Of a stretch of 46,944 bases of DNA, positions 1 to 46,944 are shown piece after piece (the stretch's first letter is position 1; the number at the start of each line of letters is the position of its first letter). Below the pieces are notes generated by a model. That model ran no database searches and was not told the DNA's origin. It worked only from the letters and a program-made list of their open reading frames with translations. Source of the stretch: Candidatus Adiutrix sp. (GTDB taxonomy: Bacteria; Desulfobacterota; Desulfarculia; Adiutricales; Adiutricaceae). The position numbers and the translations under genes were made by a program. The stretch covers positions 1 through 46,944 of the forward strand of contig JAISJK010000084.1 of assembly GCA_031261565.1 (NCBI GenBank), written 5' to 3'.

Positions 1-641
1 TGGCTGTTGTGGGTCACCACCAGGGCGGCCAGGTTTTTTTCGGCCACCAGCTCCATAATCAGGACATTGACGGCTCCGGCGCTGCGGGCGTCCAGATTGC
101 CGGTGGGCTCATCAGCCAAAAGCACCCTGGGGCTCATCACCAGGGCCCGGGCCAGGGCCACCCGCTGCTGCTCCCCCCCGGACAATTCGCCGGGCCGGTG
201 ATCCAGCCGATCCCCCAGGCCCACCCGGGTCAGGAGGGGACGGGCCATTTCAGCGGCCTCCTCCCGGGAGAGGCCGGCCAGGCGGGCCGGCATGGCCGCG
301 TTTTCCAGAGCGGTGAAATCGCTCAGGAGGTGGTGAAACTGGAAGACAAAGCCGATGGAGCGGTTGCGCCAGGCGGCCAGCGCCTCCTCGCTTCGGCGGA
401 AAACTTCCCGCCCCTCAAACAGCACCTGGCCGCTGGTGGGGCGCTCCAGACCGCCCAGAATATACAGCAGGGTTGACTTGCCCGAGCCCGAGGCCCCGAC
501 GATGGCCAGAGAGCGGCCGCTCCGCACCTCCAGATCCAGCCCGTCCAGAATGCGGAGCTCTTCCCGGCCGCTGGGAAAGACCCTGGTCAGGGATCGGGCC
601 GCCATGATGACCGGGCCGGCCGGCCCACGGCGCTCACTCAT
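1..641 (-). CDS. lolD: LolD-type lipoprotein-releasing ABC transporter ATPase (partial, C-terminus beyond window)
   Basis: ATPase of the LolCDE complex, which extracts outer-membrane lipoproteins from the inner membrane and passes them to LolA. The visible 213 codons contain Walker A (GASGSGKST), the ABC signature LSGGEQQR, Walker B ([12 protein letters not shown]) and the switch histidine in VVTHN, where the window ends. The DEPTGNLD form is typical of the LolD/MacB/FtsE group. The start is the ATG at 639-641, which overlaps the stop of the upstream permease gene by 8 nt (ATGAGTGA), so the two are probably translationally coupled. Identification as LolD rather than another MacB-like ATPase rests on the adjacent LolC/E-type permease. 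Confidence 0.9.
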
Positions 642-1872
642 AGCGCAGAGCCTCCACCGGCTCCAGCCGGGCGGCCTGGGCCGCCGGGTAGATGGTGGCC
701 AGAAAGCTGATGAGCATGGTCACGGCCACCGTGGCCAGGATATGGACGGCCCGCATTTCCACCGGCAGGCTGTCCATCATGTAAATATCGGCCGGCAGCT
801 CAATGAATTTATACCGGCTCAGGAGCAGGCAGAGAGTTATCCCGATGGCCAGGCCGCCCGAGGCACCGATCAGGCCCACGGTCAGGCCCTGGAGGGTGAA
901 GATGCGGCGAATCTGCCGACTGGTGGCCCCCATGGATTTTAAGATAGCGATATCCCTGGTCTTTTCCTTAACCATCATAATCAGGGTGGAGACGATGTTA
1001 AAAGCGGCCACCAGGATGGTCAGGGTCAGCACCACAAACATGGCCGCCTGCTCCATTTCCAGGGCGGCGAACAGGTTGACATTGCGCTCCATCCAGGTCT
1101 GGCCCCAGTATTCTTCCGAGTCCAGGGCGTTGATAATGGCATCGCGGACAGCGGCGGCCTGATCGCCGTCCTCGACCATGACTTCGATAATGGTGGCTTC
1201 GTCATCCATGCCCAGGAGCTTCTGGGCCTCGGCCAGAGAGACGTAGGCGAAGCTGGAGTCGTAATCATATAAACCGCTGTGAAAAGTCCCGACCACCTGA
1301 TAAGTGCGGGTCAGGGGCGCTCTGGCCCCCAGAGGCGTGACCCGGCCGAAGGGGGAGATGACCCGCAGCCGGTCAAAGTGGTAGGTCCGCAGCTGATAGG
1401 AGAGCTCCCGGCCCAGAATAATGGGCGGCTGCTCCAGCTCCCGGGAATCTTTTAAATAATCCAGGGCTGCCCGGGAGACGCCTATTTTGGCCAGCTGGCC
1501 CTCGCCGGCGGCCAGCTCCGGGTCAATACCTTTAATCATCACTCCGCTGGGGCCTTCCGGGCCGGTGGCCAGCATCTGGCCATAGACAAAGGGCTCGGCC
1601 GTCCTGACTCCGGGCACGGCCCTGATTTTGGCCAGCACTTCCGGCCAGTCGCTGATGCCCGAGTTCAGGGGCTTGATAATTATATGGGAAGTGACCCCCA
1701 GAAATTTATCCTTCAGATTGGTTTCAAAGCCGGACATAACCGCCAGAACCACAATCAGCGAGGCCACCCCCAGGCCCACTCCGCCAATGGAGATGACCGT
1801 AATCAGGGAAATAAAGCGCTCTTTGCGCTTGGCCCGCATGTAGCGAAAAGCGATGGCGCATTCAATGGACAC
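634..1872 (-). CDS. lolC: LolC/LolE-type lipoprotein-releasing ABC transporter permease
   Basis: Inner-membrane subunit of the lipoprotein-releasing complex, 412 aa, the usual family length. It has an N-terminal membrane helix after a basic stretch (RAKRKERFISL, then ITVISIGGVGLGVASLIVVL), a periplasmic domain of about 220 residues, and three C-terminal helices near residues 270-300, 320-345 and 375-400 (FtsX fold). The end PVEALRYE is typical of LolC/E. The start is GTG at 1870-1872, overlapping the lysS stop by one base. Only one permease gene is visible, so it may work as a homodimer (LolF-like), as in many bacteria outside the gammaproteobacteria; LolC and LolE cannot be told apart here. 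The order lysS-lolC-lolD is compact and on one strand. Confidence 0.92.
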   Translation of the reverse strand: MSIECAIAFRYMRAKRKERFISLITVISIGGVGLGVASLIVVLAVMSGFETNLKDKFLGVTSHIIIKPLNSGISDWPEVLAKIRAVPGVRTAEPFVYGQMLATGPEGPSGVMIKGIDPELAAGEGQLAKIGVSRAALDYLKDSRELEQPPIILGRELSYQLRTYHFDRLRVISPFGRVTPLGARAPLTRTYQVVGTFHSGLYDYDSSFAYVSLAEAQKLLGMDDEATIIEVMVEDGDQAAAVRDAIINALDSEEYWGQTWMERNVNLFAALEMEQAAMFVVLTLTILVAAFNIVSTLIMMVKEKTRDIAILKSMGATSRQIRRIFTLQGLTVGLIGASGGLAIGITLCLLLSRYKFIELPADIYMMDSLPVEMRAVHILATVAVTMLISFLATIYPAAQAARLEPVEALRYE

Positions 1873-3395
1873 TATTTGGCCAGGCTGCGCAAATGGGGAA
1901 AGAGAATGACGTCTTTGATGGTCGGGGCATCGGCCAGCAGCATGACCAGGCGGTCAATGCCCACGCCCTCGCCCCCGGCCGGGGGCATGCCATACATCAA
2001 AGCCCGGATATAGTCATCGTCCATATACATGCTTTCCTCGTCCCCGGCGGCCCGCTCAGCCACCTGGGCCTGAAAGCGGCCGCGCTGATCCAGGGGGTCG
2101 TTTAACTCGGAAAAGGCGTTGGCCAGTTCCCGGCCGGTGATGAAGAGCTCAAAACGGTCGGTCAGGTCGGGCTCGGCCTCGTTGCGCCGGGCCAGGGGGC
2201 TGATATCGGCCGGATAGTGGGTGATGAAGGTGGGGTTGATCAGCCTGGGCTCCACGGCCAGATCAAATATCTTGGCCAGCACCTTGCCGGCCACATCGTC
2301 GTCTGACTTCTCGCCGCCCAGCGATTTCAAAAAGGCCAGAGCCGCTTCACGGCTGGTCAAAACCTCGGCCGGGGCGCCGCCCAGTTCCACAATGGCCTGG
2401 CCGAAGCGCAGACGATGCCAGGGCCGGGCCAGACTGACCGGCGTGCCCTGATAGGTGAAGTCAGTGGCCCCGATGGCCTTTTCAGCCACGGCCACAAACA
2501 TTTCCTCAGTCAGATCCATCATGTCGCTGACGTCGGCGTAGCTCTGGTAAAACTCCATCATGGTGAATTCGGGGTTGTGCTGAATGCTGATGCCCTCGTT
2601 GCGGAAACTGCGGTTGATTTCAAAAACCCGGTCAAAGCCGCCCACCAGCAACCTTTTGAGGTAAAGCTCGGGGGCGATGCGCAGATACAGCTTGCGGTCG
2701 AGGGCCTGGTGAAAAGTCTCGAAAGGCCTGGCCGCAGCCCCGCCCGGGATGACGTGCATCATGGGCGTTTCCACCTCCACAAAACCTTTGGCGGTCATAA
2801 ACTCGCGCACCGCCGCCACAATTTTGGAGCGCAGGAGAAAGACCCGGCGGCTGTCTTCATTCATGATCAGATCTACATAGCGCTGGCGGTAGCGCATCTC
2901 GGTGTTGATCTCGTGGTATTTCTCCGGCAGGGGCCAGAGCCCTTTGGTCACCAGCTCCAGGCGGGAGACCAAAAGGGTCAGCTCGCCGGTTTTGGTTTTG
3001 AAGAGCCGGCCGGAAAGGCCCACAATATCGCCCAGATCCAGCTTTTTAAAGAGGTTGAAAGTTTCCTCGTCCACACCCTGCTTCCGCAGGTAGGCCTGCA
3101 TCCGGCCGCTGGAGTCGGCCAGATCAAAAAAAGCCGATTTGCCGTAATCCCGGCGGGCCATGATCCGGCCGGCCACGGTGAAAACATCGGCCAGGGTTTC
3201 AAAATCATCGTGCTCCAGGTGGCCGAAGCGCTCCCGCAGGGCCGCTGTCCTGTGCTCCGGGCGGAAGGTGTTGGGGTAGAGGTTCACCCCGCTTTCAGCC
3301 AGTTCCCTGGCCTTGTCAAAACGGGCCTGGATAACCGGGCCCGCCTCATTTTCATCTCTCTGGATATCTTCCGGAGTCTGCGCCAGATCAGTCAT
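1872..3395 (-). CDS. lysS: Lysyl-tRNA synthetase, class II
   Basis: Cytoplasmic enzyme that charges tRNA-Lys with lysine using ATP; 507 aa, normal for class II LysRS. An N-terminal OB-fold anticodon-binding domain lies at about residues 60-165 (VAGRIMARRDYGKSAFFDL). The three class II motifs follow: motif 1 around GFVEVETPMM, motif 2 FRNEGISIQHNPEFTMMEFY, and motif 3 GVGIDRLVMLLADAPTIKDV near the C-terminus. The start is the ATG at 3393-3395. The gene runs into lolC with a one-base overlap. The 67-bp gap upstream, before the end of the methyltransferase gene, is AT-rich and probably carries the promoter. Confidence 0.97.
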   Translation of the reverse strand: MTDLAQTPEDIQRDENEAGPVIQARFDKARELAESGVNLYPNTFRPEHRTAALRERFGHLEHDDFETLADVFTVAGRIMARRDYGKSAFFDLADSSGRMQAYLRKQGVDEETFNLFKKLDLGDIVGLSGRLFKTKTGELTLLVSRLELVTKGLWPLPEKYHEINTEMRYRQRYVDLIMNEDSRRVFLLRSKIVAAVREFMTAKGFVEVETPMMHVIPGGAAARPFETFHQALDRKLYLRIAPELYLKRLLVGGFDRVFEINRSFRNEGISIQHNPEFTMMEFYQSYADVSDMMDLTEEMFVAVAEKAIGATDFTYQGTPVSLARPWHRLRFGQAIVELGGAPAEVLTSREAALAFLKSLGGEKSDDDVAGKVLAKIFDLAVEPRLINPTFITHYPADISPLARRNEAEPDLTDRFELFITGRELANAFSELNDPLDQRGRFQAQVAERAAGDEESMYMDDDYIRALMYGMPPAGGEGVGIDRLVMLLADAPTIKDVILFPHLRSLAK

Positions 3396-3462
3396 AATTG
3401 GACATCCCTACCTTAAAAATTAGTAATTATGCACTTGACTTCCAACAAATTATAACTATCTC

Positions 3463-4713
3463 TTAATCACCGAAGAAAATCTTGCCCTTTTGCTTCTCCC
3501 TTGTGGCTATTTTCAAGCGCAAGTATTCCATTGGCCTGTCCCCCTTTATTCTATTACAAGAGCCACAGAGCAACTGGTAATTTTCGTAATAATCACCGCC
3601 ACCCTTTGACTTTGGAACTATGTGGTCAATTTCAAGGTTTCGGGCTTCAAATTGGTTGCCGCAGGCGTTGCACAACCCCCTTTGTTCTTTATATAGTTTT
3701 GTTTTTACTGGCTCCGAGGGCCGGACTTCTTTTAAATCAGTTCTTACCGGAGCTTTGTCAGTGGATATGAAAGCGTCAAAAAGAATTCCTTTAGCCAAAT
3801 TTAACCGTTGAATTAAAATATCATTTGTTTTGCTTTCAATATCAATGCCAATCCATTTACGGCCTAGTCTTTCAGCGCCAACGCAAGTAGTCGCGCATCC
3901 GCAAAATGGATCCATTACCAGGTCGCCTTCATTAGATGACGCCTTTATTATGCGTTTAAGTAAAACAAGCGGTTTCTGGGTGGGATAACCTGTCCGTTCT
4001 TTTTTATCCGATGGCATTAATGGTTGAACTGGCCACCAGTCTTCAGGATGCTTTCCTGATGGGTTTGGTCTATATCCGTCATAGACGCCTGAACTTCTAT
4101 ATGATTTGTCGTATCGGCTAGGATTGCTGTCCAGAACGTCAGACGAATAAGGAATTCTGACCTCATCAAGATTAAATGTATATTTGTTGCTCTTTGAATA
4201 ACGCAAAATTATATCGTGTTTTTTGGCAAAATCATTACGCGGAACCCCTCCACCGCGATAACACCAAACTATTTCATTTCGAAAATTATTTTTGTCAAAT
4301 ATAAAATCAAGGATGATTTTTAAATAGTGACCGGCCGTAGGGTTGCAATGCAAATAAAAAGTTCCTGTATTTTTTAAAACTCTGTGCATTTCAATTATCC
4401 GTTGCGCCATATAGGTTAAATAAGCCATCATTGACTTGCTATGACTAACAGCTACGCTTGAAATATACTTGGTCAACTCTGGGCATTTAACGGCCAGTGA
4501 ATCCAATCTATATTCATCAACATCCTTCCATGTCCACATATCTTTAAAACTGGCCCCTGCCGCCCTACTGCCTACCGGCGCGGAATACATCCTTTTAGAA
4601 TTAAAGGGCGGGTCAAGGTAGATCAAATCTACGAGTTCACTATTAAGCCCCAATAAAATATCCAAATTATCATTAATGTAAAGTGTATTTTTAAAATTTG
4701 ACTTAGCAAGCAT
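3463..4713 (-). CDS. Beta-class DNA amino-methyltransferase fused to a C-terminal HNH domain
   Basis: 416 aa. The N-terminal part is a site-specific DNA methyltransferase. The catalytic motif IV DPPF (residues 34-37) precedes the AdoMet-binding motif I DPFCGCAT (268-275), the beta-class order, so it should methylate N6-adenine or N4-cytosine. The region between, about 120-240, would hold target recognition. Residues 339-395 form an HNH zinc domain with CxxC pairs at 348/351 and 383/386 and the core IDHIVPKSKGG (362-372), so the protein may also nick or cut DNA, or the HNH may only bind it. The gene is clearly richer in A+T than everything around it, and no separate restriction gene lies beside it. 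It looks horizontally acquired. Specificity cannot be read from sequence alone. Confidence 0.87.
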   Translation of the reverse strand: MLAKSNFKNTLYINDNLDILLGLNSELVDLIYLDPPFNSKRMYSAPVGSRAAGASFKDMWTWKDVDEYRLDSLAVKCPELTKYISSVAVSHSKSMMAYLTYMAQRIIEMHRVLKNTGTFYLHCNPTAGHYLKIILDFIFDKNNFRNEIVWCYRGGGVPRNDFAKKHDIILRYSKSNKYTFNLDEVRIPYSSDVLDSNPSRYDKSYRSSGVYDGYRPNPSGKHPEDWWPVQPLMPSDKKERTGYPTQKPLVLLKRIIKASSNEGDLVMDPFCGCATTCVGAERLGRKWIGIDIESKTNDILIQRLNLAKGILFDAFISTDKAPVRTDLKEVRPSEPVKTKLYKEQRGLCNACGNQFEARNLEIDHIVPKSKGGGDYYENYQLLCGSCNRIKGDRPMEYLRLKIATREKQKGKIFFGD

Positions 4714-4865
4714 TTTAAATCTCTGACTTTAACATTAACATTAAAATAGCAATCCTATCAAGCGAATGATTGAATATATCCTTTAAATTATACTCCGGCG
4801 CCGGGGCCGCGTCAAGTTGCCCTGCCCGGGGCTTTGTGATATATTACCCCGAAAAGAGGTTTAAT

Positions 4866-5495
4866 ATGACACCCGGCCCCCGTAAACATCCGGCTTATTT
4901 TCTTCCGGCCCTGATTGTCCTCGGCTTGGGGCTCTCGGCCTGCGGCCGGGGGCCCTTCGCCCCCGAGGCTCTCCGCCAGTCGGCCGAGCTGGAACATTAC
5001 ACCCAGGTCTTGCAGTCGGCCCTGGTCGAGGATAAGACCTTTGAGTGGCAAACCCTGGCCTCGGCCCTCATTGTCCGGGCTCTGCCCTATTCCCCCCGCA
5101 TCAGCCGGGAAGCCCAAAGCCGCTTCGCCGGCGACCCCACATTTAATACTGAAGCCGGGGGCTGGGAGCGGCGGCCCAGCCGATCTTCCGGCCGGCCGGT
5201 GGTCATCCTGATGGGCGTCTTCGCCCCGGATCTGGCCGAGAAAGACATCACCAAGCTGGGCCGCTTTCGGCCCCGGCTGCACACCCCGTCCGGCCAGCGG
5301 CTGGAGCCGCTGGAAATCAAGCGTTTCGGCCGCGATGCGGTTTTTGTCCGCGACCATTTCCCGGTTTTTAACCCCTGGGAGGAAGTCTTCCTGGTGCGCT
5401 TCCCGGCCCCGGCCGGAGGCGGCGGGGCCGGGCCGCTCGACTTTAAGCTGGAGTGGCCGGGGGGGGTTCAGACCCTCGTTTTGAGCGGCGACTGA
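4866..5495 (+). CDS. Predicted outer-membrane or periplasmic lipoprotein of unknown function
   Basis: 209 aa. I chose the ATG at 4866 because AAAGAGG lies a few bases upstream and the resulting N-terminus is a lipoprotein signal: basic start (GPRKH), hydrophobic core, lipobox LSAC with the acylated Cys near residue 25. The frame is open further upstream to 4770, but that would bury the signal. The mature part has no domain I recognise. It is soluble and mixed alpha/beta in character, with a Gly/Ala/Pro-rich patch near the end. It sits 13 nt before the YkuD gene and opens the putative peptidoglycan-shape operon, so an accessory role at the cell wall is a reasonable inference. Confidence 0.75.
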   Translation: MTPGPRKHPAYFLPALIVLGLGLSACGRGPFAPEALRQSAELEHYTQVLQSALVEDKTFEWQTLASALIVRALPYSPRISREAQSRFAGDPTFNTEAGGWERRPSRSSGRPVVILMGVFAPDLAEKDITKLGRFRPRLHTPSGQRLEPLEIKRFGRDAVFVRDHFPVFNPWEEVFLVRFPAPAGGGGAGPLDFKLEWPGGVQTLVLSGD

Positions 5496-5508
5496 CCGCC
5501 CTTCAAAC

Positions 5509-7023
5509 ATGCTCCGGTATTTTTTTACGATAATGGCGCTGCTGCTGGCGCCGGCCGTCAGCCGGGCCTGGGCGGCGGACGAGGGGATGCTGCCCGATGC
5601 CCTGCTCTACCCCGGTTCCAAACCGGGCTATATTCTGGTGGTGGACAAGGCGGAGCAGATGCTCTATCTCTACCGCCACGATGGTGCCGGGAACATCGGC
5701 CTTGATCGGGTCATGCCCTGTTCCACTGGAGAGAACAAGGGCGACAAGATGACCGAGGGCGACAAAAAAACGCCCAACGGCTTTTATATTTTCAATCAAA
5801 AGCTCCTGCCCGCCGAGCTGGCCCCCATCTACGGCATACTGGCCTACCCCACCGACTACCCCAATTTCTGGGATAAAAAGCAGGGCCACGGCGGCCACGG
5901 CATCTGGATTCACGGCATCAACAAGCCCATGGTCAATTATGACTCCAATGGCTGCGTGGAGCTGGAAAACGCTGAAATCGCCCGGATGGAAGAGCTGATC
6001 CGCCTCTATGACACCCCTATGGTCATCTATGAAAGTCTAACCCTGGCCTCCCTGGAGGATCAGAAGGCCGAAGCCGAGGCCATCAAGTCCTTTGTCGAGA
6101 CCTGGCGCCGGGCCTGGGCGGCCAAAGACCACCAGACCTACCAGTCGCTCTACGACCCGACCTTCGTCAACTCCGATGACCGCTCATTCGCCGCCTGGAT
6201 GGCTCATAAAGTCAAAGTGGGCCAGGGCTACCGCTCCATCGGCGTGGAGCTCAAAGACCTGCGCATCTACCGCCACCGCGAGGTCATCGCCGTGCTCTTT
6301 GAACAGGATTACAGCGGCGACAAGCGCTTCGCTTCCATCGGCCTCAAGCGGCTCTATCTGAAAAAAAGCGGCCAGACCTACAAAATAGTGGGGGAGGATT
6401 ATCGGGACATGCCCGAAACCGAAACCCGCAAGTGGCTGACCGCCGAGGAAAAGCGACGGGCTATAGAAACACCGGCTATTAAAGCAACGCCGCCTCTTAT
6501 GGCGGCCAAAGCGCCGGAAAGCCCGGCCGCACCGGCTCCGCCCCCCGTTCCAGAGGCCACCCCCGAGCCGCCAGCCGCTGAAAAAGATGACCCGGCGGCC
6601 GCTGAAGCCCAGGCGGCGGCCAAAGCCAAAGCCGCCGCCGAGGGCCGGGCGGCTCGGGCGGCCCTGGAGGCCGAAATCAAGCCGGAAATCCTGGGCCTGG
6701 TCAACCAGTGGGCCGAAGCCTGGAGCCGCCGGGACTCGGCCGCCTATTTCCAGTTTTACCACCCTGATTTTTATTACCAGGCCAAAAAGCTGAACCTGGG
6801 CGGCTTCATCAAATACCGGCAACAGCTGATTGAGGAGGCGGACGAGATTGAGGTGCGCCTGTCGGCCATTGAAGTGCGCCTGATGAGCGCGGACACGGCC
6901 CGGGTCATTTTCCGCCAGGATTACCGCTCGGACAATACCCATGACCTGGGCCGCAAAACCCTGACCCTGAAAAAAACCGAATCCGGCTGGAAAATTGTGG
7001 CCGAAACCTGGAAGGCGGTTTAG
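5509..7023 (+). CDS. L,D-transpeptidase/carboxypeptidase-fold (YkuD) protein with two NTF2-like domains, Csd6/Pgp2-like
   Basis: 504 aa with an N-terminal signal peptide (cleavage near AWAAD, about residue 23). The YkuD domain at about 38-175 contains the catalytic His135 (GIWIHG) and Cys149 in DSNGCVEL. Two NTF2-like domains follow at about 185-300 and 393-504, joined by an Ala/Pro/Glu-rich linker (about 320-385). YkuD plus NTF2 is the architecture of Helicobacter Csd6, Campylobacter Pgp2 and Bdellovibrio Bd1075, periplasmic enzymes that trim peptidoglycan tetrapeptides and set cell curvature. Those proteins are generally described with one NTF2 domain, so the second copy and linker are unusual. 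The M14 gene two positions downstream supports an L,D-carboxypeptidase role, but transpeptidase activity cannot be excluded. Confidence 0.85.
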   Translation: MLRYFFTIMALLLAPAVSRAWAADEGMLPDALLYPGSKPGYILVVDKAEQMLYLYRHDGAGNIGLDRVMPCSTGENKGDKMTEGDKKTPNGFYIFNQKLLPAELAPIYGILAYPTDYPNFWDKKQGHGGHGIWIHGINKPMVNYDSNGCVELENAEIARMEELIRLYDTPMVIYESLTLASLEDQKAEAEAIKSFVETWRRAWAAKDHQTYQSLYDPTFVNSDDRSFAAWMAHKVKVGQGYRSIGVELKDLRIYRHREVIAVLFEQDYSGDKRFASIGLKRLYLKKSGQTYKIVGEDYRDMPETETRKWLTAEEKRRAIETPAIKATPPLMAAKAPESPAAPAPPPVPEATPEPPAAEKDDPAAAEAQAAAKAKAAAEGRAARAALEAEIKPEILGLVNQWAEAWSRRDSAAYFQFYHPDFYYQAKKLNLGGFIKYRQQLIEEADEIEVRLSAIEVRLMSADTARVIFRQDYRSDNTHDLGRKTLTLKKTESGWKIVAETWKAV

Positions 7024-7030
7024 CGGGCCC

Positions 7031-7828
7031 ATGGCCATAAAACACAAAGCATCCCGGGGGTGGCTGAATATCCTGGTGATTCGCCCTAAGGGGCCGGCCC
7101 TCAGTTTGGCTGTCCGGCCCCTGACCCTGTTTTTGGCCCTGTTATTGGGTGGCCTGACCCTGGCCGCCGCCCTGGCCGCCGGCCTTTACCTGGAGCTCTA
7201 TCCCCGCCATCAGGAGCTGGTCGCCGCCCACCAGGAGACAGTCCGGGAGTTGACCAGCCTCCGCAATCTCTACGATTATCAATACGCCGTGGCCGATGAT
7301 TACGCCCGGCTCCTGGGGGCCGTGGCCCGGCCGGATCCGGCCGAGGGCGGGGAGACCACCGCTCCCGCCCAGGATTTTATCCCCCAGGCCGCCTGGCCCA
7401 CTCCGCTGGATCCAGCCCCGCCTATCGCTGACCCCTCCGGCCGCACTCTGGAGAGCTGGAGCGACCTTTTGCCCAACCCGGCCTCGCCGCCGGAGCAGGA
7501 GCTTGACATTGAGCAGTTACACGCCGCCGGCCCGGATTTCAGCTTTCAATTGACCAACACCGGCCTGGGCCAGCAGGCTCAGGGCCGCCTCCTCCTGCTC
7601 TTCGCCGTCCAGACCGGGGGCCAGGGCCTTTTGGCGCCCTACCCCGACTTTGACGACCAGTCGCCCACGCCCGACTTTAGCCAGGGTCTGGGCTACAATA
7701 TCCGTTCCTCAAAAATTATCAAAGGCCGCCTCAACCTGCCAGCCGATGGGCAGATTGTGGCCATGACCGCCGTGGCCTTCACCCGTGGCGGCCAGGTCGT
7801 CCTGAAAAAGAAAATAGCCCCCCTATGA
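7031..7828 (+). CDS. Single-pass inner-membrane protein with periplasmic coiled coil, function unknown
   Basis: 265 aa. The ATG at 7031 (MAIKHKASRG) is chosen because the frame upstream of it lies inside the YkuD gene. A basic N-terminus precedes one long hydrophobic segment at about residues 35-62 (LTLFLALLLGGLTLAAAL). Then comes a short heptad-like stretch (ELVAAHQETVRELTSLRNLY), a Pro-rich linker and a C-terminal domain of about 100 residues that looks beta-rich. I do not recognise the family. The gene lies between Csd6-like and Csd4-like genes, with an 8-nt gap upstream and a 4-nt overlap downstream, so it is likely a membrane partner or scaffold for these periplasmic enzymes. That role is inferred from position only. 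Confidence 0.75.
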   Translation: MAIKHKASRGWLNILVIRPKGPALSLAVRPLTLFLALLLGGLTLAAALAAGLYLELYPRHQELVAAHQETVRELTSLRNLYDYQYAVADDYARLLGAVARPDPAEGGETTAPAQDFIPQAAWPTPLDPAPPIADPSGRTLESWSDLLPNPASPPEQELDIEQLHAAGPDFSFQLTNTGLGQQAQGRLLLLFAVQTGGQGLLAPYPDFDDQSPTPDFSQGLGYNIRSSKIIKGRLNLPADGQIVAMTAVAFTRGGQVVLKKKIAPL

Positions 7829-9783
7829 TCCCCAGACAGAGAGGTTCTGGCGCCTTAATGACCGTTCATACCATATATTCCAGGCTTTTGGCCGCTTGGC
7901 TGGCCTCAGCCCTGCTCTTTCTGGCCCCGGCCCCGGCCGAGGCCCAGGATCGCCAGCACCTGACCTACTGGGCCGGGACGCCCCAGGAAATAGAGGTTTT
8001 CAAAATACGCGGGCGCGAGCCCGGCCCCACGGTGCTGATCATCGGCGGCATTCAGGGCGATGAGCCGGGCGGCTATCTGAGCGCCGACCGCTATGTGGAT
8101 CTGGAGCTGAAACGGGGCAATCTCATTGTGGTGCCCCGGGCCAATTTCAAATCCATTGTCCTGTCCGACCGGGGGCCGGACGGCGACATGAACCGCAAAT
8201 TCAACATCGACCTGGCCCGGGATCCGGACAGGAATATTGTGGAAACCCTGAAAGGTCTGATGGCCGAGAGCGATCTGGTGCTCAACCTCCACGACGGCTC
8301 CGGCTTTTACCGCCCCACCCATGAAAGTGAAACGGCCAATCCTCACCGCTATGGCCAGTGCATCATCGCCGACGCCGAGGTCTTCACCCACCCGGCCTCC
8401 GGCCGCATCATCCCCCTCAAGGATTACGCCGAAGACGCGGTGCGCCGGGTCAATCAGGATATTGACAACCCCGCCTATAAATTCCACTTCGCCAACCACA
8501 ACACCTCGGCCACCGACAGCCTGCACAAAGAACAGCGCGGCAGCGTCACCTATTACGCCCTGACCCAGTTGGGCATCCCCGCCTTCGGGATTGAAACTTC
8601 CAAGAGCCTGCCCTCGGTGGAGATGAAAGTTTACCAGCACAATCTGGCGGTCAACGCCTTTCTGAAAATTTTCGAGGTGGAGCCGGAACAGCCCGGTCTG
8701 CTCTTGGAGCCCCCGCTCCTGAGCTACCTCCTGGTCTCGGTGGAGGGCGGGCCGCCCCTGGCCGTGGCCGATGGCCAGACCCTTCAGGTGGCCCGGGGCC
8801 AGAGGCTGGAAGTCCTCCACATCGCGGCCAACTATGACCGGGGCCTGTCCGTGGCCCGCCAGGGCTCCGGCAGTTTCAACGACCTCGGCCGGCCCCTGGT
8901 CATTGACCAGCCTGCGGTGTTAGTGGCGCGAAAAGACAGCGCTACCTTGGGCCGCTTCACCGTCAGTCTGCTGCCGCCGGAGGAGGCCGGCCTCTCCCCC
9001 CGCTTAAGCGGCCAGGCTAAAATCCTCCCCCCCCGGGCCGGGTGGCCGGTGGCCACCCCCAGCCAAGCCGCCGCCTCATCGCCGCCTGAGACCGATGTTT
9101 CGGTGAGCCGGCCCATAACTCTGCCGATCCCGCCCGCCATGGCCAAGCCCGAGCCGGAAGCGGCGGAGGTGGCCGCCGTTGGCCAGGTGACCGGATTTAT
9201 CCTGGAAGTGGACGGCCGGCCGGTGGAGCTGGCCCCCGGGGCCCAGTTGGAGGTTCTGACCGGCTCCCTGGTCAAAATGGTTGACCTGAAGAGCGAGGGG
9301 CCCCTGCCGGCTAAAACGGCCATTAATCTGCGCGGCTTTGTCCCCAGGGACAAGCGGGATAAAAACAATGGCGATGACCGGGGCTTCACCGCCGACACCG
9401 GACGGGATATGATGGACGCTTTTTCGCTGGGCCAGAAGGGTCAGGTCTATCCGCTCAACGCCGAGTTCGGCCAGAAAGTGCTGGCCTCGGCCAGCCTCAA
9501 AATCGTCAAGCCGGCCTTGGCCGCCATCACCGTGGAGCTGAACGGCCAGAGCCACCGGCTCAAGCCCTGGGGCCGGCTGGGCGTCCCTACCGGCGGCCCG
9601 GTCACCATCACGGCTGTGGAGCTGGCCGGCGGCCGGCCCCTGAGCAACCCCCGCTTCACTCTGGGGGGGAAGCCCTTTGATCCGGATTTGCCCCAGACCC
9701 TGACCATGCCCAATTTTAACGCCAACCTGGCCGTTTTTAACGGGGAGGAACTGGCCGGCAAAGTCACCCTGGTGGCCAAGTGA
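7825..9783 (+). CDS. M14-family zinc carboxypeptidase, Csd4/Pgp1-like
   Basis: 652 aa, secreted (hydrophobic segment about 20-35, cleavage near AEAQ). The zinc motif is QGDE (Gln77, Glu80) rather than the usual HxxE. The third ligand is His156 in LNLHDG, the substrate-binding pair NR is at 123-124, and the catalytic Glu257 lies in FGIETSKS. Gln as a zinc ligand is a known feature of Helicobacter Csd4, the D,L-carboxypeptidase that cuts muramyl tripeptide to dipeptide and makes cells helical. After the catalytic domain come about 380 residues of likely beta-rich repeats (about 290-370, 450-550, 560-650) around a Pro-rich linker. The ATG at 7825 overlaps the previous stop (ATGA); an alternative ATG at 7858 gives a cleaner signal peptide. 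Confidence 0.88.
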   Translation: MIPRQRGSGALMTVHTIYSRLLAAWLASALLFLAPAPAEAQDRQHLTYWAGTPQEIEVFKIRGREPGPTVLIIGGIQGDEPGGYLSADRYVDLELKRGNLIVVPRANFKSIVLSDRGPDGDMNRKFNIDLARDPDRNIVETLKGLMAESDLVLNLHDGSGFYRPTHESETANPHRYGQCIIADAEVFTHPASGRIIPLKDYAEDAVRRVNQDIDNPAYKFHFANHNTSATDSLHKEQRGSVTYYALTQLGIPAFGIETSKSLPSVEMKVYQHNLAVNAFLKIFEVEPEQPGLLLEPPLLSYLLVSVEGGPPLAVADGQTLQVARGQRLEVLHIAANYDRGLSVARQGSGSFNDLGRPLVIDQPAVLVARKDSATLGRFTVSLLPPEEAGLSPRLSGQAKILPPRAGWPVATPSQAAASSPPETDVSVSRPITLPIPPAMAKPEPEAAEVAAVGQVTGFILEVDGRPVELAPGAQLEVLTGSLVKMVDLKSEGPLPAKTAINLRGFVPRDKRDKNNGDDRGFTADTGRDMMDAFSLGQKGQVYPLNAEFGQKVLASASLKIVKPALAAITVELNGQSHRLKPWGRLGVPTGGPVTITAVELAGGRPLSNPRFTLGGKPFDPDLPQTLTMPNFNANLAVFNGEELAGKVTLVAK

Positions 9784-11141
9784 GCGATCTGCGGCTGCCC
9801 CGGGCGGCCGTGCTGACCCTGGGCTGCAAGGTCAACCAGTTTGAATCCACAGCCCTGGCCGAGAGTCTGACGGCTGCCGGCTATCAGGTGGTGGATCAAC
9901 CCCTGGGCGTGGATCTGGTGGTGCTGAATACCTGCACCGTGACCACCAGGGCTGATCAAGAATCTCTGGCCCTTTTGCGGCGGCTGGCCCGCCTGTCGCC
10001 CGGAGCCAAAATTGTGGCCACCGGCTGCCTGGCCCAGGCCAACCCTGATTTACTGGCCGAGACCGGCCTGGTGCATCTGGTGCTGGGCCAGGCTGAAAAA
10101 ACAGACCTCGTTGGCCACTTGGCCCGCCCGGGTCAGCCGGGCGGACTGATCCGGGTGGCCCCGCTGGCGGAGCTGGCGGGTGGAGCAGCGGCTGACTTTG
10201 GCGCTCCGACCCCGGCCCGCACCCGGGCTTTTTACAAAATTCAGGATGGCTGCGCCGCCTTTTGCGCCTACTGCGCCGTCCCCCTGTCCCGAGGGCCGTC
10301 CCGCAGCCTGAATCTGGATCAGGCCCTGGAGGGCCTGCGCCACTACCTGGGGCTAGGCCTGACCGAAGTGGTACTCTGCGGCATCCACCTGGGCCGCTGG
10401 GGCTGGGATTTAAACCCGCCTCTGACCCTGGCCGACCTTTTGCACACCATTGAAGCTGAGCTGACCCCGGATCCGGAAGCTTTCCGCCTTCGCCTCAGTT
10501 CCATCGAGCCGCTGGAGCTGGACGAGGAAGTGCTGGCCGCCTACGAGATGTATGACTGGCTGGCTCCCCATTTCCACCTGCCCCTCCAGAGCGGCAGCGA
10601 CCGCCTGCTGGAGCTGATGGGCCGGCCCTACACGACCGGCCATTTCCAGGGCCTGGTGGAGCGGCTCCACAGCGCCTGGCCCCTGGCCGGGGTGGGGGTG
10701 GATATCATGGCCGGCTTTCCCGGGGAAAACGAGGCTGATTTCCAGGCCACCTATGACCTCCTGAGCGCTTTGCCCCTCAGTTATTTCCACGTCTTCCCCT
10801 ACTCGCCCCGGCCCGGCACCCGGGCGGCCACTTTTCCCGGCCAGGTGCCTGAGCCCCTCAAGCAGAGCCGCGCCCGGGAACTAAAGCAGCTGAGCCAGCT
10901 CAAGCGCCGGGCTTTTGCCGAAGCCAACCTCGGCCAGACCCAGACCGGCCTGGTGGAAAACACCCCCCACCGCCCCAGCGGGCGGCTCAAGGCGCTGACC
11001 GGCAACTACCTGGCGGCCCTCCTGCCCGAGGGCTTGAGCCGTCTCCCGGCCGGAGCCCTCCTGCCCGTCCGCCTCTCGGCCGCCCGCAACCCCTGGGGCC
11101 TTCTGGAAGCTGAGCCTCTGGGCCTGAACCGCTTGACCTGA
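9780..11141 (+). CDS. mtaB: tRNA t6A37 methylthiotransferase MtaB
   Basis: Radical SAM enzyme that converts t6A at position 37 of certain tRNAs to ms2t6A in the cytoplasm. 453 aa, normal for the family. The N-terminal UPF0004 domain carries three cluster cysteines: Cys16 (TLGCKVNQ), Cys52 (NTCTVT) and Cys83 (ATGCLAQ). The radical SAM motif CxxxCxxC is Cys158, Cys162 and Cys165 (DGCAAFCAYC). TLGCKVNQ and the following FES point to MtaB rather than MiaB or RimO. The GTG start at 9780 overlaps the M14 stop (GTGA). It probably shares a transcript with the shape genes, although the functions look unrelated. Confidence 0.93.
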   Translation: MSDLRLPRAAVLTLGCKVNQFESTALAESLTAAGYQVVDQPLGVDLVVLNTCTVTTRADQESLALLRRLARLSPGAKIVATGCLAQANPDLLAETGLVHLVLGQAEKTDLVGHLARPGQPGGLIRVAPLAELAGGAAADFGAPTPARTRAFYKIQDGCAAFCAYCAVPLSRGPSRSLNLDQALEGLRHYLGLGLTEVVLCGIHLGRWGWDLNPPLTLADLLHTIEAELTPDPEAFRLRLSSIEPLELDEEVLAAYEMYDWLAPHFHLPLQSGSDRLLELMGRPYTTGHFQGLVERLHSAWPLAGVGVDIMAGFPGENEADFQATYDLLSALPLSYFHVFPYSPRPGTRAATFPGQVPEPLKQSRARELKQLSQLKRRAFAEANLGQTQTGLVENTPHRPSGRLKALTGNYLAALLPEGLSRLPAGALLPVRLSAARNPWGLLEAEPLGLNRLT

Positions 11142-11219
11142 AAGTTTATCAACGCCATGTCCGAAAATGGCTAACATTCCGGGGGCGCTGTGATAGGATG
11201 GTCACAAGAGGCTGACATT

Positions 11220-12710
11220 ATGACCCCAAACGTCCCACAGCCACCGCGCGAACTTGACCGGGAGGCCTGCTTTGAAGCTTTTTTGGCGCATGACCCGCGC
11301 TTTGACGGGCGCTTCTTTGTGAGCAACAAGCTGACCGGTATTTATTGTCGCCCAATCTGCCGCGCACATTTTTCCAGGCCCGATAACTTTGACTTTCACT
11401 TGAGCGCGGCGGCGGCGGAGGCGAAAGGCTATCGCCCCTGCCTTAAATGCCGCCCGGAAATCGCGCCCGGACTGTCGCCCGCCGAGGCCGGCCCCCGGCT
11501 AGCTCGCCGGGCGGCTCTTTTAATTGAGCGGGATTTTCTTTTTGAGAGCAGTCTCGCGGATCTCGCGCGGTCACTTGGCCTTACCAGCCGCCATCTGCGC
11601 CGCGTATTTGACGCTGAATTCGGGGTATCGCCCGTGCAGTACCTGCAAACACGCAAACTCCTGCTGGCCAAAAATCTGCTCACCGACACTAATCTGCCCA
11701 TAACTCAGATAGCCTTTGCGGCCGGCTTTTCCAGCCTGCGGCGTTTTAACGATCTGTTTAAGCAACGCTACCGCCTGGCTCCTTCCAGCTTTAAAAAAGA
11801 TAACACGAGCTTGAAAAAGACATTGGATGGCGCTACCTTGCTCCTAGCCTACCGTCCGCCATATCAGTGGCCAAGTATTCTGGAATTTTTGGCCGGGCGG
11901 GCGATGGCCGGGGTTGAAGAGGTGGCGGATAACAGCTACCGCCGCGTTGTGCGCATTCAGGACAGCGCCACTTATTACGGATGGATAAAAGTGTCCGACC
12001 GGCCTGAAAAAAAAGCACTGGCGGTAACGGTGGCGCCCGGTTTGCTGCCGGTATTGCCCAGGGTGCTCGCGCGTGTGCGCACTCTGTTTGACACCGACTG
12101 CGACCCCTGCCGTATTTATGACAAACTGCGGGTCATGAACGAGTTCGTCAAACCAGGAGCCTGCCTGCCCGGCACTCGCCTGCCCGGAGCCTTTGACCCT
12201 TTTGAGATGGCGGTGCGCGCCATTCTGGGCCAGCAGATTACCGTCAAAGCGGCGCGAACCCTGGCCGGTCGTCTGACCCGAACTTTGGGCACACCGGTGA
12301 CCACGCCTTTTGCCGAGCTAACCCACGCCTTTCCCCAACCGCGTGACCTTCTGTCTTTGGGTAAACCTATTGCGGATCATCTCGGCCCCTTGGGCATCAC
12401 CGGCGCTCGCTGCCGCAGTATTCTGGCCTTAGCTTCGGCGATTGAGCTCGAACATATCCACCTGGATATGACCGCCGACCCCGAACAGATGATGGAGCGT
12501 CTGCTCGAATTGCCGGGCTTTGGGCCCTGGACGGCCCAGTATGTGGCCATGCGCGCCCTGAGCTACCCCGATGCTTTCCCGCACACCGACTACGGCCTTA
12601 AAAAAGCGCTGGCGCCGCGCCCGGCCAGAGAGGTGGCGGCCCTCAGCGAGCAATGGCGACCCTGGCGCAGCTATGCCGCCATCAATCTCTGGAACTCACT
12701 CAACCATTAA
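11220..12710 (+). CDS. alkA: Ada-type methyl sensor / AraC regulator fused to AlkA 3-methyladenine DNA glycosylase
   Basis: 496 aa with three modules. First is an Ada zinc domain with Cys43, Cys47, Cys74 and Cys77 (IYCRPIC, PCLKC), where the first Cys normally accepts a methyl group from DNA phosphotriesters. Second is an AraC-type helix-turn-helix at about 90-190 (ITQIAFAAGFSSLRRFN). Third is an AlkA glycosylase (about 205-496) with the helix-hairpin-helix LPGFGPWTAQYVAMR and a catalytic Asp in PHTDYGLKKAL. It should sense alkylation, activate transcription and excise alkylated bases. ATG 11220 follows AAGAGG; a GTG at 11190 is less likely. Such fusions are known. It is adjacent to ogt, and its promoter probably lies in the 78-bp gap upstream. 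Confidence 0.92.
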   Translation: MTPNVPQPPRELDREACFEAFLAHDPRFDGRFFVSNKLTGIYCRPICRAHFSRPDNFDFHLSAAAAEAKGYRPCLKCRPEIAPGLSPAEAGPRLARRAALLIERDFLFESSLADLARSLGLTSRHLRRVFDAEFGVSPVQYLQTRKLLLAKNLLTDTNLPITQIAFAAGFSSLRRFNDLFKQRYRLAPSSFKKDNTSLKKTLDGATLLLAYRPPYQWPSILEFLAGRAMAGVEEVADNSYRRVVRIQDSATYYGWIKVSDRPEKKALAVTVAPGLLPVLPRVLARVRTLFDTDCDPCRIYDKLRVMNEFVKPGACLPGTRLPGAFDPFEMAVRAILGQQITVKAARTLAGRLTRTLGTPVTTPFAELTHAFPQPRDLLSLGKPIADHLGPLGITGARCRSILALASAIELEHIHLDMTADPEQMMERLLELPGFGPWTAQYVAMRALSYPDAFPHTDYGLKKALAPRPAREVAALSEQWRPWRSYAAINLWNSLNH

Positions 12711-12724
12711 AATAAGGATCCCAA

Positions 12725-13237
12725 ATGACCACTTTCACCAGCCATTATCAATCGCCTCTGGGGCCCATCACCGCCGCGGCGCAGGATGGCGCTTTGACCG
12801 GGCTATGGTTTGACCGGCAAAAGTATTTCCCGGCCGGGATCGATGAATGGGAGGCCGCCCCGGACTACCCGGTGTTAGCTGACCTTGGAGATTGGCTTGA
12901 GGGTTATTTTAAAGGGGCCAAGCCCGCGATTTCCCTGGCCCTGGCCCCGGCCGGCTCCGAATTCCGCCAAAAGGTGTGGCGGATTTTGCGCGATATACCC
13001 TATGGCGCCACCACGACTTATGGCGCGATAGCTAGGCAAATGGCGGCTGAGCAGGGCCGGGAGGTAGTGTCCGCCCAGGCGGTGGGCGGGGCTGTGGGGC
13101 ATAACCCGATCTCTATTCTCATTCCCTGCCACCGGGTGGTGGGCTCCACCGGCCACCTGACCGGATACGCCGGCGGCCTGAACAAAAAGCAGGCCCTGCT
13201 GGATCTGGAGCATATTGACAGGGAAGCGATTAAATAG
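12725..13237 (+). CDS. ogt: Methylated-DNA-protein-cysteine methyltransferase
   Basis: Suicide repair protein that moves the methyl group from O6-methylguanine in DNA to its own cysteine. 170 aa, standard for stand-alone Ogt. The active-site motif IPCHRVVG is present with Cys135. The DNA-binding helix region (YGATTTYGAIARQMA) and the C-terminal GYAGGLNKKQALLDLE match the family. ATG 12725 has AAGGA a few bases upstream. It lies 14 nt after the Ada-AlkA gene, forming a two-gene alkylation response unit probably controlled by the Ada/AraC part of its neighbour. Confidence 0.95.
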   Translation: MTTFTSHYQSPLGPITAAAQDGALTGLWFDRQKYFPAGIDEWEAAPDYPVLADLGDWLEGYFKGAKPAISLALAPAGSEFRQKVWRILRDIPYGATTTYGAIARQMAAEQGREVVSAQAVGGAVGHNPISILIPCHRVVGSTGHLTGYAGGLNKKQALLDLEHIDREAIK

Positions 13238-13307
13238 CATAATAAATAAGTAAAGTTATCACGATGGGGAGAATCAGCGACAGGGGTTTAGGCGGGAGGC
13301 GAGGATT

Positions 13308-13976
13308 TTGTTTTTGGGCATTGAAACCGAATTTATAGCCAAGGCCCTGCCCCTCTATGGCCAGGCTGCCTGGCGGACGGTGTGGGTGGCGGCCTGCGGC
13401 GTGGCCCTGTCTCTGATCATCGGGCTGTTTTGCTCCCTGGCCCGCTATTACCGGATTCCGGGCTTGAAAAGCCTGGCGGCGGCCTATATTGAGCTGGCCC
13501 GCAACACCCCCTTGATGATCCACCTTTTTTTCCTCTACTATGGCCTGCCCCGGGTCGGCCTGACGCTGGATGGAATCACCTGCGGCGTCATCGGCTTGGC
13601 TTTCCTGGGCGGCGGCTATATGGCCGAGGCTTTCCGGGCCGGCCTGGAGGCCGTCAGCCGGGCCCAGATTGAGAGCGGCCTGAGCCTAGGCCTCAGCCGC
13701 CGGCAGATGGTTCGCTATGTCATCCTGCCCCAGGCCCTGGCCGTGGCCGTCCCGGCCGTGGCCGCCAACACCATCTTTCTGATGAAGGAAACCTCGGTTT
13801 TCAGCATCGTGGCCGTGGCCGACCTGGTCTATGTCTTCCGGGATCTGATCAAAGAGGGCCACTCCAACGAAAATTTGTTTCTGCTCACGATTTTTTACCT
13901 GGTCATCATCCTGCCCGTCTCCATCTTGTTCAACCGCTGGGAAAGGAGGCTACGCCGTGATGGAATCGGCCATTAG
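13308..13976 (+). CDS. Polar amino acid ABC transporter permease 1
   Basis: 222 aa inner-membrane permease of the HisM/GlnP type, with about five membrane segments. The EAA loop before the last helices (ESGLSLGLSRRQMVRYVILPQAL) is the contact site for the ATPase. The first usable start is TTG at 13308, preceded by GGGAGGCGAGG; no in-frame ATG fits better. It opens a four-gene importer operon (permease, permease, ATPase, binding protein) and overlaps the next permease by about 20 nt. The substrate is probably a polar amino acid such as glutamate or aspartate, inferred from the binding protein. Confidence 0.9.
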   Translation: MFLGIETEFIAKALPLYGQAAWRTVWVAACGVALSLIIGLFCSLARYYRIPGLKSLAAAYIELARNTPLMIHLFFLYYGLPRVGLTLDGITCGVIGLAFLGGGYMAEAFRAGLEAVSRAQIESGLSLGLSRRQMVRYVILPQALAVAVPAVAANTIFLMKETSVFSIVAVADLVYVFRDLIKEGHSNENLFLLTIFYLVIILPVSILFNRWERRLRRDGIGH

Positions 13977-14634
13977 CATCTTCCTGGAAGGGCGCAACCT
14001 GGCCCGCCTGATGGAGGGAGTCTGGATCACCCTGAAAATTTCGGCGGCCTCCGTCCTCCTGTCCGTGGTTTTCGGCCTGTTGGTCGGCCTGTTGATGATC
14101 AGCCGGAAACCGGCCCTCCAGGCGGCCACCCGGTTTTATCTGGAAGCCATCCGGGTCATGCCCATCCTGGTGCTGCTATATATGTTTTATTACCTGCCCG
14201 ATAAAAACTGGGGCCTTCATTTCGAGGCCCAGACCGTGGCCATTGGGGTCTTTACCCTCTGGGGCACAGCCGAAATGGCTGACCTGGTGCGCGGGGCTCT
14301 GACCTCCATGCCCGCTCACCAGCGCGAGAGCGGCCGGGCCATCGGGCTGACCGAGGGCCAGGTCAACCGCTATATCATCATCCCCCAGGCGGTGCGCCGG
14401 CTGATCCCCGGGGTCATCAACCTGACCACCCGCATGATCAAGACCACGCCCTTCATCTATTTCATCAGCGTCCCGGAACTTTTGAAAGTCGGCCAGCAGA
14501 TCGTGGAAATATCCGGCATGAAAAACAATATGGCCAGTTTCTGGGTCTATGGCTTTATCTTTTTTCTCTATTTCCTCATGTGCTACCCCATTTCCTGTTT
14601 TTCGGCCTATCTGGAAAAAAAGTGGCAAAACTAA
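13957..14634 (+). CDS. Polar amino acid ABC transporter permease 2
   Basis: 225 aa permease partnering the preceding gene; two different permeases form the channel in HisMQ/GltJK-type systems. The EAA loop is visible as ESGRAIGLTEGQVNRYIIIP. Five hydrophobic segments span the protein, the last being YGFIFFLYFLMCYPISCF. GTG 13957 follows AAGGAGG at good spacing; the adjacent ATG at 13960 is an equally plausible start. The gene overlaps the upstream permease by 20 nt, which suggests coupled translation at equal ratio. Confidence 0.9.
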   Translation: MMESAISIFLEGRNLARLMEGVWITLKISAASVLLSVVFGLLVGLLMISRKPALQAATRFYLEAIRVMPILVLLYMFYYLPDKNWGLHFEAQTVAIGVFTLWGTAEMADLVRGALTSMPAHQRESGRAIGLTEGQVNRYIIIPQAVRRLIPGVINLTTRMIKTTPFIYFISVPELLKVGQQIVEISGMKNNMASFWVYGFIFFLYFLMCYPISCFSAYLEKKWQN

Positions 14635-14667
14635 TAACTGACTGATAGTTAGGGAGTATTGAGCATC

Positions 14668-15444
14668 ATGGCCGTTGCCCGCCCGGTCTTGAAAATAACC
14701 GGCCTCCACAAACGCTATGACCAGCTGGAGGTCATTGGGAATCTGTCTCTGGAAGTCCGCAAGGGCGAGGTGCTGGTGGTTATCGGCCCCTCGGGCTGCG
14801 GCAAGAGCACCCTGCTGCGTTGCATCAACGGTCTGGAAACCATCCAGGGCGGCGACATTGAGCTTAACGGCCAATCCATCATTGTCGGCCACACCCGCTG
14901 GAACCTGGTTCGTCAGCAGATCGGCATGGTTTTTCAGAGCTATGACCTTTTCCCGCACATGACGGTTTTGGAGAATATCCTCCTGGGCCCGATGAAGGCC
15001 CAGGGGCGCGAGCGGGCGGAGGCGACCAAAGAAGCCGAGGCTTTTCTGGATCGGGTGGGGTTGCTGGATCGCAAGGATTCCTTTCCCCGCCAGCTCTCCG
15101 GCGGCCAGAAACAGCGGGTGGCCATTGTCCGGGCCCTGTGCATGAATCCGGAAATCATGCTCTTTGACGAGGTCACCGCCTCCCTGGATCCGGAAATGGT
15201 TCGCGAGGTGTTGGACGTCATCCTGGGGCTGGCCGAGCAGGGCATGACCATGCTCATTGTCACCCATGAAATGGCCTTTGCCCGGGCCGTGGCCGACAAA
15301 ATAGTCTTTATGGACCAGGGGAGCATCGTGGAGAGCGCGCCCCCGGACATTTTTTTCCAAAACCCGGTCAGCGACCGGGCCCGGAAATTTCTCAACATCT
15401 TCCAATTTGAGGGAGTCAAGAAAGAGGAGCGACACAATGATTAA
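14668..15444 (+). CDS. Polar amino acid ABC transporter ATP-binding protein
   Basis: 258 aa cytoplasmic ATPase that drives the importer. Walker A is GPSGCGKST, the Q-loop is near QIGMVFQSYDLF, the signature is LSGGQKQR, Walker B is MLFDEVTASLD and the switch His is in VTHEMAFA. These are typical of the GlnQ/HisP group, although the usual DEPTSALD reads DEVTASLD here. I prefer ATG 14668 to the in-frame TTG at 14659, which lies too close to AGGGAG. Its last 8 nt overlap the start of the binding-protein gene. Confidence 0.93.
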   Translation: MAVARPVLKITGLHKRYDQLEVIGNLSLEVRKGEVLVVIGPSGCGKSTLLRCINGLETIQGGDIELNGQSIIVGHTRWNLVRQQIGMVFQSYDLFPHMTVLENILLGPMKAQGRERAEATKEAEAFLDRVGLLDRKDSFPRQLSGGQKQRVAIVRALCMNPEIMLFDEVTASLDPEMVREVLDVILGLAEQGMTMLIVTHEMAFARAVADKIVFMDQGSIVESAPPDIFFQNPVSDRARKFLNIFQFEGVKKEERHND

Positions 15445-16291
15445 ATCAATGAAGCAGATGGCCGTGATCACCCTGGCTCTGGCCCTCGGCCTGGCCCTCG
15501 GCCTGGCCTGGGCCGCCCCGGCCGCCCTGGCCGCAGGCGAGCTGGACAAGATCAAGGCCGCCGGAAAAATCCGCATCGGCGTTTACAGCGACAAACCGCC
15601 CTTTGGCTATGTGGATGCCAATGGCGTCAACCAGGGCTATGATGTTTATCTCGCCAAGCGCCTGGCCAAAGACCTCCTGGGCGATGAAAGCAAGGTCGAG
15701 TTTGTGCTGGTGGAAGCGGCCAACCGCATGGAAGTGCTGGAATCCAACAAGGTTGATCTGGTGCTGGCCAATTTCACCGTCACCGCCGACCGGGCCAAAC
15801 AGGTGGATTTCTGCAAACCTTACATGAAAGTGGCCCTGGGCGTGGTTTCCCCAGCTAAAGCGCCCATCACCGATGTAGCCCAGCTAAAAGGCCAGACCCT
15901 CATCGTCAACAAGGGCACCACGGCTGAGATCTATTTCGCCAAGAACCACCCGGAAGTGACTTTGAGCAAATATGACCAGAACACCGAGGCCTTCAACGCC
16001 CTGCGCGATGGCCGCGGGGTGGCCCTGGCCCACGACAACACCCTGGTCTTTGCCTGGATTAACGAAAACCCGGGCTTTGTGGCCGGCATCGACTTCCTGG
16101 GCGATCTGGATTCCATTGCCCCGGCGGTGAAAAAGGGCAATAACGAGCTTTTGGAATGGGTTAATAACGAGATCGTCACCCTCGGCCAGGAGAATTTTTT
16201 TCACAAAGACTATGAAGCCACCCTGCGCCCCGTTTACGGCGACACCATTGACCCGGAAACCGTGGTCATTGAAGGCGGTGTGTTGAAGTAG
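15437..16291 (+). CDS. Periplasmic amino-acid-binding protein of the ABC importer
   Basis: 284 aa with a signal peptide ending near AALAAGE; its core carries a repeated LALG unit encoded by a short direct repeat in the DNA. The mature protein is a family 3 solute-binding protein: it begins DKIKAAGKIRIGVYSDKPPFGYVD and has the conserved hinge region LANFTVTADRAKQVDFCKPY. It resembles PEB1/GltI-type acidic amino acid binders, but the ligand is not proven. ATG 15437 follows GAGGAG, and the gene overlaps the ATPase gene by 8 nt. It ends the operon, ahead of a hairpin terminator. Confidence 0.92.
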   Translation: MIKSMKQMAVITLALALGLALGLAWAAPAALAAGELDKIKAAGKIRIGVYSDKPPFGYVDANGVNQGYDVYLAKRLAKDLLGDESKVEFVLVEAANRMEVLESNKVDLVLANFTVTADRAKQVDFCKPYMKVALGVVSPAKAPITDVAQLKGQTLIVNKGTTAEIYFAKNHPEVTLSKYDQNTEAFNALRDGRGVALAHDNTLVFAWINENPGFVAGIDFLGDLDSIAPAVKKGNNELLEWVNNEIVTLGQENFFHKDYEATLRPVYGDTIDPETVVIEGGVLK

Positions 16292-16320
16292 GCCGGTTAC
16301 TCAAAAAACAGCCGCCAGGC

Positions 16321-16355
16321 GGCGCTACGCCACCGTATGGCGCTGCGCCTCTTTT
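16321..16355 (+). terminator. Probable intrinsic terminator of the amino acid importer operon
   Basis: Arms GGCGC (16321-16325) and GCGCC (16345-16349) pair. After a two-base mismatch the inner arms CGCCA (16328-16332) and TGGCG (16338-16342) pair around a five-base loop. TCTTTT follows directly, with more T-rich sequence after it. It lies 29 nt past the binding-protein stop. Confidence 0.65.
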
Positions 16356-16403
16356 GTTCAATTTTTGTTCAATGCCGCAAGAAAAGTGCAGTAGGCTGGG
16401 CTA

Positions 16404-17525
16404 ATGAAAAGGCGGTTAGGCAAAATGTTTCTGGTCTTGGTGGCGATCCTGGCCGGTCTGGTCATTGGCGTTGGCGTCTATCTTCAGCACCCGAAATTCG
16501 GCCAGTTGCCGAAAGGCGAGCGGCTGGGAAAAATAAAGCTTTCCCCGCATTACGCTGAGGGCGAGTTTAATAATTTAGACCCAAGCCCGCTGTTCACCGA
16601 AAAAGGCAATGCCCTCGCCGCCGCCTTTAAATATCTTTTTACCAGGAAAGAGCGCCCGGCGCCGCCTTCTCCCATTCCAACCGTAAAAACAAATTTTCTG
16701 AACCTGGATAAAACAGAGGATCTGGTGGTTTGGCTCGGCCATTCCTCATATTATATCCAGCTTGGTGGCCAGCGGTTCCTCCTTGATCCGGTCTTCAGCC
16801 CCAACGCCGCGCCAGTCCCGCTGGTCAATGAGGCCTTTGCCGGAACTAATATCCATACCGCCGAAGACTTTCCGGAAATAGACTACCTGCTGATATCCCA
16901 CGACCATTGGGATCATCTGGACTACCCGACAGTTAAAGCGCTTAAGCCCAGGATCAGGAAGGTCATCTGCCCTTTGGGCGTGGGTGCCCACTTTGAGAGA
17001 TGGGGCTGGGCCGCCAGCGCGATAGACGAGAAAGACTGGAACACTGGTCTCCGGATTGGAGACGACATGTCCATCCATGTTTTGCCGGCGCGCCACTTTT
17101 CGGGCCGTCTCTTGACCAGGAACCAGAGTCTGTGGGCCTCCTTTGCCCTGGTCTCGCCCAAACACAGGCTGTTCTTTAGTGGGGATAGCGGCTACGGCCG
17201 ACATTTTGCTGAAATGGGCCTGAAATGGGGCGGCTTTGACTATGTGTTCCTGGATAGCGGACAATATAACGACCAATGGCCCCTTGTCCACATGACCCCG
17301 GAAGAGTCGGCCAAAGCTGCGGAAGATTTAAAAGCCGGCGCGGTCATACCTGCCCATGTGGGCAGGTTCTCCATCGCCTATCATTCCTGGGATGAGCCGT
17401 TCCAGCGTTTCAGCGCGGCGGCTCAGGGAAAGCCCTATCGCTTTCTCACCCCAAAGATAGGCGAGCCCGTCAATCTGGATGACCCCCGCCAGCGGTTTTC
17501 ACGCTGGTGGGAAAGCATTCTTTAA
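16404..17525 (+). CDS. Membrane-anchored MBL-fold metallo-hydrolase (UlaG / NAPE-PLD-like)
   Basis: 373 aa. The N-terminus is basic, then one hydrophobic segment (residues 8-27) anchors or exports the protein. The metallo-beta-lactamase motif HxHxDH is His166, His168, Asp170 and His171 (SHDHWDHLD). Further metal-site residues fit the His in PARHFSGR and the Asp in FSGDSGYG. The short form of the metal motif and the LGHSSYYIQLGGQRFLLDPVF strand match COG2220, which includes UlaG lactonases and NAPE-PLD-like phosphodiesterases. The substrate is unknown. It stands alone between the importer terminator and the vapBC pair; the ribosome-binding site is weak. Confidence 0.85.
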   Translation: MKRRLGKMFLVLVAILAGLVIGVGVYLQHPKFGQLPKGERLGKIKLSPHYAEGEFNNLDPSPLFTEKGNALAAAFKYLFTRKERPAPPSPIPTVKTNFLNLDKTEDLVVWLGHSSYYIQLGGQRFLLDPVFSPNAAPVPLVNEAFAGTNIHTAEDFPEIDYLLISHDHWDHLDYPTVKALKPRIRKVICPLGVGAHFERWGWAASAIDEKDWNTGLRIGDDMSIHVLPARHFSGRLLTRNQSLWASFALVSPKHRLFFSGDSGYGRHFAEMGLKWGGFDYVFLDSGQYNDQWPLVHMTPEESAKAAEDLKAGAVIPAHVGRFSIAYHSWDEPFQRFSAAAQGKPYRFLTPKIGEPVNLDDPRQRFSRWWESIL

Positions 17526-17566
17526 AATTGTTTTGGGCATGGTGTTTCTTCTTTCTGGTAGTTCTT

Positions 17567-17944
17567 TTAAATATGGATTACTAAAGACGTGTATTTAGAC
17601 AGAACACTGTCGCCTGTAATAAGCCGCATAGGCTCGGCTATGGCCTGAGCCACCAGCATATGATCAAAAGGATCATTGTGGTGTAGGGGAAGTGATTCCA
17701 GTATTTCCGCATGAGAACCTAGGAGCGGCAATTCTATGAACCCGCTCTCTTGCGCCGTATCACGAAGACTCTTTAATTTAGCGTCCAGTTTACCTATACG
17801 GGTTTTGATGGCAATTTCCCACCAGGATACAGTGCTGACAAAAATTTCATTCTCATCGGCAAGCAACATTTCCCTCACTGGCTCAATGCGTGGCATGTTT
17901 GTCAACGCCCAGAGGAACGCGTTAGTATCAAGCAACAACCTCAT
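17567..17944 (-). CDS. vapC: VapC-family PIN-domain toxin
   Basis: 125 aa predicted ribonuclease toxin. The PIN acidic residues are visible: Asp6 in LLLDTNAFLWAL, Glu in SWWEIAIK, and Asp in NDPFDHMLVAQA. The PFDHMLVAQA and ITGDSVLSKY motifs are typical of PIN toxins that pair with Phd-type antitoxins. VapC-family toxins cleave RNA, often tRNA, when freed from antitoxin. The ATG at 17942-17944 overlaps the antitoxin stop (ATGA). The pair is less GC-rich than its neighbours, in keeping with a mobile stability or defence module. Confidence 0.88.
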   Translation of the reverse strand: MRLLLDTNAFLWALTNMPRIEPVREMLLADENEIFVSTVSWWEIAIKTRIGKLDAKLKSLRDTAQESGFIELPLLGSHAEILESLPLHHNDPFDHMLVAQAIAEPMRLITGDSVLSKYTSLVIHI

Positions 17945-18189
17945 TCCAGGCTTCCCTCAAAAGCGGCCAGTATTTCAGGAGGCAACGGATCATCAAAATC
18001 ATCTGGAATGGTCAATTTGCCATCCAGGAGTCCGAGGCGTTTTTTGGGCCTAGAGTTTGCGGCGGATATTAGAATCACCTCTGGTCTTCCATAACTGCCG
18101 ATGAAAATAGTTTCACCGTTGACGGCGCGTTTGACCAGTTGCGACAAAGAACTCTTTGCTTGGTGTATCGGAACGATCAGCGTTGACAT
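17941..18189 (-). CDS. Phd/YefM-type antitoxin of the PIN toxin
   Basis: 82 aa. The N-terminal part (LIVPIHQAKSSLSQLVKRA, then GETIFIGSYGRPEVILI) matches the DNA-binding fold of Phd/YefM antitoxins. The acidic C-terminal tail would wrap the toxin. ATG 18187-18189 is preferred because AGGGG lies at good spacing; a GTG two codons earlier (18193-18195) is possible. It would repress its own promoter together with the toxin. The cognate toxin follows with a 4-nt overlap. Confidence 0.83.
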   Translation of the reverse strand: MSTLIVPIHQAKSSLSQLVKRAVNGETIFIGSYGRPEVILISAANSRPKKRLGLLDGKLTIPDDFDDPLPPEILAAFEGSLE

Positions 18190-18236
18190 ATTCACTACCC
18201 CTTTTTGTTTAAACTTAGCCCAGACTTAGTTTAAAG

Positions 18237-19166
18237 TCAATAGGAGTTGGAAGGCCAATCCCTTTTTCTGCACGATGGCCTGGTGCGGTCGGTGATGATT
18301 TCCAGCCCGGTGGGCCAGCCCGACAGCTGGGGCGAGGCCGGGTCGTGGCCGGCCCGGCGGCGGTGCGACCGTTCCAGGCTGGTGACGGCGTAGCAATAGG
18401 CGCAGCCGTGGCCGCAGGTGTCATACATGCCCAGGTCAAAGCTCTCCAGGCAACGGCAGAGGGCCGGCTGGCCCGGGTCTTTTTTAGCCTTGATCGGCCC
18501 GCCAACGAGGGCCTCAATCCGGCTGCGGTCGAGACAGGCTTCCGGTTTTAAACCCAGATCCCGCAAATCCCATTGTTCTGTGCAGTTGACCAGTTTCAGC
18601 CTTTCCCCGGCGGCGATGGCGGCCAGGCCCCGGGCCAGATCCCGCACGGCGCTGTCCTCCGGGGCCGGGAAGCGGCCGGCCAGGTGGCGATAGGGTTTGA
18701 CAAAATTGATGAGGCAACGCCCGGTGGCCCCGCTCAACTGGCGGGCCAGCCGGCCAAACTGATCCCAGTGCCACTGGGGGGTGTAGGGGCCGGCCGCCAC
18801 AATGGGGTCATAGCGCCAGTCCACCCGGCCCGGGCCTAGAGCGCCGGCCAGCCGCCGGAAAGTCTCCACAATATCTTTTTTGGGCGGTAAATGAGGCTCC
18901 AGCTCCGGGCCATAGGGGGTGAGGGTGAAGGAAAAGTAATAGCGGTAACCCAGGTCATCAATGGTCTTGAGGCGCTCCAGCATGGGAGCCGGGTTTTTAG
19001 TCCAGAAGACTATACAGTCCACCACCTCAGGCGACAGGCTGACCTGGCCCAGGCGACTGGGGTTCCGGGGGTGAGGCGTCAGCACCAGGCCCTCCCGCAG
19101 CCGCCGCACCAGCCAGTCGGCAAAAAAAGCCGGAATATCCGTCCGGCGGCTGGCGCTGACAATCAT
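18237..19166 (-). CDS. DUF1848 family protein with C-terminal cysteine cluster
   Basis: 309 aa. The start MIVSASRRTDIPAFFADW and the block FWTKNPAPML are typical of DUF1848. Near the C-terminus lies a radical-SAM-like set Cys251-x3-Cys255-x2-Cys258 (CGHGCAYCYA), with Cys237 and Cys239 just before it. An iron-sulfur cluster and radical chemistry are therefore likely, although the motif is at the opposite end from classical radical SAM enzymes. The reaction is unknown. It lies 16 nt after mutS on the same strand, so cotranscription with mismatch repair is likely. Confidence 0.83.
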   Translation of the reverse strand: MIVSASRRTDIPAFFADWLVRRLREGLVLTPHPRNPSRLGQVSLSPEVVDCIVFWTKNPAPMLERLKTIDDLGYRYYFSFTLTPYGPELEPHLPPKKDIVETFRRLAGALGPGRVDWRYDPIVAAGPYTPQWHWDQFGRLARQLSGATGRCLINFVKPYRHLAGRFPAPEDSAVRDLARGLAAIAAGERLKLVNCTEQWDLRDLGLKPEACLDRSRIEALVGGPIKAKKDPGQPALCRCLESFDLGMYDTCGHGCAYCYAVTSLERSHRRRAGHDPASPQLSGWPTGLEIITDRTRPSCRKRDWPSNSY

Positions 19167-19182
19167 GCCTGATCAGCCGGGG

Positions 19183-21822
19183 TCATTCATTTTCGCTCAA
19201 AAAAGAGCGGGCCTCTTCGGTCAGGGCGGTCAGGAGATTCAGGGCGGCCAGGGGGGTCAGCTCTTCCGCCTTAATCTCGGCCAGACGGCGAATCACTTCG
19301 GGCGGGGCGGCCGGGGCCACCGGCTGATCTTCCAAATCGTCAAAAAGGCTCAGTTGGCGTACGGACGGACGAATGGCCCGATCGCCGGCCCGGGTGAAGT
19401 CAGCCATGACCTCCCGGGCCCGGCTCAGCACTTTTTTCGGCAGCCCGGCCAGCCCGGCCACGGCCAGGCCGTAGCTGCGGCTGACCCCGCCCGGCTTGAG
19501 CTGGCGGGTGAAAATCAGGCCCCGGCCCCCCTGGTCGCTGGCGGCCACGTTGTAGTTGCGCACCCGGGGTTTGCTGTCAGCCAGTTTAATAAGCTCATGG
19601 TAGTGGGTGGCAAAGAGGGTGGGCACGCCGTCGCCGGCCAGATCGTGAAGGTATTCGGCAATGGCCCAGGCCAGTGACAGCCCATCGTAGGTCGAGGTGC
19701 CCCGGCCGACCTCGTCCAGCACCACCAGGCTGCGGGGGGTGGCCTGGCTGAGAATGCGGGCCGTCTCATTCATCTCGACCATGAAAGTGGAGCGGCCCCG
19801 GGCCAGGTCGTCCGAGGCCCCGACCCGGGTGAAGATGCGGTCGCGGATGGAGAGGCGGGCCGACTCGGCCGGCACAAAGCTCCCAGCCTGGCACATCAGC
19901 ACAATCAGGGCGGTCTGGCGCAGGATGGTGGATTTGCCGGCCATATTGGGCCCGGTGATTATCAGGAGCCTCTCGCGGGTGGTCAGGCGCACGTCATTGG
20001 CGACGAAGGCCTCGCCCGCCGGCATCAAGGCCTCCACCACCGGGTGGCGGCCGCCCCGGATGTCGATCAGGTCTTCCTCCACCAGCTCCGGGCGAACCCA
20101 GCCATACTTTTCAGCGCAGGCGGCCAGGGCGCAGAGCACATCGGCCTCGGCCAGAATCAGGGCGGCGGTTTTGATGGTTCGGGCGTTCCGGGCCACCAGA
20201 GCTTTCAAATCCTCCAGTATCTGTTCCTCGAGGGCCAGGCGGCGTTCCCCGGCGTGGAGTATCTTTTCCTCATACTCCTTCAGCTCCGGGGTCAGATAGC
20301 GCTCGCCGCCGGCGATGGTCTGCTTGCGGATCCAGTCAGGGGGCACCAGGTGGAGGTTGGCTTTGGTCGCCTCCAGATAATAGCCAAAGACCCGGGTATA
20401 GCCGACTTTAAGGGAGCTAATGCCCGTGCGCTGGCGCTCCCGGGCCTCAAGGGCGGCAATGGCGTTTTTGCCGCCCTTCTCCAGATCCAGCAGCTCGTCC
20501 AGCTCGGCCGAGACTCCCCGGCGGATGAGCCCGCCATCTTTGGCGCTATAGGGCGGCGACTCCACCAGGGTGGCCTCCAGAGTCGCCGTCAGCTCGTCAA
20601 ACTCGGGCAGCGCGTTCCCCAGAGCCATCAGCAGGGCTGAGGAGCCGGGGCTGGTCAGCCGGGCCCGATAGGCGGGCATCAGGGCCAGGGTGTCGCGCAG
20701 GTTGGCCAGATCCCGGGGGCCGCCCCGGGCCAGCACCACCCGGCTGAGGGCCCGCTCCAGGTCGCTGGATTTTTTCAGCAGCCCGGTCAGGCCGTCCCGG
20801 GTCAGGCCGTCGCGCAGCAAATCCTCCACCGCGCCATGGCGGGCGGCCACGGCCTGGGCCTCGGCCAGGGGCAGGGTCAGCCACTGGCGCAACAGCCGGC
20901 CGCCCATGGGCGTGGCCGTCAGATCCATCAGACCCAGGAGCGAGCCCTCCAACTGGCCGTGGCGCAGGGTTTTCAGAATCTCCAGATTGGCCGTGGCCGC
21001 CTCGTCCAGGAGCAGATGGCTTTCCCGCCAGAGGAGGCGGGGCGGGGAGAGGTGGCGGAAGTCGCCCAGACAGCACTCTTCGGCGTAGGCCAACGCGGCC
21101 TCGGCTGCGGCCAGGGTTTCCGGCCACCGCTCCAGCTCCAGGGCGGCCACAGCGGCCGGGCCGAAAAGCTGATTAAAACGAATCAGGGCCGCAGCCGGGT
21201 TCATGGTTTCGGCCCGGCGCGGGGTGGCGTGAATCTGGCCCTCCTGGAGCAGGGCCGTCAGCTCCGGAGCCGGGTTTTCCGGGAGCAGACACTCGCGGGG
21301 GGCCAGAGCCCGGAGCTCAGCCCGCAGACCTTCCAGCTCATCAAAAGTGGCCAGGAGCAATTCGCCGGTGCTGACCTCCAGCCAGGCCAGGCCGTAGCGG
21401 CCAGGGGCGGGCCAGATGGCCGCCAGATAGTGGGGCTCGCCCGGGGCCCGGCTCTCATCGGTCAGGGGTAGGCCTGGCGTGCCCACCTGCCAGACCACCC
21501 GCTCGGCCAGGCCCCTGGCCTTGCCGGTATCCCCGACCTGGTTGACCACCACCACGCTGCAGCCAAGCTCGTTTAAGCGGTTGGCGTAGCCCAGACCGGC
21601 CGACAGGGGCACCCCGCACATGGGGATAGGCTGGCCGCCCTGCTTGGAGCGGCTGGTCAGGGCAATGTCGAGGAGAGGCGCGGCCGTCTCAGCGTCCTCG
21701 AAAAACATTTCGTAGAAATCGCCCATTTGAAAGAAGACAATAGCCCCGGGGTGGAGTTTTTTCATCTCCACATACTGCTGCATGGCCGGGCTGAGGGTGG
21801 CGGCCGGGGCGGCGCTACTCAT
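19183..21822 (-). CDS. mutS: DNA mismatch repair protein MutS
   Basis: 879 aa. It recognises mismatches in DNA and recruits MutL. The mismatch-reading motif is F36-Y-E38 (GDFYEMFFEDA). The ATPase has Walker A GPNMAGKST, Walker B VVLDEVGRGTSTYDG and the helix region FATHYHELIKL. I set the start at ATG 21820-21822 (MSSAAPAATL), which overlaps the stop of the HIT gene by 8 nt. The frame is open to 21888, but that extension runs inside the HIT gene and is not MutS-like. Length is close to that of E. coli MutS. Confidence 0.97.
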   Translation of the reverse strand: MSSAAPAATLSPAMQQYVEMKKLHPGAIVFFQMGDFYEMFFEDAETAAPLLDIALTSRSKQGGQPIPMCGVPLSAGLGYANRLNELGCSVVVVNQVGDTGKARGLAERVVWQVGTPGLPLTDESRAPGEPHYLAAIWPAPGRYGLAWLEVSTGELLLATFDELEGLRAELRALAPRECLLPENPAPELTALLQEGQIHATPRRAETMNPAAALIRFNQLFGPAAVAALELERWPETLAAAEAALAYAEECCLGDFRHLSPPRLLWRESHLLLDEAATANLEILKTLRHGQLEGSLLGLMDLTATPMGGRLLRQWLTLPLAEAQAVAARHGAVEDLLRDGLTRDGLTGLLKKSSDLERALSRVVLARGGPRDLANLRDTLALMPAYRARLTSPGSSALLMALGNALPEFDELTATLEATLVESPPYSAKDGGLIRRGVSAELDELLDLEKGGKNAIAALEARERQRTGISSLKVGYTRVFGYYLEATKANLHLVPPDWIRKQTIAGGERYLTPELKEYEEKILHAGERRLALEEQILEDLKALVARNARTIKTAALILAEADVLCALAACAEKYGWVRPELVEEDLIDIRGGRHPVVEALMPAGEAFVANDVRLTTRERLLIITGPNMAGKSTILRQTALIVLMCQAGSFVPAESARLSIRDRIFTRVGASDDLARGRSTFMVEMNETARILSQATPRSLVVLDEVGRGTSTYDGLSLAWAIAEYLHDLAGDGVPTLFATHYHELIKLADSKPRVRNYNVAASDQGGRGLIFTRQLKPGGVSRSYGLAVAGLAGLPKKVLSRAREVMADFTRAGDRAIRPSVRQLSLFDDLEDQPVAPAAPPEVIRRLAEIKAEELTPLAALNLLTALTEEARSFLSENE

Positions 21823-22303
21823 TGAAGAGGGGCGCCAGATGGTCAAAGGCGGCCAGAATATGCTCGGAAATGACCCGGGTCTGGCCAAAGACGGTCATGT
21901 AGTTGCTGTCGCCCTGGTAGCGGGGGGTGACATGGAGGTGGAGGTGATCCTCGACGCTGCCGCCGGCGACCCGGCCCTGGTTGACCCCAAGATTGAAACC
22001 CTGGGGAGACATGACCCGGGCCAGCAGCTCGGTGGATCGGGCCGCCTGATCCATCAGGGCCAGGCGCTCGGCCTGATTGGCCGCCGACAGGCTGGGGATG
22101 TGGCGGCGGGGGGCCACCAGCAGGTGGCCGTTGTTGTAGGGGAAGAGATTCATCATGACCAGCACGATCGGGTCGGAATAGAGCACCAGCCGGTCGCGAT
22201 CGGGGCCGATATGATCCGGGGGCAGACACAGGAAACAGTCGTTGTCGCGGAGACCGGCCCGCTTGATATAGGCCATGCGCCAGGGCGCCCAAAGCACTTC
22301 CAT
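21815..22303 (-). CDS. HIT-domain nucleotide hydrolase/phosphorylase
   Basis: 162 aa. The histidine triad HLHLHVTPR (about residues 119-127) is the nucleotidyl-hydrolase active site, with the nucleophile as the middle His. The N-terminus (APWRMAYI, then CFLC) resembles the Ap4A phosphorylase-like HIT branch. It probably hydrolyses or phosphorolyses dinucleoside polyphosphates or nucleoside phosphoramidates; the substrate is not determined. It is first in the HIT-mutS-DUF1848 operon and is transcribed away from aroL. Confidence 0.88.
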   Translation of the reverse strand: MEVLWAPWRMAYIKRAGLRDNDCFLCLPPDHIGPDRDRLVLYSDPIVLVMMNLFPYNNGHLLVAPRRHIPSLSAANQAERLALMDQAARSTELLARVMSPQGFNLGVNQGRVAGGSVEDHLHLHVTPRYQGDSNYMTVFGQTRVISEHILAAFDHLAPLFNE

Positions 22304-22345
22304 ACCTTGTCACCTCATTCTCATTACCTTAGGTCAGGCTGACTG

Positions 22346-22354
22346 ATTATACCA
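22346..22354 (-). promoter_or_regulatory. Extended -10 promoter element for the HIT-mutS operon
   Basis: On the minus strand the sequence reads TGGTATAAT, a perfect extended -10 (TGn plus TATAAT), 43 nt before the HIT start. No good -35 lies upstream, which fits the extended -10 class. It shares a 120-bp divergent region with the aroL promoter. Confidence 0.5.
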
Positions 22355-22364
22355 CATTTCTGAT

Positions 22365-22392
22365 TTGACTTCCCCGGCCAAAATGTTATACG
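22365..22392 (+). promoter_or_regulatory. Sigma-70-type promoter for aroL-waaY
   Basis: TTGACT (22365-22370) and TATACG (22387-22392) are separated by 16 nt, matching the -35 at 5/6 and the -10 at 4/6 positions. It lies 32 nt before the aroL ATG. Confidence 0.45.
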
Positions 22393-22424
22393 TTAAAAAG
22401 GCAGTTACGCCACAGGAGATATTT

Positions 22425-22976
22425 ATGACCGCCATCTTTCTGGTCGGAGCCAGGGCCAGCGGCAAAACCACGGTCGGCCGCCGCTTGGCTGAGGAACTGG
22501 GCCGGCCTTTCGTGGATACTGACCTGTATATGAAAGAGGCTCTGGGGCTGACCGTGGCCGATATTGTGGAGCGGGAAGGCTGGGCCGGCTTTCGCCGGTG
22601 GGAGAGCGAGGCCCTGCGGGCCGTCAGTGTAGGCACCCGGCCTCAGGTGGTGGCCACCGGCGGCGGGATGGTGCTGGCCGAGACCAACCGGGCCCTGATG
22701 CGGGAGCGGGGGCTGGTCTTCTATCTGGCCGCCCCGGCCGAGGCGCTGGCCGCCCGGCTGGCCGCCGACCCCCAGGCCGCCCAGCGGCCGAACCTGACCG
22801 GTCAATCGCTGATAGAGGAAGTGGCCCAGATACTCAAGGAGCGGGAACCGCTCTACCAGGCCGTAGCCCACCATCAGATTGAGGCTACCACCGATCTGGA
22901 GCAGGTCATAGCCGCCATAGTAGAGAAAATCAAACCGGAAGCCCAACATAACCTTAAGGGCAACCTCAACGAATAA
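22425..22976 (+). CDS. aroL: Shikimate kinase (AroL-type)
   Basis: 183 aa cytoplasmic enzyme that phosphorylates shikimate with ATP in the pathway to chorismate and aromatic amino acids. It has the P-loop GARASGKT (8-15), DTD of the shikimate site (FVDTDLYM), WAGFRRWE, and the Walker-B-like ATGGGMVL. The lid region has the conserved Arg in QRPNLTGQSL. Overall it is closer to AroL than AroK. ATG 22425 follows AGGAG at 6-nt spacing; the longer frame from 22365 would include the promoter. A decayed fragment of a second copy lies at 23819-23966. Confidence 0.93.
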   Translation: MTAIFLVGARASGKTTVGRRLAEELGRPFVDTDLYMKEALGLTVADIVEREGWAGFRRWESEALRAVSVGTRPQVVATGGGMVLAETNRALMRERGLVFYLAAPAEALAARLAADPQAAQRPNLTGQSLIEEVAQILKEREPLYQAVAHHQIEATTDLEQVIAAIVEKIKPEAQHNLKGNLNE

Positions 22977-22995
22977 GCCGGAAAGACCATCATCC

Positions 22996-23751
22996 ATGAC
23001 TATTAATTCTTCTGGTCGGCCGGCCCCCCGGCCGGCTTTCAGGAAAGCGGAACAGGACGGCTTCCAGCTCCGCTACCTGTCGGACGGGGTTGATTATCCG
23101 GCCCTGCTGGCCGATTTTCGCCAGGGACGAATTGAATTCACCCTCCTGAACGCCCGCCCCTGCCAGGAAACCTACCTGGTGAAATATGGCGGCCGCGCAT
23201 ACGTCATCAAGCGCGATTTCGCCTTTAAGCCGCCGGTCAAAAAACGCCGCTTTTGGGATCTCCTGGCCGGCACGCCTTTTACCCGGCAGATGCGGGAAAC
23301 CTGGCGGGCCATTGGCCGAGGCTGCCGGATCGTTCCTGAAATTTACCTGGTGGCCGAAAAAATAGCCGGCTACCGGCTCTGCGCTGACAGTTACCTAATT
23401 TTACAGTTTATTGAAGGCCGCACTTGCACGGTTGGGGCGGCGGATACCCGCTGGTTGGCCGGCCTGGCTGCGACTGTAGCCAAACTGCACACTTGGGGGC
23501 TGGCCTCCGGCGCCCCCCACGCCGGCAATCTGGTGGAAGCCGATGAGGGCTGGAAAATGATTGACGTCTCCTCCAAGGGGCCGATCATCATAACTCAGGC
23601 CCACGACCTGCTGGACATGAAAAGGAAGCTTAACCTGGAAGTTCCAACCTGCTCCTGGCCGCTGAAATTCGTCTCCGCCCTGGTTCAGGCTAAATACCGG
23701 CTGCATCTCTGGCGCCGAAAACATATTAAACCTGGAGGATTGCCAAGATGA
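22996..23751 (+). CDS. waaY: WaaY/RfaY-like lipopolysaccharide core heptose kinase
   Basis: 251 aa protein-kinase-like fold. Visible features are the ATP-binding Lys (YVIKRDF), the catalytic loop SGAPHAGNLVE (in place of HxDxxxxN) and the metal-binding Asp in KMIDVSSKGP. This pattern matches WaaY, which phosphorylates heptose II of the LPS inner core on the cytoplasmic face. It follows aroL by 19 nt. Its final codons carry the ribosome-binding site (GGAGG) of a pepQ start, and it ends ATGA with that start. Here the pepQ behind it is only a remnant; the intact pepQ is at 33295. The assignment of WaaY rather than WaaP is moderate. Confidence 0.77.
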   Translation: MTINSSGRPAPRPAFRKAEQDGFQLRYLSDGVDYPALLADFRQGRIEFTLLNARPCQETYLVKYGGRAYVIKRDFAFKPPVKKRRFWDLLAGTPFTRQMRETWRAIGRGCRIVPEIYLVAEKIAGYRLCADSYLILQFIEGRTCTVGAADTRWLAGLAATVAKLHTWGLASGAPHAGNLVEADEGWKMIDVSSKGPIIITQAHDLLDMKRKLNLEVPTCSWPLKFVSALVQAKYRLHLWRRKHIKPGGLPR

Positions 23752-23818
23752 GCGCCCTATCCTACCCGGAGGCCGGCCGGCTGGCCCGGTTGCGCCGGTT
23801 GATGAGCGGGGCAGGGGT
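23719..23818 (+). repeat. Left 100-bp direct repeat (waaY end / pepQ start)
   Basis: These 100 bp match 33266-33365 at 98 positions; the two differences are adjacent, just after the pepQ start. The repeat spans the last codons of waaY, the GGAGG site, and the first 24 codons of pepQ. Both copies are in the same orientation, 9,547 bp apart. Confidence 0.92.
23748..23818 (+). pseudogene. Truncated 5' remnant of pepQ (first copy)
   Basis: It begins MSALSYPEAGRLARLRR and matches the start of the intact M24 peptidase at 33295, with one changed residue in this stretch. After the glycine-valine of MSGAGV the match stops abruptly at a run of G, and aroL-derived sequence takes over. The ATG still overlaps the waaY stop and keeps its ribosome-binding site. 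The reading frame continues to 23978, giving a 76-aa chimera that is unlikely to be functional. Confidence 0.85.
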
Positions 23819-23966
23819 TGGTCTTCTATCTGGCCGCCCCCGGCCGAGGCGCTGGCCGCCCGGCTGGCTGCCGACCCCCCACCAGCCCACAGCCCACCAC
23901 CAAATTGAGGCCACCGCCGATCTGGAGCAGATCATAGCCGCCATCCTGGAAAAAACCAGGCACCTA
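23819..23966 (+). pseudogene. Decayed 3' fragment of a second aroL copy
   Basis: From 23819 the sequence matches aroL from about 22715 (LVFYLAAPAEALAARLAAD) with one inserted C. It then skips about 76 nt of aroL and matches again from 22855 to about 22930 (AHHQIEATADLEQIIAAILEK), with scattered substitutions. The match fades after GAAAAAACC. It is fused to the pepQ remnant, which is the expected novel joint of a tandem duplication of the aroL-waaY-pepQ segment. Confidence 0.83.
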
Positions 23967-24045
23967 TCACTCAGCTAAATCGCTCTTTTTAAGCCTTTAA
24001 TGCCATTCCTTTCTCGGGAACCTTTGAGTTCCCGCGCCTGCACTA

Positions 24046-24074
24046 TTGACAAAAATCCTGGCCGGTGATATTGT
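24046..24074 (+). promoter_or_regulatory. Sigma-70-type promoter for exbB-exbD-tonB
   Basis: A perfect -35 TTGACA (24046-24051) is followed after 17 nt by TATTGT (24069-24074, 4/6). It lies about 73 nt before the exbB start. TGTAATTGAG overlapping the -10 resembles a stretch in the hutW promoter and may be an operator. Confidence 0.5.
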
Positions 24075-24147
24075 AATTGAGTCTAATTCGCATATATCCA
24101 CGCCCAATATTATTTTGCCAGGCGGTGGATGATAGAACGGTGGGGAA

Positions 24148-24801
24148 ATGAATATTGCCGACATGTTCCAACACGCCGACCCTGTGGTGCAGACAGTCAT
24201 GACGCTTTTACTGCTGGCTTCCGTCAGTTCCTGGTGTGTTATCTTTGAAAAAATCGTCATTTTAAGACGCACCGGCCGCGAAGTGCGGCACTTTAAAAAG
24301 GTCGCGGCCGGCCTGGCCGAGAGCCAGGGTCTGGATCAGTTGGCCGATTTTAGCCGTGGCCTGGCCGAATCCGGTTTTCAGGAAAGCCGTGATCAGGCCG
24401 GCCGGGAAACCAGGGCCGACTTCCGCGAGCGGGTGGAGAGAAGCATGCGGGCCGCCCTGGCCGGACGCCTGGATCAGTTGAACAACCGGGTGCTGTTTCT
24501 GGCCACGGTGGGGGCCATCTCTCCCTTCGTCGGCCTTTTCGGCACTGTCTGGGGCATAATGCACAGTTTCGCGGGCATCGCCGCCACCGGAGAAACCTCT
24601 CTGGCCGTGGTGGCCCCGGGCATCGCCGAGGCCCTCTTCGCCACGGCCATGGGCCTGGTGGCGGCCATCCCGGCTGTGGTGGCCTACAACAAAATAGCCG
24701 GCTCAATTAAAAAAATCGGCCAACAAACTGCGGCCGGCATCAGTGATTTGGGCAACCGCCTGGCCGGCCGTCATTTTGCCAGCCTGGAAAACGCGTCTTA
24801 A
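24148..24801 (+). CDS. exbB: ExbB/TolQ-family proton channel protein
   Basis: 217 aa. It has an N-terminal membrane helix (VMTLLLLASVSSWCVIFEKI), a cytoplasmic loop of about 90 residues, then two helices around VGAISPFVGLFGTVWGIMHSF and ALFATAMGLVAAIPAVVAY, the MotA/TolQ/ExbB signature. With ExbD it uses the proton gradient to energise TonB. The sequence alone resembles TolQ as much as ExbB. I call it ExbB because the third gene is a TonB-like protein, no tolB or pal follows, and a TonB-dependent receptor is encoded convergently. Confidence 0.87.
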   Translation: MNIADMFQHADPVVQTVMTLLLLASVSSWCVIFEKIVILRRTGREVRHFKKVAAGLAESQGLDQLADFSRGLAESGFQESRDQAGRETRADFRERVERSMRAALAGRLDQLNNRVLFLATVGAISPFVGLFGTVWGIMHSFAGIAATGETSLAVVAPGIAEALFATAMGLVAAIPAVVAYNKIAGSIKKIGQQTAAGISDLGNRLAGRHFASLENAS

Positions 24802-24816
24802 AGGGAGGAATCAAAT

Positions 24817-25251
24817 ATGGAAAAAGAATTTCTGGCCGGCTCCGACGACCTGGGCCCGATGGCCGACATCAATGTCACGCCCTTTATCGACATCATGCTG
24901 GTGCTCCTGATCATCTTCATGGTCACGGCCCCGTTGATGCTGGGTGGCGTGCCGATCAATCTGCCCAAAAGCCTCGGCCCGGCCCTGTTGCGGCCCGAGG
25001 AGCCCCTGGTGGTCAGCCTGGACGCCGCCAGCCGCATTTTCGTAGAGAAAAAAGAAGTGACCGCACCCGCCCGGCTGGAATTTTTCAAGCGGTTGGCCCG
25101 GGAATCGGCCACCGGCGAGGTTTATGTCCGGGGAGATGGAGAGGTCAAGTATGCTCGAATGATGGAACTCATGGGCGAATTGGGCCAGGCCGGCTTCGCC
25201 AGGGTTACTCTGGTGACCAGCCCTCGTCCAGACGAGCCGGTTCACCAGTAA
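24817..25251 (+). CDS. exbD: ExbD/TolR-family protein
   Basis: 144 aa. After a short acidic N-terminus comes MADINVTPFIDIMLVLLIIFM, one membrane helix whose Asp (FID) is the proton-carrying residue of the family. The periplasmic remainder (about residues 45-144) is the ExbD/TolR dimerisation domain. GGGAGG sits just before the start. The gap to exbB is 15 nt and to tonB 18 nt, consistent with one operon. Confidence 0.9.
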   Translation: MEKEFLAGSDDLGPMADINVTPFIDIMLVLLIIFMVTAPLMLGGVPINLPKSLGPALLRPEEPLVVSLDAASRIFVEKKEVTAPARLEFFKRLARESATGEVYVRGDGEVKYARMMELMGELGQAGFARVTLVTSPRPDEPVHQ

Positions 25252-25269
25252 TATTGATCAGGCATCCCC

Positions 25270-26034
25270 ATGCGTCTGCACCGCGATCAAGTGGTTTTCG
25301 GCTATGCGGCAGCAGCGGCCATGCTGCTGCATCTGGTGGTGGCGGCCGGGGTGATCCTGGCCGGGGTGGGGCGGGAGACCGAGATCCGGCAGACTCTGGC
25401 CGTGATGGATTTCGTTTATGATGAAGGCGGAGGCCAGGCCGGGGCCGGCGGATCTGAGCCCACCCCGGCGGATTCCGAGCCGGAGCCGACGCCGCCCCTA
25501 GAGCCGTTAACGGTTCCGGAAACCATCCAGAGCCGAGCCGAGACATCTCTGCCGGAGGAGGCCGCGCCGTCAGTGCAGCCGCCCTCTACGGCCAAATCCA
25601 AATCACCCGCAGTAGCCAGGCCCAAGGCTAAAACTTTGGCCCGGGCCGAAAATCAGGCGGCCTCCGACGACCGGGGCCGGAGCGAATCCGGGCCGGGCCG
25701 GGCCGGCGCCGACGGCGGGGGTGGCCACGGCCAGGGCGACTCTAACGCCTTCAGGGCTTACATGGGGCAGATATTGCACAAAATGGAACGGGGGAAGAAA
25801 TATCCCCCGGCGGCCAGGGCCCGCAAGCTCACCGGGGTGGCCAAAGTTCATCTGGTGGTGGATCGCGGCGGCCGGGTGCTGTCGTCAAGCCTGGCCAAAA
25901 GTTCCGGCCACCCCGAATTGGACGCCGAAGTGCTGGCTCTGGTCCGCCGGGTCTCTCCCCTGCCCTCTTTTCCCGGGGAGATGACCCAGGCCAGCATCAA
26001 ATTGACGATTCCAGTCAATTTCAGCCTGCATTAG
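25270..26034 (+). CDS. tonB: TonB-family energy transducer
   Basis: 254 aa. The N-terminal helix (FGYAAAAAMLLHLVVAAGVILAG) contains a His in the position typical of TonB. A Pro/Glu then Lys/Gly-rich spacer covers about 55-155 and would span the periplasm. The C-terminal TonB domain (about 165-254) shows TGVAKVHLVVDRGGRVLSS and SSGHPELDAEVLALVRR. It should couple ExbBD to outer-membrane receptors, most likely the one at 29296-31566. The stop is only 22 nt from the end of the convergent flavodoxin gene. Confidence 0.88.
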   Translation: MRLHRDQVVFGYAAAAAMLLHLVVAAGVILAGVGRETEIRQTLAVMDFVYDEGGGQAGAGGSEPTPADSEPEPTPPLEPLTVPETIQSRAETSLPEEAAPSVQPPSTAKSKSPAVARPKAKTLARAENQAASDDRGRSESGPGRAGADGGGGHGQGDSNAFRAYMGQILHKMERGKKYPPAARARKLTGVAKVHLVVDRGGRVLSSSLAKSSGHPELDAEVLALVRRVSPLPSFPGEMTQASIKLTIPVNFSLH

Positions 26035-26056
26035 ACCAGAGGCAAAGCTTCATCAG

Positions 26057-26572
26057 TCATTTTTTAATTTGAAGATCGCGCGCGAAGGCCCGGGCCCGCT
26101 CCAGATCCAGCTCATCGGGATGCTTGGCGGCTTCGTCCAGGCGGGCCTGGCGCTCCGGGGTCATCTGGACATGGGGATGGTCGGGCGGCAGCATCGTTTT
26201 CATACGCTCCAGCAGGGCCGGATCCACCCGGCCCTGGCAGCGGAAGTGCCCCAGCACCTGATTGCCGCCTTCGGCCAGCCGCTTGGCGGTGTCGGCCGCC
26301 ACCTCATCGGCGTGCGGGGAATCGGGGTAAGCCCCCAGCGTGAAAAAGAAGCCTGTCCGGCAGTTTTTCATTTTAGCCAAATAACCGAGCATGGCCGCGT
26401 CGGCCTGGCCTCGATCCACCCAGAAGCCGGGTAGCACCAGGTCGAAACCAACCGGTTCCGGGGCCTCTTGGACATTGACGCAGAGCGTGCCCTCCGGCAG
26501 GGCCGGCAGGAGCCCCTCGGCCACCCGCCGGGTGTTGCCGGTGAGAGAAGAATAGACAACAATGGTTTTCAT
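26057..26572 (-). CDS. Flavodoxin-family protein (HmuF/BilS-like)
   Basis: 171 aa. The FMN phosphate loop SSLTGNTRRVA (9-19) is clear, and GFWVDRGQAD and FTLGAYPDSPHADEV match the other flavin-contact loops. It is a small electron carrier of the kind found beside anaerobic haem and bilin enzymes (HmuF of Fusobacterium, BilS of gut bacteria). It ends the hutW operon, so it is a natural electron donor for HutW. The start ATG has AAAGGA 8 nt upstream. The precise partner is inferred. Confidence 0.85.
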   Translation of the reverse strand: MKTIVVYSSLTGNTRRVAEGLLPALPEGTLCVNVQEAPEPVGFDLVLPGFWVDRGQADAAMLGYLAKMKNCRTGFFFTLGAYPDSPHADEVAADTAKRLAEGGNQVLGHFRCQGRVDPALLERMKTMLPPDHPHVQMTPERQARLDEAAKHPDELDLERARAFARDLQIKK

Positions 26573-26595
26573 GCTTTAATCCTTTCGGTTAGGTT

Positions 26596-27993
26596 TTAGG
26601 CCGGATCCGGAAGCCGCAGATGGGCGTCGGCGCACAGGCGGCCCAGCTCCAGATCGTGAGTGATGACCAGCACGGCCAGGCCGCGTTGAGCCGCCTTTTT
26701 TATTTCCCCGGCCATCAGCAAAAGGCTATGCCCGTCCAGCCCGCTGGTGGGCTCGTCCAGAATCAGCAACCGGGCCGGGGCGGCCAAGCCGGCCGCCACC
26801 ACCAGCCGCTGTTTCTCACCGCCGGAGAGCGACTGGGGGTGACGCTCGGCCAGGCCGCTCAAACCGAATTCCGCCAAAACGGCCACCGCTTCGGCGTCCA
26901 CCGGCCGGCGGCCATGGCTGATGGCCAGGGTCAGGCCGACTTCGGCCCGCAGGCTGGGCATGTATAGCTGATGGTCGGCGTTTTGCAGCACCACCTGGCA
27001 GAGTTCCCCGGCCGAGGCCGCAGTTTCGCCGTCCCAGCGGATTTGCCCGTCGGCTGGCTTTTCCAGGCCGGCCAGCAGACGGGCCAGGGTGGTTTTGCCC
27101 CGACCGCTGGGGCCGGTGAGCACAGTCACCCGGCCGTAGGGTAGGCGGGCCGAAAAATCGTGAAAAAGCGTCTCCTGGCCGGGCCAGGCGAAACTGAGGC
27201 GATCCAGCGCCACTCCCGGCTCAGTCGCCCTCTCGTCCAGACCGGCTTCCAACGGCGGCGAAGGTTCCAAGCTCCTCAGGTGTAGGCGCTCCCGCCTGCC
27301 CTCGGCCCGCAGACTGCCCCAATCGCCGGACAGGGCCACCCGCCCCTCCTCCAAAACCAGCACCTGATCGACCAGCCCGGACAGCCAGCTCAAGCGGTGG
27401 TCGGCGATCACCAGGCTCAGGCCCGAGGTTTTGAGAGCTGCCAGGGTTGCCCCCAAATCGGCGATGGAATCAGGATCAAGGTTGGCGGTGGGCTCATCCA
27501 AAAGCAACAGTTTGGGCCTCCAGGCGGTGAGGCCGGCCAGCACCACCTTCTGTTTTTGCCCCTCCGACAATTGAAAAACGGAACGATCCCGAATGGCCGC
27601 CAGCCCGAAACGATCCAGGGCTTCCTCCACCAGTCCGGAGGCCCGGGGCCCGGTTATCCCCCGGCACCGCAGAGTCAGGGCCACTTCTTCGGCCACCGAG
27701 GCGGCTAGAAACTGGGCTTCCGGGTTCTGAAGCATCAGGCCCACCCGCAGGCCCCAGTCCGCCAGGCTCATTTGGGACGGCTCCTCGCCGTCCAACCTCA
27801 CCTGGCCGCTCAAATCTCCCTTGAAATAATGCGGCACCAGGCCCGACAGAATGGACAGGAGAGTGCTTTTGCCGCTACCGCTGGCCCCGGTCAAGAGCAG
27901 GATCCGGCCGGGCGCCAATTCCAGATGGAGCTCCGCCAGGGCCGGGCGGTCGGCGTGGGCGTGGCGATAGCCGACATTTTCAAGCCGCAACAT
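26596..27993 (-). CDS. ECF transporter ATPase with two fused ABC domains (EcfA1-A2)
   Basis: 465 aa cytoplasmic protein that powers an energy-coupling factor importer. ABC domain 1 has Walker [10 protein letters not shown] (36-44), signature LSEGQKQ and Walker B LLLLDEPTANLD. Domain 2 (from about 245) has GPSGRGKTT, LSGGEKQR and LLILDEPTSGLD. Both sites look intact. One chain thus supplies what is often two subunits. The ATG at 27991-27993 overlaps the EcfT stop by 14 nt. The substrate is set by the S component encoded two genes upstream. Confidence 0.92.
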   Translation of the reverse strand: MLRLENVGYRHAHADRPALAELHLELAPGRILLLTGASGSGKSTLLSILSGLVPHYFKGDLSGQVRLDGEEPSQMSLADWGLRVGLMLQNPEAQFLAASVAEEVALTLRCRGITGPRASGLVEEALDRFGLAAIRDRSVFQLSEGQKQKVVLAGLTAWRPKLLLLDEPTANLDPDSIADLGATLAALKTSGLSLVIADHRLSWLSGLVDQVLVLEEGRVALSGDWGSLRAEGRRERLHLRSLEPSPPLEAGLDERATEPGVALDRLSFAWPGQETLFHDFSARLPYGRVTVLTGPSGRGKTTLARLLAGLEKPADGQIRWDGETAASAGELCQVVLQNADHQLYMPSLRAEVGLTLAISHGRRPVDAEAVAVLAEFGLSGLAERHPQSLSGGEKQRLVVAAGLAAPARLLILDEPTSGLDGHSLLLMAGEIKKAAQRGLAVLVITHDLELGRLCADAHLRLPDPA

Positions 27994-28720
27994 GGCCCGC
28001 CTCCAGGAGCGCGGCCGTGACCAGAGTCAGGACGGCGGCCAGCATCACCCCCCGGTCGGAGGCGCTCCAGGTCAGTTCCGCCCGTCCGAAATCAGTTTCG
28101 GCCGAAAGCCCTTTCAATTCCGAGGCCACCGCCAGTTCGTCAGCGGAACGGATCAGCCGGACCACCAGGGGCAGAAAGATGACCCGCCACCAGACCACTG
28201 GCCGGACTAGCCAGAACCGCAGGCCGCCCCGCCCCCGGAAACGCAGGGTCACGGCCTCGCGCAGTTGTTTAAAGTCGCTGAGAAAAGTGGGGATGAAGCG
28301 CAGGGTGACGATGAGGGGCAATTTGAGCAAACCCGGCAGTTTCAGACGGTTCAGGGTGCCAGCCAGGCCGGTGAGGCTGGTTTGCAGGGCCAGAGGCAGG
28401 ACAAGGTTGAGAGTCAGACCCAGGCGGCCGAAGGGTAGCAGCGCCAGACTGAAAGTGTCGCCCCGCATGGCTTCAAAAATGAAACCCATCAGCCAGACCC
28501 CGGCCAGCCCCGACAGGGCCAGGAGGCTTAGGAAGAAATAGGCCCAGAGAGCGGTTCTGACCCGAAGCTGCAGGAGCAGATAGACCATTGAGGCCGCTAT
28601 CAGCACGGCCAGGGCCGCGAAATCGCGCGCGACCAGAGCGGCCACCGAGCCGGCCAGGGCCAGGATCAGGCGCGTTTCCGGGGCCAGTTTCAGGCCGTCA
28701 ATTCTGAATAAGCCCGGCAT
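27980..28720 (-). CDS. ECF transporter transmembrane component EcfT
   Basis: 246 aa. The start ATG 28718-28720 (MPGLFRIDGLKL) is chosen because AGGGAG lies 8 nt upstream; the longer frame to 28852 runs inside the S-component gene. There are five or six membrane segments. Cytoplasmic helices with REAVTLRFRGRGG and ADELAVASELKGLSAETD match the coupling helices of EcfT that contact the two ATPase domains. It overlaps the S component by 23 nt and the ATPase by 14 nt. Confidence 0.87.
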   Translation of the reverse strand: MPGLFRIDGLKLAPETRLILALAGSVAALVARDFAALAVLIAASMVYLLLQLRVRTALWAYFFLSLLALSGLAGVWLMGFIFEAMRGDTFSLALLPFGRLGLTLNLVLPLALQTSLTGLAGTLNRLKLPGLLKLPLIVTLRFIPTFLSDFKQLREAVTLRFRGRGGLRFWLVRPVVWWRVIFLPLVVRLIRSADELAVASELKGLSAETDFGRAELTWSASDRGVMLAAVLTLVTAALLEAGHVAA

Positions 28721-29327
28721 GGCGTAACTCCCTGACCATTCGCAGACCGCCGAAGAGGCCCAGGCAAATGCCGAAATAACTGAGCAGGGAAATGACCGCG
28801 ACCATGGCCAGCAGGGCCGGCTGTTCGCGGATCCAGAGATAGGTGTAAGCAATGTGAATAACCCGGCTGGCCAATTCGCTCAAACCCACGGCCAGGGCCG
28901 CCAGCCAGGGGCGGCCCTGATAGCCGCCCAGGCTGCGGATTCCGACTTCCACCAGCAGGGTGGCCGCCATCAGGCTCGGCAGGGTGATCATGGTCTGGCC
29001 CATGAGAAAGAAAGCCAGCAGAGCCCCCACAGTGTTGGCCAGGGTCAGGGTTCCGGTTTTGGGCACCTTGACCAGGAGAACCACCCACAGGGCCGAAAAA
29101 AGAGCGCTTTTCAAGACCATGGTCACTGGGTTCATGCCGCCGCCCATCAGGGCCACCACCAAAGTGGCGGCTTTGGCCGCTCCGGCGAAGAGGCCGATAG
29201 TCACCAGGTCGCGGGTCTCAAACAGGCCCCGCCCGGTCCAGAGGGCGTTGCGCCAGTTAAAGGACTGCGGAGTGGCGGCCGCCCCGGCCTGAACCTTAGT
29301 ATTCAAAGCCAACCCCCCAAACCACAT
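28698..29327 (-). CDS. MptD/Trep_Strep-type ECF substrate-binding S component
   Basis: About 209 aa with five or six membrane segments. The family pattern begins with RDLVTIGLFAGAAKA, then GGGMNPVTMVLKSALFSALW, VKVPKTGTLTLAN and the end FGICLGLFGGLRMV. S components bind the vitamin-like substrate directly in the membrane; the substrate of this family is not established. The start is uncertain: no ATG, GTG or TTG lies between the receptor stop and the conserved region. I use ATG 29325-29327, which overlaps the receptor gene by 32 nt. The neighbours suggest haem or a related tetrapyrrole. Confidence 0.8.
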   Translation of the reverse strand: MWFGGLALNTKVQAGAAATPQSFNWRNALWTGRGLFETRDLVTIGLFAGAAKAATLVVALMGGGMNPVTMVLKSALFSALWVVLLVKVPKTGTLTLANTVGALLAFFLMGQTMITLPSLMAATLLVEVGIRSLGGYQGRPWLAALAVGLSELASRVIHIAYTYLWIREQPALLAMVAVISLLSYFGICLGLFGGLRMVRELRHAGLIQN

Positions 29328-31566
29328 GAAAGCCCGGGTCTTCAATGGTGTTGTCGGCCTGGGTGTAGGCCTTGTTGCCAATGTTGCGAAACGACAGAGA
29401 AGCGTTCCATTTATGATCTTCGCCCCACTGGGTGCCCAAGGTCAGGTTCAATGTCTGCCAGGCGCCATTCTTTTCAGTGACGAAGCCGTAATTGAGCGCC
29501 CCCCCGTCCTGGACATGGCCGAAGTCGCTGTCGTAATAGTGATCTTTGGCGCTGGAAGCCCAGTTCATATAAAGGTCGGCATAAACCAGTCGGGGGGCAG
29601 TCAACTGGCGTTCCCACTTCACTCCGACCCGGCCCTGAAATGGAGAGGCACCCGTGTCGCTGGTTTCATAGCTGATCCGCCGGCTGGTCTGCATATTGCC
29701 GGCCACGCTCGGCGCGTCAATGGTGTTGGTAATGCGGCGGTTGATCCAGGCCGCGCTGGTGTAGGGAGTCAGGCCATATTCTTCAAAGGTGTAATCCAGG
29801 CCCAGCTCAACGCCGAAAGTGCGGGCTTTGTCCACATTGGCGAACTGGGAATCTCCGTTACCGAGACTTTGAATGGTGATGAAATTTTTAGAGTCGGAAT
29901 AAAACGTGGCCAGGTCAAGATTCCAGGCACCGTTTTGAAAGCGGGCACCGATTTCGTAATTGTTTGAAGTTTCAGGCTCCAGATCCGGGTTGGGCAAAGT
30001 GCGGCCGGTCTGGCCGTGCACCGTGCCCAGATAGAGCTGGTTGATCGGCGGGAACCTGTAGCCCTGCGACCAGACAGCCCTCAGACTCCAGTCATCAAAG
30101 CCGGTGTACATCAACCCCACATTACCCACCAGACCGGAATCCTTGATGGATCGGCTACCGGGCAAATTCGGATTGTTGTTTTTCTTCAAACTTGAATCCA
30201 CCCAGGTCTGACGCAGGCCCACGGGCGCGGACCAGCCATCGGCAAAAAACCATTCATCCTGGAGGAAAAGGCCGACGGCGCTTTGCTCGGCCTGATAGTG
30301 GTAGGTCGCAACCTGAGCCGGGGTTAGTGAAGAAGCTCCCGTGGGCGGAATGACCAGAGTGTAGCCCCCTAAACGGTAGTCATCGGCTTTCAGCTCGTCT
30401 TTGTTGTAATCCAGGCCGGCAATGATGGAATGGTCGCCCAGATTCCATTCGCTCTGCAGACTGCCGCCGAAACTGTCCTGGTCGTTGAAAGTGCGGATAT
30501 CCTGATCCACGGTTACGGACATCATCCTCGTTCCCATGGAACCCATTGGGACGGCTAGCCAGTTATAGACATGAACATTGTTGTAAAAGTCTTTCTTCAT
30601 GTTCTGCATATAGGCGTTTAATTTCAGGCTGGTCAAGTGCTCGGTGAGATTGTTGAGCGTAAGGCCGGCGGTCAGCGATTCCCTGTCCCATTGGGGCAAA
30701 TACAGAGACACGTCTGTCTGGTTGTTCATCCAGCTGCGGCCGGAGGCAAAGGCCATGCCTCCAGCCATGTTGGTGGGAATGTGGATTTCGCTCTCATAGC
30801 GGTCGGCTCTGACAAAAAAAGAGCCATCGTCCCAATCATAGCCCACCTGCCCCGAGTAGTACCTGTTTTTATATTCCGAATTCTCCACCGTTCCGCTGCC
30901 GGTTTTTAGTTTGCCGGCGTTCAGCCCGCTGCCTGAGAACCGGTAATTGAAACCATTGGACGAGCCGAAAATTGAGCTTTGAATGTCAACGCTTTTAGTG
31001 GCGGAATCCGCCACGAAATTCTGACTGAAGCCCACGGGCTTGTCCCCGCCCTTCTTGGTGATGATGTTGACCACCCCGCCTATGGCTTCCGAACCATACA
31101 GCACCGAAGCCGGCCCCTTGATGACTTCAATGCGCTCAATCTGGCTGTTGTCGATCAAAATGGCCGAGCCGCTCATGCTTTTCTGCTCCGACACTTTGAC
31201 CCCGTCTATAAGCACCAGGGAGCGCATGGGGCTTTCGCTGCGTATCATAACTCTCTTGCCGCCCGGCATACCCCCGTCCATAACCGTGACCCCCGGCACC
31301 TTGGCCAGGGCCTCGGCCACATTGGTAGTTGGTTCCCGTTTGATATCCTCGCCGCTGACCACGCCCACGCTCATGGGCACTTCCATCAGGTCTTTTTCCG
31401 TGCGGGTGGCTGTGACGGTCACTTCCCGGGTTTCCACGGCCCGTATTTCAGACGATTCGCCCTCCTCCCGGCCCTGGGCCCAAAGGATGGCGGGGGCCGG
31501 CCCGATCAGGGTCAGGCTCAGCAGGGTTGAGGCCAGGGCCAGGCTTTGTTTCGATAAGGCCATCAT
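29296..31566 (-). CDS. TonB-dependent outer-membrane receptor, probably for haem
   Basis: 756 aa. A signal peptide (about 1-31) is followed by a TonB-box-like EVTVTATR, a plug domain (about 60-170: LAKVPGVTVMDGG, VLIDGVKV, IERIEVIKGPASVLYGSEAIGGVVNIIT) and a 22-strand-type barrel ending in the aromatic FEY. In the barrel, YRFPPINQLY and LPNPDLEPE match the FRAP and NPNL boxes of haem receptors, with a His between them (GTVHGQTG). FRAP/NPNL-like boxes also occur in siderophore receptors, so haem is likely rather than proven. Starts at the first of two ATGs after GGGAG. It lies 15 nt behind hutW. Confidence 0.9.
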   Translation of the reverse strand: MMALSKQSLALASTLLSLTLIGPAPAILWAQGREEGESSEIRAVETREVTVTATRTEKDLMEVPMSVGVVSGEDIKREPTTNVAEALAKVPGVTVMDGGMPGGKRVMIRSESPMRSLVLIDGVKVSEQKSMSGSAILIDNSQIERIEVIKGPASVLYGSEAIGGVVNIITKKGGDKPVGFSQNFVADSATKSVDIQSSIFGSSNGFNYRFSGSGLNAGKLKTGSGTVENSEYKNRYYSGQVGYDWDDGSFFVRADRYESEIHIPTNMAGGMAFASGRSWMNNQTDVSLYLPQWDRESLTAGLTLNNLTEHLTSLKLNAYMQNMKKDFYNNVHVYNWLAVPMGSMGTRMMSVTVDQDIRTFNDQDSFGGSLQSEWNLGDHSIIAGLDYNKDELKADDYRLGGYTLVIPPTGASSLTPAQVATYHYQAEQSAVGLFLQDEWFFADGWSAPVGLRQTWVDSSLKKNNNPNLPGSRSIKDSGLVGNVGLMYTGFDDWSLRAVWSQGYRFPPINQLYLGTVHGQTGRTLPNPDLEPETSNNYEIGARFQNGAWNLDLATFYSDSKNFITIQSLGNGDSQFANVDKARTFGVELGLDYTFEEYGLTPYTSAAWINRRITNTIDAPSVAGNMQTSRRISYETSDTGASPFQGRVGVKWERQLTAPRLVYADLYMNWASSAKDHYYDSDFGHVQDGGALNYGFVTEKNGAWQTLNLTLGTQWGEDHKWNASLSFRNIGNKAYTQADNTIEDPGFHVVWGVGFEY

Positions 31567-31581
31567 AATTCATGCTCCCTT

Positions 31582-32958
31582 TCAAATATGGCGACTGGCC
31601 GTCTCAATGACGGCCTGAGTCAGATTGACGCCCCAAAAGCGCCCGCTTACGGTCATGTTCAGCCACTCTCCGTCAAGCTCAATCAGGCCCTGATCCCGCC
31701 AGTTGGCCAACAGGGCGGTCAGGAGACCGGGCTCAACGCCGAAATCATCCATTAACTTCAGGTAATTCAGATAACCCTGCTCCATTTGTTCCACGACCAG
31801 GCCGGCCAGCCGATGGTTGGGTGCCGGAGGGGTTAAAAGATCGGGCGTGAAATCCCCCTGTTCGGCCCGTTTCAGGTATCGCTCCACCTGAGGCTGGCGA
31901 TAATAACTCCAGCCGGCCCAGAAGCCCCCGGCCCCGGCACCTAGGCCCAGACAGTCGCCCCGGCGCTTGGCCCAGGGGTTGTAGAGATTCCTTTCCCGAA
32001 AAGTGCCGGCGAAGTGACTGAGGCTGAGTTGGCGCCAGCGCTGGCCCAATAGCCATTCACCGGCCCGGCGGTAGTATTCACCCTGCTCATTCAGAGCGGC
32101 GGCCGGCGGCAGCCTCCCCTCTCTGATCCGGCGATCCAGAGGAGCGCCGGGGAAGACGTTGAGCTGGTAGGTATCCAGCCCGTCCAGGCCCAGACCAACG
32201 GCGGTCTGAAGGTCGGCCACAAAATCGTCCGGGCTCTGGCCGGGGAGGCCATAAATGAGGTCAATGACAATGGCGGCCTTCTGATGGGAGATGAGGTTGC
32301 TCAATAATTTAACGACCGTGGCCCGGTCACTGACCCGCCCTAGCGAACGGCGCACCTGGGTGTCAAAACTCTGAACGCCGATGGAAAAACGATTAAAACC
32401 GGCCGCCAGAAAGCCGGCCGCCCGCTCCGGAGTGAAGTCGTGCAGCCGCCCTTCCAGAGTCATTTCGCAGTCATTGGCCAAATCAAAATTAGCCCGGAGG
32501 GCGGCCATGAGTCTGGCCAGCAGCTCCGGCTCCACAGCCGAAGGAGTGCCTCCGCCCAGATAGATGACCCGCACCGGCTCGCCGCCGGTCGGCCGCCGTG
32601 ACATTTGGCGGCTTTCTTCCACCAGGGCCTCAATGTAGGCGGCGCAGAGTTCTCCGTCCGGGCGGCGGCCGGCGAAACCGCAGTAGAGACACTGGTTACG
32701 GCAGAAGGGCAGATGAATATAAATCCCCAGGCCCTGTGGGGCCGGTCTGGCCAACAGACTGGCGAAGGCGGCTGAAGTTTCCCTATCGGCCAGAGGCGTT
32801 GAGTCGGAGCCGGCGTGAATGGTGAATTTACGGTCAAAAGCCTCGGCCAGAGGCCGGTCAGTGGCCCGAGCCATAAATTCGGCCGGGGCGGCTCCGCCGG
32901 CCAGAGCCGGGCCGGGCCAGAAGGTCTTTAAGGGCTTAATCGCCTGGATGTTGTTCAT
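31582..32958 (-). CDS. hutW: HutW/ChuW-like radical SAM enzyme for anaerobic haem use
   Basis: 458 aa, HemN-like family. The radical SAM motif is Cys86-x3-Cys90-x2-Cys93 followed by Gly-Phe (CRNQCLYCGF); true HemN has a fourth Cys where this has Phe, as in HutW/ChuW. GGGTPSAVEP, VQSFD and DLIYGLPGQ complete the HemN-type barrel. ChuW and HutW open the haem ring without oxygen by a methyl-transfer reaction using reduced flavodoxin, releasing iron. It is first in the operon hutW-receptor-S-T-A-flavodoxin. The N-terminal extension (about 1-75) is longer than in coproporphyrinogen dehydrogenases. Confidence 0.87.
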   Translation of the reverse strand: MNNIQAIKPLKTFWPGPALAGGAAPAEFMARATDRPLAEAFDRKFTIHAGSDSTPLADRETSAAFASLLARPAPQGLGIYIHLPFCRNQCLYCGFAGRRPDGELCAAYIEALVEESRQMSRRPTGGEPVRVIYLGGGTPSAVEPELLARLMAALRANFDLANDCEMTLEGRLHDFTPERAAGFLAAGFNRFSIGVQSFDTQVRRSLGRVSDRATVVKLLSNLISHQKAAIVIDLIYGLPGQSPDDFVADLQTAVGLGLDGLDTYQLNVFPGAPLDRRIREGRLPPAAALNEQGEYYRRAGEWLLGQRWRQLSLSHFAGTFRERNLYNPWAKRRGDCLGLGAGAGGFWAGWSYYRQPQVERYLKRAEQGDFTPDLLTPPAPNHRLAGLVVEQMEQGYLNYLKLMDDFGVEPGLLTALLANWRDQGLIELDGEWLNMTVSGRFWGVNLTQAVIETASRHI

Positions 32959-33097
32959 ATCGCACCTGATATTTCAAAGATTTCCGCCACGGAGACAAAA
33001 CTGGGCCCTCGGCCCGGAAGGCTAAAATTTTCCTGGCCGCTAAAACTTCGGAATTTGTCCGTGGTCGAGGTTTGACCTCAAATGTTATTGATTCTTA

Positions 33098-33124
33098 ATT
33101 ACAGTAATAATAAAAAGAAGTCAA
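33098..33124 (-). promoter_or_regulatory. Possible promoter and Fur-like operator of the hutW operon
   Basis: On the minus strand TTGACT (33119-33124) and TGTAAT (33098-33103) each match consensus at 5/6, but are only 15 nt apart. A 15-bp stretch at 33089-33103 (TGTAATTAAGAATCA) matches a 7-1-7 Fur-type box at about 9 of 14 positions. Iron control would make sense but is weakly supported. Confidence 0.3.
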
Positions 33125-33217
33125 GGCTTTTTTTCAGACGGCACCGGAGTCTGGCCGCCGCCAGTTCTTGACATTCACCCGAGACGATAGTAACTTAAGG
33201 CAGAAAGATTATTGCCC

Positions 33218-33298
33218 ATGGCTATTAATTCTTCTGGTCGGCCGGCCCTCCGGCCGGCTTTCTGGAAACATATTAAACCTGGAGGATTGCCAAGATGA
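33218..33298 (+). pseudogene. Internally deleted second copy of waaY (26 codons)
   Basis: It reads MAINSSGRPALRPAF, then directly KHIKPGGLPR and a stop. That is the first 15 and last 10 residues of waaY at 22996-23751, with the whole kinase core missing. The junction falls at a shared GAAA, and the reading frame is kept. The GGAGG site and ATGA overlap with pepQ remain, so it may act as a tiny leader for pepQ translation. No kinase activity is possible. Confidence 0.85.
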
Positions 33299-33365
33299 GC
33301 GCCCTATCCAGCCCGGAGGCCGGCCGGCTGGCCCGGTTGCGCCGGTTGATGAGCGGGGCAGGGGT
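33266..33365 (+). repeat. Right 100-bp direct repeat (waaY end / pepQ start)
   Basis: Counterpart of 23719-23818, with 98 of 100 positions identical and in the same orientation. This copy leads into the complete pepQ. Confidence 0.92.
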
Positions 33366-34401
33366 GACGGCCGCGCTGGTCACCTCCCCGGCCAACCGCC
33401 GCTATTACTCCGGCTTCACCGCCGGGGATGTCCTGATCAACGAATCCAGCGGCGCTCTCCTGATCACCCGCCGTAGCCAGTATCTCCTGACTGACTCGCG
33501 CTACACCGAGGCGGCCAAAGATGAGGCCCCCCTCTTTAAAGTGCTGGAATACCGGCGCGGGCTGGCCCGGGAGCTGGTCGGGCTGAAAACCCTGGGGCCC
33601 ACCGTCCGCCTCTATTTTGAGGCCGAGTTTTTGAGCGCCTCCCAGTTGTTCCGGCTACAGGAGACCCTGGGGCCGGGGCGGCTGGCACCGTTGCCCATCA
33701 ACATTGACGCGCCCCGGGCCGCCAAGTCGCCGGAGGAAATCAGGCTGGTGAGCAAGGCCCTGGCCATCACCGAGGCGGCCGTGGCCGCCCTCTTTGAAAA
33801 AATGGCCCCGGGCCTGACCGAGCGCGAGGCCGCCTTTTTTTTGGAAGCCGAGTTTCGCCGCCTGGGGGCGGAAGGCCCCAGCTTTGACACCATCGTCGCT
33901 TCCGGCCCCAACGCGGCCCTGCCCCACGCCAGCCCCGGCCGACGGAAAATGCGGGCCGGGGAAATGGTCATCGTCGATTGCGGCGCCCGCTACCGGGGCT
34001 ACTGCGCCGACATTACCCGCACCAAAATCCTGGGGCGACCCAAGGCCTGGCAGCGGGAAATTTACGCCCTTGTCCGGCAGGCCCAGTTAAGGGCCATCGA
34101 GGCCATTGCCCCCGGAGTCAAGGCCAGCGATGTGGATAAGGCGGCTAGAGAGCATATCGCCCGCAGCGGCTACGGCCAGTTTTTCGGCCACGGTCTGGGG
34201 CACGGAGTGGGCCTGGCCATTCACGAGGCCCCCTCCCTTTCAGCCCGCAATACCGGCCCTTTGAGCGCCGGCAATATTGTCACGGTCGAGCCGGGCATCT
34301 ACCTGCCCGGCCGGGGGGGGGTGCGGCTGGAGCAGCTGGTGCTGGTCACCGAGCGCGGCCGCCGCCTTTTGAACCGCAATACTGATTTTTACGAATTCTA
34401 A
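33295..34401 (+). CDS. pepQ: M24 Xaa-Pro peptidase
   Basis: 368 aa. The N-terminal creatinase-like domain (about 1-130) is followed by a pita-bread metallopeptidase. Metal ligands are visible as the Asp in VDCGARYRG, the Asp in CADITRTK, the His in FFGHGLGHGVG, the Glu in TVEPGIYL and the Glu in VRLEQLVLVT. It cleaves a peptide bond next to proline in the cytoplasm. Length and domain order fit both Xaa-Pro dipeptidase (PepQ) and aminopeptidase (PepP-like). GGAGG lies 9 nt before the ATG. Its original partner was probably waaY, now reduced to 26 codons here. Confidence 0.9.
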   Translation: MSALSSPEAGRLARLRRLMSGAGVTAALVTSPANRRYYSGFTAGDVLINESSGALLITRRSQYLLTDSRYTEAAKDEAPLFKVLEYRRGLARELVGLKTLGPTVRLYFEAEFLSASQLFRLQETLGPGRLAPLPINIDAPRAAKSPEEIRLVSKALAITEAAVAALFEKMAPGLTEREAAFFLEAEFRRLGAEGPSFDTIVASGPNAALPHASPGRRKMRAGEMVIVDCGARYRGYCADITRTKILGRPKAWQREIYALVRQAQLRAIEAIAPGVKASDVDKAAREHIARSGYGQFFGHGLGHGVGLAIHEAPSLSARNTGPLSAGNIVTVEPGIYLPGRGGVRLEQLVLVTERGRRLLNRNTDFYEF

Positions 34402-34417
34402 AATAAAATCTTTTGTA

Positions 34418-34445
34418 TTAAGATCGCATCATCTTGTGGTATATT
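34418..34445 (+). promoter_or_regulatory. Possible sigma-70-type promoter for the flagellar operon
   Basis: TTAAGA (34418-34423, 4/6) and TATATT (34440-34445, 5/6) are 16 nt apart in the 223-bp gap before motA; TATTAT at 34442-34447 is an alternative -10. The rest of the gap is GC-rich leader, and I see no convincing sigma-54 site in it. Confidence 0.35.
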
Positions 34446-34624
34446 ATAAGACTTGAGGCAGGTCTGGCGGTCGCCTTGGCCCAAACCGGCTGACGGGCCG
34501 GAGCGGTTGCCGGAGCGGCTGTCTGAGCGGGGTGAAACCGGCATTATTATTGCTATTACTATCCGCCAGCCGCGCCAGTTGGCGGCCGCCCCTATCGGCC
34601 ATTCCTCATCTTAGGTGAACCGCG

Positions 34625-35389
34625 ATGGATATTGCGACCATTATCGGCATATTTTCCTGTATCGGGCTTTTGGTCATCTCCATGACCATGGGGGTCGGGC
34701 TGTCGGCTTTCTATGACCTGCCTTCCATTCTCCTGGTCTGCGGCGGCACGGCCTGCGCCACCATGATCAACTATCCCCTGCGCGACTGCCTCAATTCCCT
34801 CTCGGTTCTGAAAAACGCCTTTGTCACCCAGCCCATCACCATCGGCGAAATCATCGCCGGCTTTACCACCTTTTCGGCCAAAGCCCGCAAGGAGGGCCTG
34901 CTGTCCCTGGAGCAGAACATTAAAGAGCTGGACGAGCCCTTTTTGAAACAGGGCCTGCAACTGACGGTTGACGGCCTGGAGCCCCAGGCCATCACCGAGA
35001 TACTGGAAACCGAAATATCTTTTCAGGAGTCGCGGCACCGCCTGGGGGCCGACATTTTTCAGACCATGGGCAATTTCGCCCCGGCTTTCGGCATGATCGG
35101 CACCTTAATCGGGCTCATCGCCATGCTCCGCTCCCTGGACGACCCGTCCAGCATCGGCCCCTCCATGTCCCTGGCTCTGGTCACCACTTTTTACGGCTCC
35201 ATCCTCTCCAACATGGTTTTTGTGCCCATCGCCGGCAAATTGCGGGCCCGCTCCCAGGCCGAGATCATGACCAAGGAGCTCATTGTCCAGGGCATCCTCT
35301 CTTTGTGCCGGGGCGACAACCCCCGCATCATTGAGCAGAAGCTCCACGCTTTCCTGCCCCCTGCGGCCCGCATCTCCGTTTTCAGGTGA
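34625..35389 (+). CDS. motA: Flagellar stator protein MotA
   Basis: 254 aa inner-membrane protein with four membrane helices; with MotB it forms the ion channel that turns the flagellum. The first two helices (IATIIGIFSCIGLLVISMTM and LPSILLVCGGTACATMI), the cytoplasmic loop (about 55-145), and the last pair (FGMIGTLIGLIAML, ALVTTFYGSILSNMVFVPIA) match MotA. It starts the stator-switch-export operon. Its stop overlaps the following start (GTGATG). Confidence 0.93.
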   Translation: MDIATIIGIFSCIGLLVISMTMGVGLSAFYDLPSILLVCGGTACATMINYPLRDCLNSLSVLKNAFVTQPITIGEIIAGFTTFSAKARKEGLLSLEQNIKELDEPFLKQGLQLTVDGLEPQAITEILETEISFQESRHRLGADIFQTMGNFAPAFGMIGTLIGLIAMLRSLDDPSSIGPSMSLALVTTFYGSILSNMVFVPIAGKLRARSQAEIMTKELIVQGILSLCRGDNPRIIEQKLHAFLPPAARISVFR

Positions 35390-36213
35390 TGGTTGTGAGC
35401 AGACTCAGGCGCCTGACCACAGAGGCCGGCCAGGAAAGCGGCGACCGGGCCATGCTGCTGTATACCACCCTGATGCTCATTTTAGTGAGCTTCTTTGTGG
35501 TTTTGATGAGCCGGGCCAATTTTGACGAGACCAAATACGCCTCCGCCGTGAAGTCGCTGCATAAGAGTTTCGGCTACCTGCCCGGAGGCCGGGTGGCCAC
35601 CGGCGCGGAGGAGGGTCTGCCGGATCAGAGCCGGGGCTTTGACCAGGGCGGGCAGCTGGTGTTGCCGGACATGGAGATGTCTCAGATCCGGGCCCTTTTG
35701 GCCCCGGCCGTCCTGACCCGCGAAGTCAGCATCATCCATACTCAAAACAAGCGCATTATCTCCCTTTCGGCCGGGCTGGTCTTCAATTTTGACTCCGCCG
35801 ACATCAAGCCGGAAATGGCTGAGATACTCTCATCTTTCGCGGCCATAGTGGCCGACAGCCCGGTGACCGTGGCCATTGAGGCCCACACTGACAACCGCCC
35901 CCCCCAGACCAGCGGAGTGGGCGATAACTGGGATATTTCCGGCCGCCGGGCCCTGGCCGTGCTGGCCTACCTGACCGGGCCCGGCGGGCTGGCCCCGGAG
36001 CGCTTGACCGCTTTCGGCTACGCCGGCGCCAAACCTCTCCACTCCAACCTGACCCCCGCGGGCCGGGCTAAAAACAACCGGGTGGATCTGACCCTGGATT
36101 TCTCCCGGGCCCGGGCCAGGGATTTGGCCCGGATGGCCGAGAAAGCCACGACTTACGAATTCAGCGGCTTTGATTTTCTTTTGCCGGGCCGGGGCGGAGA
36201 GGGCCGGCCATGA
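35389..36213 (+). CDS. MotB-like OmpA-domain protein lacking the ion-binding Asp
   Basis: 274 aa. One N-terminal helix (LLYTTLMLILVSFFVVLMS) is followed by a linker and a C-terminal OmpA/MotB peptidoglycan-binding domain (about 120-250: LVFNFDSADIKPEM, VAIEAHTDNR, ERLTAFGYAG). Aligned with the next gene, the residue that carries protons in MotB (Asp of FAD) is Thr27 here (YTT). It therefore cannot conduct ions like ordinary MotB. It may be a wall anchor or regulator of the stator. Tandem OmpA/MotB genes after motA are also known in Desulfovibrio-type bacteria. Start ATG 35389; a GTG at 35386 is possible. Confidence 0.85.
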   Translation: MVVSRLRRLTTEAGQESGDRAMLLYTTLMLILVSFFVVLMSRANFDETKYASAVKSLHKSFGYLPGGRVATGAEEGLPDQSRGFDQGGQLVLPDMEMSQIRALLAPAVLTREVSIIHTQNKRIISLSAGLVFNFDSADIKPEMAEILSSFAAIVADSPVTVAIEAHTDNRPPQTSGVGDNWDISGRRALAVLAYLTGPGGLAPERLTAFGYAGAKPLHSNLTPAGRAKNNRVDLTLDFSRARARDLARMAEKATTYEFSGFDFLLPGRGGEGRP

Positions 36214-37040
36214 GCGCCGAAGCCGTAGTCAGCCCGGGCGAGGCCCCGGTGCTGGAGACCAAAGCCCGCCCCCCCCGGAGGAGCAGCCCGCCCCCCCCGG
36301 CCCCGGCCACCTGGCTGACTTCTTTCGCCGATATGGTGACGCTGCTCCTGACTTTTCTGGTGCTGATCATCTCCATCACCACCATGGATCCGCGCAATGA
36401 CCTCCTGCTGTCGGAGGGCGAGCTGACCAGGCGGGAGGATCAACTCCAGACCGGCGACGGCCTGCTCCTCTATTCCGACTGGGGGATGCTGGCCCCGGTT
36501 ATTGAGCTGGCTGAAAACCTGGATCGGCTGCCGGAGGAGGTCATGTTTGACCAAAAGGAGATCAAAGACGCCATCTTTCAGCTTGACCCGGCCAAAACCC
36601 CTGATTTCGGGCAACTGGCGGCGGCGGCGGACGAGGGCCTGACCATCTTCAAAGACAATCGGGGTCTGGTGGTGCAATGGGATCGAAGTCTCCTCTTCCC
36701 CGAGGGCGACACCCGGCTGTTTGACGCCAACCTGGCTCTTTTGCAAAAACTGGCCGTTTTTTTGAACAGTTTAAATCTGCCCCTGAGCATTGAGGGCCAC
36801 ACCGACCCTAGCTCAGCTCTGGAGGGCGGCCTGGAGCCGGCCGCCTACGATTTGTCGTTCAGGCGGGCCAAGGCGGTCATGGAGTATCTGGTCTCCCTGG
36901 GCCTGGCTGAAAACCGCTTTCGTCTGGCCGGCCACGGCGGGAGCCACCCCCGCACCACCGACCCGGATCTGGCTTTTGAAAACAGCCGTCTGGAAATAAT
37001 TATTTACCAACCTGAACCAAGCTCGCTGATCGGGCGCTAA
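36210..37040 (+). CDS. motB: Flagellar stator protein MotB
   Basis: 276 aa. A Pro/Arg-rich cytoplasmic start precedes WLTSFADMVTLLLTFLVLII; Asp41 is the ion-carrying residue of the stator. The plug/linker region covers about 60-150. The OmpA-like domain (about 150-270) has SLLFPEGDTRL, LPLSIEGHTD and ENRFRLAGHGG and binds peptidoglycan. The ATG overlaps the previous stop (ATGA). With MotA it forms the working channel; the preceding paralogue is a likely third component. Confidence 0.92.
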   Translation: MSAEAVVSPGEAPVLETKARPPRRSSPPPPAPATWLTSFADMVTLLLTFLVLIISITTMDPRNDLLLSEGELTRREDQLQTGDGLLLYSDWGMLAPVIELAENLDRLPEEVMFDQKEIKDAIFQLDPAKTPDFGQLAAAADEGLTIFKDNRGLVVQWDRSLLFPEGDTRLFDANLALLQKLAVFLNSLNLPLSIEGHTDPSSALEGGLEPAAYDLSFRRAKAVMEYLVSLGLAENRFRLAGHGGSHPRTTDPDLAFENSRLEIIIYQPEPSSLIGR

Positions 37041-37067
37041 ATCAGCCACCAAGAGAGGAACAGACCC

Positions 37068-37718
37068 ATGGCCAAGAAAGAGAAAGCTCCGGCGCCGCCG
37101 GAGGAAACGAATAAAAGTGAAGCCAGGGCCCTGGAGGCCCCGGCTGCGGCCCCCAGAGCCAATAATAAAAAACTGATCATCATCGCCCTGGCCGCCATGC
37201 TGGCGGGGGTGGCCATCTCTTTCGCCGCCTTTAAATTGTTTAGCCCGGCCCCGCCCCCCCCAGCCGCGCCGGAAGAGGCGGCCAGCCATGAGGCCGACGG
37301 CGAGAAACCTATTGAGGCCCCCCACCGGTCGGCCAGTTCCGGGGAAGAGGCGGCCCCGCCCTCAGGCGGCCACGGCGGCGGCCACGACAGCGGCGGCGAA
37401 GGCGAAGCCCCGGTGGCCACCGGGCCCCAGAATATCGAGTTCAAGCCCTTTATCGCCAACCTGAGCGACGGCAAGAAATTTTTAAAGCTGACCATGAGCG
37501 TGGAGGCCGAGAACCAGGCTCTGGCCGATGAAATCAACGCCAAAATTCCCCAGTTCCGCGACATCATCCTCATGCTGCTCTCCAGCCTGGCCTACGATGA
37601 TATCGCCACCATGGACGGTAAAATAAGGCTGCGCAACCAGATGCTCAACCGCATCAACACTCAGCTCACTTCGGGCAAGGTCAAGAATATCTATTTTTCG
37701 GAATTTGTGGTGCAATAA
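37068..37718 (+). CDS. fliL: Flagellar basal body-associated protein FliL
   Basis: 216 aa. A charged N-terminus, one membrane helix (KKLIIIALAAMLAGVAISFAA), then a long low-complexity periplasmic linker rich in Pro, Ala, Glu, Gly and His (about 70-120), and the FliL domain (FKPFIANLSDGKKFLKLTMS, FRDIILMLLSSLAYDDIATM, YFSEFVVQ). FliL surrounds and supports the stator. The linker makes it longer than the usual 150-180 residues. It follows motB by 27 nt, with GAGAGGA before the start. Confidence 0.9.
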   Translation: MAKKEKAPAPPEETNKSEARALEAPAAAPRANNKKLIIIALAAMLAGVAISFAAFKLFSPAPPPPAAPEEAASHEADGEKPIEAPHRSASSGEEAAPPSGGHGGGHDSGGEGEAPVATGPQNIEFKPFIANLSDGKKFLKLTMSVEAENQALADEINAKIPQFRDIILMLLSSLAYDDIATMDGKIRLRNQMLNRINTQLTSGKVKNIYFSEFVVQ

Positions 37719-37736
37719 ACCCTTTTTGAGGTGGCC

Positions 37737-38726
37737 ATGGCCAAAATACTGACCCAGGGCGAGATCGACGCTCTTCTCAAAGGCATGGGCGGCGGCGAGG
37801 TGGAAACCGAGACGGATAACGCCGCCGACGCCGAGGGCATAACCCCTTATGACCTGACCAGCCAGGATCGCATTATCCGGGGGCGGATGCCCACTCTGGA
37901 AATCATCAACGACCGCTTCGCCCGCTTTTTTCGCCAGACCATGTCCACCGCTTTGCGAAAAGTTATTGATATTTCGGCATTTTCCATAGATATGATCAAA
38001 TTTGGCGAGTTTATGCGGGCTCTGCCGGTGCCCACCAGCCTGCATATTTTCAAGGCTGAGCCCCTGCGCGGGCACGCCGTCATGGTCATTGAGACCAAAC
38101 TGGTCTTTAACCTGGTGGACAGCTTTTTCGGGGGTAGCGGCCGGGGCTACATCAAGGTGGAGGGCCGGGACTTTACGCCCATTGAGTCGCGCCTGATCGC
38201 CAAAATCATCAAGATGGCCCTGGCCGACCTGGAAAAAGCCTGGAATCCGGTTCACCCTCTGACCCTCAGCTATGTGCGGGGGGAGACCAACCCCCAGTTC
38301 GCCTCGGTGGTGGCCCCCACTGAAGTGGTCATTGTCATCAAATTCGAGGTGGAGCTGGAGCAGACCGTGGGGACGCTGATCATCTGCCTGCCCTACTCCA
38401 CCATTGAGCCCATCCGCTCCAAGCTCTACGCCGGCTTTCAGAGCGACCAGCTGGAAGTGGACACGGCCTGGATCAACCGGTTCATTGAGCGCGTCCGGGA
38501 GGCCGAGGTCAATCTGCTGGTGGAGCTGGGCCGCACCATGGTCACCGGCGAAGACGTCATGAATCTGGCCATTGGCGATGTCATCATGCTCAAGCACGAT
38601 GTGCGGGCGCCGCTGGACGTCAAGGTGGAGGGCGTCCCCAAATTCAAGGTTTTCATGGGTTCCTCCCGGGGTCAGAAAGCCGTCCGGGTGGTGTCGGACA
38701 TCACCCCCAAAGTCTGGGAAGAATAA
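37737..38726 (+). CDS. fliM: Flagellar motor switch protein FliM
   Basis: 329 aa. The N-terminal ILTQGEIDALLKGM is the CheY-P-binding motif. The middle domain (about 40-230) and the C-terminal SpoA domain (about 250-325: DVIMLKHDVRAPLDVKVEGVP) match FliM of the C-ring. I chose ATG 37737 rather than the GTG at 37731, since GAGG lies at suitable distance. It is followed by fliN after 23 nt. Confidence 0.94.
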   Translation: MAKILTQGEIDALLKGMGGGEVETETDNAADAEGITPYDLTSQDRIIRGRMPTLEIINDRFARFFRQTMSTALRKVIDISAFSIDMIKFGEFMRALPVPTSLHIFKAEPLRGHAVMVIETKLVFNLVDSFFGGSGRGYIKVEGRDFTPIESRLIAKIIKMALADLEKAWNPVHPLTLSYVRGETNPQFASVVAPTEVVIVIKFEVELEQTVGTLIICLPYSTIEPIRSKLYAGFQSDQLEVDTAWINRFIERVREAEVNLLVELGRTMVTGEDVMNLAIGDVIMLKHDVRAPLDVKVEGVPKFKVFMGSSRGQKAVRVVSDITPKVWEE

Positions 38727-38749
38727 ATTTAAGATAATCGGAGCAAGCT

Positions 38750-39187
38750 ATGGCAGATACCCCCCCCATTTCTCAAACTGATCTCGATAAACTCATGAGC
38801 GATGACGACGGCCTGGAGCAGGACTGGGGCGATCCCGGGCCGGCCATGCCCCCGCCGGGGGCCGAGCCGGGCGAGGGGCCGGGCCACTTCGGGCCGCCGC
38901 CCGGCACCGCCGCCGGAGAGGGCGCTTCCCGCCCCCTGGATTTCATCCTGGATATCCCCCTCGAAATTTCAGTGGAGCTGGGCCGGGCCCGCATGGTCAT
39001 CAATGACCTCCTGCAGCTCGGCCAGGGCTCGGTCATTGAGCTTTCCAAACTAGCCGGCGAGCCCCTCGAAATATTCGTCAACGGCAAACTGGTGGCCCGG
39101 GGCGAAGTGGTGGTGGTCAATGAAAAATTCGGCGTCCGGGTCACGGATATCGTCAGCCCCATGGAACGGGTCAAAAGCCTGAGTTAG
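38750..39187 (+). CDS. fliN: Flagellar motor switch protein FliN
   Basis: 145 aa. The first 60 residues are acidic then Pro/Gly-rich. The SpoA domain follows ([55 protein letters not shown]), which forms the base of the C-ring with FliM. The variable N-terminus is common in longer FliN forms. Located between fliM and fliO. Confidence 0.94.
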
Positions 39188-39199
39188 GATCATAAACCA

Positions 39200-39586
39200 A
39201 TGACAACAATAGCGCCGGTGGCAGCCAATAGCTGGGATCTGCTCATGGCCCTGGGGGCTTTTATCCTGGTTCTGATCATCCTGGTTCTGGCCCTGAAAGG
39301 CCTGGGCCGCCTGAGCCGTTTCAAGGGAGCCAAAGGCCGCCAGCCTGTTTTTGAGCTGCGCGGCATTCAGCCCCTGGATAACCGGAAATACCTGGCCGCA
39401 GTGGAGGTGGAGGGCCGCTTCCTGGTTCTGGGCGTCACCCCTGACCGCATCACTCCGCTGGCCCACTGGTTTATCGACGACGGGGACAGCGGCCAGCCGG
39501 GCCAGGATTTCAAGCTGCCCGTAGCCGAGGAGGACGACTCGCCTCTCGACATCAGCGTGGCCGACCTGGGCCGGGACATTAAATGA
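39200..39586 (+). CDS. fliO: Flagellar biosynthetic protein FliO
   Basis: 128 aa. One membrane helix (LLMALGAFILVLIILVLALKGL) is followed by a small cytoplasmic domain with ELRGIQPLDNRKYLAAVEVEGRFLVLGVTPDRI, the FliO pattern. FliO helps assemble the FliPQR export gate. The sequence is poorly conserved, so position between fliN and fliP is part of the evidence. Its stop overlaps the fliP start (ATGA). Confidence 0.9.
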   Translation: MTTIAPVAANSWDLLMALGAFILVLIILVLALKGLGRLSRFKGAKGRQPVFELRGIQPLDNRKYLAAVEVEGRFLVLGVTPDRITPLAHWFIDDGDSGQPGQDFKLPVAEEDDSPLDISVADLGRDIK

Positions 39587-40395
39587 GGGCATTGCCCCCC
39601 AGGGGCCGCCTGGCGGTTCTAGCGGCTGTCATCTTGGGCCTGGGGCTGGCCTGGGCCGGCCCGGCCCTGGCCCAGGGGGCCGGGCCCATCGCCATACCCA
39701 CGGTCAACATCACCCTGGATCAGACTGACGACCCCGAACGCATCGCCACGGTCATCAACATCCTCTTTATCATGACCGTGCTGACCCTGGCCCCTTCCAT
39801 CCTGATCCTGATGACTTCTTTCGTCCGCATTGTGGTGGTTTTCTCCTTTCTCAAGCAGGGGATGGGCACCCAGAATTCGCCCCCCAGCCAGGTGGTCATC
39901 GGCCTAGCCTTGTTTATGACCTTTTATGTGATGATGCCTGTCTTTAAAAATATCGAGGCCCGGGCTTTCAAGCCCTTTATGGCCAATGAAATCACCCAGG
40001 CCGCGGCCTTGGAGCGCACCCTGGCCCCTGTCCGCGAGTTTATGTTTCTCCAGACCCGGGAAAAGGATCTGGCCCTGTTCATGCAGCTGGCCGGCGAAGC
40101 TCGCCCGCTGAACAAGGCCGAGGTGCCCACCATGTCGCTGATCCCGGCCTTTGTCATCTCCGAGCTGAAAACGGCCTTCACCATCGGCTTTCTGCTCTAT
40201 ATTCCCTTTGTGGTCATTGACATGGTGGTGGCCTCGGTGCTCTTGTCCATGGGCATGATGATGCTGCCGCCGGTGATGATTTCCCTGCCCTTCAAACTCA
40301 TGCTGTTCGTCCTGGTGGACGGGTGGAATCTCATCGTCGGCTCCCTGGTGCGCAGTTTCGGGGATGTGGCCAACGCCGTGGCTGGAGTAAGCTAG
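39583..40395 (+). CDS. fliP: Flagellar export gate protein FliP
   Basis: 270 aa. A cleavable signal (about 1-30) is followed by IPTVNITLDQTDDPERIATV and four membrane segments. The family signature MTSFVRIVVVFSFLKQGMGT and the C-terminal VLVDGWNLIVGSLVRSF are clear. FliP forms the core of the export gate with FliQ and FliR in the inner membrane. Confidence 0.96.
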   Translation: MRALPPRGRLAVLAAVILGLGLAWAGPALAQGAGPIAIPTVNITLDQTDDPERIATVINILFIMTVLTLAPSILILMTSFVRIVVVFSFLKQGMGTQNSPPSQVVIGLALFMTFYVMMPVFKNIEARAFKPFMANEITQAAALERTLAPVREFMFLQTREKDLALFMQLAGEARPLNKAEVPTMSLIPAFVISELKTAFTIGFLLYIPFVVIDMVVASVLLSMGMMMLPPVMISLPFKLMLFVLVDGWNLIVGSLVRSFGDVANAVAGVS

Positions 40396-40409
40396 AGGAG
40401 GTCAGACAG

Positions 40410-40718
40410 ATGACGCCTGAATTCATCATAAATTACGGCCGCGAGGCCATGCAGATGGTGCTCCTGTTGTCGTTGCCCATGCTCGGCGTCGGCCTGATCA
40501 TTGGTCTGGCCATCAGCGTTTTTCAGGCCACCACCTCCATCCAGGAGATGACTCTCCAGTTCATCCCCAAGATTGTCTGCATCTCCCTGACCCTGGTGAT
40601 AGCCGGCCCCTGGATGCTGGAGGAGCTGCGCGACTTTACCATCAATGTTTTAACCAATTTCCCCGAGTGGGTTCGGGTCGGTGCCGGCATCGCCAACCCG
40701 GGGATGACCCAGCCGTGA
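40410..40718 (+). CDS. fliQ: Flagellar export gate protein FliQ
   Basis: 102 aa with two membrane hairpin helices (VLLLSLPMLGVGLIIGLAIS and IPKIVCISLTLVIAGPWML). The motif FQATTSIQEMTLQFIPKI is diagnostic. ATG 40410 has AGGAGG 8 nt upstream; the longer frame from 40323 lies inside fliP. Slightly longer than the usual 89 residues because of a C-terminal tail. Confidence 0.94.
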   Translation: MTPEFIINYGREAMQMVLLLSLPMLGVGLIIGLAISVFQATTSIQEMTLQFIPKIVCISLTLVIAGPWMLEELRDFTINVLTNFPEWVRVGAGIANPGMTQP

Positions 40719-40729
40719 CCGGGTAAATC

Positions 40730-41524
40730 TTGGGCGCGCCCATCATCAACGCGGCTGAATTCGCCGCCTTTGTCCTGGTGTTTCTGCGCACCTCCACCCT
40801 GGTGGTCTTCGCCCCCATTATGGGGGCCACCAATGTGCCGACCCAGGTCAAGGCCATCCTGTGCCTGATGCTGACCTTCGCCATCGCCCCCCGGGTCGCC
40901 TACCCGGCCGAGATGATGCCCATGACCTGGTATGGCTTTGTCTTTCTGGGGCTGGGGGAGTTTATGATCAGTTTCACCCTGGCTTTCATGGTGCGCCTAG
41001 TGCTGGAGGCCGCCCATATAGCCGGCGAATACGTCAGCTTCCAGATGGGCCTGTCAATGCTCAACGCCATGGATCCGCAGAGCGGCGGCCAGATGCCCAC
41101 CCTGGCCCTCCTGATCCACATGATGATGAGCCTCGTCTTCCTCTACGCCAACGGGCACATGCTGGTCATCAAGGCCCTGACCCAGAGTTTTCAGGTGGCC
41201 CCGCCGGGGCTCCTCAACATCTGGCGGCCGGAGGTCTTCACCGAGATCATCAAGGCCATGGCCGGCATGTATGTGCTGGCCCTGAAAATAGCCGCCCCGA
41301 TGGTGGCCGTGCTCTTCTGCATCAAGGTGGCCTTCGGCATCACGGCCAAGGCCGTGCCCCAGATGAACATCATGTTTGTGGGCATCCCGGTTTATATTAT
41401 CGTGGGTTTTCTGGTCATTGGCTTCGCTCTGCCCTGGTGGCCCCAGCTGCTGGGCCGGGCCCTGATCAGCGTTGACCTGTCTCTGGGGCGCGTCCTGGGC
41501 TTTCTGGCCCCGGCCGCGCAGTAG
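40730..41524 (+). CDS. fliR: Flagellar export gate protein FliR
   Basis: 264 aa, about six membrane segments. Conserved stretches include FLRTSTLVVFAPIMG, AGEYVSFQMGLSMLNAMDP and KIAAPMVAVLFCIKVAFGI. The start is TTG at 40730: a stop lies two codons upstream in frame, so no earlier start exists. The Shine-Dalgarno region is weak, which suggests coupling to fliQ. Confidence 0.94.
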   Translation: MGAPIINAAEFAAFVLVFLRTSTLVVFAPIMGATNVPTQVKAILCLMLTFAIAPRVAYPAEMMPMTWYGFVFLGLGEFMISFTLAFMVRLVLEAAHIAGEYVSFQMGLSMLNAMDPQSGGQMPTLALLIHMMMSLVFLYANGHMLVIKALTQSFQVAPPGLLNIWRPEVFTEIIKAMAGMYVLALKIAAPMVAVLFCIKVAFGITAKAVPQMNIMFVGIPVYIIVGFLVIGFALPWWPQLLGRALISVDLSLGRVLGFLAPAAQ

Positions 41525-41544
41525 GCTAGGAAGGAGGCGCACGC

Positions 41545-42630
41545 GTGGCTGACGGCGAAGGCGGAGAAAAAACCGAACAACCCACCGGGCACAAGCTGAA
41601 TCAGGCCCACAGCAAGGGCCAGACGCCCAAAAGCCAGGAAGTGACCTCCGGCCTGGTGCTGCTGATGGCCGGCTCGGCCCTGCTGTTGCTGGCTCCCCGG
41701 GGCTGGGATCGGCTGGTGGGCCTGTTTCGCCGCTTCGTCTGGCGGATGACCGAGATCGACCCCACCACCGACGACCTCTGGCCCTGGCTCTATTCAGCCA
41801 TGCTGGAGCTGTTCAGCCTCGTTTTGCCCATTGCCCTGATCATCATGGCCACCGGGGTGGCGGTCAACCTTTACCAGCTCGGCGGCCTGATCATCAACAC
41901 CGACGCCGTCAGCTTCAATATTAATAAACTAAATTTCATCAAAGGCTTCGGCCGATTTTTCAAGGTGCGCAAACTGGTGGAGGCCATCAAAAGCATCCTG
42001 AAAATCGCCATTATCATCTATGTCTCCTATCTGGTCATCGCCGACCACCTGGACGAATTCGCGGTGATGAGCGAAATGGAGCCCGTGGAAATCGCCCTGG
42101 TCACCCTCAAGGTGGCGGCCGAGCTTTTTTACAAAGTCATCCTGACCCTGCTGATCCTGGCCTTTTTTGATTACGCCTATCAGAAATGGCAGTTTATGCA
42201 GGACATGAAAATGACCAAGCAGGAGATCAAAGACGAATACAAACAGATGGAGGGCGACCCCAAAATCAAGGCCCGGATCCGCCAGATTCAGATGGAGGCC
42301 GCCAAAAAGCGGATGCTGTCCTCGGTGCCCAAGGCCGATGTGGTGGTGACCAACCCGACCCATTTCGCCATTGCCCTGGTCTATAACTCGGCCCTGGCCC
42401 AGGCCCCGCTGGTTCTGGCCAAGGGCCAGGATTTTCTGGCCCAACGCATCAAAGACATCGCCAAGGAGGCCAGGGTGCCCATTGTGGAGAATAAACCCCT
42501 GGCCCAGGCCCTTTACCCGGTGGTGGAAGTCGGCCAGGTCATACCTCTGGAGTTTTACAAAGCCGTGGCTGAAATTTTGAGCTACGTTTACCGCTTAAAA
42601 GGCAAGGTGCCGGGTGGCCGAAGAAAATAG
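41545..42630 (+). CDS. flhB: Flagellar export switch protein FlhB
   Basis: 361 aa. The cytoplasmic start EKTEQPTGHKLNQAHSKGQ, four membrane helices, and the autocleavage motif NPTH (VVVTNPTHFAIAL) are present. Self-cleavage at Asn-Pro switches export from rod/hook to filament proteins. The start is GTG at 41545 with AAGGAGG 8 nt upstream. It overlaps flhA by 17 nt. Confidence 0.96.
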   Translation: MADGEGGEKTEQPTGHKLNQAHSKGQTPKSQEVTSGLVLLMAGSALLLLAPRGWDRLVGLFRRFVWRMTEIDPTTDDLWPWLYSAMLELFSLVLPIALIIMATGVAVNLYQLGGLIINTDAVSFNINKLNFIKGFGRFFKVRKLVEAIKSILKIAIIIYVSYLVIADHLDEFAVMSEMEPVEIALVTLKVAAELFYKVILTLLILAFFDYAYQKWQFMQDMKMTKQEIKDEYKQMEGDPKIKARIRQIQMEAAKKRMLSSVPKADVVVTNPTHFAIALVYNSALAQAPLVLAKGQDFLAQRIKDIAKEARVPIVENKPLAQALYPVVEVGQVIPLEFYKAVAEILSYVYRLKGKVPGGRRK

Positions 42631-44809
42631 CAGCCTGCTGCTGAAGATTAAAAACCGGGTCAGCCAATCCGGCGGCGAAGTGGCCATGGGCCTAGGGGTG
42701 GTGGCCATGCTGGGGGTGATGCTGTTTCCCGTCCCCAACGTCATCCTCGACCTGTGCCTGACTTTTAACGTGACCCTGTCCATCATCGTCCTCCTGACCG
42801 CGCTTTACACCTTAAAGCCCCTTGATTTTTCCATCTTTCCCTCGCTGCTCCTGGTGCTGACCCTCTTCCGGCTGGCCACCAACGTGGCCACCACCCGGGT
42901 CATTCTCCTCCGGGGCCACGAAGGGCCCAGGGCCGCCGGCGACGTCATCCAGGCTTTCGGCGGTTTTGTGGTTCAGGGCAATTATCTGGTGGGCACCATT
43001 ATTTTCGCCATTCTGGTCATCATCAACTTCATGGTCATCACCAAGGGCTCCGGCCGCATCGCCGAGGTGGCCGCCCGCTTCACCCTTGACGCCATGCCCG
43101 GCAAGCAGATGGCCATTGACGCCGACCTGGCCGCTGGTTTAATCCGGGAAGACGAGGCTAAGGAGCGCCGCAACACCGTGGCCCGGGAGGCCGACTTTTA
43201 CGGGGCCATGGACGGTGCCTCGAAGTTTGTGCGCGGCGATGCCGTGGCCAGCATCATCATCACCGTCATCAACCTGGTGGGCGGTCTCCTGATGGGTATC
43301 CTCAGCCACAACATGGACGCCGCCACCGCCGCCAAGACTTTCACCATTCTGACCATCGGCGATGGCCTGGTGGGGCAGATCCCGGCCCTGTTAATCTCCA
43401 CCTCGGCCGGCATCATTGTCAGCCGGGCCGGGGCCGAGCAGACCATGAGCCGCGACTACGCCCACCAGTTTACCCTGCGGCCCGAGGCTCTGGCCCTGGC
43501 CGGCGGGGTCATCTTTATCTTCGGCCTCCTGCCGGGCATGCCCACCGTGGCTTTCTGCGCCACCGGGGCCCTGGTCAGCGCCGGGGCCTACGCCCTTTTG
43601 CGCCGCCGCCAGATAGAAGCGGCCATGGCCGCCGGGGGCGGGCCCCGCAAGGGCGGGGGAGCGCCGGCCGCCTCCCCGGCCGCCGGCGGCAGCGGCGGTT
43701 CCTCCCCGGCCCCCTCCGGCGCCCCGGCCCCGTCCGGCGGCGGCCAGCCGGCCGGCCCGGAAAAAATCGAGGCCCTCCTGCCCCTGGATGTGCTGGAGCT
43801 GGAGGTGGGCTACGGCCTCATCCCCCTGGTGGATGATGACCAGGGCGGCGAGCTGTTGGAGCGCATTCGCTCCATCCGCCGCCAGTTCGCCCTCGAATCG
43901 GGCTTTATTGTCCCGCCCATGCATGTGCGGGACAATCTCCAGCTCCGGCCCGGCGAATACTCCATCCTCATCAAGGGCAACGGGGTGGCCCGAGCCGAGA
44001 TGATGGTCGGCCACCAGTTGGCCATGAATCCCGGCGACGCCAAAAAAACCATGGCCGGCATCCCCACCTTTGAGCCGGCCTTTGGTCTGCCGGCCACCTG
44101 GATCCCGGAAAGCCGCAAAGACGAGGCCCAGCACGCCGGCTGGACCGTGGTGGATCTGGCCACGGTCATTGCCACCCATCTGACCGAGGTCATCCGCCTG
44201 CACGCGGCCGAGCTGATCTCACGACAGGATGTGCAGAAACTCATTGACGGGGTGGCCGCCACGGACGAAAAAGTGGTGGAAGAGCTGCTCCCTGAGCTGA
44301 TGACCATCGGCCAGGTGCAGAAAGTGCTGCAGAATCTGTTGCGGGAGCGGGTTTCCATCCGCGATATGCCCAGCATTCTGGAGGTTCTGGCCGACCACGC
44401 CCCCCTGACCAAGGATGTGGACCTCCTGACTGAGTTTGTCCGCCAGCGTCTGGCCCGAACCATCGTCAAACAATACCTGACGGCCGCCGGCGAGCTGCCG
44501 CTGATGACCATCGGGGCCGACATCGAGGAGGTTTTGAGCAAATCCCTCAATGAAACCGACCGGGGGGCCTATATGACCCTGGATCCGGACACCGGCCAGC
44601 GGATTCTCAACGCCGTCAGCAACGGCATTGTGGAGCTGACCAGCCAGAATTTTCAGCCGGTGCTGCTCTGCTCCCCCATTATCCGGCGCCACCTGCACAA
44701 GCTGACCGAGCGCTTTATCCCCAACCTGGTGCTCCTCAGCCACAGCGAGCTGACCAGCAATATCCAGCTTAAAATTATCGGTGAAATAACTTTCACCTAT
44801 GCGGATTGA
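42614..44809 (+). CDS. flhA: Flagellar export protein FlhA
   Basis: 731 aa, longer than the usual 690 or so. The membrane part (about 1-330) has eight helices and the FHIPEP-type block around TLFRLATNVATTRVILL and GFVVQGNYLVG. A low-complexity Gly/Ala/Pro/Ser linker (about 335-380) leads to the cytoplasmic export domain (LEVGYGLIPLVDDDQGGELL to the end), which docks chaperone-substrate pairs. The extended linker explains the extra length. The start is GTG at 42614, inside the flhB end. No flhF follows, unlike many polar-flagellate genomes. Confidence 0.95.
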   Translation: MAEENSSLLLKIKNRVSQSGGEVAMGLGVVAMLGVMLFPVPNVILDLCLTFNVTLSIIVLLTALYTLKPLDFSIFPSLLLVLTLFRLATNVATTRVILLRGHEGPRAAGDVIQAFGGFVVQGNYLVGTIIFAILVIINFMVITKGSGRIAEVAARFTLDAMPGKQMAIDADLAAGLIREDEAKERRNTVAREADFYGAMDGASKFVRGDAVASIIITVINLVGGLLMGILSHNMDAATAAKTFTILTIGDGLVGQIPALLISTSAGIIVSRAGAEQTMSRDYAHQFTLRPEALALAGGVIFIFGLLPGMPTVAFCATGALVSAGAYALLRRRQIEAAMAAGGGPRKGGGAPAASPAAGGSGGSSPAPSGAPAPSGGGQPAGPEKIEALLPLDVLELEVGYGLIPLVDDDQGGELLERIRSIRRQFALESGFIVPPMHVRDNLQLRPGEYSILIKGNGVARAEMMVGHQLAMNPGDAKKTMAGIPTFEPAFGLPATWIPESRKDEAQHAGWTVVDLATVIATHLTEVIRLHAAELISRQDVQKLIDGVAATDEKVVEELLPELMTIGQVQKVLQNLLRERVSIRDMPSILEVLADHAPLTKDVDLLTEFVRQRLARTIVKQYLTAAGELPLMTIGADIEEVLSKSLNETDRGAYMTLDPDTGQRILNAVSNGIVELTSQNFQPVLLCSPIIRRHLHKLTERFIPNLVLLSHSELTSNIQLKIIGEITFTYAD

Positions 44810-44815
44810 CGATTT

Positions 44816-45688
44816 ATGAACGACAAAAAGAGAGCGCAGCTCCTGCGGGTTCGGGAGCTGGCCCGGGCCGGCGGGGTGGAGATACTGGCTCATCTTTTTC
44901 AGCGGGCCGAAGTCCGCCTGGCGGCTGATTTTGTGGGCGGCAGCCTGGAGGTGGTGGAGCGGGCCCGGGCCAGCCAGGCTCGGGCGGTGATGGTCTGCGG
45001 GGCCTCCTTTATGCTCGATGAGCTGGCCAGCCAGCCCCTGGCCGCCGAGTTGCTGATCCCCCGCCGGGATATTTCCTGCCCCCTGGCCGAGGCGGTCAGT
45101 GATGAGGAGGTGCTGGCGGCCAGAGAGCGCCACCCGGCCGCTCTGGTGGTGGCTGACCTGAAAGCCCGGCCGGCCCTTCGGGCCCGGGCCGATCTGGTCA
45201 TCAGCCCGGCCACGGCCCAAACCCAACTGGCCGCCGCCGGGGGGGGGGAACTGATCGCCCTGCCCGGCCCCCAAGTGGCCGACTGGGCCGGCTTCGGCTC
45301 CCGAGTGGTTAACCGCTGGCCCCGGGCCGTCTGCCAGGTGCATGAGCTGGCCCTGGCCGAAGACCTGCTTCAGGCCCAGGCGGAACACCCCAGGGCCCTG
45401 ACTGCGGTCAATCTGCTCTGCCGGCCGGAAGTGCGGGCCCGGGCTGATTTTGTCGGCGACAGCGCCGCCCTGAGGGACTTTTGCGCGGCCGGCCCGGCCG
45501 ATGAGTTTATCCTGGTCTGCGAGGCCGGCCTGGCCGAGTATCTGGCGGAAACCAGGCCCGACCGGGCTTTTTATGAAACCGAGGCGGAAATCATCTGCCC
45601 CAATATGAAACTGACCACTTTAAAATCCATGATTGACCGACTGGAGGCAGACCATGACCGACAAGGGCGGGCCCCTGATTTATCTTGA
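44816..45688 (+). CDS. Divergent NadA (quinolinate synthase)-like protein with altered active site
   Basis: 290 aa. The NadA pseudo-threefold pattern is clear: ILAHLFQRAEVRLAADFVGG, then RRDISCPLA, AVCQVHELALAEDL and IICPNMKLTTLKSM. The three [4Fe-4S] cysteines are kept (88, 173, 261), as are His26, Ser43 and His176. Residues known as catalytic in Thermotoga NadA are replaced: Tyr21 by Phe28, the YVN motif by ADL (113-115), and the HPE motif by NLL (199-201). It may not make quinolinate from iminoaspartate and DHAP. It lies 6 nt after flhA and overlaps a cysteine-desulfurase-like gene by 35 nt. I cannot name its present reaction. Confidence 0.8.
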   Translation: MNDKKRAQLLRVRELARAGGVEILAHLFQRAEVRLAADFVGGSLEVVERARASQARAVMVCGASFMLDELASQPLAAELLIPRRDISCPLAEAVSDEEVLAARERHPAALVVADLKARPALRARADLVISPATAQTQLAAAGGGELIALPGPQVADWAGFGSRVVNRWPRAVCQVHELALAEDLLQAQAEHPRALTAVNLLCRPEVRARADFVGDSAALRDFCAAGPADEFILVCEAGLAEYLAETRPDRAFYETEAEIICPNMKLTTLKSMIDRLEADHDRQGRAPDLS

Positions 45689-46820
45689 TAACGCGGCGAC
45701 TTCTTTCCCCAAGCCGCCGGAAGTGGTCGAGGCCATCCGGGCCGCTCTGCTGGCCCCGGCCAGCCCCGGCCGCAGCGGCCACGCCGCCTCCCTGGCGGCC
45801 GCCCGGGCGATTCATCAGGCCCGGAAAAATGTGGCCAGACTGTTTGGGGTGGAGGACAACAGCCGGCTGGTTTTCACCGCCAACATCACCTGGGCCCTGA
45901 ATCTGGCTCTGGAGGGTCTGGGGTTAAAAGCGGGCGACCACATCCTCTCCAGCTCCCTGGAGCACAATTCCGTGGCCCGGCCCCTGGCCCGCCTGGCGGC
46001 CGAGCGGGGGGTCATCTGGGAGCGGGTTCCGCTGGACGGCGAAGGCCTGTCTGACCCGGCTGAATTTCGGAAACTGCGGCGATCCACGACCAAGCTGGTG
46101 GTTTTGAATCAGGCCTCCAATGTCACCGGGGCTCTGGCCCCGGCCCGGGAGATCAAAGAGGCGGTGGGCGAGGTGCCGCTGTTGCTCGACACGGCCCAGA
46201 CGGCCGGGGCTATGGATCTGAGCGACCTGGGCCAGTGGGCCGACCTGGTGGCCTTCACCGGCCACAAGGGGCTTCTGGGGCCCACCGGCACCGGGGGCCT
46301 GTGGCTGAAACCCGGCCTCCGGACGCGCCCCCTGGCCACCGGCGGCACCGGCAGTGCCTCGGAAAGCCTCATTCAGCCTGATTTCCTGCCGGACGCTCTG
46401 GAGCCGGGCACGGCCAACACCCACGGGCTGGCCGGTCTGGCCGCCGGGGCCGGCTTTATTTTGGAAACCGGGGCCGATCAAATCCGCCAACATGAGCTCG
46501 GCCTGGCCACCGCTTTTCTGGACGGCCTGAGCCAGATCCCCGGCCTGACGGTCTGGGGGCCCCAAAATCCGGCCCGGCGGGTGGCCACCATTTCAGTGAG
46601 TCTGGCCGGCTGGTCGTGCTCCGACCTTTCCTCGGCTCTGGAGCAGGAGGCCGCTATCCTGACCCGGGCCGGCCTCCACTGCGCCCCCCTGGTTCACCAG
46701 ACCCTGGGCACCCTGGCCGCCGGCGGCCTGACCCGCTTCTCCTTCGGCTTTTTCAATACGCTGGAAGAAATCAAGACGGCCCTGACCACCCTGGATAAGC
46801 TGGCCCGGCGTAAAGACTGA
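45654..46820 (+). CDS. Class V aminotransferase-fold PLP enzyme, cysteine desulfurase-like
   Basis: 388 aa. YLDNAATSFPKPPEV, SPGRSGHAAS, and the PLP lysine Lys205 (FTGHKGLLGPTG) place it in the NifS-like branch typified by PGRSGH. The possible sulfur-carrying Cys343 (AGLHCAPLVHQTLGT) sits where desulfurases have their active Cys. It could mobilise sulfur (or selenium) from cysteine, perhaps for the cluster of the NadA-like neighbour; NifS-like genes next to nadA are known in other bacteria. ATG 45654 follows GGAGG; the frame is open seven codons further upstream. Confidence 0.87.
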   Translation: MTDKGGPLIYLDNAATSFPKPPEVVEAIRAALLAPASPGRSGHAASLAAARAIHQARKNVARLFGVEDNSRLVFTANITWALNLALEGLGLKAGDHILSSSLEHNSVARPLARLAAERGVIWERVPLDGEGLSDPAEFRKLRRSTTKLVVLNQASNVTGALAPAREIKEAVGEVPLLLDTAQTAGAMDLSDLGQWADLVAFTGHKGLLGPTGTGGLWLKPGLRTRPLATGGTGSASESLIQPDFLPDALEPGTANTHGLAGLAAGAGFILETGADQIRQHELGLATAFLDGLSQIPGLTVWGPQNPARRVATISVSLAGWSCSDLSSALEQEAAILTRAGLHCAPLVHQTLGTLAAGGLTRFSFGFFNTLEEIKTALTTLDKLARRKD

Positions 46821-46855
46821 GGGTAAGGGTGTAGATTTTTTTTATAGGTAAAATG

Positions 46856-46944
46856 TTAATGATTTGGCATATTGTACTTCGCGTGCAATAGTTGGCGTAC
46901 ATCCTCGTCCCAAAGGCCGCTCTCAAATTTAGCCTTCAGGGCGA
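46856..46944 (-). CDS. C-terminal end of an unidentified ORF entering from the right edge
   Basis: Reading leftwards from the window edge, an open frame of about 28 codons (KFESGLWDEDVRQLL, then HAKYNMPNH) ends at TAA (46856-46858). It is richer in A+T than the genes to its left. It is too short to assign to a family, and could be non-coding. Confidence 0.35.
   Translation of the reverse strand, partial: ALKAKFESGLWDEDVRQLLHAKYNMPNH

Follow-up and report, generated by a model that had tools for sequence, protein, structure and literature searches.

A candidate bactofilin adaptor encoded between Csd6-type and M99 carboxypeptidases in Desulfobacterota

The window, by which we mean the whole 46,944-nucleotide contig JAISJK010000084.1 of Candidatus Adiutrix sp. 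(the group of this genus is known from termite guts), carries at positions 4866 to 9783 an operon for a lipoprotein, a Csd6-type YkuD-NTF2 enzyme, a bitopic membrane protein and an M99 peptidase. In our opinion it is rather probable that the membrane protein tethers the Csd6-type L,D-carboxypeptidase to bactofilin and that the M99 enzyme trims the product, so that the cell wall is edited locally, probably for curvature. We give about even chances to the broader proposal that an adaptor family of bactofilin has so far escaped description, an "LmdC chassis with an Ig-like head" that recruits Csd6-type and then M99 carboxypeptidases to the bactofilin scaffold. Beyond the preliminary description of this DNA, two observations are new here: in relatives a bactofilin gene neighbours the operon, and the tail of the membrane protein resembles that of LmdC.

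The preliminary description had placed Csd6-like and Csd4-like enzymes in one tight operon with a lipoprotein and a membrane protein, and the reading frames, the gaps and the Pfam and PDB matches all agree with this. The four frames, all on the plus strand, are separated by 13 bp and 7 bp and then overlap by 4 bp, the ATG of the M99 gene lying inside the membrane-protein stop; an internal ATG offers an alternative start. The M99 stop lies in a 4-bp overlap with a fifth gene, mtaB-like, which keeps its position in the window's family and is probably a passenger.

Features of the operon and its surroundings (positions are those of the window)
Feature	Position	Strand	Basis
Promoter-like site TTGCCC-17-TATATT, TG preceding the second hexamer	4817..4845	+	Consensus scan; just upstream of the operon; suggestive
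AAGAGG ahead of the lipoprotein ATG at 4866		+	Suggestive
Lipoprotein, 209 aa, lipobox Cys26, predicted helix and beta-sandwich	4866..5495	+	
Csd6/Pgp2/Bd1075-type periplasmic YkuD enzyme, two NTF2-like domains	5509..7023	+	PF03734, PF24125, PDB 7o21/4xzz/6xj6
YkuD catalytic domain, residues 41-172	5629..6024	+	
First Cds6_C/NTF2 domain, residues 192-296	6082..6396	+	
Second Cds6_C/NTF2 domain	6688..7005	+	Cds6_C 1.1e-17 (whole-genome search); also DUF4440/SnoaL match
Bitopic membrane protein, 265 aa, candidate tether	7031..7828	+	AlphaFold2; conserved gene order
Cytoplasmic beta-hairpin of membrane protein, residues 12-28, LmdC-tail-like	7064..7114	+	
Long helix of membrane protein, residues 30-98: TM (from about residue 31) and coil	7118..7324	+	
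Ig-like beta-sandwich head of membrane protein, residues 158-262	7502..7816	+	
Peptidase_M99 (Csd4-like) carboxypeptidase, operon-type clade, start 7825 or 7858	7825..9783	+	PF17033 9.9e-40
mtaB-like tRNA methylthiotransferase, co-directional, conserved neighbour in the window's family	9780..11141	+	

The identity of the Csd6-type enzyme follows from its domain pair (YkuD, 2.8e-17; Cds6_C, 1.4e-36), from the closest solved structures, which are Bd1075 7o21 (3e-48), Csd6 4xzz (2.7e-28) and Pgp2 6xj6 (8.5e-24), and from its diagnostic active-site residues. Like those three proteins it combines YkuD with a Cds6_C NTF2 domain, has the catalytic His and Cys (His135 and Cys149) and lacks an Arg at the second position after the Cys, which here is Glu151. 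Unlike them, it has two Cds6_C/NTF2 domains instead of one, and it shares an operon with an M99 enzyme and a candidate tether; H. pylori Csd6 has no known contact with the bactofilin complex.

The claim of a Csd4-like enzyme needs a qualification. The protein is indeed an M99 peptidase: besides its Pfam family it matches the Csd4 structures 4wck and 4q6m (~1e-31), and the metal-ligand motif Gln66/Glu69/His145 and Glu246 (numbered from the start at 7858) are conserved. The Gln, Glu and His of this QxxE/H motif are invariant in all 22 operon-type sequences, and 132 of 151 M99 sequences retain the metal-ligand and Glu motifs together. The catalytic domain with this motif and a conserved ExSK is what the protein shares with Csd4 and Pgp1, while its long C-terminal extension and its place in the tree set it apart. 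The operon-type M99s form a clade of their own, and H. pylori Csd4, represented by a fragment on a long branch, groups with stand-alone M99s in a 100/100 split. Hence the family assignment and the active site stand, and membership of the H. pylori Csd4 clade does not. Both M99 types are present in two genomes.

The membrane protein is the central element of our proposal. Its AlphaFold2 model (mean pLDDT 88) consists of a cytoplasmic beta-hairpin, a transmembrane helix continuing into a coil, a linker and a periplasmic Ig-like sandwich. No Pfam family is matched above chance by this protein in any of 49 relatives, and PDB and NCBIfam searches gave no family for it or for the lipoprotein. A structure search returned generic Ig/FN3-like sandwiches only, the best Z of 8.2 being at the level of chance arrangements. 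The protein may resemble DUF6776 (PF20567); that family was neither among those listed for the 49 relatives nor found in 21 genomes, the control being likewise matched nowhere.

LmdC, an M23 endopeptidase, binds bactofilin through a cytoplasmic hairpin, and in R. rubrum hairpin mutations abolish its bactofilin-dependent recruitment (PMC10945521). An hhalign comparison of the LmdC-tail profile with that of the membrane-protein tail gave a probability of 95.7 and a score of 29.7; the highest score among 300 column-shuffled controls was 13.8. When 14,705 ORFs were searched with an LmdC-tail HMM, the best 11 matches outside M23 proteins all belonged to the membrane protein family, these being drawn from few related genomes, with many family members individually low-scoring. 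In the opposite direction, weak N-terminal matches of the membrane-protein profile in whole genomes were M23 peptidases at 16 of the 17 loci checked, and five of them adjoin bactofilin.

The parallel with the bactofilin-LmdC systems of Hyphomonas neptunium and Rhodospirillum rubrum (PMC10945521) goes beyond the hairpin. In both cases a bitopic protein has a cytoplasmic beta-hairpin, a transmembrane helix and a periplasmic coil, its gene adjoins a bactofilin gene (here in relatives of the window), and wall hydrolysis takes place in the periplasm, the LmdC module giving curvature in R. rubrum. The differences are equally clear. Where LmdC has its M23 domain, PF01551 is not matched and the Ig-like head, in which no enzyme is recognised, stands instead, the hydrolases being the separate Csd6-type and M99 carboxypeptidases; three genomes have a Csd6-type enzyme fused to the Ig-like head; and the window's family has no adjacent bactofilin. 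Because the M23 domain is absent, we say that the protein would work like an LmdC and not that it is one. By role, and by description only, it is also similar to Csd7/Csd5 of H. pylori, non-enzymatic transmembrane partners through which CcmA, a bactofilin, is coupled to a wall hydrolase (PMC9507126). The hydrolase served by Csd7 is Csd1, an M23 enzyme, and not a carboxypeptidase.

The operon core of YkuD enzyme, membrane protein and M99 recurs in fixed order in about 20 families of Desulfobacterota. Thus the module is not peculiar to the window's lineage, as had been supposed; the lipoprotein alone is nearly restricted to it. The suggestion that the membrane protein is a partner of the enzymes fares better, since it or its domain stands in the same order at 43 of the 48 YkuD-M99 loci of the phylum survey, far beyond chance. 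Among 395 genomes, with relatedness uncorrected, the membrane protein occurs with Cds6_C in 58 of 70 (p ~2e-31) and M99 in 67 of 72 (p ~1e-45). The head itself is fused to the YkuD-NTF2 enzyme in the three genomes already mentioned (E ~1e-28, with a head profile built without them), and bactofilin lies upstream. Two of the three have no separate membrane protein that we could see, despite the adjacent bactofilin, and thus appear to lack the hairpin, which counts against a tether. Parallel loss is seen in another genome, where YkuD is kept, the membrane protein has decayed, and M99 and bactofilin are gone. Carriers of the core are very diverse.

Bactofilin is encoded on the same strand within 1.5 kb at 17 of the 48 survey loci, from nine families. 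In the sister family of the window's own it directly follows M99 in all five M99-bearing genomes, including Desulfocarbo indianensis; four loci lacking M99 read YkuD, membrane protein, bactofilin. The membrane protein is not always beside YkuD, an expectation that we rejected: in five genomes it accompanies bactofilin without the other operon partners, and several checked loci have it with no bactofilin and no detected YkuD in the vicinity. These loci speak against the tether reading, and so does the window's family, in which, as in the window, no bactofilin stands at the operon locus. The window's genome keeps an unlinked bactofilin (G000:C124), which we rejected as a displaced operon copy, given that the tree puts it in a separate clade from the operon bactofilins. 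Hence the scaffold in this family would be either that unlinked protein or something else.

Taken as a mechanism, the hairpin would dock, in the manner of LmdC, on a filament of bactofilin, the helix and coil would span the inner membrane, and the Ig-like head would hold or position the YkuD enzyme in the periplasm. That enzyme would act as an L,D-carboxypeptidase turning tetrapeptide stems into tripeptides, which M99 as a D,L-carboxypeptidase would shorten to dipeptides, as in Campylobacter, where Pgp2 acts first and feeds Pgp1 (PMC3961634). Trimming limited to one side of the cell would make it bend. If this is true, bactofilin uses one docking hairpin with exchangeable heads, either an M23 endopeptidase or an Ig-like head recruiting carboxypeptidases. 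For the carboxypeptidases that set helical shape in Helicobacter and Campylobacter, among which H. pylori Csd6 is reported to make no contact with the bactofilin complex, the operon suggests a route by which such enzymes may be placed on one cell side. Together with the bactofilin-bearing relatives and the natural fusion, it provides a concrete, testable physical link between bactofilin, hairpin tether, Csd6-type enzyme and M99; vibrioid members of this group are available in culture.

A different interpretation is that bactofilin-controlled wall editing serves a trait other than curvature, such as the width of the cell, growth at the poles or at mid-cell, or a stalk-like structure. Bactofilin-LmdC modules do shape stalk and bud in Hyphomonas and curve the cell in Rhodospirillum (PMC10945521), and our carriers are very diverse. 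However, cells mutant for Csd4, Csd6, Pgp1, Pgp2 or Bd1075 are no longer helical or curved (PMC8938487, PMC3961634, PMC9507126), conservation of pgp1 is reported chiefly from bacteria with a curved or helical body (PMC3961634), and the single named cultured carrier that we checked, Desulfocarbo indianensis, which has the YkuD enzyme, membrane protein, M99 and bactofilin, is vibrio-shaped (PMC4559730). We regard another trait as unlikely, perhaps one chance in several.

The lipoprotein could be read in favour of a different role, in which a DpaA/LdtF-like YkuD enzyme releases or attaches an envelope protein, either to anchor the outer membrane or as part of wall maturation in general, with the lipoprotein as its client and no cytoskeletal link in this lineage. 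The lipobox LSAC of the lipoprotein is invariant in 22 relatives. The protein is almost absent outside the window's family, where no bactofilin is adjacent, and its order; the gene lies upstream of YkuD in relatives of that family, and weak matches occupy the same place at three other loci (L133, L175 and L182). The YkuD enzyme also has a weak similarity to the DpaA/LdtF amidase equivalog NF040599, whose cutoff of 365 bits is far above the 33.8 bits scored. Yet its NTF2 domains and best matches point to Csd6, Pgp2 and Bd1075 and not to DpaA, and such a role leaves nothing to do for M99 and the membrane protein, both conserved companions. The lipoprotein, moreover, has no Pfam match, and its predicted fold includes an Ig-like domain, whereas Lpp is small and helical; a structure search gave generic Ig/FN3-like matches, the best (Z 8.1 to 3fjv, of unknown function) at the level of chance arrangements. 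We consider this attachment role improbable. Under the tether proposal the lipoprotein would be a family-specific envelope accessory, perhaps tying the complex to the outer membrane.

The YkuD domain with its His and Cys is a transpeptidase fold, and the enzyme might be an L,D-transpeptidase forming 3-3 cross-links, with M99 limiting its substrate. We consider this very improbable, and with it the cross-linker-only role considered in the preliminary description. Such enzymes typically carry an Arg two residues past the catalytic Cys (PMC8938487); the 110 distinct relatives that we scored all have V, E, A, S or T there instead, and relatives of the same YkuD and NTF2 architecture are demonstrated carboxypeptidases (PMC8938487, PMC3961634).

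The membrane protein of this operon is modelled by AlphaFold2 (mean pLDDT 88) as a cytoplasmic beta-hairpin (residues 12-28), a long helix that includes the transmembrane segment (30-98) and, after a linker, an Ig-like sandwich (158-262). Its hairpin-TM-coil tail is like that of LmdC, but LmdC carries an M23 head where this protein carries the sandwich. LmdC is an M23 endopeptidase whose gene adjoins that of bactofilin. A conserved cytoplasmic beta-hairpin mediates its recruitment by bactofilin, and in R. rubrum hairpin mutations stop recruitment to the inner curve (PMC10945521). A tail profile of M23 proteins of this class aligned with the membrane-protein tail at a probability of 95.7% and a score of 29.7 (maximum of 300 column shuffles, 13.8; reversed tail, 0.3%). 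Against 14,705 ORFs, its best 11 non-M23 matches were all the membrane protein, although these came from few related genomes. Conversely, of the 17 loci fetched for the weak, N-terminal-only genome matches of the membrane-protein profile, 16 proved to encode M23 peptidases, five of them with bactofilin adjoining; the 17th encodes a short hairpin protein beside bactofilin. These reciprocal matches indicate that the tail is common to both proteins while the heads differ.

In relatives, the neighbour that the window's operon lacks is bactofilin. Of the 48 survey loci, 17, drawn from nine families, have a bactofilin gene on the same strand no more than 1.5 kb away (13 after M99, four before YkuD), and in all five M99-bearing genomes of the sister family it lies a few bases from the M99 stop or the ORF extents overlap. 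It is present in 35 of 80 named loci, including that of Desulfocarbo indianensis (L185), which is described as vibrio-shaped (PMC4559730). M99 was absent from all six genomes searched of genus g6. YkuD, membrane protein and bactofilin are retained together in three checked loci where the genus lacks M99 and in a fourth locus, L310; in five further genomes (L298, L303, L304, L305, L309) the unit is membrane protein and bactofilin only.

The YkuD protein has matches to Cds6_C (1.4e-36) and to the solved structures of Bd1075 (3e-48), Csd6 and Pgp2, each an L,D-carboxypeptidase on which curvature or helicity depends (PMC8938487, PMC3961634). Those enzymes have one Cds6_C domain each, whereas both C-terminal domains of the window's protein match it. 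Catalytic His135 and Cys149 are found. The preliminary description had considered that this enzyme might act only as a cross-linker; a transpeptidase is disfavoured, because the residue at Cys+2 is Glu here and Arg in none of 110 distinct relatives. In family f31, genomes G030, G130, G311 and G347 hold 3 to 6 Cds6_C (NTF2) matches each, without M99, and Csd6-type enzymes appear to be expanded there.

The last enzyme, previously called Csd4-like, does belong to the M99 family: it matches PF17033 (9.9e-40) and Csd4 structures, and 22 relatives all retain its metal-ligand motif QxxE / H unchanged. When 89 M99 domains were placed in a tree, operon-type M99s formed a separate group, while the phylum's stand-alone M99s group with H. 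pylori Csd4, which was entered as a fragment only and sits on a long branch. We therefore speak of an M99 carboxypeptidase whose orthology to Csd4 is not established. Two genomes of one family have both types.

M99 is present in 72 of 395 phylum genomes, and YkuD adjoins it in 48 of 73 M99 loci read; 43 of these 48 have the membrane protein, or its domain, and the order YkuD-membrane protein-M99 never varies. Across the 395 genomes, in counts that ignore kinship, Cds6_C co-occurs with the membrane protein (threshold E <= 1e-20) in 58 of 70 and with M99 in 67 of 72. The YkuD-membrane protein pair also occurs in family f41 (L294-L296) without adjacent M99, thus the pairing is broader than the M99 link; the f41 genomes have a stand-alone M99 gene elsewhere, and it belongs to the clade containing H. 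pylori Csd4.

The lipoprotein, whose gene opens the operon in the window's family, is nearly restricted to that family; L133, L175 and L182 have weak relatives. Its lipobox is followed by a predicted helix and an Ig-like sandwich (pLDDT 90); no family was assigned and the fold search gave no convincing match. Our guess is that it joins the complex to the outer membrane.

Fusion of proteins is a classical sign of joint action. In L067, L068 and L069 the YkuD-NTF2 protein carries the Ig-like head at its C-terminal end (E about 1e-28; these loci were left out of the profile), which is evidence that head and enzyme work together; the gene upstream is bactofilin. L067 and L069 have no separate membrane protein, hence the hairpin seems dispensable in some versions. 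In G377, of the window's genus, YkuD is intact and the membrane-protein gene is shortened with in-frame stops (L125, 5456-7409); M99 and bactofilin were not found in this genome (91% complete), which looks like a stage in the module's loss. In G409, only 83% complete, M99, membrane protein and bactofilin were all undetected.

We infer the following contacts, activity and phenotype. A bactofilin filament would hold the hairpin tether, whose Ig head would hold the YkuD L,D-carboxypeptidase; its tripeptides would serve as M99 substrate, as the Pgp2 product feeds Pgp1 (PMC3961634); and trimming on one side would alter local wall growth and bend the cell. The scheme has weak points. No bactofilin adjoins the operon in the window's family, where 29 of 37 genomes have an unlinked one of a different clade from the operon bactofilins, and the membrane protein occurs at several loci where both partners are lacking. 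No contact of Csd6 with the bactofilin complex is known in H. pylori (PMC9507126), so this wiring would be unlike that of H. pylori. Both the bactofilin-M23 module and enzymes of the Csd/Pgp type are already known kinds; in the open-access papers searched we found no description of an operon of bactofilin, Csd6-type and M99 genes joined by an M23-less LmdC-like tether.

Other loci show variants. A 180-aa protein adjoining bactofilin (L282 in G232, 2419-3516) has the hairpin-TM-coil tail without an M23 domain and is possibly a third, 'headless' tether type. In L126 (G433, 2701-4143) the membrane-protein gene is duplicated in tandem, and the second copy has no hairpin/TM part. The window's genome has an M23 peptidase that resembles LmdC and bears the hairpin-TM-coil tail (G000:C115:3082-3366, L232), away from the genome's only bactofilin (G000:C124:26552-26830, L124), which has no shape genes around it and stands in a clade apart from operon bactofilins.

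The window is a single contig of a 2.24 Mb draft genome, and the tight operon first described is confirmed, its four genes being closely spaced on one strand.

Layout of the operon and adjoining features
Feature	Position	Strand	Remark
DNA methylase (N6_N4_Mtase) fused to HNH endonuclease domain	3463-4713	-	divergent from operon
Promoter-like site	4817-4845		consensus match only
Lipoprotein gene	4866-5495	+	first operon gene
YkuD enzyme gene	5509-7023	+	
Membrane-protein gene	7031-7828	+	
M99 enzyme gene	7825 (or 7858)-9783	+	two possible starts
mtaB-like gene	9780-11141		overlaps M99 stop; neighbour conserved in window's family

The mtaB-like gene, in translational overlap with M99, occupies the place that bactofilin has in other families. 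The methylase-HNH gene looks acquired; G+C around it is 0.52-0.54 versus about 0.62.
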